A stretch of DNA of 24,446 bases from a virus. A program made the translations under genes and the position numbers. This document shows positions 1-24,446 of the stretch, one piece after another. The stretch is taken from positions 1-24,446 of the IMG/VR virus record IMGVR_UViG_3300031521_000344, one strand, 5' to 3'. The first letter of the stretch is position 1. Each line of letters opens with the position of its first letter. The notes under the pieces are model-generated. The model was given only the letters and a program-made list of their open reading frames with translations, searched no databases and had not been told where the DNA came from.

Positions 1-402
1 CGGCATCACGGTGTCGCTAAACGAAAAGAAAAACTGCCGTACTGCCCCACGCTCGGTGAACATCACCTGAACTGGGAGGATAGGCATTTTAGAAGCACGT
101 CAGAAAAACGCCTCCGAAATATGGGGGCGTTTGTTCTTCCACTCTGGCAAGCACCTCCTCCGAATCACACACTTATCCACAGAAGCCTCGGCGAAACACC
201 TCGACCAGCTCCCAGTGAGATATATGACATGATAGCCGTGGCACAAGAGGGTGGACTGTATCAGGTCTTAAACACCTTAGACAACCGCACAACTGACCAT
301 TACAGAAAGCAGTTATTTATCGCAGCTATGGATACAGACGAAGCTATCGGACGGCTCACACGAAAAATGTACCTAACGCCCCAAGAATTGAGAGGATTTT
401 GA
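1..402 (+). CDS. Partial phage protein, His-rich (5' end outside window)
   Basis: The frame is open from the first base to a TGA at 400-402, so the gene starts upstream of the window; the first internal ATG (121) is not a convincing start because the codons before it read as protein. The visible part has a Cys, a His-His pair, an Arg-rich stretch and later HTLIHR, in the order C...HH...WEDRHFR...RN...H..IH. This spacing recalls a small HNH-like or zinc-binding phage family of unknown role. That resemblance is from memory and function is not assigned. The stop overlaps the next start by one base (TGATG), so the two are probably co-translated. Confidence 0.7.
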   Translation, partial: RHHGVAKRKEKLPYCPTLGEHHLNWEDRHFRSTSEKRLRNMGAFVLPLWQAPPPNHTLIHRSLGETPRPAPSEIYDMIAVAQEGGLYQVLNTLDNRTTDHYRKQLFIAAMDTDEAIGRLTRKMYLTPQELRGF

Positions 403-716
403 TGCGTCTTAAAATGAACGGTGAGAAAATAGACACCTCACCAGAAAACACATTACTATTCACGTTTGCAGGTGACTTAGCGATGTACAACTACGTGTAT
501 TTAGATGGAGAAAAATCATTTGCTCAGGTGTGGGAGCAAAGTACCAATGGAGAACTGTATAAAAAGCTCGCCAAAGAAGCTATCGAAGGGAAATACCCGA
601 CACACCAAAACCTCACCGTTCTACTAGAAGATGACCGCACAGCGTATGAGCAAATGGCTCTCAAAGACGTAGCCAGATTAAACGCAGTTCCTATTGGGTG
701 GCAAAAAAAACATTAA
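402..716 (+). CDS. Hypothetical phage protein, 104 aa
   Basis: I do not recognise this protein. The ATG at 402 shares its A with the upstream TGA stop (TGATG), which decides the start over the TTG three bases earlier. The product is soluble and mixed-charge, with no membrane segment and no Cys pairs, and has an acidic and aromatic middle (GDLAMYNYVYLDGEKSF). It sits directly before the DEDDy exonuclease in the same rightward unit, so a role in nucleic-acid metabolism is possible but is only inference from position. Confidence 0.75.
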   Translation: MRLKMNGEKIDTSPENTLLFTFAGDLAMYNYVYLDGEKSFAQVWEQSTNGELYKKLAKEAIEGKYPTHQNLTVLLEDDRTAYEQMALKDVARLNAVPIGWQKKH

Positions 717-725
717 AAAGGGGGA

Positions 726-1481
726 ATGATGGATGGGGTTAGAACATTACTCTATGACTTAGAGGTATCACCAATGTTAGCGTGGGCCTATGGGCCATCG
801 TATGAAACCAGACTCTTAAAAATAGAACAGTACCAAAAGATTATGAGCATATCGTGGCGGTGGCTCGGAGATAAGAAAATCCAGCACATGAGCCTGAAGA
901 ACCACGAACAAATAGAAATAGACACAAAGATACGTGACTTACTTGATGAAGCTGACATAGCCGTAGCACATAACGGGAAACGTTTTGATGACCGCATCTC
1001 TAGGGGTGCATTTTTAGTTGCGGGGTTGAAACCGCCCAGCCCATTCAAAAATGTTGATACAAAGATAATGGCAAAACAAATCGGCATGTTCCCAAGTAAC
1101 AGTTTAAATGATTTGTGTGAGATGTTCGGCTTCGGCACAAAGACAAAAGAAACCTACGCCGACCTCTGGTACGAAGCTTTTGTCCACCATGATAATAAAT
1201 CATGGAATAAGATGCGGATTTATAACGACCAAGACGTTGCCCTGCTCACCGTTCTGTATGAAAAACTACTCCCGTACTTCAACACACACCCAAATGTCGC
1301 TAACATAGCAGGAAAGATAGATGCCTGTCCGAAATGCGGTGGTACACGATTACATAGTCGAGGAGTACGGAAGACCAACGCCTCAACATTCAGGAGATAC
1401 CAGTGTCAGGACTGTGGCGGGTGGTGTACTGGCACACAAGCAATCAAATTAAAGAAAGTAGAGTTCACGAACTACTCATGA
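726..1481 (+). CDS. DEDDy 3'-5' exonuclease-like (RNase H fold) with C-terminal zinc ribbon
   Basis: The 251-residue product shows the DEDD exonuclease signature: D11 and E13 (YDLEV) as motif I, N83...F87-D88 (AHNGKRFD) as motif II and Y166xxxD170 (YNDQD) as motif III, so it is of the DEDDy type close to the YprB/RNase_H_2 and DnaQ-like families. These enzymes remove 3' nucleotides using two metal ions held by the acidic residues. A C-terminal zinc ribbon follows, with CPKC (201-204) and CQDC (227-230), probably for nucleic-acid binding. The start is ATG 726, with AGGGGG just upstream. The ATGA at its end couples it to the next gene. No polymerase domain is present; whether the substrate is DNA or RNA is not decided by sequence. 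Confidence 0.85.
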   Translation: MMDGVRTLLYDLEVSPMLAWAYGPSYETRLLKIEQYQKIMSISWRWLGDKKIQHMSLKNHEQIEIDTKIRDLLDEADIAVAHNGKRFDDRISRGAFLVAGLKPPSPFKNVDTKIMAKQIGMFPSNSLNDLCEMFGFGTKTKETYADLWYEAFVHHDNKSWNKMRIYNDQDVALLTVLYEKLLPYFNTHPNVANIAGKIDACPKCGGTRLHSRGVRKTNASTFRRYQCQDCGGWCTGTQAIKLKKVEFTNYS

Positions 1482-1666
1482 GCTACGAGGCACACAGGGA
1501 CGCTGCAAGCCATTATTCTAATGAAATGGTCAGGTTGTTCACTCCAGGCCACAACGCCACTCAGACAGCCCCGTATGAAGCTAACAGGAAGCAATATCTG
1601 CGAGAAGAAGTACTGAAGATGTGGGTTGGGAGCGGAATAATCCCCCCACCAGAGAACGTCACTTAA
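1478..1666 (+). CDS. Small hypothetical protein, 62 aa
   Basis: The start is ATG 1478, overlapping the exonuclease stop (ATGA); the same frame is open further upstream, but that part lies inside the exonuclease gene. The product (MSYEAHRDAASHYSNEMVRL...) is a short soluble, probably helical protein with no recognised motif. It is the last gene of the rightward unit, and its 3' end overlaps by four bases the 3' end of a convergent small gene. Confidence 0.7.
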   Translation: MSYEAHRDAASHYSNEMVRLFTPGHNATQTAPYEANRKQYLREEVLKMWVGSGIIPPPENVT

Positions 1667-1782
1667 AGTTGGTACTTAATACCCTCAACATCATAATTGA
1701 ACAACCCTTTGTGTTCTTCTTTTAATAACCACATATTCTTTTTGGGATTTTGGTGTTTATAGTCACGATAACTCTTTGACAT
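1663..1782 (-). CDS. Microprotein, 39 aa, Lys-rich
   Basis: This is a leftward ORF with a strong ribosome site (GGGAGGA, eight bases before the ATG at 1782). The product starts MSKSYRDYKHQNPKKN, is basic in its first half and has no Cys or membrane segment. It has its own candidate promoter about 30-60 bases upstream, and it ends convergently with the rightward gene before it. The clear SD and the promoter are what make this call credible despite the length. Function unknown. Confidence 0.65.
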   Translation of the reverse strand: MSKSYRDYKHQNPKKNMWLLKEEHKGLFNYDVEGIKYQL

Positions 1783-1812
1783 ATAAAATCCTCCCAAAGA
1801 GAGACTACACCT

Positions 1813-1842
1813 AGAATAAGCACACGGCTGTAATAATTCTTA
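1813..1842 (-). promoter_or_regulatory. Leftward promoter-like site with GCACACGG word
   Basis: On the minus strand this reads TAAGAA...AGCCGTGTGC-TTATTC. The GCCGTGTGC block next to the -10 is shared with the promoters at 5879-5907 and 9859-9887, but the -35 here is poor. It lies upstream of the 39-aa gene. The same DNA can also pair as AAGCACAC (1819-1826) with GTGTGCTT (1848-1855) followed by Ts, so it may double as a weak terminator for the rightward unit. Confidence 0.4.
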
Positions 1843-1913
1843 CTTAGTGTGCTTTTTCCGTGTGTGAGCGTACTTCGACAGGGGTAATTCTTCGTATGTG
1901 AGCAAAAATTCAA

Positions 1914-2087
1914 TCATAGGTTAGCGTCAGACGCTCGTTCTATTGTACCACTTTCCAGCACATTCAAAATAGTAGGCTCTAGCCCCTCTGTGGCTTTGAA
2001 GATTACTCTAGCGATGCTTTGCTTTATTCTTTCAGTTGCTTTTTGGGCTACTTCTTGGTGTTGGGGTGGGAGGTTGTGTTGGGTCAT
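1914..2087 (-). CDS. Small hypothetical protein, 57 aa
   Basis: The start ATG (2087) overlaps the stop of the upstream gene (ATGA). The product (MTQHNLPPQHQEVAQKATER...) has an amphipathic middle and no Cys or membrane segment. It is the last gene of the long leftward operon. No family recognised; the ORF is supported mainly by the coupling and by continuous coding in this block. Confidence 0.65.
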   Translation of the reverse strand: MTQHNLPPQHQEVAQKATERIKQSIARVIFKATEGLEPTILNVLESGTIERASDANL

Positions 2088-2260
2088 ATGCTTATTTTCC
2101 TTAGTATCTCACTTGCTTCGATTGCTGCATCGGTGTCATAGATATTAGCCATATCATATTGCCTGTTTATTGCCCGCACAACTGATTGGTCTAAATAATC
2201 CCACTGTCCTGTTTCTTTTAGCTTCTTTATTTTAAGTCGCATCTTTTCCGCTTCACTCAT
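2084..2260 (-). CDS. Small hypothetical protein, 58 aa
   Basis: The ORF is ATGA-coupled at both ends. The product (MSEAEKMRLKIKKLKETGQW...) is charged and likely helical, with a Lys-rich N-terminus and an acidic C-terminal half. No motif was recognised. The position in a chain of start/stop overlaps supports a translated gene. Confidence 0.65.
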   Translation of the reverse strand: MSEAEKMRLKIKKLKETGQWDYLDQSVVRAINRQYDMANIYDTDAAIEASEILRKISI

Positions 2261-2388
2261 TTCTCAACTCCTTTTGGTGGTAGGTGATTTTGCCAAGAGC
2301 CACACCTCGTGCAGTATGTTGCTACTGATTTTGTCATATTCCAAACGACAGCATATCTATGACCAAATATCCTACAAATTAGGCTCAT
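2257..2388 (-). CDS. Cys-pair microprotein, 43 aa (DUF1660-like)
   Basis: The product begins MSLICRIFGHRYAVVW and has YCTRCGSW later, i.e. C5, H10 and a CxxC knuckle. This layout (short hydrophobic start with C and H, then CxxCG) matches the small phage proteins grouped as DUF1660, which look like minimal zinc-binding proteins of unknown role. It is ATGA-coupled to both neighbours. The family call rests on the pattern only. Confidence 0.65.
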   Translation of the reverse strand: MSLICRIFGHRYAVVWNMTKSVATYCTRCGSWQNHLPPKGVEK

Positions 2389-2687
2389 TTCTCTACTCCA
2401 CAGTAATCTTTAAGTTTATTACGAAGCTCGGCACGAAACATGTTACGGGCTTTCGGCTCTGCATTATGTAATCTAGCCCATTCTTCGCCCCACATATCTC
2501 TGCCATTCTCATATCTGCCTACGTCTATGGGTTCATTTTCGCCCAACAACGTGTCTAGGTCTTTATAGATGGCTTCACGGGCTTCCTTGATGTGCGCGGG
2601 ATTGACCATAGGATTTGGCACACCCTTCAATGTAGCTACTGGGCTTGATTTGTCTGCTACGTCTTTTAGTCTATCTTCTAGCTTCAT
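2385..2687 (-). CDS. Hypothetical protein, 100 aa
   Basis: The start is ATG 2687, sharing a base with the upstream TGA (TGATG); a GTG one codon earlier is less likely. The product is highly charged and has no Cys pair or membrane segment except a single Cys near the end (DYCGVEK). Sequence such as MWGEEWARLHNAEPKARNMF suggests helices. No family recognised. Confidence 0.7.
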   Translation of the reverse strand: MKLEDRLKDVADKSSPVATLKGVPNPMVNPAHIKEAREAIYKDLDTLLGENEPIDVGRYENGRDMWGEEWARLHNAEPKARNMFRAELRNKLKDYCGVEK

Positions 2688-3046
2688 CACAGACCTTTCT
2701 TTAGCTCTGCCTCTAGTTTTAGAACTTTCTTATAGCTTTTTATTGCCTCTATTCGTGCTGCTGTTGTTTGCTGGGTGATGATGAGCATGATAGCGTCCAC
2801 ATATTCCTTTAGAAAGCGCTCATAATCGAACGCATCAGCCATGCCGAGTGCCTTAAAATAGCCCTCAATTTCTTCTCGTAGCTCATCACTTACAACCCCA
2901 TTGGGTGTGGGGGGAGTAGAGCTACTACCGCGACAGTTCCGACATGTTGCTTCTTCGGGTAGTTCAACAACTTCAGCTTTCATGTAGTCAAAGTAAATGC
3001 CGCATAGAGTTTTGGTATTATCTTTTTTCAAGTGTGTTTTGCTCAT
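2687..3046 (-). CDS. Hypothetical protein with N-terminal Cys knuckle, 119 aa
   Basis: The product has C15 (TLCGIYF) and CRNC near residues 36-39, so a small zinc site is possible. A Ser/Thr/Pro linker follows, then a long helical C-terminal half ending in a Lys/Glu-rich heptad-like stretch (SYKKVLKLEAELKK) that may be a coiled coil. It is coupled to both neighbours (ATGA upstream, TGATG downstream). The modular layout suggests an adaptor or regulator, which is inference only. Confidence 0.72.
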   Translation of the reverse strand: MSKTHLKKDNTKTLCGIYFDYMKAEVVELPEEATCRNCRGSSSTPPTPNGVVSDELREEIEGYFKALGMADAFDYERFLKEYVDAIMLIITQQTTAARIEAIKSYKKVLKLEAELKKGL

Positions 3047-3135
3047 ACTTTGTCCTTTGGTACTATGCCTTGTTTAACTAGCTCAGAATATGGGTTATAG
3101 TCTAGCCATTTTTCGTAACGGTTGGTTTCAGTCAT
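3043..3135 (-). CDS. Microprotein, 30 aa
   Basis: A 30-codon ORF with an excellent ribosome site (AAGGAGGTTACAC before ATG 3135) whose stop overlaps the next ATG. The product starts MTETNRYEKWLDYNPYSELV. The perfect SD and coupling argue for real translation. Function unknown; it could also act mainly to deliver ribosomes to the downstream gene. Confidence 0.6.
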   Translation of the reverse strand: MTETNRYEKWLDYNPYSELVKQGIVPKDKV

Positions 3136-3277
3136 GTGTAACCTCCTTAATAATTACTTTACCTACTTGTTGTGCGGCTAACTTCTCTGCTGCTAGTCTT
3201 TCAAGTATTCGTCTCGCATGTTCCTCGTAGCTTGTGTGCGGTTCGTAGCCTGATAGGGTTTCTAGGGGGTTGTTCAT
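3128..3277 (-). CDS. Small helical protein, 49 aa
   Basis: ATGA-coupled to the upstream 147-aa gene and overlapping the next start by eight bases, so its end codes the SD of the following gene. The product (MNNPLETLSGYEPHTSYEEH...) continues with a charged helix (ARRILERLAAEKLAAQQ). No family recognised. Confidence 0.65.
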   Translation of the reverse strand: MNNPLETLSGYEPHTSYEEHARRILERLAAEKLAAQQVGKVIIKEVTHD

Positions 3278-3717
3278 ACTGAAACCACATCATGTATAAC
3301 TTCTAGTCCTCCCAAAGCTTCGATAAACACAGTACTGGTTTTTGGGATTGCTATGTTAGCCTTGGGGTACTCAGCATACCGTTTGAATACGGCTACTCGC
3401 TTTATGTTGTGGGTGCGGTATTTTACAGGGTATCTATTCAACAGCCATTTTGGTGCTTTATCTTTTTTGAGGTGTTCAACCCAATTCAACGGAGTTTTAT
3501 AGTGAAAATACACTGTCGTTCTGTCCTCATGGATTTTACTAGCAAGCACATCAAATGAGGCTTGGATAATCTTACCCCGTATCATATCTTCCATCATAGT
3601 AAAGTCCATACTCTCTAAGGACGTATAGCCAATTTGTACAGCCACACCTTTGCGGATTTTCTCAAGAGTAATCTTATTTTGAGTAATAGTTTTTTCATCA
3701 GGTAGTACAATGCTCAT
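3274..3717 (-). CDS. Hypothetical protein, 147 aa
   Basis: A mixed alpha/beta, basic, Cys-free soluble protein. The middle (TTVYFHYKTPLNWVEHLKKD) and the basic run before residue 115 (KYRTHNIKRVAVFKRYAEYP) look like a folded domain. No motif recognised. It starts two bases after the upstream stop and is ATGA-coupled downstream, so it belongs to the same operon. Confidence 0.72.
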   Translation of the reverse strand: MSIVLPDEKTITQNKITLEKIRKGVAVQIGYTSLESMDFTMMEDMIRGKIIQASFDVLASKIHEDRTTVYFHYKTPLNWVEHLKKDKAPKWLLNRYPVKYRTHNIKRVAVFKRYAEYPKANIAIPKTSTVFIEALGGLEVIHDVVSV

Positions 3718-3719
3718 TG

Positions 3720-3974
3720 CTACTTATCCTTTCTTGAGGTAGGGCTAGCTTTCGCAGGGGTCAGTGGTTCGCTCGACAGGTCGGTAGCTTCTACTCTATC
3801 TATCTCAGCCCCACAGACGCAGCGTAGTTTAGTAACTGACTTATATGCTAATCCTGCTCCATTTTCATGGTGTTCATAGCTCCACTCCACTGGTATATCA
3901 AACCTGTGGTAGTCTGGTAGGTTCTTGCCATTGTAGTAAAATACGCAAGCTTCTTTGTATATTGGATTGCTCAC
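3720..3974 (-). CDS. Hypothetical protein, 84 aa, CxC motif
   Basis: The product has a Tyr/His-rich N-terminal half and a CVC motif at about residues 53-55 (LRCVCGAEIDR), then a Ser/Pro/Lys tail likely to be disordered. The region around GKNLPDYHRFDIPVEWSYEH is beta-like. Coupled by ATGA to the upstream gene. No family recognised. Confidence 0.7.
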   Translation of the reverse strand: MSNPIYKEACVFYYNGKNLPDYHRFDIPVEWSYEHHENGAGLAYKSVTKLRCVCGAEIDRVEATDLSSEPLTPAKASPTSRKDK

Positions 3975-4246
3975 ATCATCCTCTTTTCTATTAAGGCTCG
4001 TTCTGATTGAATGGCTGTGAGCGGCACACCCTCACTTGGTGAAATAAATGTAGCTATGGTCTCTGCCTCTAGTCGGGTTAATAGGGCTAAGTTTTGTACG
4101 GCGATGATGTTGAGAAACGGTTTGATATGCTCATCACCAAGTTCATCGGGCAACACTGAGTAGTAGCTATCACCTTGTAGGCTTGTCGCTAATTCTGCTA
4201 GTTCTTCTCTGAGTTGCTTCTCTAGGTCGTCTTTTGCTTTAGTCAT
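3971..4246 (-). CDS. Hypothetical helical protein, 91 aa
   Basis: The protein starts with a charged helix (MTKAKDDLEKQLREELAELA) and ends with another (IQSERALIEKRMM). It has no Cys or membrane segment. It is ATGA-coupled on both sides. The layout resembles the N-terminal helical parts of neighbouring small genes, but I see no clear homology among them. Confidence 0.7.
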   Translation of the reverse strand: MTKAKDDLEKQLREELAELATSLQGDSYYSVLPDELGDEHIKPFLNIIAVQNLALLTRLEAETIATFISPSEGVPLTAIQSERALIEKRMM

Positions 4247-4596
4247 AGTAGCTCTTTCCTTATTTGTGAGAGGGCAGTACGCTGTCTTGAGCGTAAACCA
4301 TTCTCATATACATCACGGCTATTATCTATTTGACGTGGAGTATTTTCACCTATCACTTCCTCTGCGACCCTATCCAGTACGGCTGTGGTGTGGGCGGAGA
4401 CATATTTCTCAAAAGTTCTGCGATATGCTGCTCGCTCATGTGCATCGTATATTCGTAGGTCAAGTATATTAAATAATTCTGTCTTTAGTTTATTTAGCTC
4501 GCTATTCCTGTCTGGCATGGCTACCTGTTTTGCGCCGCAACCAATACATTCTGCGTCTTTATCCATACCTGAAAATAAATGCTTGTGTTCTGTCAT
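4243..4596 (-). CDS. Hypothetical protein with N-terminal zinc-knuckle-like motif, 117 aa
   Basis: The N-terminus has H3, H5 and a CIGC motif (residues 17-20), consistent with a small metal site, followed by a long helical domain rich in Arg and Glu (AHERAAYRRTFEKYVSAHTT). An SD-like GGAGA precedes ATG 4596. It is the first gene of a coupled run that continues to 1914. It has the same architecture (Cys/His head, helical tail) as the 119-aa gene at 2687-3046. Confidence 0.7.
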   Translation of the reverse strand: MTEHKHLFSGMDKDAECIGCGAKQVAMPDRNSELNKLKTELFNILDLRIYDAHERAAYRRTFEKYVSAHTTAVLDRVAEEVIGENTPRQIDNSRDVYENGLRSRQRTALSQIRKELL

Positions 4597-4635
4597 ATAC
4601 TCTCCTTAGTTAGTTTGGTTGTGGGGGGCTAGAAA

Positions 4636-4717
4636 GTGTGCGCGAGAACCTGAGTTATTCACGACATTATCCGTCAGTCAGGTCTATGGCATTCGTGACA
4701 TACCTACTCGCGCACAC
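4636..4717. repeat. Long inverted repeat with GTGTGCGCGAG arms
   Basis: Arms at 4636-4646 and 4707-4717 are perfect 11-base complements with a 60-base interior. Inside, ACCTGA (4649-4654) pairs with TCAGGT (4678-4683). There is no T run on either side, so it is not a standard intrinsic terminator. The right arm lies in the last codons of the 42-aa gene; the remainder of 4597-4703 has no gene that I can see. Confidence 0.7.
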
Positions 4718-4832
4718 ATGCTGACCTCTCCATTGTGTTAGGGGCGTTGTCCTCAATTGCTATTTCCTGCACACATTCAGAACATCCTAAAAATGTAGGA
4801 GGGTGTAAAATGCTATTTCCATGTGGACACAT
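4704..4832 (-). CDS. Cys/His microprotein, 42 aa
   Basis: AGGAAA precedes ATG 4832 and a promoter-like site lies just upstream. The product begins MCPHGNSILHPPTFLGCSEC and has C2, H4, C17, C20 and a late C39, a plausible zinc-binding pattern. The TAG stop falls inside the 4636-4717 inverted repeat. Unknown function; supported by SD, promoter and the Cys pattern common to this operon. Confidence 0.6.
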   Translation of the reverse strand: MCPHGNSILHPPTFLGCSECVQEIAIEDNAPNTMERSACVRE

Positions 4833-4846
4833 ATATTTTCCTATCG

Positions 4847-4875
4847 TTTATAGTACTGGGCTGAACCTCTAGCAA
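4847..4875 (-). promoter_or_regulatory. Leftward promoter TTGCTA-17-TATAAA
   Basis: On the minus strand TTGCTA (4875-4870), a 17-base spacer and TATAAA (4852-4847) lie just upstream of the 42-aa gene, predicting a very short leader. The spacer does not contain the GTGTGC word found in other leftward promoters. The stretch up to 4930 holds only this site and a weak AGCAA/TTGCT hairpin. Confidence 0.5.
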
Positions 4876-4930
4876 TCCCCTAACGAGTATGGTTGCTTAG
4901 TCCACTTACGCTGGCACCCAGATTATAATG

Positions 4931-5683
4931 TTAAAGTTCTTTCAGATTATTGAGAGCTTTGGTTAGCTCTTCGGTTACTTGGTAGGTCTTACCACCAATG
5001 TTTATTGTTGGTGGCGTTTCCGCTTCTTTTTCTTCGATGTCGTTTATCTCGTAATCACCAAGTACGTATTGAGCTTCCCAATAATCAGTACCCATTTGGT
5101 CTGTGACATTCGTAATTTTTCCAGTGTCATCTCCACCGATAAACCAGCCCTTTATGTATGCTTTTTTATCGCAGACCCGAGCATTGCCATAGACCCGAGC
5201 ATCGCCATAGACCTGAGCATCGCCATAGACCTGAGCATTGCCATAGACCCGAGCATCGCCATAGACCTGAGCATCGCCATAGACCTGAGCATTGCCATAG
5301 ACCCGAGCATCGCCATAGACCCGAGCATTGCCATAGACCTGAGCATTGCCATAGACCCGAGCATTGCCATAGACCTGAGCATTGCCATAGACCCGAGCAT
5401 CGCCATAGACCCGAGCATTGCCATAGACCTGAGCATCGCCATAGACCCAAGCATTGCCAGAGACCCGAGCATTGCCATAGACCTGAGCATCGCCATAGAC
5501 CCAAGCATTGCCAGAGACCCGAGCATCGCCATTACTTAGTTTTTCACTCTCAACAAATCCACCCTTTTCGCCTTTTTTCACACCACGTTCAGGAATGTCT
5601 ACAGTTGCTTCTATGCGGAAAAGCTTTACGCCCCACGCATTTATTTTGGTTTCAGTGGTAAGTTTAAATTTATATTCTGACAT
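4931..5683 (-). CDS. Hexapeptide-repeat (left-handed beta-helix) protein, 250 aa
   Basis: An N-terminal cap of about 51 residues (KGEKGGFVESEKLSNG) leads into 20 hexapeptides of the form G-[DN]-A-[RQW]-V-[YS] (residues 52-171) and then a C-terminal domain of about 79 residues. Three hexapeptides make one coil of a left-handed parallel beta-helix, so roughly 6-7 coils are predicted. Proteins with this cap and repeat are common in phages and are often annotated as polymer-forming or YdcK-like; they lack an evident acyltransferase active site and their role is unknown. The ATG overlaps the upstream TAA by one base (TAATG). The repeat DNA keeps all frames open, which creates spurious ORFs. Confidence 0.85.
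   Translation of the reverse strand: MSEYKFKLTTETKINAWGVKLFRIEATVDIPERGVKKGEKGGFVESEKLSNGDARVSGNAWVYGDAQVYGNARVSGNAWVYGDAQVYGNARVYGDARVYGNAQVYGNARVYGNAQVYGNARVYGDARVYGNAQVYGDAQVYGDARVYGNAQVYGDAQVYGDARVYGNARVCDKKAYIKGWFIGGDDTGKITNVTDQMGTDYWEAQYVLGDYEINDIEEKEAETPPTINIGGKTYQVTEELTKALNNLKEL
5171..5530. repeat. 18-bp tandem repeat (about 20 units) inside a CDS
   Basis: Twenty near-identical 18-base units, differing at a few positions (C/T in GAC-CTG against GAC-CCG, CAT-CGC against CAT-TGC), encode the hexapeptides. Being a multiple of three, gain or loss of units by slippage would change beta-helix length without breaking the frame. Confidence 0.92.
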
Positions 5684-5790
5684 TATGTCTCCTTTACAGT
5701 TATTACAATTCGTTTAGGTTTGCGGCAAACTACGCAATGATTATTTATCCAACAGTGCTGCTTGTTGACTGCGTAAAATCCACACATCAT
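5683..5790 (-). CDS. Cys-rich microprotein, 35 aa
   Basis: Coupled to the upstream 22-aa ORF by ATGA and to the beta-helix gene by TAATG. The product begins MMCGFYAVNKQHCWINNHCV and has Cys at 3, 13, 19 and 22 (the last two as CVVC) plus His at 12 and 18, so it probably binds a metal. The C-terminal end encodes the AAGGAGA SD for the beta-helix gene. Confidence 0.6.
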   Translation of the reverse strand: MMCGFYAVNKQHCWINNHCVVCRKPKRIVITVKET

Positions 5791-5855
5791 TCTAAATCAT
5801 ACATGATGATGAACTGCTCACGCTCCCAGTTATCCATTCTTTCTTCTTCTGTCAT
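5787..5855 (-). CDS. Leader-size ORF, 22 aa
   Basis: AAAGGGGGCAC before ATG 5855 is a good ribosome site, about 25 bases after a strong promoter. The peptide (MTEEERMDNWEREQFIIMYD plus two residues) is acidic and helical. It is the first ORF of the transcript and is ATGA-coupled to the next, so it is either a genuine microprotein or a translational entry point. Confidence 0.5.
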   Translation of the reverse strand: MTEEERMDNWEREQFIIMYDLE

Positions 5856-5878
5856 GTGCCCCCTTTGTTAATACTTAC

Positions 5879-5907
5879 AGTCTAGCACACGGCTATAATT
5901 TAGTCAA
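5879..5907 (-). promoter_or_regulatory. Leftward promoter TTGACT-17-TAGACT with GTGTGC in spacer
   Basis: The minus strand has TTGACT (5907-5902), a 17-base spacer ending in GCCGTGTGC and TAGACT (5884-5879). The spacer word abuts the -10 as in the 9859-9887 promoter, with the same spacing, so it could be an extended -10 (TGTGC) or an operator. It would drive the 22-aa, 35-aa and beta-helix genes, and overlaps the 3' end of the 62-aa gene. Confidence 0.7.
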
Positions 5908-6092
5908 GAGCTTTTCTTAGCTTTTATCATGCTCTTGTGGAAAAATACCTCAACTAAATCGCCCACACTAATATCTTTTCCCCAGTAGATAGCCTCCTCT
6001 CCTGTGTCAAGCAAAACATGCGTCCTGAAATAGGGCTTTCCAGCTTTGTCTGTGCGCGGTTCGATGTGCTGTATCTCGATTACAGTCCTCAC
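5904..6092 (-). CDS. Small beta-rich protein, 62 aa
   Basis: A GTG start (6092) overlaps the NinG stop (GTGA). The product is beta-strand rich (MRTVIEIQHIEPRTDKAGKP then a strand-turn-strand pattern, GDLVEVFFHKSMIKAKK) and looks like a compact OB/SH3-type barrel, which is only an impression. The location behind NinG suggests a DNA-recombination accessory role. Confidence 0.7.
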   Translation of the reverse strand: MRTVIEIQHIEPRTDKAGKPYFRTHVLLDTGEEAIYWGKDISVGDLVEVFFHKSMIKAKKSS

Positions 6093-6637
6093 CGTTGGTA
6101 GTTCTCCTTATGTGCGAGGATATACTCAACTTCCTGTTTTGCGTCCGCTATTATCTGCAACAACTCCGCTTTAGATGGGCGTTTGTAGGCTTCTGGGAGC
6201 TTTGAGAGCCGTTTTAGCTCCGCAACCGTAGCTTCACCGCATTTGAGCGCAAGACCCGTCTCATAGCCTTTGAGCATGTCACCCTTGTCTCGCCATATAT
6301 TGCAATGACGACACTGCAAATTGCAGTTATATTCATCAAAACGCAGCGAATAGACACCACGGGTGATGAAGTGACCATTATCCCAACCTTGTGACCATTT
6401 CCCATCACCTGAAAGAATGATTTGTGTGCGAGGGCAACTGATACACTCCCCCACCCAATCAGTACCAGTAAATGAGCTATCGCGTAATCGAATGTACTTA
6501 GAGAGGGCATCATCAGCAGGTTTTATGAGCTGTTGTGCGGTTTTCTGGTCTAGTTTCTTCCGAATGGGTGCTTTACCAAGTGGGAGGCGGGCTTTCATCT
6601 CGCGCACAATCTGTTGCTCTTTAGTTAGTTTTTTCAC
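6089..6637 (-). CDS. ninG: NinG/Rap-type recombination nuclease
   Basis: The 182-residue product matches the lambda NinG (Rap) family, structure-specific endonucleases acting on recombination intermediates such as Holliday junctions and D-loops. Visible signature: ALSKYIRLRD (44-53), C65xxC68, WDNGHFITRG (85-94) and RFDEYNCNLQCRHCN (99-113), i.e. a zinc-stabilised HNH-like core with H89, N104 and four Cys. The family usually runs about 150-210 residues, so this is full length. The start appears to be GTG 6637, overlapping the upstream gene by 17 bases; the SD is weak and translation is probably coupled. It lies beside ssDNA-binding and PD-(D/E)XK genes, a typical recombination cassette. Confidence 0.9.
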   Translation of the reverse strand: MKKLTKEQQIVREMKARLPLGKAPIRKKLDQKTAQQLIKPADDALSKYIRLRDSSFTGTDWVGECISCPRTQIILSGDGKWSQGWDNGHFITRGVYSLRFDEYNCNLQCRHCNIWRDKGDMLKGYETGLALKCGEATVAELKRLSKLPEAYKRPSKAELLQIIADAKQEVEYILAHKENYQR

Positions 6638-6836
6638 CTTTACGTGACTTCTTTCCCCCCATGCTGGAGATTGCTTTTAGTTTTTCTGGGTCAATTCCAC
6701 GGAACCCTCCGCGACTGCCGTTCTCAACATAGGTAACACGGGATTTCTTCTGAATGTCTTGGTAGTAGGCTCTGATAGCTTCTTCTGAACCTAATTTCTC
6801 AAGCATGGTTGTGTGGCGCTTCTCGGCAGAACTCAT
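6621..6836 (-). CDS. KGG-type small protein, 71 aa
   Basis: A charged N-terminal helix (MLEKLGSEEAIRAYYQDIQK) is followed by Gly/Lys motifs: GSRGGFRGIDPEKLKAISSM then GGKKSRKGEK. This resembles the KGG motif of stress-type and phage-borne basic proteins thought to bind nucleic acid. ATGA-coupled to the ssDNA-binding gene. A second protein with the same motif type lies at 7333-7617, so the pair brackets the ssDNA-binding gene. Confidence 0.7.
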   Translation of the reverse strand: MSSAEKRHTTMLEKLGSEEAIRAYYQDIQKKSRVTYVENGSRGGFRGIDPEKLKAISSMGGKKSRKGEKTN

Positions 6837-7333
6837 CGTAATTCCTCAGGAACGTCGGCGAGGTCAATATCCTCAAATGGTGCGTCTTCGTCACCTGGGA
6901 GCGGTTCACCGAGTCCCTGCATGAGTTCTGCGAGGTCAGCGTCAGCTTTGGTGTCAGCTCCGCGCTCAACTAATACAGCCGAGAGGTTGCTACTAATTCC
7001 TTTACCAAACTTATTATCGTAGGCGAATGAGTTAGCAACGAGTGAAATGGTTGCGCCGAAGCCGAGTTTTGTTTCGTCTAGCCCGTTCAGCCCCGCAAAG
7101 CGAGTGTAGTCGCTAATCTTAAATGCGTACTGTTTCTTACCTTCGTAGTCTTTGAAGTTCGGCTTGCCAGCGTTCGCCCCCTTACCGATGTTATTGTGTT
7201 TGACGAACTCTGTTATTTTCCGCTCAGTCTCGGGGTCTACTGAGATAGTAATTGACTTGCCGAAGCCGTCATCGTTAAGATTGGCGAAGACTACTTTGAC
7301 ATGCTGTAGTTTAATTCGTGTTGGGTCTTCCAT
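6833..7333 (-). CDS. Phage single-stranded DNA-binding protein (gp2.5/DUF2815-like)
   Basis: The 166-residue product has the layout of T7 gp2.5/DUF2815-type ssDNA-binding proteins: N-terminal beta strands (HVKVVFANLNDDGFGKSITI), a central block (GKKQYAFKISDYTRFAG), then GFGATISLVANSFAYDNKFG and KGISSNLSAVLV, and a strongly acidic tail (DEDAPFEDIDLADVPEELR). Acidic tails of this type dock partner replication proteins. The ATG at 7333 overlaps the upstream TAA (TAATG) and has a strong SD (AAGGAG). It would coat ssDNA during replication and recombination with NinG and the PD-(D/E)XK nuclease. Confidence 0.8.
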   Translation of the reverse strand: MEDPTRIKLQHVKVVFANLNDDGFGKSITISVDPETERKITEFVKHNNIGKGANAGKPNFKDYEGKKQYAFKISDYTRFAGLNGLDETKLGFGATISLVANSFAYDNKFGKGISSNLSAVLVERGADTKADADLAELMQGLGEPLPGDEDAPFEDIDLADVPEELR

Positions 7334-7617
7334 TATTTTCTCCTTAATAGTTTACTTAAAAATGATGTGTGCGGGGCTGGTTCGAGTATACCGTTTGAAA
7401 CGTACATAACTGATACCTTTGGTTTGCGGCTGATTGTGCCACCTTTGCGCCCACACTCGGCTCGTCTTTCAGGGGTCATAGCGTAGAAGCCTCCTGTGTG
7501 TCCGTTCTTCCCGCCCACAGAACCAATTCTCTTATAGAAGTCTGGGTCACGCTCTTTAATCGTTTGTGCTGCTTTCATGCCCCCAATTTTACTGCCACTC
7601 AATTGTATATCCCCCAT
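7333..7617 (-). CDS. KGG-type small protein, 94 aa
   Basis: Residues 10-60 carry repeated Gly motifs: GGMKAAQTIKERDPDFYKRI, then GSVGGKNGHTGGF and AECGRKGGTI. This is the same style as the 71-aa protein at 6621-6836 and as KGG-motif phage proteins. A basic tail (LSKLLRRK) follows. The role is unknown; DNA or RNA binding is likely from charge. The start overlaps the upstream 50-aa gene by 19 bases. Confidence 0.7.
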   Translation of the reverse strand: MGDIQLSGSKIGGMKAAQTIKERDPDFYKRIGSVGGKNGHTGGFYAMTPERRAECGRKGGTISRKPKVSVMYVSNGILEPAPHTSFLSKLLRRK

Positions 7618-7751
7618 TTCTTATTTATTGCTTGTACTATTCCTGTGCGCCCAAGTTTGAACCGTCCAATAAGTCTAATTCGTTCTAACATGTAGGCTAT
7701 TTCACTGATGTAATCTTCTTTTAATGCTTTTTCTATTTGCTTCTCAGTCAT
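7599..7751 (-). CDS. Small basic helical protein, 50 aa
   Basis: An SD (AAAGGAGAACTA) precedes ATG 7751. The product begins MTEKQIEKALKEDYISEIAY and continues with a basic part (RIRLIGRFKLGRTG). It is short, helical and has no Cys. The 3' end overlaps the KGG-type gene by 19 bases. No family recognised; it could be a small DNA-binding protein. Confidence 0.65.
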   Translation of the reverse strand: MTEKQIEKALKEDYISEIAYMLERIRLIGRFKLGRTGIVQAINKKWGIYN

Positions 7752-7761
7752 TAGTTCTCCT

Positions 7762-8046
7762 TTAATAATTATGGTCACATTTTTCTACAGCTTGGAAGTC
7801 CTCACGGTCTTTCATTGATAGGACATAGACTGTTCCCCTCCCATTTGGTTGTGTTTTACTGCTGCGTATCTTTTTTCCTGAGAACCAGTACCAGTCTGGG
7901 TACTTGTTGCACTTCACAAACTTAATCAGATAGTTCTCGGTATACTCAGTGACTTTCGATGTGCTGATTAGCACCTCATCAGTTGAGTACTTCGGCGAAA
8001 GTATGTCTGCAATGACTTTGTGCGGTTGATGTTTACAGAACTGCAT
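7762..8046 (-). CDS. Hypothetical protein, 94 aa
   Basis: The product is aromatic and basic, with C4, C46 and C90 and a beta-rich middle (YTENYLIKFVKCNKYPDWYW). The ATG (8046) overlaps the end of the PD-(D/E)XK nuclease gene by 14 bases, so it is probably translated with it. No family recognised; a nuclease partner is a guess from position. Confidence 0.7.
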   Translation of the reverse strand: MQFCKHQPHKVIADILSPKYSTDEVLISTSKVTEYTENYLIKFVKCNKYPDWYWFSGKKIRSSKTQPNGRGTVYVLSMKDREDFQAVEKCDHNY

Positions 8047-8848
8047 GGTCTTTCCACATTCCGTCGAATTGATGTATTACTTTCCCTTGAACTGTCCAGC
8101 CGTTCGCAACCATGATTCCCTCGTAGACTTGAAGCTGTTTCTTCCAGTACGGTTTGTCTTCTTTGTAGGCAATCTTGTAGTCCTCGATGATACAGGTCTT
8201 GTCCCCGACTATCTGTAGACGGTCTATCGTCCCTGCTCGCTTGTTCTTGTGGTCTACCACGAGGACTTCGTACTCAGCTTTTTCGTTCTCACGACCCACG
8301 TAGAAGCTCTCTACGATGTCTTTCAAGACAAGATGGTTCGGTGTGTGGTATTCCTTGTCTAGCGTCTTGGCAAGCCCCTGATACTTCCCGTAGAGTTCAA
8401 GAGCAAGATGTACGGTTGTGCCGAAGTCCCGAGAAACCTGCCCACTCAATGACCAGAGCTTTGCTATCTCTGTAGGGTCTGAGCCAGTTTTCTCTGCGAC
8501 CTTTCCGCTTAACATCACTGAGTCAAACGGCTTCTGTTCGCCTTTGGCTATTTGTGAGGCGGACGCATAGACTTCACCGTTCCACATATAGGTGTGGTTC
8601 ACTTCATCATAGTCAATTTCCCCGCCCACAAACGCTTGCTTACGAACAAATTTGCCTGTTACCTTGCTCGACAACTCCCGACCTGGTTCTGAATACTGTT
8701 TTGATAACCCTGTGATGTATTCTAGGGCTACAGCTTTAGCTTCCTCTAGGCTATCACCAACTTCTATAGTGATTGTCGGCTGTAAATTGGAGTACTGTGC
8801 GGTGGCAATAGTAGCTCCGACTGTTATTTCTTTAACCTTGTATGACAT
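8033..8848 (-). CDS. PD-(D/E)XK (Cas4/RecB-like) nuclease, 271 aa
   Basis: The catalytic domain is recognised from H147 (GTTVHLALELY), D209 (AGTIDRLQI), D223-Y224-K225 (IIEDYK) and Q238 with Y242 (KKQLQVYEG), the order found in RecB/Cas4-type PD-(D/E)XK exonucleases. Such enzymes resect DNA ends for recombination. An extra N-terminal part (1-60) has an MSYKVKEITVGATI start and a helix SLEEAKAVALEYI; I have seen similar modules in other phage proteins but cannot name them. No Fe-S Cys cluster of Cas4 type is present. GGGAG precedes the ATG at 8848. Confidence 0.8.
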   Translation of the reverse strand: MSYKVKEITVGATIATAQYSNLQPTITIEVGDSLEEAKAVALEYITGLSKQYSEPGRELSSKVTGKFVRKQAFVGGEIDYDEVNHTYMWNGEVYASASQIAKGEQKPFDSVMLSGKVAEKTGSDPTEIAKLWSLSGQVSRDFGTTVHLALELYGKYQGLAKTLDKEYHTPNHLVLKDIVESFYVGRENEKAEYEVLVVDHKNKRAGTIDRLQIVGDKTCIIEDYKIAYKEDKPYWKKQLQVYEGIMVANGWTVQGKVIHQFDGMWKDHAVL

Positions 8849-8975
8849 AGTGTTTACTCCCTGGGTTTAACGCCCTATACTTCTCTCTTGCTGTTATCCT
8901 GCTACACGCAATGCACATCCTGAAATATCGACCTGTCTTTTTTACTAGCTTCATTTTTGTATTAGCTCCGCTCAT
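8832..8975 (-). CDS. Small basic protein with CxxC, 47 aa
   Basis: ATGA-coupled to the upstream 45-aa gene; its end overlaps the nuclease start by 17 bases. The product begins MSGANTKMKLVKKTGRYFRM and has C21IAC24 with many Lys/Arg. The SD is weak, so translation relies on coupling. Likely a nucleic-acid-binding microprotein, by composition only. Confidence 0.6.
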   Translation of the reverse strand: MSGANTKMKLVKKTGRYFRMCIACSRITAREKYRALNPGSKHYVIQG

Positions 8976-9109
8976 AGTACGTGTATTCTCACTTTCTTGT
9001 AGTAGGAGAGTGTACGGAGTTCGCTCTCAAGATGGTTCTTCCACCTGTTCCATGCTTCTAACTGACTGGTGGGTGGCGGGAGAACACAGTCCACGGCTTT
9101 AATATTCAT
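8972..9109 (-). CDS. Small hypothetical protein, 45 aa
   Basis: The ATG (9109) lies within the last codons of the upstream 69-aa gene. The product starts MNIKAVDCVLPPPTSQLEAW and then has a charged Trp-rich helix (NRWKNHLESELRTLSYY). No motif recognised. The evidence is coding continuity plus the ATGA overlap with the next gene. Confidence 0.6.
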   Translation of the reverse strand: MNIKAVDCVLPPPTSQLEAWNRWKNHLESELRTLSYYKKVRIHVL

Positions 9110-9308
9110 CGCGCTCACCCAGTATGTCATTATCGTAGAAGTGTTGTGCGCTCTCAGCTCCGCTTACATCACTCATAAATCGTTTCAATCGTTCAAAGTC
9201 CTTGTCTTCATAGAGTGTGCGGGCTTGCTTCGCAATAAAGCTCATACCCTCATGGTCTTCTATAAAGTCCTGCACCTGCTCATCAAATGTCATATCAACT
9301 GCGCTCAT
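9099..9308 (-). CDS. Small acidic protein, 69 aa
   Basis: The start is placed at ATG 9308 because a clean AAGGAG lies upstream and the ATGA overlaps the YopX-family stop; the longer frame to 9365 would run inside that gene. The product (MSAVDMTFDEQVQDFIEDHE...) is strongly acidic and helical. No family recognised; acidic phage proteins of this size are sometimes DNA mimics, which is untested here. Confidence 0.7.
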   Translation of the reverse strand: MSAVDMTFDEQVQDFIEDHEGMSFIAKQARTLYEDKDFERLKRFMSDVSGAESAQHFYDNDILGERDEY

Positions 9309-9697
9309 TTTAGTAGCTCCTTGTTTTCGTAGATGTTGCCGATGACTTCTTCTCCACCTATCCAATCATATGTGCTATTCGTACCTTTTAGCCCCCAGCC
9401 GCCTATGTTATCGAATGGGGCTGCTTCACGCCAGACGATTTCATGAGGGCATCCCAGACTACTGTCACATTTCACGATATCGCCCTCATAGACTTCGGTA
9501 CCATTCTTGTCTTTTAGACCTATATACTGCATAATCTCAACGGCTACGCCATAACCTTCACGCCACACTCCGATGTCTGAGTCTACTGTATCTCCTTCGC
9601 AGTCCCACCACATCATCTTTCCATCGAGCGCCATGCTGTAGTTATCCGTGACCCAGCCCAAGCTCTTATCCCACGCTCTAAACTTTAGCGCTCTCAT
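9305..9697 (-). CDS. YopX-family protein, 130 aa
   Basis: The sequence fits the phage YopX family (PF09643): LKFRAWDKS at the N-terminus, EIMQYIGLKDKNGTEVYEGD (54-73) and the end EVIGNIYENKELLK. The family is common in Gram-positive phages and its molecular role is unknown. AGGAGGG precedes the ATG (9697), which overlaps the stop of the 40-aa gene (ATGA). Confidence 0.88.
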   Translation of the reverse strand: MRALKFRAWDKSLGWVTDNYSMALDGKMMWWDCEGDTVDSDIGVWREGYGVAVEIMQYIGLKDKNGTEVYEGDIVKCDSSLGCPHEIVWREAAPFDNIGGWGLKGTNSTYDWIGGEEVIGNIYENKELLK

Positions 9698-9816
9698 TCA
9701 AATAACCCTCCTTTATACTCTTTCCCACACCGCTCACACTCCCTGTACTCATCTGAATACGGGTACGACCAATGTCCGAGTAAGACACAAGCTAGTTTCT
9801 TTAGTATAAGTATCAC
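9694..9816 (-). CDS. Zinc-knuckle microprotein, 40 aa (GTG start)
   Basis: A GTG start at 9816 follows AAAGGGGGCAAC; there is no ATG in the frame. The product has a hydrophobic N-terminus (LILKKLACVLLGHW) and CERCGKEYKG at the end, the same H...CxxC plan as the 43-aa protein at 2257-2388. It is the first gene after the 9859-9887 promoter and is ATGA-coupled to YopX. Confidence 0.65.
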   Translation of the reverse strand: MILILKKLACVLLGHWSYPYSDEYRECERCGKEYKGGLFE

Positions 9817-9858
9817 GTTGCCCCCTTTGCTTTGCAAACCCTTGTTTATTACAGAGGT

Positions 9859-9887
9859 AGTGTAGCACACGGCTAGTTACAAGTCAA
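9859..9887 (-). promoter_or_regulatory. Leftward promoter TTGACT-17-TACACT with GTGTGC in spacer
   Basis: The minus strand has TTGACT (9887-9882), 17 bases containing AGCCGTGTGC and TACACT (9864-9859). The arrangement is nearly identical to the one at 5879-5907. It drives the leftward block that begins with the 40-aa and YopX genes. TTACAGAGGTAGT (9849-9861), a variant of a motif repeated in the 14.3-14.9 kb hub, overlaps its -10. Confidence 0.75.
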
Positions 9888-9923
9888 TAGCAATGTGCGC
9901 TTATCCACAGGATAATTTAAGAT

Positions 9924-9949
9924 AAAAAAAGAGACTTCATTGAGTCTCT
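9924..9949 (-). terminator. Leftward intrinsic terminator
   Basis: The stem pairs 9930-9936 with 9943-9949 (AGAGACT/AGTCTCT), with a six-base loop, followed leftward by seven T. It isolates the 9859-9887 promoter from upstream leftward transcription. Confidence 0.85.
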
Positions 9950-10002
9950 AGTTAGGGAGCTGCGAAACATCCCGTGCGATAACCGCAAGTTCATAATACA
10001 TG

Positions 10003-10033
10003 AAAATCGACTCCCAGTACATAGGAGTCGATT
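10003..10033 (-). terminator. Leftward intrinsic terminator-like hairpin
   Basis: A perfect ten-base stem, AATCGACTCC (10005-10014) with GGAGTCGATT (10024-10033), with a nine-base loop and a short T run leftward (TTTT). Between this and the 9924 terminator lies only a 17-codon ATG frame, which I do not call a gene. Confidence 0.65.
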
Positions 10034-10055
10034 AGCGCCATTTCTACTCTAACAT

Positions 10056-10086
10056 AAAACCCGCACAGGAGGGTAAATTGTGCGGG
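10056..10086 (-). terminator. Leftward intrinsic terminator CCCGCACA/TGTGCGGG
   Basis: An eight-base perfect stem (10060-10067 with 10079-10086), eleven-base loop, then TTTTAT leftward. Its arms contain the CGCACA word that is common elsewhere in the window. Confidence 0.7.
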
Positions 10087-10127
10087 CTGTGTCCAAAGCA
10101 CCTTGTCAGAGCTTGGGGGCAACTGAC
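10060..10127 (-). ncRNA. Candidate small RNA, about 68 nt, leftward
   Basis: An extended -10 (TATGC-TACAAT, -10 at 10139-10134) without a good -35 predicts a start near 10127. The transcript would begin TGTGTCAG, which can pair with CTGAC and GACACA further on, and would end at the CCCGCACA/TGTGCGGG terminator. No ORF with an SD lies within it. Direct evidence is limited to the promoter element, the self-complementarity and the terminator. Confidence 0.4.
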
Positions 10128-10310
10128 ACATGTATTGTAGCATAGACCCGTCCATATGGTAGACGGGCTTGTGCGGAAGTCGTTTAACGCACACACATAC
10201 TGTACCTCTGATAGACCACACAAACAGTAATAATTCTTGCATTTGAATGTGTGGGGTGCTACTATCTGAGTATCTTATTTGTCTCATTGCAGAAACAAAT
10301 AGGTACAAAG

Positions 10311-10333
10311 AAAAACACCCCCTTTCGGAGGTG
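10311..10333 (-). terminator. Leftward intrinsic terminator, GAAA loop
   Basis: The stem is CACCTCC/GGGGGTG (10333-10327 with 10322-10316, one mismatch) closed by a GAAA tetraloop and followed leftward by five T. It is only about 15 bases after the expected start of the 10354-10382 promoter, so it would act as an attenuator or end a very short RNA. Confidence 0.75.
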
Positions 10334-10353
10334 CTGTCTCATTGCCTACTTTT

Positions 10354-10382
10354 AGGTTAGCAAACGCACACATCTTTGTCAA
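10354..10382 (-). promoter_or_regulatory. Leftward promoter TTGACA-17-TAACCT with GTGTGCG in spacer
   Basis: Consensus TTGACA (10382-10377), a 17-base spacer with ATGTGTGCG and TAACCT (10359-10354). The word is placed nearer the middle of the spacer than in the 5.9 and 9.87 kb promoters. Downstream there are only terminators and hairpins down to 9924, no clear gene. Confidence 0.65.
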
Positions 10383-10402
10383 ATATTTACAATACAAAGT
10401 TC

Positions 10403-10567
10403 TCAGCCTTCAAAACTGAACCCGTTGAGTACAGACGAAAAACTAGGCTCTGTCCGCCCGCCTGACAACCTAGTCTCTGGCTTGTACTCAATTTGTGGCT
10501 TGCGATTGAGCTTCACCACCTCAAAAACTCCCACACACTTGTAAATCACTCTGTCTTTAGCCCTCAC
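10403..10567 (-). CDS. Doubtful small ORF, 54 aa
   Basis: A GTG-started leftward frame with protein-like content (VIYKCVGVFEVVKLNRKPQI near its start), lacking an SD and a clear promoter. It overlaps a long inverted repeat: TTGAGTACA (10425-10433) with TGTACTCAA (10483-10491), and inside it ACTAGG (10442-10447) with CCTAGT (10469-10474), the latter followed leftward by five T, so the DNA may instead be a structured RNA or terminator. I keep it as a low-confidence alternative. Confidence 0.25.
   Translation of the reverse strand: MRAKDRVIYKCVGVFEVVKLNRKPQIEYKPETRLSGGRTEPSFSSVLNGFSFEG
10425..10491. repeat. Nested inverted repeat / RNA stem
   Basis: The outer 9-base arms TTGAGTACA/TGTACTCAA and the inner 6-base arms ACTAGG/CCTAGT are separated by a symmetric 8x8 internal loop. 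Read leftward, the inner stem is followed by TTTTT, so it can act as an intrinsic terminator inside a larger fold. Confidence 0.65.
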
Positions 10568-10599
10568 CAGAGGACAAAGGCGGGTCTATGGAAAAATAC

Positions 10600-10627
10600 T
10601 TGACGCTTGTGTTTTTTAGAGTATATA
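10600..10627 (+). promoter_or_regulatory. Rightward promoter TTGACG-16-TATATA
   Basis: TTGACG (10600-10605), a 16-base spacer and TATATA (10622-10627) on the plus strand, with start expected near 10634. It is convergent to the leftward operon that ends just to its right. Confidence 0.6.
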
Positions 10628-10633
10628 TAAAAG

Positions 10634-10775
10634 TGAACACTACCAAACCTAGCAGTTTCGCACCTCCCACTACTCACTCCGTTACAAAAACCTCACAATC
10701 AAACTCTCTTTCGCTATGGGTTGGCATAGCACTAGATACTAAAAAAGACCGCCCACTCCTGAACGGTCTTTTGTT
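10634..10775 (+). ncRNA. Candidate small RNA, about 140 nt, rightward
   Basis: The segment lies between a rightward promoter and an intrinsic terminator, has no SD-preceded ORF and contains an internal hairpin GCTATG-GGTTGG-CATAGC. The open 63-codon frame starting at 10588 begins upstream of the -35 and so cannot be translated from this transcript's 5' end. A regulatory RNA is the simplest reading; expression data are needed. Confidence 0.5.
10741..10775. terminator. Bidirectional intrinsic terminator
   Basis: Stem AAGACCG (10745-10751) with CGGTCTT (10764-10770) and a twelve-base loop. Leftward it is followed by six T, rightward by TTTTG. It ends the leftward 13.7-10.8 kb operon and the rightward small RNA. 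Confidence 0.85.
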
Positions 10776-10808
10776 ATAAACACCTACCTTACAGACCCCA
10801 TCGAACTA

Positions 10809-10964
10809 TCATATCACATCAAAGAACATAAGCAACTGTACCAGTGGATAACCCACACCCCACAAGACCAAGAGTTGTAGCTTCAACCGTTTAATTGAGT
10901 ACCACACAATCCCGAAGAATGTGAAGTCATCAATCTTAACTTTGTACGTCTTAATGCGCCCAAT
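10809..10964 (-). CDS. Small membrane-type protein, start uncertain
   Basis: The frame is open from 10994 to a TGA at 10809-10811 and reads like protein: RIKTYKVKIDDFTFFGIVWY, then a hydrophobic end (LQLLVLWGVGYPLVQLLMFF), probably one membrane segment. No ATG, GTG or TTG lies early in the frame; the coordinates given use an ATT. Alternatively an ATG at 10978 in the neighbouring frame reaches it by a -1 shift at C-TAA-AAT (A-AAA slip). It lies last in the operon, before the terminator at 10741. It may be a decayed gene. Confidence 0.4.
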   Translation of the reverse strand: MGRIKTYKVKIDDFTFFGIVWYSIKRLKLQLLVLWGVGYPLVQLLMFFDVI

Positions 10965-10981
10965 TTTAGGTCGTGCATTAT

Positions 10982-11239
10982 TTAATGTGCGATTTTAGTA
11001 TATGTGTAGTTAGTTGTCTTTAAGTCCGTGCCATCCAAAGTGATTGCTTGTGCGCACGTTTTCATCGGCACACGCCTTGTCCCGTTCTTTTCAGCCTCAC
11101 ACACCTGAATAGTTGACGCACTTAGAGCGTCTGTGTTGTCACTTTCAATTTCAATGGCATTCATAGACGCATTGAGATAGAAAAGCCCACAGACGGTCAC
11201 TATGAGCGCCACAATGTATATTTGGATGACTTGTTTCAT
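10982..11239 (-). CDS. Membrane-anchored or exported protein, 85 aa
   Basis: The N-terminus (MKQVIQIYIVALIVTVCGLF) is a signal anchor or signal peptide, followed by a polar outer domain with two Cys (QVCEAEKNG, KTCAQA) that could form a disulphide. The ATG overlaps the stop of the Gly-rich repeat gene (ATGA), so the two are co-translated. Placed near the lysozyme-like gene, it could be part of lysis or envelope modification, which is inference. Confidence 0.7.
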   Translation of the reverse strand: MKQVIQIYIVALIVTVCGLFYLNASMNAIEIESDNTDALSASTIQVCEAEKNGTRRVPMKTCAQAITLDGTDLKTTNYTYTKIAH

Positions 11240-11574
11240 AGTATACCGCCGTTGCCGTTGCCGTCGCCGTAGCCGTAGCCGTAGCCGTAGCCGTCGCCGT
11301 AGCCGTTGCCGTTGCCGTAGCCGTTGCCGTTGCCGTTGCCGTAGCCGTAGCCGTAGCCGTAGCCGTCGCCGTCGCCGTAGCCGTAGCCGTAGCCGTCGCC
11401 GTAGCCGTTGCCGTTGCCGTAGCCGTAGCCGTCGCCGTAGCCGTAGCCGTAGCCGTAGCCGTCGCCGTAGCCGTTGCCGTTGCCGTCGCCGTCGCCGTAG
11501 CCGTTCTTACTAGTACCATCTAACGACATAGGGCGTACTTCGTCTGCTGTATTAGCATTTCTAGCGTAGCTCAT
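11236..11574 (-). CDS. Gly-Tyr/Asn/Asp dipeptide-repeat protein, 112 aa
   Basis: After a 23-residue head (MSYARNANTADEVRPMSLDG) come 43 dipeptides X-Gly (residues 24-109), where by my count X is Tyr 22 times, Asn 12 and Asp 9, then GIL. The region is low-complexity, probably disordered or amyloid/adhesive-like, with no signal peptide. Similar G-Y/N/D-rich ORFs occur in other phages but I know no function. It is coupled to the 85-aa membrane protein. The encoding hexamer keeps several other frames open, producing false ORFs such as poly-TA and poly-RS. Confidence 0.75.
   Translation of the reverse strand: MSYARNANTADEVRPMSLDGTSKNGYGDGDGNGNGYGDGYGYGYGYGDGYGYGNGNGYGDGYGYGYGDGDGYGYGYGYGNGNGNGYGNGNGYGDGYGYGYGYGDGNGNGGIL
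11248..11505. repeat. 6-bp tandem repeat (GGCNAC, 43 units)
   Basis: Forty-three uninterrupted units of GCCGTN on the plus strand (NAC-GGC on the coding strand). Only one base varies, giving TAC, AAC or GAC; CAC never occurs. Slippage would alter length in steps of two residues without a frameshift. Confidence 0.93.
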
Positions 11575-11575
11575 A

Positions 11576-11902
11576 TTACCACTCCACTATTGATAATTCG
11601 GCAATTATACTCTCATTTGCGAAAGATATAGTGCCAACTTCATCAAGTTTGTAGTCTGATTTCAATGCTTTTTTGCACAGTCCACCGATGCCCTTTTGAT
11701 TTGACCATGAGCGAACCACGTTAGCATTGAGTAACTGTATTTTATCAGCGACAGACTTGTCCTTGTGCCCCTCAAATATCCACCCACGCTGAGCAATGAT
11801 GATTACATGGTCTGTCTCGACTGCTGGCTTGATATCCTTATTAGTTGGGTCGAACTCAATGTAAGTCTTACCGTTTAATGTTATTGTTTCTTGCTTGGAC
11901 AT
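11576..11902 (-). CDS. Hypothetical phage protein, 108 aa
   Basis: A compact beta-rich protein: VIIIAQRGWIFEGHKDKSV, IQLLNANVVRSWSNQKGIGG and an end in IVEW. I recall a widespread small family in mobile elements with the pattern QRGW...A..IR.W....G.G.. and a C-terminal W, of unknown function; the match is from memory. Good SD (AAGGAGG) before ATG 11902, and it ends two bases before the Gly-rich repeat gene. Confidence 0.75.
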   Translation of the reverse strand: MSKQETITLNGKTYIEFDPTNKDIKPAVETDHVIIIAQRGWIFEGHKDKSVADKIQLLNANVVRSWSNQKGIGGLCKKALKSDYKLDEVGTISFANESIIAELSIVEW

Positions 11903-11931
11903 AATGTCCTCCTTATTATTTAATTTACTTC

Positions 11932-12258
11932 TTAGAACCTCAAATATGCTAAATTAGTAAACGTTGACCACGCGCTGTAACTCTGACCTTTCCACACATT
12001 GTATGCACATCGTACATTTGTTTCGATGTCGTGTGTGTCGCAAGCTTCTCTTCCAGGTAGTATTCTGACCTGAAACGCACCCACTGAATAGCCATATGTG
12101 CGCCCATTCTCTTGGTACGTCAGTGTCGTATCTCCCGTTGCGTCAGGGTTGCAATTAGTCTCTGCGTAGGCTAGGCGCATCATTAGAGACACATCCCAGT
12201 CATACTTCGAGACTTCTTGCTTGACCCTCTCGCACCCACTCAGGGTAACAGCCGCCAC
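11932..12258 (-). CDS. Lysozyme/SLT-like cell-wall hydrolase domain
   Basis: The 108-residue frame has a lysozyme-fold transglycosylase signature: catalytic-type E33 in LAYAETNCNPDATGD, GYSVGAFQV (57-64) and NVRCAYNVWKGQSYSAWSTF near the end. It would cleave peptidoglycan glycan strands. The only standard start is GTG 12258 with no SD; TLSGC just after it looks like a lipobox. The frame is open upstream to about 12330 without a start codon, and lies -1 to the 55-aa membrane gene, so a frameshift fusion (about 174 residues, membrane-anchored) is an alternative. Cys at 36, 73 and 84 may form disulphides. Confidence 0.75.
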   Translation of the reverse strand: MAAVTLSGCERVKQEVSKYDWDVSLMMRLAYAETNCNPDATGDTTLTYQENGRTYGYSVGAFQVRILPGREACDTHDIETNVRCAYNVWKGQSYSAWSTFTNLAYLRF

Positions 12259-12287
12259 AGGCTTAGCTGCTATCTGTGTTACCCCTG

Positions 12288-12455
12288 TTATTTTAACGGT
12301 GCTTTGCTTTGAACGCTCACACGGACTGCGTTGTCAATGACTGCTTGATTGTGCGCCTGGTACTTCATCCCGCACACAAAAGCTACTACCATAGTTACCA
12401 GCACAGCAATAACAACTGTCTTTATAGTTTCGATTGTTTGTTTACTTAGTTTCAT
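12288..12455 (-). CDS. Small single-TM protein, 55 aa
   Basis: The N-terminus is basic (MKLSKQTIETIK), followed by one strong membrane helix (TVVIAVLVTMVVAFVCGM) and a polar tail. Size and place before a cell-wall hydrolase suit a holin- or spanin-like lysis role, or the membrane anchor of the hydrolase by frameshifting. It ends at TTA-AAA-TAA, where slippage on four A would lead into the hydrolase frame. ATGA-coupled to the upstream zinc-ribbon gene. Confidence 0.7.
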   Translation of the reverse strand: MKLSKQTIETIKTVVIAVLVTMVVAFVCGMKYQAHNQAVIDNAVRVSVQSKAPLK

Positions 12456-12622
12456 AGTTTCTTCTCGCCTTCTTCGTGTAATTCGCTTTGATTGTCACAA
12501 TATAATGATTTGCCATCTGGGGCAACCCATAATTTTGCGCCACAATCATCACAAGTATTTTTATTATTATTTCTTTGGTATTCCGTCCAGCCATTCGTTA
12601 ATCTTTTGGCTACTAATTTCAT
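12452..12622 (-). CDS. Zinc-ribbon-like microprotein, 56 aa
   Basis: AAAGGA precedes ATG 12622. The product has CDDCGAKLWV (24-33) and C42 in YCDNQ, a minimal zinc-binding arrangement, with an acidic/His tail. ATGA-coupled to the 55-aa membrane protein. The same microprotein style recurs across the leftward arm. Confidence 0.65.
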   Translation of the reverse strand: MKLVAKRLTNGWTEYQRNNNKNTCDDCGAKLWVAPDGKSLYCDNQSELHEEGEKKL

Positions 12623-12680
12623 CGCATATCCTTTCTAGGCTTTGCGCCCATTTATTTATATTGTCAGTCACTTATTCATT

Positions 12681-12793
12681 GTTGTGGGCGCGGTGATGGT
12701 AGCAAACTAGTATTTACGGCTGCTATTGTTCATTTCTGTGATAGCCATTTAATATGTCGGTTAAACCTTTACTACCATCACGCCACCCACAAC
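12681..12793. repeat. Long imperfect inverted repeat (22-base arms)
   Basis: The arms at 12681-12702 and 12772-12793 pair over 10 (GTGATGGTAG) and 8 bases (GTTGTGGG), with a four-base mismatch block between them. The 69-base interior holds a further GGCT.../ATAGCC pairing. There is no T run, and the flanking 12623-12795 segment has no gene that I can support. It could be a structured RNA or a DNA cruciform between two genes of the operon. Confidence 0.75.
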
Positions 12794-12795
12794 GG

Positions 12796-13005
12796 CTATC
12801 CCCTTACTAACCGTATATCTTTTCTATCTAACATCACGGTTATATTGTACCTGTCACTACAAATAGCCGTGCATAATTTCAGCACTTCGCCGTTGAGTTC
12901 TTGCTCTCTGTACTCTGTTAATTCAAGTACAGTTCGTGTTTGCTCTGGCATCCATGCCTCGATTACGTCACCTGTCTTTAAGTCGCGCCCATAAATGTAT
13001 TGCAT
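12796..13005 (-). CDS. Small beta-rich protein, 69 aa
   Basis: AAAGGAT precedes ATG 13005. The product (YIYGRDLKTGDVIEAWMPEQ...) looks like a beta-barrel-type small domain. No family recognised. The segment 13006-13099 upstream has only short hairpins (AACCC/GGGTT and ATCTGG/CCAGAT). Confidence 0.7.
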   Translation of the reverse strand: MQYIYGRDLKTGDVIEAWMPEQTRTVLELTEYREQELNGEVLKLCTAICSDRYNITVMLDRKDIRLVRG

Positions 13006-13099
13006 AGTTTATCCTTTCGTTAATTTCCGCACACCTATAAACCCACTCGCAACGGGTTCAAGGCATCTGGGCTTACATGTCCGTAGACAATGCCAGATA

Positions 13100-13312
13100 T
13101 TAGGCTGCTAGCTCCCTCTTTGCTACGAGGTATATAGACCCGTAGGCGTTATCTGTTGCGCGTTCTTGTGCGTTGAGCAGCCCGTTCGCGTCTAGTATTG
13201 CGTCGTGCTTGTCTCGCCACACATTTTGACAGTAGGTAGTGCAGCGTAAACTCTCGTTTACAATGTAGCCCTGCCATCCCTTTTCAGTTCTTCGATATTG
13301 TGCTGTCATCAT
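13100..13312 (-). CDS. Hypothetical protein, 70 aa
   Basis: I take ATG 13312 as the start: it overlaps the upstream TAA (TAATG) and follows AGGAGTTTTA; a longer frame to 13339 would be inside the upstream gene. The product has two Cys (RCTTYCQNVWRDKH) and looks alpha/beta. No family recognised. Confidence 0.7.
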   Translation of the reverse strand: MMTAQYRRTEKGWQGYIVNESLRCTTYCQNVWRDKHDAILDANGLLNAQERATDNAYGSIYLVAKRELAA

Positions 13313-13599
13313 TAAAACTCCTGTGAGACTATGCCCCACGCCTTAACTTGTGCTAGTAACGGTGAAAACTCTGGCATGTCTTCGGTGATACGGACTTTTC
13401 GAGTGTCGAAGTAGTCTGTTGTTATGTCTGTGTCATCTTCAAAGGTGTCAAAAACTTTTGTAAAGTCTTCCTCATAGCCTTTTTCATAGAGTGTAATACA
13501 CTTCTTATTATTTGAGCGCATAATGTGTGGCGAGTAGTGAACTCGTGCTTTATATGTGCCATCGGTCACAAAATACTTGTTGAATTGTAATGTTTTCAT
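13312..13599 (-). CDS. Hypothetical protein, 95 aa
   Basis: The product starts MKTLQFNKYFVTDGTYKARV and has a beta-rich first half, an acidic middle (FDTFEDDTDITTDYFDTRKV) and a helical end. Near the start of the leftward operon. No family recognised. The strongly acidic stretch could mimic DNA, but I have no further support for that. Confidence 0.7.
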   Translation of the reverse strand: MKTLQFNKYFVTDGTYKARVHYSPHIMRSNNKKCITLYEKGYEEDFTKVFDTFEDDTDITTDYFDTRKVRITEDMPEFSPLLAQVKAWGIVSQEF

Positions 13600-13685
13600 A
13601 GCTTTATTGCCTTTCCTATGTTATTACTAATTTGCTCACCTGTAACGATGGGATGTGTGCGCTTGCCGATGCGCTGCTCATTCAA
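13596..13685 (-). CDS. Possible first ORF of leftward unit, 29 aa
   Basis: A TTG-started frame that ends ATGA-coupled to the 95-aa gene and reads EQRIGKRTHPIVTGEQISNN in its middle. No SD is seen and it overlaps one arm of a long inverted repeat (13653-13662). Kept because the coupling pattern is the rule in this operon; it may be a leader peptide or not translated. Confidence 0.3.
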   Translation of the reverse strand: MNEQRIGKRTHPIVTGEQISNNIGKAIKL

Positions 13686-13758
13686 TATTTTGAACCTGTC
13701 ATAGAGGCTGCGGGGTTGTCTAGTCCGCTATTGTGTCATACGTTATGGGCGCACACAT
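13653..13758. repeat. Long inverted repeat ATGTGTGCGC/GCGCACACAT
   Basis: Perfect ten-base arms at 13653-13662 and 13749-13758 with an 86-base interior. No T run follows. The arms contain the over-represented GTGTGCG word in opposite orientations. Confidence 0.75.
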
Positions 13759-13882
13759 TCTTAATCGTTTTATATCACATAAGTGATACTTATCTGCGCC
13801 AAGCCCTGCCACCCTAAGGACATTCACTGCTTAACTTGCACCCACTACTTGAGCGGGCTAGTCCAGCGTTGACAGGACACGG

Positions 13883-13981
13883 CGCACATAATAGGGGGCA
13901 AAATATCTTATACACCGCATATCCCGCCCGAAGGCTTCTTGTGTCGCATTCGCATATTTTGCCACCCATCTAGTGTGTGCG
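13883..13981. repeat. Nested inverted repeat GGCAAAATAT/ATATTTTGCC
   Basis: The inner perfect ten-base arms (13897-13906, 13954-13963) extend through GGG/CCC with a one-base bulge, and the outer CGCACA (13883-13888) can pair with TGTGCG (13976-13981). No coding potential was seen. Confidence 0.7.
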
Positions 13982-14055
13982 GGCATTCTCGTGGTCTCTA
14001 TTTCTAGATGTAGCCCGTATTTTCAGCAACTGCCAACACCGTTGCTACCCGCACA
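13976..14055. repeat. Inverted repeat TGTGCGGG/CCCGCACA with inner hairpins
   Basis: Arms at 13976-13983 and 14048-14055 enclose GGGC/GCCC and AGCAAC/GTTGCT pairings, giving a possible three-way junction. The left arm is shared with the outer stem of the preceding repeat, so the two folds are mutually exclusive. Confidence 0.6.
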
Positions 14056-14115
14056 AATCGACTAATTGTTAAGTTACTGGCATAGGTGCTCGCGCACACA
14101 TCTTCGGAGGCAATG

Positions 14116-14186
14116 ACTAAGGACTAGTAGAGTGTAGCCGTTGAGGGTTCAAACTTGACCGTCTGTCGCTTTCGTTCGTCCTTAGT
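14116..14186. repeat. Inverted repeat ACTAAGGAC/GTCCTTAGT
   Basis: Perfect nine-base arms (14116-14124, 14178-14186) with a 53-base interior. The interior contains GGGTTCAAAC, which looks like a tRNA T-arm but has no fitting stem, so no tRNA is called. Confidence 0.6.
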
Positions 14187-14230
14187 TGTAAATGTTCGTG
14201 GTTGGGGCTTTCGCCTTGTTCACTGCATAC

Positions 14231-14260
14231 ATCTTACCACGCACACGGTTACTATGTCAA
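14231..14260 (-). promoter_or_regulatory. Leftward promoter TTGACA-18-TAAGAT with CGTGTGCG in spacer
   Basis: TTGACA (14260-14255), an 18-base spacer with ACCGTGTGCG and TAAGAT (14236-14231) on the minus strand. It is a good candidate for the start of the leftward 13.7-10.8 kb unit, with a long structured leader of about 550 bases before the first gene. Confidence 0.6.
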
Positions 14261-14316
14261 TACCTCACACAAAGATAATTGCACTTTTCTCAGCTAACTC
14301 TCAGTTAAGCACATAC

Positions 14317-14868
14317 TAACAGGGGTCAGCGCACACATTTACTCTCAATCCTGATACTCCGCACACATACCCCTATTACTAAGAACAAGCTACAAGCCAG
14401 TTAAAAGCCTGTAACTATCCCGCACACAGCAGTAGTCCTAGAACACCACAAAGCCTCACAACTACACCCACAGCCCGCACACACTACCCTTACTTGCATG
14501 CAGCTAACCCCCTGTACCAGCCCAATCCCGCGCACATACCATAACTTATTACCTAATAAGACAGTACTAATAGAACAAAGACTATATGTGTACTTGAGCA
14601 CCCTAATTCAGTGTCAGTCCTCCTACCCTAACCTAACAGATACGACGCACAATACACATTGTACGACATAACAGGGGTCAGACAGCACATATACTATATA
14701 TCTATCCATCTATCTCTAACTAAAGCCCACTCAATCACTTGAGAACACCAGGTATAACAGAGGTGATTAGCCACACATTCCTTAGGGGTACGGGGGAGCT
14801 TTATAGGAGAGGTACTAGTATATAAGGGTGTTTCACTCTATAGTGCACCAAAAAATAACAGAGGTGGT
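14317..14868 (+). repeat. TAACAGRGGT motif, four copies
   Basis: TAACAGGGGTCAG at 14317-14329 and 14669-14681; TAACAGAGGTGAT at 14755-14767; TAACAGAGGTGGT at 14856-14868. Related copies lie at 9849-9861 and, on the minus strand, at 12278-12290. The remainder of 14539-14840 shows no gene. Confidence 0.6.
14330..14538 (+). repeat. Iteron-like array of CGCACACA
   Basis: Same-orientation copies start at 14330, 14360, 14421, 14476 and (as CGCACATA) 14531, i.e. spacings of 30, 61, 55 and 55. More isolated copies lie at 14093 and 14240. No coding potential was convincing here. Such arrays can be replication-initiator or regulator sites. Confidence 0.6.
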
Positions 14869-14917
14869 CTACAAGTTCACTCCTAACCGCACCAAAAATA
14901 TACGCCTATGGTCTACA
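14845..14917 (+). repeat. 44-bp-spaced direct repeat upstream of the rightward promoter
   Basis: GCACCAAAAAATA...GGTCTACA (14845-14873) recurs as GCACCAAAAATATA...GGTCTACA (14889-14917), with 44 bases between equivalent points (about four helical turns). The second copy ends five bases before the -35 at 14922, the position of an operator or activator site. Confidence 0.7.
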
Positions 14918-14921
14918 GGTA

Positions 14922-14951
14922 TTGACTATTAATACTGTTAGTATATATACT
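14922..14951 (+). promoter_or_regulatory. Rightward (packaging/virion) promoter
   Basis: TTGACT (14922-14927) and TATACT (14946-14951, 18-base spacer) or TATATA (14944-14949, 16-base spacer). The expected start coincides with the ATG at 14958. It is the only promoter I see before the TerS/TerL genes. Confidence 0.7.
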
Positions 14952-14957
14952 ATTAGC

Positions 14958-15329
14958 ATGTTAGTATCAGTATACATACGAAAAGAAGATGAAGACCTAT
15001 GGAGAGAACTCCCCAAGAAGTCAGAAGCTATCCACGCCCTCCTACACGGGCAGAAGATAGCCGAAGTGTTCATAGATGAAGTAGTCAACGAACCTATCAA
15101 GCTCAACCCACTTGCTACCTTTGACCCAAAGAAGAAGGCCGCGTTTGATGACCTAAAGGATTTGATTAGTAGTGGCGGAGTTCCTGCGTCCGTGATTGAG
15201 CCAGAGGGTACTATGCCTACTTGTTGCTCTAATAAGAAGAAGCTCTGCAAACACTGGGTTTGGGATGGGAACGCTGGCGGCCACACAAACTCATTATCTA
15301 GTGAGTTCCTTGAAGCTCCTGCATGGTAA
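14958..15329 (+). CDS. RHH-like putative DNA-binding regulator, 123 aa, leaderless
   Basis: The start ATG 14958 lies about seven bases after the -10, so the transcript would begin at or next to the start codon. The first 30 residues (MLVSVYIRKEDEDLWRELPK then SEAIHALLHG) fit a ribbon-helix-helix pattern: a short strand, a turn, then two helices. The rest is charged, with CCSNKKKLCKHW near residues 89-100 that could bind a metal. RHH proteins bind DNA repeats as dimers, and the gene abuts a direct-repeat operator candidate. The fold is inferred from a short stretch, so certainty is moderate; another small-protein fold is possible. Confidence 0.65.
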   Translation: MLVSVYIRKEDEDLWRELPKKSEAIHALLHGQKIAEVFIDEVVNEPIKLNPLATFDPKKKAAFDDLKDLISSGGVPASVIEPEGTMPTCCSNKKKLCKHWVWDGNAGGHTNSLSSEFLEAPAW

Positions 15330-15346
15330 AATAAAAAAAGGATTAT

Positions 15347-15658
15347 ATGAACCAACAACAAATAGACCACGAAACCCAAATATTAGAATCCTTTGTGCGC
15401 GACCATGAGGCTAAGTACGAAAAAGGTGCGATTGAACACGGCGGCGGGCTGTGGGACGTTCCTGCCGATAAACTCTTAGACATGGGTATAGAGGAAGTCC
15501 TCGACCAAGCAAGTTATCTCTACACCCTCAAACCCAAGGTCAAAGCTCTCATAAAGTTCCACGCTAGAGTTCAACAGGCTCTCATGGACTGCACACAAGA
15601 AGATGTCCACTCCTCGCTCTACATACCAATACTTGATGCGCTTGAGGAGCTGAAGTGA
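15347..15658 (+). CDS. MazG-like (all-alpha NTP pyrophosphohydrolase-like) protein, 103 aa
   Basis: The middle reads KYEKGAIEHGGGLWDVPADK then LLDMGIEEVLDQASYLYTLK, reminiscent of small phage proteins with EExxDQxxY helices related to MazG/dUTPase-type all-alpha pyrophosphohydrolases that hydrolyse nucleoside triphosphates. Catalytic-type acids E69, E70 and D73 lie on one helix. The complete four-acid set is not clear, so it may be a degenerate member. AAGGA precedes the ATG at 15347. It is followed by a GTGA-coupled tiny ORF. Confidence 0.55.
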   Translation: MNQQQIDHETQILESFVRDHEAKYEKGAIEHGGGLWDVPADKLLDMGIEEVLDQASYLYTLKPKVKALIKFHARVQQALMDCTQEDVHSSLYIPILDALEELK

Positions 15659-15729
15659 ACAAGCTCAGATTATTCCTCCTCGACATTATCTCAATTGGTT
15701 ACGCACTCACACACAAAGGCAAACAATGA
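15655..15729 (+). CDS. Tiny ORF, 24 aa
   Basis: A GTG start overlaps the previous stop (GTGA) with a strong AGGAG upstream, and the stop overlaps the TerS-like ATG. The peptide has a hydrophobic centre (LRLFLLDIISIGYAL) that may sit in the membrane. It is likely translated; it may serve mainly to couple the flanking genes. Confidence 0.55.
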   Translation: MNKLRLFLLDIISIGYALTHKGKQ

Positions 15730-16199
15730 TAAACACGAAAGACCTAACCTACGCCAAGTATTGTTCTATCTGTAAGTATATGAAGCGGAACAAGAACTTT
15801 ACTGAGCGGCTGTTCTCTTCTAAATATTTTGATAAGACCTCTGACGAATCGCTCCCACAGGTTATCAGGGACTTCCAAGCACCCCTGAACGTCCAGTCCG
15901 TCTATGTCTGCCTCAAAAGACACCACCTCCAGTACACGACAGACCTAAAAAAATTTGAGAACACTATTCAATTAATCGACCCACAAGCAGGGGAGACTGA
16001 ACATGAGTTAGGATTAGATGAGTTTATCAAACGTGGGCGGGAGAAAGTCAATACTGGGGAAATAGCCATCAACGCCACCTCATACCTCGCAGCAATTAGA
16101 ATTAAAGCAGACATTGAAAAGTCCTCTAAGGATAGAAAACTAGACATGTTAAAACAAATGTTCCAAGGAGCCGCACCTGATGACACCCGAACAGAATGA
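15726..16199 (+). CDS. Putative terminase small subunit, 157 aa
   Basis: Directly precedes TerL and overlaps it by 20 bases, the usual place for TerS, which recognises phage DNA and regulates the motor. The product has a CSICKYM pair and VYVCLKRHH in the N-terminal half (possible zinc finger or helix-turn-helix), and a long C-terminal helix pair (TSYLAAIRIKADIEKSSKDR). No sequence motif is decisive, so the call rests on context and size. Confidence 0.65.
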   Translation: MINTKDLTYAKYCSICKYMKRNKNFTERLFSSKYFDKTSDESLPQVIRDFQAPLNVQSVYVCLKRHHLQYTTDLKKFENTIQLIDPQAGETEHELGLDEFIKRGREKVNTGEIAINATSYLAAIRIKADIEKSSKDRKLDMLKQMFQGAAPDDTRTE

Positions 16200-17751
16200 G
16201 CGTGGACGGTACAACCCCGTCTACTTTGCTAATGAAGTTCTCGGTATGACCCTACATAGTGGACAAATGAAGTACGTCACTGCCGCTGCTCTAGCGGTTC
16301 CTGAGATACTTGACCTTCTAAAAACTCACTCCCCAAAGGTTGCCGAGCTCCAAGCCCTCTTAGATATGTACTTCCCACAGATGGAACTCTCCGCAATTAG
16401 ACGCTACCTCCTCTCTTGTGCAAACCGATGGGGCAAGAGTGCCGTTATTTCTATCATTCAACTGTGGTATCTCTACTATAAGTTTGGGATTAAAACCAAT
16501 AACCCTGCTGATTGGTTCGACATTGAGTACAGAACAGCCAACATCGCTCCAACAAGCAAACTCACACAACCTGTTTTTAAAGCAATGCGAGCGATTCTGA
16601 CCTCTACCTACCCGATTAGAGATAAGAAAACAGGCATCACGACAGTAAATAAGTGCAAGATTACCGCCTTTTACCTCGATGATAAGACAATCAATAACCC
16701 ACCGTATAAGTTATTCTTCGCAAATAACTCCTACATTGAACATCTTTCTTTAATGGGCAACAAAGGTGACTCTTTGCAGGGACTTCCTTATGGGATTATT
16801 ACCTACGATGAGGCTGCCCGCTCAGACCACCTGCAAGTTGAGATAGATGACTCTATTTTAGGGCGTTTGCTTGACTGGACCGCACCATTACATCTACTCT
16901 CGACCCCATCACAGAGTTCCAGCTCACTCCTTTACTACAAAGACCTCTACGACCAGGGGCTTATCGGTATGAACCAAGCCTACACCCAGACAGGTTCCAT
17001 TTATGAGAACGACTTTATGACTGAGGAGCAGATTGAGCAACAGGTTTCCATGCTTGAAGGCAATCCTCTGAAAGACCAGATGCTTTTTGGAAAGTTTATA
17101 TTTGGCGACACGACTATTTTCCCAGGGCAAGACATCCAAGATGCTCTTTTAGATGAATTAAACGGTGATATTCCCTACCAAAATGGGCATAAGTATGTCA
17201 TAGGCATAGATACTGCGATGGGAAATGATGAAATGGTCTACACCGTCATTGATGTGACGCAAAAACCTTACCTATTAGTCCACCAGTACGCTATGAAGGG
17301 CTCAAGAAAGTCCCCACAACTCCATATGGAAGCCCTTGTAGCGTTGATAGAGTCATATCGGGACGGGAATAACCTCCAAATGATAGTTGAAACATGGAAT
17401 GGCGAGAGTGCAAGGTTCTACCAAGACCTCCCACAGTATATAAAGACCTTCACCCAGACCTATGGAAGCTGGCAACCTGAACGATTGAAGACCGACAACC
17501 AAAACCAGATAGTTAAGAAGACCTCTATGATTAAAAAAGCAGATATTCTCGTGGCTCTCGTGAAGTTACTCGCTTCGAGGGAGATAAAAGTCCCCGCCCA
17601 GAACTACGAACTGGTAAAACAGCTCAATATCTATAAAGAAGATGACAAAAATATCCCCACAGACCGCGTTATAAGCCTCTGTTTGGCATGTTGGCTGGCG
17701 AATGAGACTACCCGAACAGTACAGCCCGCATGGGTCTCCGTTGAGTGGTAG
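16180..17751 (+). CDS. terL: Terminase large subunit (TerL)
   Basis: The ATP-driven packaging motor and nuclease. The ATPase has a Walker A-type loop C80-ANRWGKS (81-87), Walker B GIITYDE (205-211, with D210 and the catalytic glutamate E211) and a coupling motif LLSTPS (239-244). The RNase H-like nuclease domain shows D344 (VIGIDTAMG), E404 (MIVETWN) and D495 (IPTDRVI). At 523 residues it is of normal length and complete. It translocates DNA into the prohead through the portal encoded next and makes the packaging cuts. The ATG (16180) lies inside the end of the TerS-like gene, so translation is coupled. Confidence 0.95.
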   Translation: MTPEQNERGRYNPVYFANEVLGMTLHSGQMKYVTAAALAVPEILDLLKTHSPKVAELQALLDMYFPQMELSAIRRYLLSCANRWGKSAVISIIQLWYLYYKFGIKTNNPADWFDIEYRTANIAPTSKLTQPVFKAMRAILTSTYPIRDKKTGITTVNKCKITAFYLDDKTINNPPYKLFFANNSYIEHLSLMGNKGDSLQGLPYGIITYDEAARSDHLQVEIDDSILGRLLDWTAPLHLLSTPSQSSSSLLYYKDLYDQGLIGMNQAYTQTGSIYENDFMTEEQIEQQVSMLEGNPLKDQMLFGKFIFGDTTIFPGQDIQDALLDELNGDIPYQNGHKYVIGIDTAMGNDEMVYTVIDVTQKPYLLVHQYAMKGSRKSPQLHMEALVALIESYRDGNNLQMIVETWNGESARFYQDLPQYIKTFTQTYGSWQPERLKTDNQNQIVKKTSMIKKADILVALVKLLASREIKVPAQNYELVKQLNIYKEDDKNIPTDRVISLCLACWLANETTRTVQPAWVSVEW

Positions 17752-17758
17752 TATTGTA

Positions 17759-17785
17759 TTGACTTTGTGCAGGTGATACTATAAC
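17759..17785 (+). promoter_or_regulatory. Rightward promoter-like site before portal
   Basis: TTGACT (17759-17764) and TATAAC (17780-17785) with a short 15-base spacer that holds TTTGTGCAGG. It lies in the 71-base gap between TerL and portal and would give a leader of about 32 bases. The portal start has no strong SD. Confidence 0.45.
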
Positions 17786-17822
17786 TTCAGCTAATTAACA
17801 CAGAAAAACTAAAAATACAACT

Positions 17823-19835
17823 ATGCAAGACCAACCAAAAACAACAACGTATGACAAACTAGTAGGTGAGTTCGTTGGTGAAACAAGAAGCCAACTTGCT
17901 ACCTTAACAGGTGAAATTGCTCTCAGAAATAAGGTCGTCCAATCGAATGACTCCTACGTGTATGGTGATTTACTAGCTCGTAGTCTCAAAGTAGCTGTTG
18001 GGCACGACTTTACCCCCGTCAACTGGCTTCGTAGGGTTGCTGAAATCCACCGCACACAGACAATGGGTGATGGCTTCTCGATTGTCTCCTCATATCAGGG
18101 TGTTGACTCTAACTCACAAGACCCCCAACAGGCACAACAACTCCAGTTAGTCAATCAGAAGAAGAAATCCTACGCAGAAGTAAGGAATAAACTCTACCAA
18201 GCTATTATTAGAGATAATGGTGGGGAATCTTTATGGGCGCGAATGGTTGAAAATGCCTCAGTTGTTGGTGATTCCATCCTCAAAGCATGGTACGACGAGA
18301 CATCAGGTAAGTACAAACTCGATATGATTGAAGCTATTGAGCACTTTTACGTTGTGTGGAACCGAAATAACTTCCGCGAGTGGGATTTCTGCTCCTATGT
18401 TTACCAGATTTCCAAACAACAGGCTGTCTCACAGTTTGGCGTACCTAAAGATGTCGCTACAAGCCCACTCGGACACCCACTTGCTGTTCTTTCAAGTGCA
18501 AACACTGTTGAATACATCTCAACACAGCCAATGGTCACAGTTATGGAGTGCACGGGCAGAATACAAGGTTGGACAACCCTTAATGGGAAGTTACAACGCT
18601 GTGCAGTTGGCTCTGAAACGAATGTCAACGTCGTTATTGTTGGGGATAAGGTCTACCAGATTATAGATGACCCTAAGTATATTCCACGGTATTATATCTT
18701 CCCTAATAAACTGATGCGCCGCCGCCCATGGGGGCTGCCTGATATTACTGAGAGTGCTATCGTTATCAATCAGACATACATTGAAACACTGTCAGACTGG
18801 CGAACTGTTGCTGCTAAGGTCAACTTCCCGAAGTACAAAGCCTTTGGCTTCGGTTTAGATGTCCAATTACCGAAACCAAAATCGCGCACTGTTGAAATGA
18901 TACCGTTGGGTGAAGGACAGGACATTCAGCCTATCCAAAACCCGAACTCCGAAGCAGGGTCAGAGATAGATTTCGCCCGCCAGATTGCGGAACTGAAAGA
19001 AGCATTTGTACGCGAAACTGGCATATCGATGCAGTTGTTTGACATGCCCGACAGTCCAGCAGTCAATTCCCGCCAGACAGGTATGATTGCAATGCAGTCT
19101 ATCTCTGACCAAGTAGAAGCTCGCCGACAACTCTGGGCACCAATTGTATCAAAGGTATTTGAAGAAGCATTAGAAACACTCGCCCTCTGGGACGATGATA
19201 TTAAAGAGGTTATAGATGGTGATGATGACTACTACACAAAGGTGGACTGGCCACCATCAATGCGAAAAGACGACCCAAGCTACGTTACAATGGTCTTAAA
19301 CCAAACCATGCTCGGCTACCAGTCAATCCAAACAACCCTTGAACGACTGGGTGTTAATGCCAAAGAGGAACTTGACCGTCTATCCGATGAAATGAATACG
19401 CCAATCACGGCTGCTATCCATGGTAAGTTACTTGGTCTTATGGCTGAACTTAAAATTGCTGGTCCTCCATCAAATACACCGCCGAAAGTCAACATCAACC
19501 TTCGTGGCGACCTCAACCCGAATGAAGTGGGCGATATTGCCGCTGAGAGAGGAATTGTTACCCAAAATTCACCATTCCCTGATATTCTCGGCCCACAGGG
19601 TAACTCAGGTCAGACCGCTAACGACAATGTTATTAATGGTGACCTAATCAGTGGAAATAAAGATACCAAACGAGCAAATTATAAGAATGCTCAGGGTCAA
19701 CCAGTTCAACCACTTACTCCCGCAACAGGTAATCAGCCAGGCGCACAGATGATGTCAGCCCCAGGTTCAGGCGCAACGGCAAACTCTCCTCAAGGAAACA
19801 TAGACCAACAAGCGCAAAGACAAGGAGCTAAGTAA
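17823..19835 (+). CDS. Portal protein, 670 aa
   Basis: The order after TerL and the overall layout fit a portal: an alpha/beta body, a crown/clip-like middle with many aromatic and charged residues (YIPRYYIFPNKLMRRRPWGL, then a helix-rich stretch AELKEAFVRETGISMQLFDM), and a long Gln/Asn/Pro-rich C-terminal tail (from about residue 550) probably disordered. It forms the dodecameric ring through which DNA enters and leaves. The length is nearer to P22-type (725) than to T7-type (536) portals. I recognise it by context and composition rather than a short motif. Confidence 0.85.
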   Translation: MQDQPKTTTYDKLVGEFVGETRSQLATLTGEIALRNKVVQSNDSYVYGDLLARSLKVAVGHDFTPVNWLRRVAEIHRTQTMGDGFSIVSSYQGVDSNSQDPQQAQQLQLVNQKKKSYAEVRNKLYQAIIRDNGGESLWARMVENASVVGDSILKAWYDETSGKYKLDMIEAIEHFYVVWNRNNFREWDFCSYVYQISKQQAVSQFGVPKDVATSPLGHPLAVLSSANTVEYISTQPMVTVMECTGRIQGWTTLNGKLQRCAVGSETNVNVVIVGDKVYQIIDDPKYIPRYYIFPNKLMRRRPWGLPDITESAIVINQTYIETLSDWRTVAAKVNFPKYKAFGFGLDVQLPKPKSRTVEMIPLGEGQDIQPIQNPNSEAGSEIDFARQIAELKEAFVRETGISMQLFDMPDSPAVNSRQTGMIAMQSISDQVEARRQLWAPIVSKVFEEALETLALWDDDIKEVIDGDDDYYTKVDWPPSMRKDDPSYVTMVLNQTMLGYQSIQTTLERLGVNAKEELDRLSDEMNTPITAAIHGKLLGLMAELKIAGPPSNTPPKVNINLRGDLNPNEVGDIAAERGIVTQNSPFPDILGPQGNSGQTANDNVINGDLISGNKDTKRANYKNAQGQPVQPLTPATGNQPGAQMMSAPGSGATANSPQGNIDQQAQRQGAK

Positions 19836-21674
19836 ATGGCTCTCAGTAAAAGCCTCAGCCTAGCTCGACTAGGTAATACAGGCGTATCTAGTTTAATTAA
19901 AAGTTCTTCCACAATAAAGAACCAACTAAACACCTATAACGATACGGTTCAACGAATTGCATTTGAGAACAATCCAAGTGATGATAATTTAAATACCTAC
20001 CTGACCTATCTTGATGGGCGTGTATCTAATCTTGAGACAACAGGAAGTATTGCTGACGCAACAAAGGCACTTGATATGCGCCAGACAATGACCTCAGCAG
20101 TCGCAAAGAACACTAGTTTTCAGATACAGAACCAATCTATCCAAGTCATTACAGGGAATGCTACCTCACAAGACAAACTAGACTTCATTCAGAGTGCCTA
20201 CCAACGAGCAGTTGGCATTGGGGATATTACCCTTGCCCAAAGTCTTATGTCACAGGGATACAGTCTCAGTCAGCAAATCCAGTACGACCAACAAGTCGCT
20301 GCACAGAATGCCGTCACCGTGAATAATGCGAATGAGACTGCCATTAAAAAGGGGTATTCAGATGCCCTCTCAGCCGTTCAATCTGGTTTAACAGATGTCT
20401 TCACCCAACTAAAAAATGGTGGTGAGGCAAATATCAATAGTACCCTTAAGACGTTCACTAAAGAGTTCGGTGGTATCTATAAACAACTGACGGGTGAAGA
20501 TTTACCAAAAGGCTCTGAACTTACGATGGGCAGCCTAACTCAGGCATATTTTAATCTGGGATATCAGTACAACCTAAAGGCTGCGGCTGCGCTTGCTCCC
20601 TATGATGCCTCAGCCGCACAAACATATACTCAAGCCGCACAAGACATGGCAAGTGGTAAGGCTACTGTTAGCGTTCCTGGTATTGGGTCAGTTAATTATA
20701 CCCAAGCTAGCCAATGGGCTGCTTCACCAAACCTCTACCGTGTTACAACTGATGTTAATGGGCAGAGCTCACTTGCTGAGAATGCGGTCACACACTACAC
20801 GATGGTTAATGGACAAGTCATACCTGTCAGCAATGGAAATGCGGGCACAGCCTATGGAGATTTAAATAGTAAAGACCCAGGGACTATAAAGAAGATAAAC
20901 GATACGCTCAAAGGGTTAGGTATAACTAATCTAACAGGTAGTGGTGATAATCTTAAAGTCCAACTAACCAATCAAGCAATTCAAAAACTCCATCTTGATA
21001 AAACAGACCTAAAGAGTGGCGACCAACTGACCCTAGTCCCTCAGGCAAACGGTGGGATACAGTTCACAAAGAACGGAAAGATATTCACCCTTGCACTTGA
21101 TTCGCGTAGCCTTGTCGGTGTCTCACAGACAGACTTGTCAGGTAAACAGACATTTGTTGGCGGACAGTACGGCTTTAACCAAGGGGCAAATACACTCATT
21201 CAAAAAGGTACTACCCAACAGATGCAGCAAAATGCTCTCACAGTGATTAAGCAACAAGCAGAACAAGCCCAAGCCCAGCGCACACAACAGATGGCTACCA
21301 TTGCAGGAACAGGTACTACCCCTGCCGCACAGTCAGTGGCTTCGGCTACACAGTCAGGACCAACCATGTCTCGACGCGCAGATGGGGGCTATAACTTCAC
21401 CTATAATGGTCAAGCAGTCTCAGCAGCAAAATATGCACAGGTAACCAACACGCCATTTAGAAACTTGCTCTCAACAATGGCAACCAATGGAGATACAGGG
21501 GCTAAGACAGTCCTCGGCTTTGTTGGTAATGACTTCAAGTACGACACAGGCAAAGTTGCTTCCTACACGAATGCAGGGACCTATAACGCCCTCACCTGGG
21601 GTTCAGGTGTACCAACAGATACAGGACTAGCACCAGCTTCACTTCTCGGTAATGGGTCACAACTTAAATTCTAG
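19836..21674 (+). CDS. Virion-associated protein, 612 aa, Gln/Ala-rich
   Basis: Starts right after the portal stop with AAGGAG upstream. The N-terminal half is helical with Gln-rich coiled-coil character (SQGYSLSQQIQYDQQVAAQN), the middle is Gly/Asn/Thr-rich, and helix KQQAEQAQAQRTQQM lies near residue 480. No enzymatic motif. In podovirus-like genomes genes of this size behind the portal encode inner-core or ejection proteins; scaffolding or head-tail roles remain possible. There is no major capsid gene between it and the portal. Confidence 0.7.
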   Translation: MALSKSLSLARLGNTGVSSLIKSSSTIKNQLNTYNDTVQRIAFENNPSDDNLNTYLTYLDGRVSNLETTGSIADATKALDMRQTMTSAVAKNTSFQIQNQSIQVITGNATSQDKLDFIQSAYQRAVGIGDITLAQSLMSQGYSLSQQIQYDQQVAAQNAVTVNNANETAIKKGYSDALSAVQSGLTDVFTQLKNGGEANINSTLKTFTKEFGGIYKQLTGEDLPKGSELTMGSLTQAYFNLGYQYNLKAAAALAPYDASAAQTYTQAAQDMASGKATVSVPGIGSVNYTQASQWAASPNLYRVTTDVNGQSSLAENAVTHYTMVNGQVIPVSNGNAGTAYGDLNSKDPGTIKKINDTLKGLGITNLTGSGDNLKVQLTNQAIQKLHLDKTDLKSGDQLTLVPQANGGIQFTKNGKIFTLALDSRSLVGVSQTDLSGKQTFVGGQYGFNQGANTLIQKGTTQQMQQNALTVIKQQAEQAQAQRTQQMATIAGTGTTPAAQSVASATQSGPTMSRRADGGYNFTYNGQAVSAAKYAQVTNTPFRNLLSTMATNGDTGAKTVLGFVGNDFKYDTGKVASYTNAGTYNALTWGSGVPTDTGLAPASLLGNGSQLKF

Positions 21675-21682
21675 GAGAAGCA

Positions 21683-24446
21683 ATGCCCCCAACACTACAG
21701 GAAGCCACACAAAAATTTCAGAATGGTGGAGCACAAGCCCAGCTTAGTGCTGATTTCAATAAACTCTCTCCTGGCATATCAACTATTTCAGGTCCCTCAA
21801 CTGGTGCAAACTATGCAGCAACAAGTACCTACGATAACCGAAGCAACATGGGGAAGTTTGTTGGCTTTCTCGGAGACTTAGGTAAACAGACAGGTCATCT
21901 TGCAGGAGCAGCGGGTAAATGGCTTGGCACACAACTTGAAAACATGGTAACGGCTCCTGTTAAGTTCGGTTCAGCCATTGGGCATGGATTACTCGATAAT
22001 ATGGACTTAACCACCATATCAGCTCAATCCAAGCAACTCGACGCACAGATGCAGACGCTCCAACAGAACTTCAAGGATGGTAAGATAAACCACACTTCCT
22101 ACGTTCAGGCTATGAAAACACTCAGTCAGAGTTATGATAGCCTCGTTAAAGAGAACAAACTCACTCAAAATAGGATAGACCTCAACAAACAACAGGCCAT
22201 TCAATCGGGTATAGATGTGGCGGCTGACCTTGTAACTATCCTAACGGCAGGGTTTGGCAAGGCAGTTTCAACGGGAGTGAATATCACAGGTGGAAAACTT
22301 GCACTTGAACCACAGGCTGCTAAGACTGCGAGTGAATGGATAGCGTCTAAAGTGGCTGCCCCTATCCTAGAACCGATGTCAGGAACAATCAGTAAACTTG
22401 CCGACAACTCACAACTCTTTAACATGCTAGATAAAGGTGTGCAGAACATTTTGCAGAAGTCTACCGCAGAAGTAGTTGCTAACGCTGGTGCAGATATGAC
22501 CGCAGGACAGATTGCCCGCGCAACGGCTGTCAACGTTGCATTTAAATACCCGATGACTTTCAGCTTCTACTCACCAATGGCAACAGAGATGTACCACCAA
22601 CTAGATGATAAGAAGTACGGTGATGCCATCAGAACGGCTGCTTTTAACGCTGCACTCCTACTCTCAGGTGGGCCGATTGGCTACGCCTTTAAGTATGGGG
22701 GGAAAGCTCTCACAGGGCTATCTGAAAAGACTTTTGGGCAGACATCATTCTGGGATAATTTGAGCACATTTTATGGCGATGGGAATGCTGCGGGATTTGC
22801 CAATGCAATTAGAGAATACGCAGGAACACTGAAAGAAGCTGACCGCATCGCTTTTATCAAAGACCTCTCAGCCGTTGAAAAGACAAACATTGCTGCAATG
22901 GGTGGAGATATTGGTGGTGCTGCATACCGCGTCGCAAAGGGTATGCAAGGTCAGTATGCCTTTGACCTCACTGAAGTCTCACACGCTGATGCCCTGCAAG
23001 ACATGGTAAAGTTCGCAAAGAGTTTCAGGGTAGGCTCACAAGCTGCTGAAAAGGCAGGAATTGGACCGATTGCTATTGGACGACTAGATGGGCGTGATAA
23101 GGGTGCTATTATGACGGCTATATCGATGGGTGATGGTGTTGATGGACGTTTGAAAGCATGGGAACAGTGGAAAGTTGAAAACCCCAATACTGCTGCGGCG
23201 AACAATGCAAACTTTGATAAACAAATCACTGAACTTATTAAATCCCCGACTCATGAGGGACTGGGTGAACTTTCGACAGCTATTATGAGTATCAAGGCTG
23301 CTACGAAGATTGACGGCTTACCACAGGCAGTAGTAGACTCTCTTGCAAAAGATGGCTATGTCCCTATCCGACCACGTAATCTTGAGGCTCCATTTAAAGA
23401 GGGCGCAGACCAACTCGCTACAAAATTTAATGGAAAAGATAACTTCTTTATTAAGTCCGTTCAGCCGCTCCCTGTACTTGGGTCAATTGGCTCACTATTC
23501 ACTCATATGGGTCTATCTCCAAACTCATCACAGAATCTATCTTACCAGCTATTCAATGATAACCTCTCAAAAACCCTTGCAGAATCAAAGGCATTTACAA
23601 GTGTTGTCGGTGAAACGACTGAACAAAGTACTGATATAATGCTCAAGACGCTTAGTGACTTCGCTAAAGGCAAGAAGATACCAATTAAAGACTTACGCCA
23701 GCTCACGAAAAAAGACATCGTAAAAGCTCTCGGAGTATCCGAGGAGGGAGCGGTGAGTATCCAACATGCTATCATCGACGCACATTTGAAAGTACCACTT
23801 CTTGTGAGGGGTATGGGTGATAAAGCAGTTGACCTATCATATAAACTGCCAGGCATGTCACCTATTATTAGACAGTACTCAAAGCTTCAAGGTGCGCTCA
23901 GGTTCTCCTACAACCCGTTCTTCCAGTATCTACGAGTAATCCCTAAAACTGAAATTCTCGCTCAAGCAGAGGGTGGTGGTGCGATTGCTTCAATCTTTAC
24001 AGGTCGAACAGGACAGATTAAAGATATCCGTGCAGCACTTCATGAGGGGGGTTTCTTGAATGAAACAGGACATCTTGGTACTGTTGTATCTGGTGAAGCT
24101 GAGGCATCATTTGGTACTGTAGGGAGAAACATCAATAAGAAACTCCTCAAGGGTCAGGAAATTAGCGTAGCTGGGCTGATTGATGCTCAGGCACAGCGAA
24201 TGGGTATGACATGGCAAGATTACCTCAAAACCAATCAACAGGCAGCAAGAGACACTATTCAGATGATTGTTGAGTATGATAGGAATGCAAACTTCTTGAA
24301 CTCCCCACTCGCCCGCACGCTTAATGTGGCAATCTTTCCATTTAGGTTTGATACGAAAGTTGTCTCTATCATTGGTAAAAACCTCGCCCAATCGAGCCTT
24401 GCTACACAGGTAGGCGTTATCAACGGAATGATGAAAGCCCATGACT
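21683..24446 (+). CDS. Very large virion protein, partial (more than 921 residues)
   Basis: Starts at ATG 21683 with AGGAGA upstream and stays open to the window edge. The N-terminal 120 residues have amphipathic or hydrophobic segments (KFVGFLGDLGKQTGHLAGAA) and a coiled coil (KQLDAQMQTLQQNFKDGKIN); further on lie AAFNAALLLSGGPIGYAF and YNPFFQYLRVIPKTE. Length and composition fit an internal virion/ejection protein or a tape-measure-like protein. There is no visible peptidase or polymerase motif in the part present; the rest lies downstream. Confidence 0.75.
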   Translation, partial: MPPTLQEATQKFQNGGAQAQLSADFNKLSPGISTISGPSTGANYAATSTYDNRSNMGKFVGFLGDLGKQTGHLAGAAGKWLGTQLENMVTAPVKFGSAIGHGLLDNMDLTTISAQSKQLDAQMQTLQQNFKDGKINHTSYVQAMKTLSQSYDSLVKENKLTQNRIDLNKQQAIQSGIDVAADLVTILTAGFGKAVSTGVNITGGKLALEPQAAKTASEWIASKVAAPILEPMSGTISKLADNSQLFNMLDKGVQNILQKSTAEVVANAGADMTAGQIARATAVNVAFKYPMTFSFYSPMATEMYHQLDDKKYGDAIRTAAFNAALLLSGGPIGYAFKYGGKALTGLSEKTFGQTSFWDNLSTFYGDGNAAGFANAIREYAGTLKEADRIAFIKDLSAVEKTNIAAMGGDIGGAAYRVAKGMQGQYAFDLTEVSHADALQDMVKFAKSFRVGSQAAEKAGIGPIAIGRLDGRDKGAIMTAISMGDGVDGRLKAWEQWKVENPNTAAANNANFDKQITELIKSPTHEGLGELSTAIMSIKAATKIDGLPQAVVDSLAKDGYVPIRPRNLEAPFKEGADQLATKFNGKDNFFIKSVQPLPVLGSIGSLFTHMGLSPNSSQNLSYQLFNDNLSKTLAESKAFTSVVGETTEQSTDIMLKTLSDFAKGKKIPIKDLRQLTKKDIVKALGVSEEGAVSIQHAIIDAHLKVPLLVRGMGDKAVDLSYKLPGMSPIIRQYSKLQGALRFSYNPFFQYLRVIPKTEILAQAEGGGAIASIFTGRTGQIKDIRAALHEGGFLNETGHLGTVVSGEAEASFGTVGRNINKKLLKGQEISVAGLIDAQAQRMGMTWQDYLKTNQQAARDTIQMIVEYDRNANFLNSPLARTLNVAIFPFRFDTKVVSIIGKNLAQSSLATQVGVINGMMKAHD

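Follow-up and report, generated by a model that had tools for sequence, protein, structure and literature searches.

In lambda-type immunity and early control regions, divergent promoters and operator clusters lie between two gene arms. The stoperators of cluster A mycobacteriophages are repeated asymmetric operators in phage non-coding DNA, and iteron plasmid origins likewise carry repeated short sites in non-coding DNA. In Xer recombination sites, the usual XerD arm is TTATGTTAAAT. The layout of dif is two 11-bp half-sites with a 6-bp centre (PMC5357621).

The non-coding hub described here, which separates two divergent gene arms of a tailed phage, resembles each of these systems in part. 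As in the lambda-type region, predicted divergent promoters and operator-like clusters are found between the arms; however, no cI/Cro-type repressor was found, the rightward promoter is leaderless and the first rightward gene is RHH-like. With the stoperators it shares a short, non-palindromic motif repeated in phage non-coding DNA. This motif (TAACAGRGGT) differs from them in sequence, in its occurrence across phages whose genes are unrelated and in its pairing with a dyad; no repressor was identified. The likeness to iteron origins lies in another repeated site, CGCACACA, but its spacing is irregular, it is not kept in relatives and no Rep gene was recognised. The core of the dyad arms, CGYAYAA, is similar to the XerC arm of dif, cer and psi, whereas both dyad arms are of the same type and the dyad lies beside TAACAGRGGT in phages. 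Its 11+6+11 layout is that of these Xer core sites (PMC5357621).

Genome context and relatives

The window (the whole stretch of 24,446 nucleotides that was analysed) is part of the genome of a tailed phage. It is contained whole, with three mismatches, in IMG/VR record 3300030339_000087 (G001, 43,390 bp). The contig ends of G001 share an imperfect 785/821-bp repeat, and the genome is therefore probably near complete. This repeat (L011 1-785 and the end of L014) is direct, with 97.7% and 93.2% identity in two blocks, and differs from the exact end overlaps of relatives. The relatives G002 (L016), G003 (L017), G004 (L018) and G005 (L025), with 45-61% portal identity, terminate in exact overlaps of 69-127 bp and therefore look like closed circles. 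No terminase relative was found in 84,980 GTDB genomes, and TerL had no match in GenBank phages. The lysin and a tail protein point to Gram-positive or actinobacterial-type hosts, a hint that proves nothing. A further genome, G007 (L181-L183), is a mosaic: it has a capsid protein of the family (79% to G004) and the non-coding element in common with it, and its terminase and portal are unrelated.

The features of the window are listed in Table 1. Besides these, a Y/G/D/N-rich protein is encoded at positions 11236-11574 by an array of hexamer repeats (CCGTAG/CCGTTG/CCGTCG), and a similar-looking repeat gene occurs at 376-837 of G005. A gene at 4931-5683 contains about 20 VYGDA/VYGNA hexapeptide repeats and is beta-helix-like.

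Table 1 Features of the hub and its surroundings, in window coordinates.
Feature	Position	Strand	Remarks
Leftward arm, left of hub		-	Small genes; NinG, YopX, PD-(D/E)XK exonuclease
Second control site	9849..9909	.	TTACAGAGGT at 9849; GTGTGC leftward promoter 9859-9887; exact DnaA box TTATCCACA 9901-9909
First gene of leftward arm, 95 aa	13312..13599	-	ORF with AGGAAAGGC upstream
Non-coding divergent control region (hub)	13600..14957	.	No plausible coding frames; gap syntenic in relatives
CGCACACA	13654..13661	-	
CGCACACA	13750..13757	+	
CGCACACA	13974..13981	-	
CGCACACA	14093..14100	+	
Putative leftward promoter	14231..14260	-	TTGACA-18-TAAGAT, GTGTGCG in spacer
CGCACACG	14240..14247	+	Variant in spacer of leftward promoter
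TAACAGGGGT	14317..14326	+	Kept in relatives' hubs
Same-orientation CGCACACA array	14330..14538	+	Copies at 14330, 14360, 14421, 14476; variant CGCACATA at 14531
11+6+11 dyad	14642..14669	.	ACGACGCACAA-TACACA-TTGTACGACAT; also present next to TAACAGRGGT in 13 further phages
TAACAGGGGT	14669..14678	+	Abuts dyad
TAACAGAGGT	14755..14764	+	
Two-copy direct repeat, 44-bp spacing	14845-14873, 14889-14917	+	Copy 2 ends a few bp before -35
TAACAGAGGT	14856..14865	+	
Predicted rightward promoter	14922..14951	+	TTGACT-18-TATACT; six bases before ATG 14958, leaderless
RHH-like gene, 123 aa	14958..15329	+	First of rightward arm
Rightward arm, right of hub		+	RHH-like gene, terminase, portal, structural genes

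The hub and its rightward promoter

A first-pass annotation of the sequence had drawn the hub as a non-coding region at 13653-14957. Its non-coding character was upheld, and its limits are better placed at 13600-14957. No convincing coding frame was found in it, the sole ORF with an SD-like sequence being 26 aa long, and no RNA family of Rfam matched it, even at a relaxed threshold. A coding explanation was therefore dropped. The same gap is non-coding in the relatives.

The inverted repeats of the first-pass annotation are present but not long: one, at 13891/13954, has 16 nt (88%), and the other has 14 nt and is perfect, with its arms 488 bp apart. The 44-bp-spaced direct repeat is real and is made up of GCACCAAAAA (14845/14889) and TGGTCTACA (14865/14909). 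Outward-facing promoters were predicted in both directions as had been described, although the region's four promoter-like sites do not exceed the 5.5 expected from shuffles. The assignment of the hub as a control region agrees with the syntenic gap, the divergent arms, the conservation of TAACAGGGGT and the leaderless promoter, which is kept in the nearest relative, L016 (TTGACA...TATACTATTCACATG). Conserved coding frames, or motifs that are not conserved in related phages, had been named at first pass as evidence against it; the assignment passes this test, as TAACAGGGGT is conserved in the hubs of relatives. The counterpart gene starts in G003 and G005 have SD-like leaders.

The N-terminus encoded by the gene at 14958 (YIRxEDxxxW...KxxxIHxxL) is common to L016, L017 and L125. 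In the structure model, residues 1-30 (pLDDT 77-85) form an extended start, not assigned as a strand, and helices at 9-17 and 21-29. A PDB fold search with this model gave no match and the window protein had no RHH match in Pfam; RHH_1 and RHH_5 matched the counterparts in G005 and L122 weakly, below the cut-off. An RHH fold for this product is likely, if weakly supported.

A composite element shared by phages with unrelated genes

All four TAACAGRGGT motifs previously noticed in the hub are exact copies, against 0.0075 expected and a shuffle maximum of one. In an unbiased 9-mer search over the five family hubs, AACAGGGGT alone was present in 5/5 and TAACAGGGGT in 4/5; by our own arithmetic, fewer than 1e-5 9-mers would be common to five hubs by chance. 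Outside the hubs, AACAGGGGT occurs once across the five family genomes. With at most one mismatch, TAACAGGGGT occurs 14 times in 8.8 kb of hubs versus 14 times in 238 kb outside, a 27-fold enrichment. A conserved hub in relatives, one of the checks proposed at first pass, is found as a syntenic non-coding gap that carries AACAGGGGT in all five of these genomes. Exact copies also occur in the same place in the independent relatives L122 and L125, and the 8-mer AACAGGGG in L124 and L129, all four upstream of the same gene block. Orientation and copy number of TAACAGRGGT vary among phages.

IMG/VR was scanned for pairs of TAACAGRGGT copies 62-91 bp apart, which gave 50 loci. With our own record left out, both copies were non-coding in 23 of 49, compared with about 20% non-coding DNA (P ~2e-5, the two copies treated as one draw; a few loci share sequence, and a few, such as L155 and L175, are GC-rich tandem repeats that may differ in kind). 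In L132 (2702-2839), three near-identical units ggacaatAACAGGGGTggaaattgtccccc contain a short inverted repeat with the motif in its loop.

A second element, the dyad, had been missed at first pass. Its form is GTCGCACAA-N6-TTGTRCGAC, with the arm consensus ATGTCGCACAA around six variable bases, and in the window it runs into TAACAGGGGT at 14669. The dyad was noticed by reading motif contexts and had no part in the selection of the TAACAGRGGT pairs. With matches of at least 16/20 accepted, 14 non-redundant phages have the dyad, and in each of them it lies no more than about 60 bp from TAACAGRGGT (G001, G005, G007, L131, L142, L143, L145, L153, L165, L166, L167, L176, L179 and MW202497.1 of GenBank, for which the distance was read from the sequence); the sites of L131 and MW202497.1 are identical, and these two may be related. 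There were two other matches, both kilobases away, and mononucleotide shuffles gave six in about 1.3 Mb. Frequent distances to the dyad are 0, 1 or 5 bp for the TAACAG end and 2 or 6 bp for the GGGGT end. In G002, G003, G004 and L122 the motif is kept and no dyad is recognisable. Literature text searches on both motifs returned no relevant paper, and the composite element is apparently undescribed. MW202497.1 (L186), which carries it, has an annotated sigma factor (cnrH) at 6293-6745.

CGCACACA and the leftward promoters

Eight exact copies of CGCACACA occur in 13600-14957, whereas 2000 dinucleotide shuffles gave 0.08 on average and two at most. The first-pass annotation had described an iteron-like series at 30/61/55/55-base spacing. 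This spacing is correct, although the fifth member is imperfect, and it is neither constant nor a helical multiple. The rest of G001 contains 11 further copies, and each of five other genomes checked contains none or one, never in the hub.

Among all TTGACW-16/18-(-10) candidates in the non-coding DNA of G001, the four leftward intergenic promoters (window 14260, 10382, 9887 and 5907) all carry GTGTGC in the spacer; neither of the rightward ones (17759 and 14922) does. TGTGC directly adjoins the -10 in two of these four, where GTGTGC may be no more than an extended -10 (TRTGn), but not in the remaining two. Upstream of the leftward promoter lies the hub array, in the same orientation. Because all four leftward promoters carry GTGTGC in the spacer, we infer that CGCACACA is a phage-specific early-promoter element rather than a set of iterons. 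Conserved iterons were dropped as an explanation, since CGCACACA is missing from the relatives' hubs and is associated with leftward promoters.

Proposed function and alternative explanations

Our verdict is that the hub is a divergent control region, and that the composite element in it is widespread and apparently undescribed. We consider it most probable (roughly 55%) that it is an early/late control region whose composite element is read by a host-encoded, or widespread phage, protein. In this tailed phage with a genome of about 43 kb, the leftward promoter (TSS near 14224) would drive the early arm under the control of the phage-specific CGCACAC(A), which also marks the other leftward promoters. 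The leaderless rightward promoter would drive the RHH-like gene, followed by the terminase and structural arm. Within the hub, TAACAGRGGT and the adjacent dyad would be bound by a DNA-binding protein that is host-encoded or widely shared among phages. A host-encoded binder is the most likely one, because many phages with unrelated genes share the element, and it would tie the early/late switch, and possibly the start of replication, to the host.

It had also been suggested that RHH-type regulators bind such arrays. The RHH-like N-terminus gives weak support to this. However, an RHH protein is unlikely as the general TAACAGRGGT binder because G004 and G007 have the motif and no RHH gene was seen beside it, and we keep it only as a possibility.

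The hub might instead be primarily a replication origin, as the first-pass annotation proposed, with TAACAGRGGT as initiator sites, DnaA helping via TTATCCACA, and the CGCACACA array as iterons. In motif-bearing phages, TTATCCACA occurs 11 times in 45.7 kb near TAACAGRGGT versus 13 times in 449 kb far from it, and letter-permuted controls near the motif gave a mean of 0.57 and a maximum of five. L139, L160, L166 and L167 have DnaA boxes 13-39 bp away from the motif, and G002 and G003 have them within their hubs. In non-coding DNA alone, however, only about 3-fold enrichment is left (8 in 24.4 kb versus 7 in 62.3 kb); the non-coding DNA of unselected capsid relatives has 2 per 87.3 kb. The hub of the window has no exact box, and the sole intergenic one lies in another gap, at 9901. 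The irregularly spaced CGCACACA copies track promoters, and AT content is not unusually high over most of the hub. Per 80 bp, AT content reaches 67.5% at most in the hub; the window maximum of 73.75%, starting at 14914-14921, covers the rightward promoter and the gene start. No Rep or initiator gene was identified among the proteins scanned, many small genes having no family match or being unscanned. GC skew, put forward as a check, was extreme at the hub in G003 only; an AT-skew minimum lay at or near the hub in G001-G005, which gene direction can explain. An origin function of the hub is possible, but as its primary role we regard it as unlikely.

Should this phage replicate from a DnaA-type origin, an equally good or better candidate for it would be the gap at 9.7-10.98 kb, whose DnaA box lies about 50 bp from TTACAGAGGT. 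This second long non-coding gap (9700-10980) contains two CGCACACA copies (10188 and 10365), two GTGTGC-bearing leftward promoters and, as read by eye, seemingly several leftward intrinsic terminators.

Somewhat less probable still is that the dyad is a dif/cer-like core site for host Xer recombinases, with TAACAGRGGT as an accessory sequence, serving multimer resolution or integration at the host dif. Two inverted 11-bp arms around a centre within the 6-8 bp of Xer core sites were found in the window and the 13 other phages, the 6-bp centre is variable, and G001, G005 and G007 have one site per genome. A tyrosine recombinase of their own was not found in 17 of the 19 dyad-carrier records searched, some of which are fragments. 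However, distinct XerC-type and XerD-type arms were not found: both arms fit the one consensus, and the usual XerD arm is absent. The dyad was not classed as a dif site, despite its layout, because its arms are alike. Moreover, relatives that lack the dyad still have the motif, and the dyad carriers G005 and G024 have an integrase of their own. Another reading is about as doubtful: many unrelated tailed phages would share one undescribed docking module for host factors, a Xer-like dyad with TAACAGRGGT and often DnaA boxes, at which host proteins replicate the circular genome or keep it monomeric.

Finally, TAACAGRGGT lies upstream of terminase genes in G001-G005, L122, L124 and L125, but a packaging (pac or cos) site recognised by the small terminase encoded just downstream is very improbable and was dropped, because the motif has the opposite orientation in G003 and L122, occurs four times along a 540-bp stretch of the window, and recurs with a dyad, in three copies, in the non-coding gap of G007, where the terminase is unrelated and away from it.

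For the preferred reading, an early/late control region read by a host-encoded or widespread phage protein, the recurrence of the element in phages with few or no recognised genes in common points to a common partner in their hosts. The composite element may serve as a sequence handle to group such phages and lead to the host lineage. It also offers a testable site for how a phage without a recognised replication initiator begins transcription or replication.
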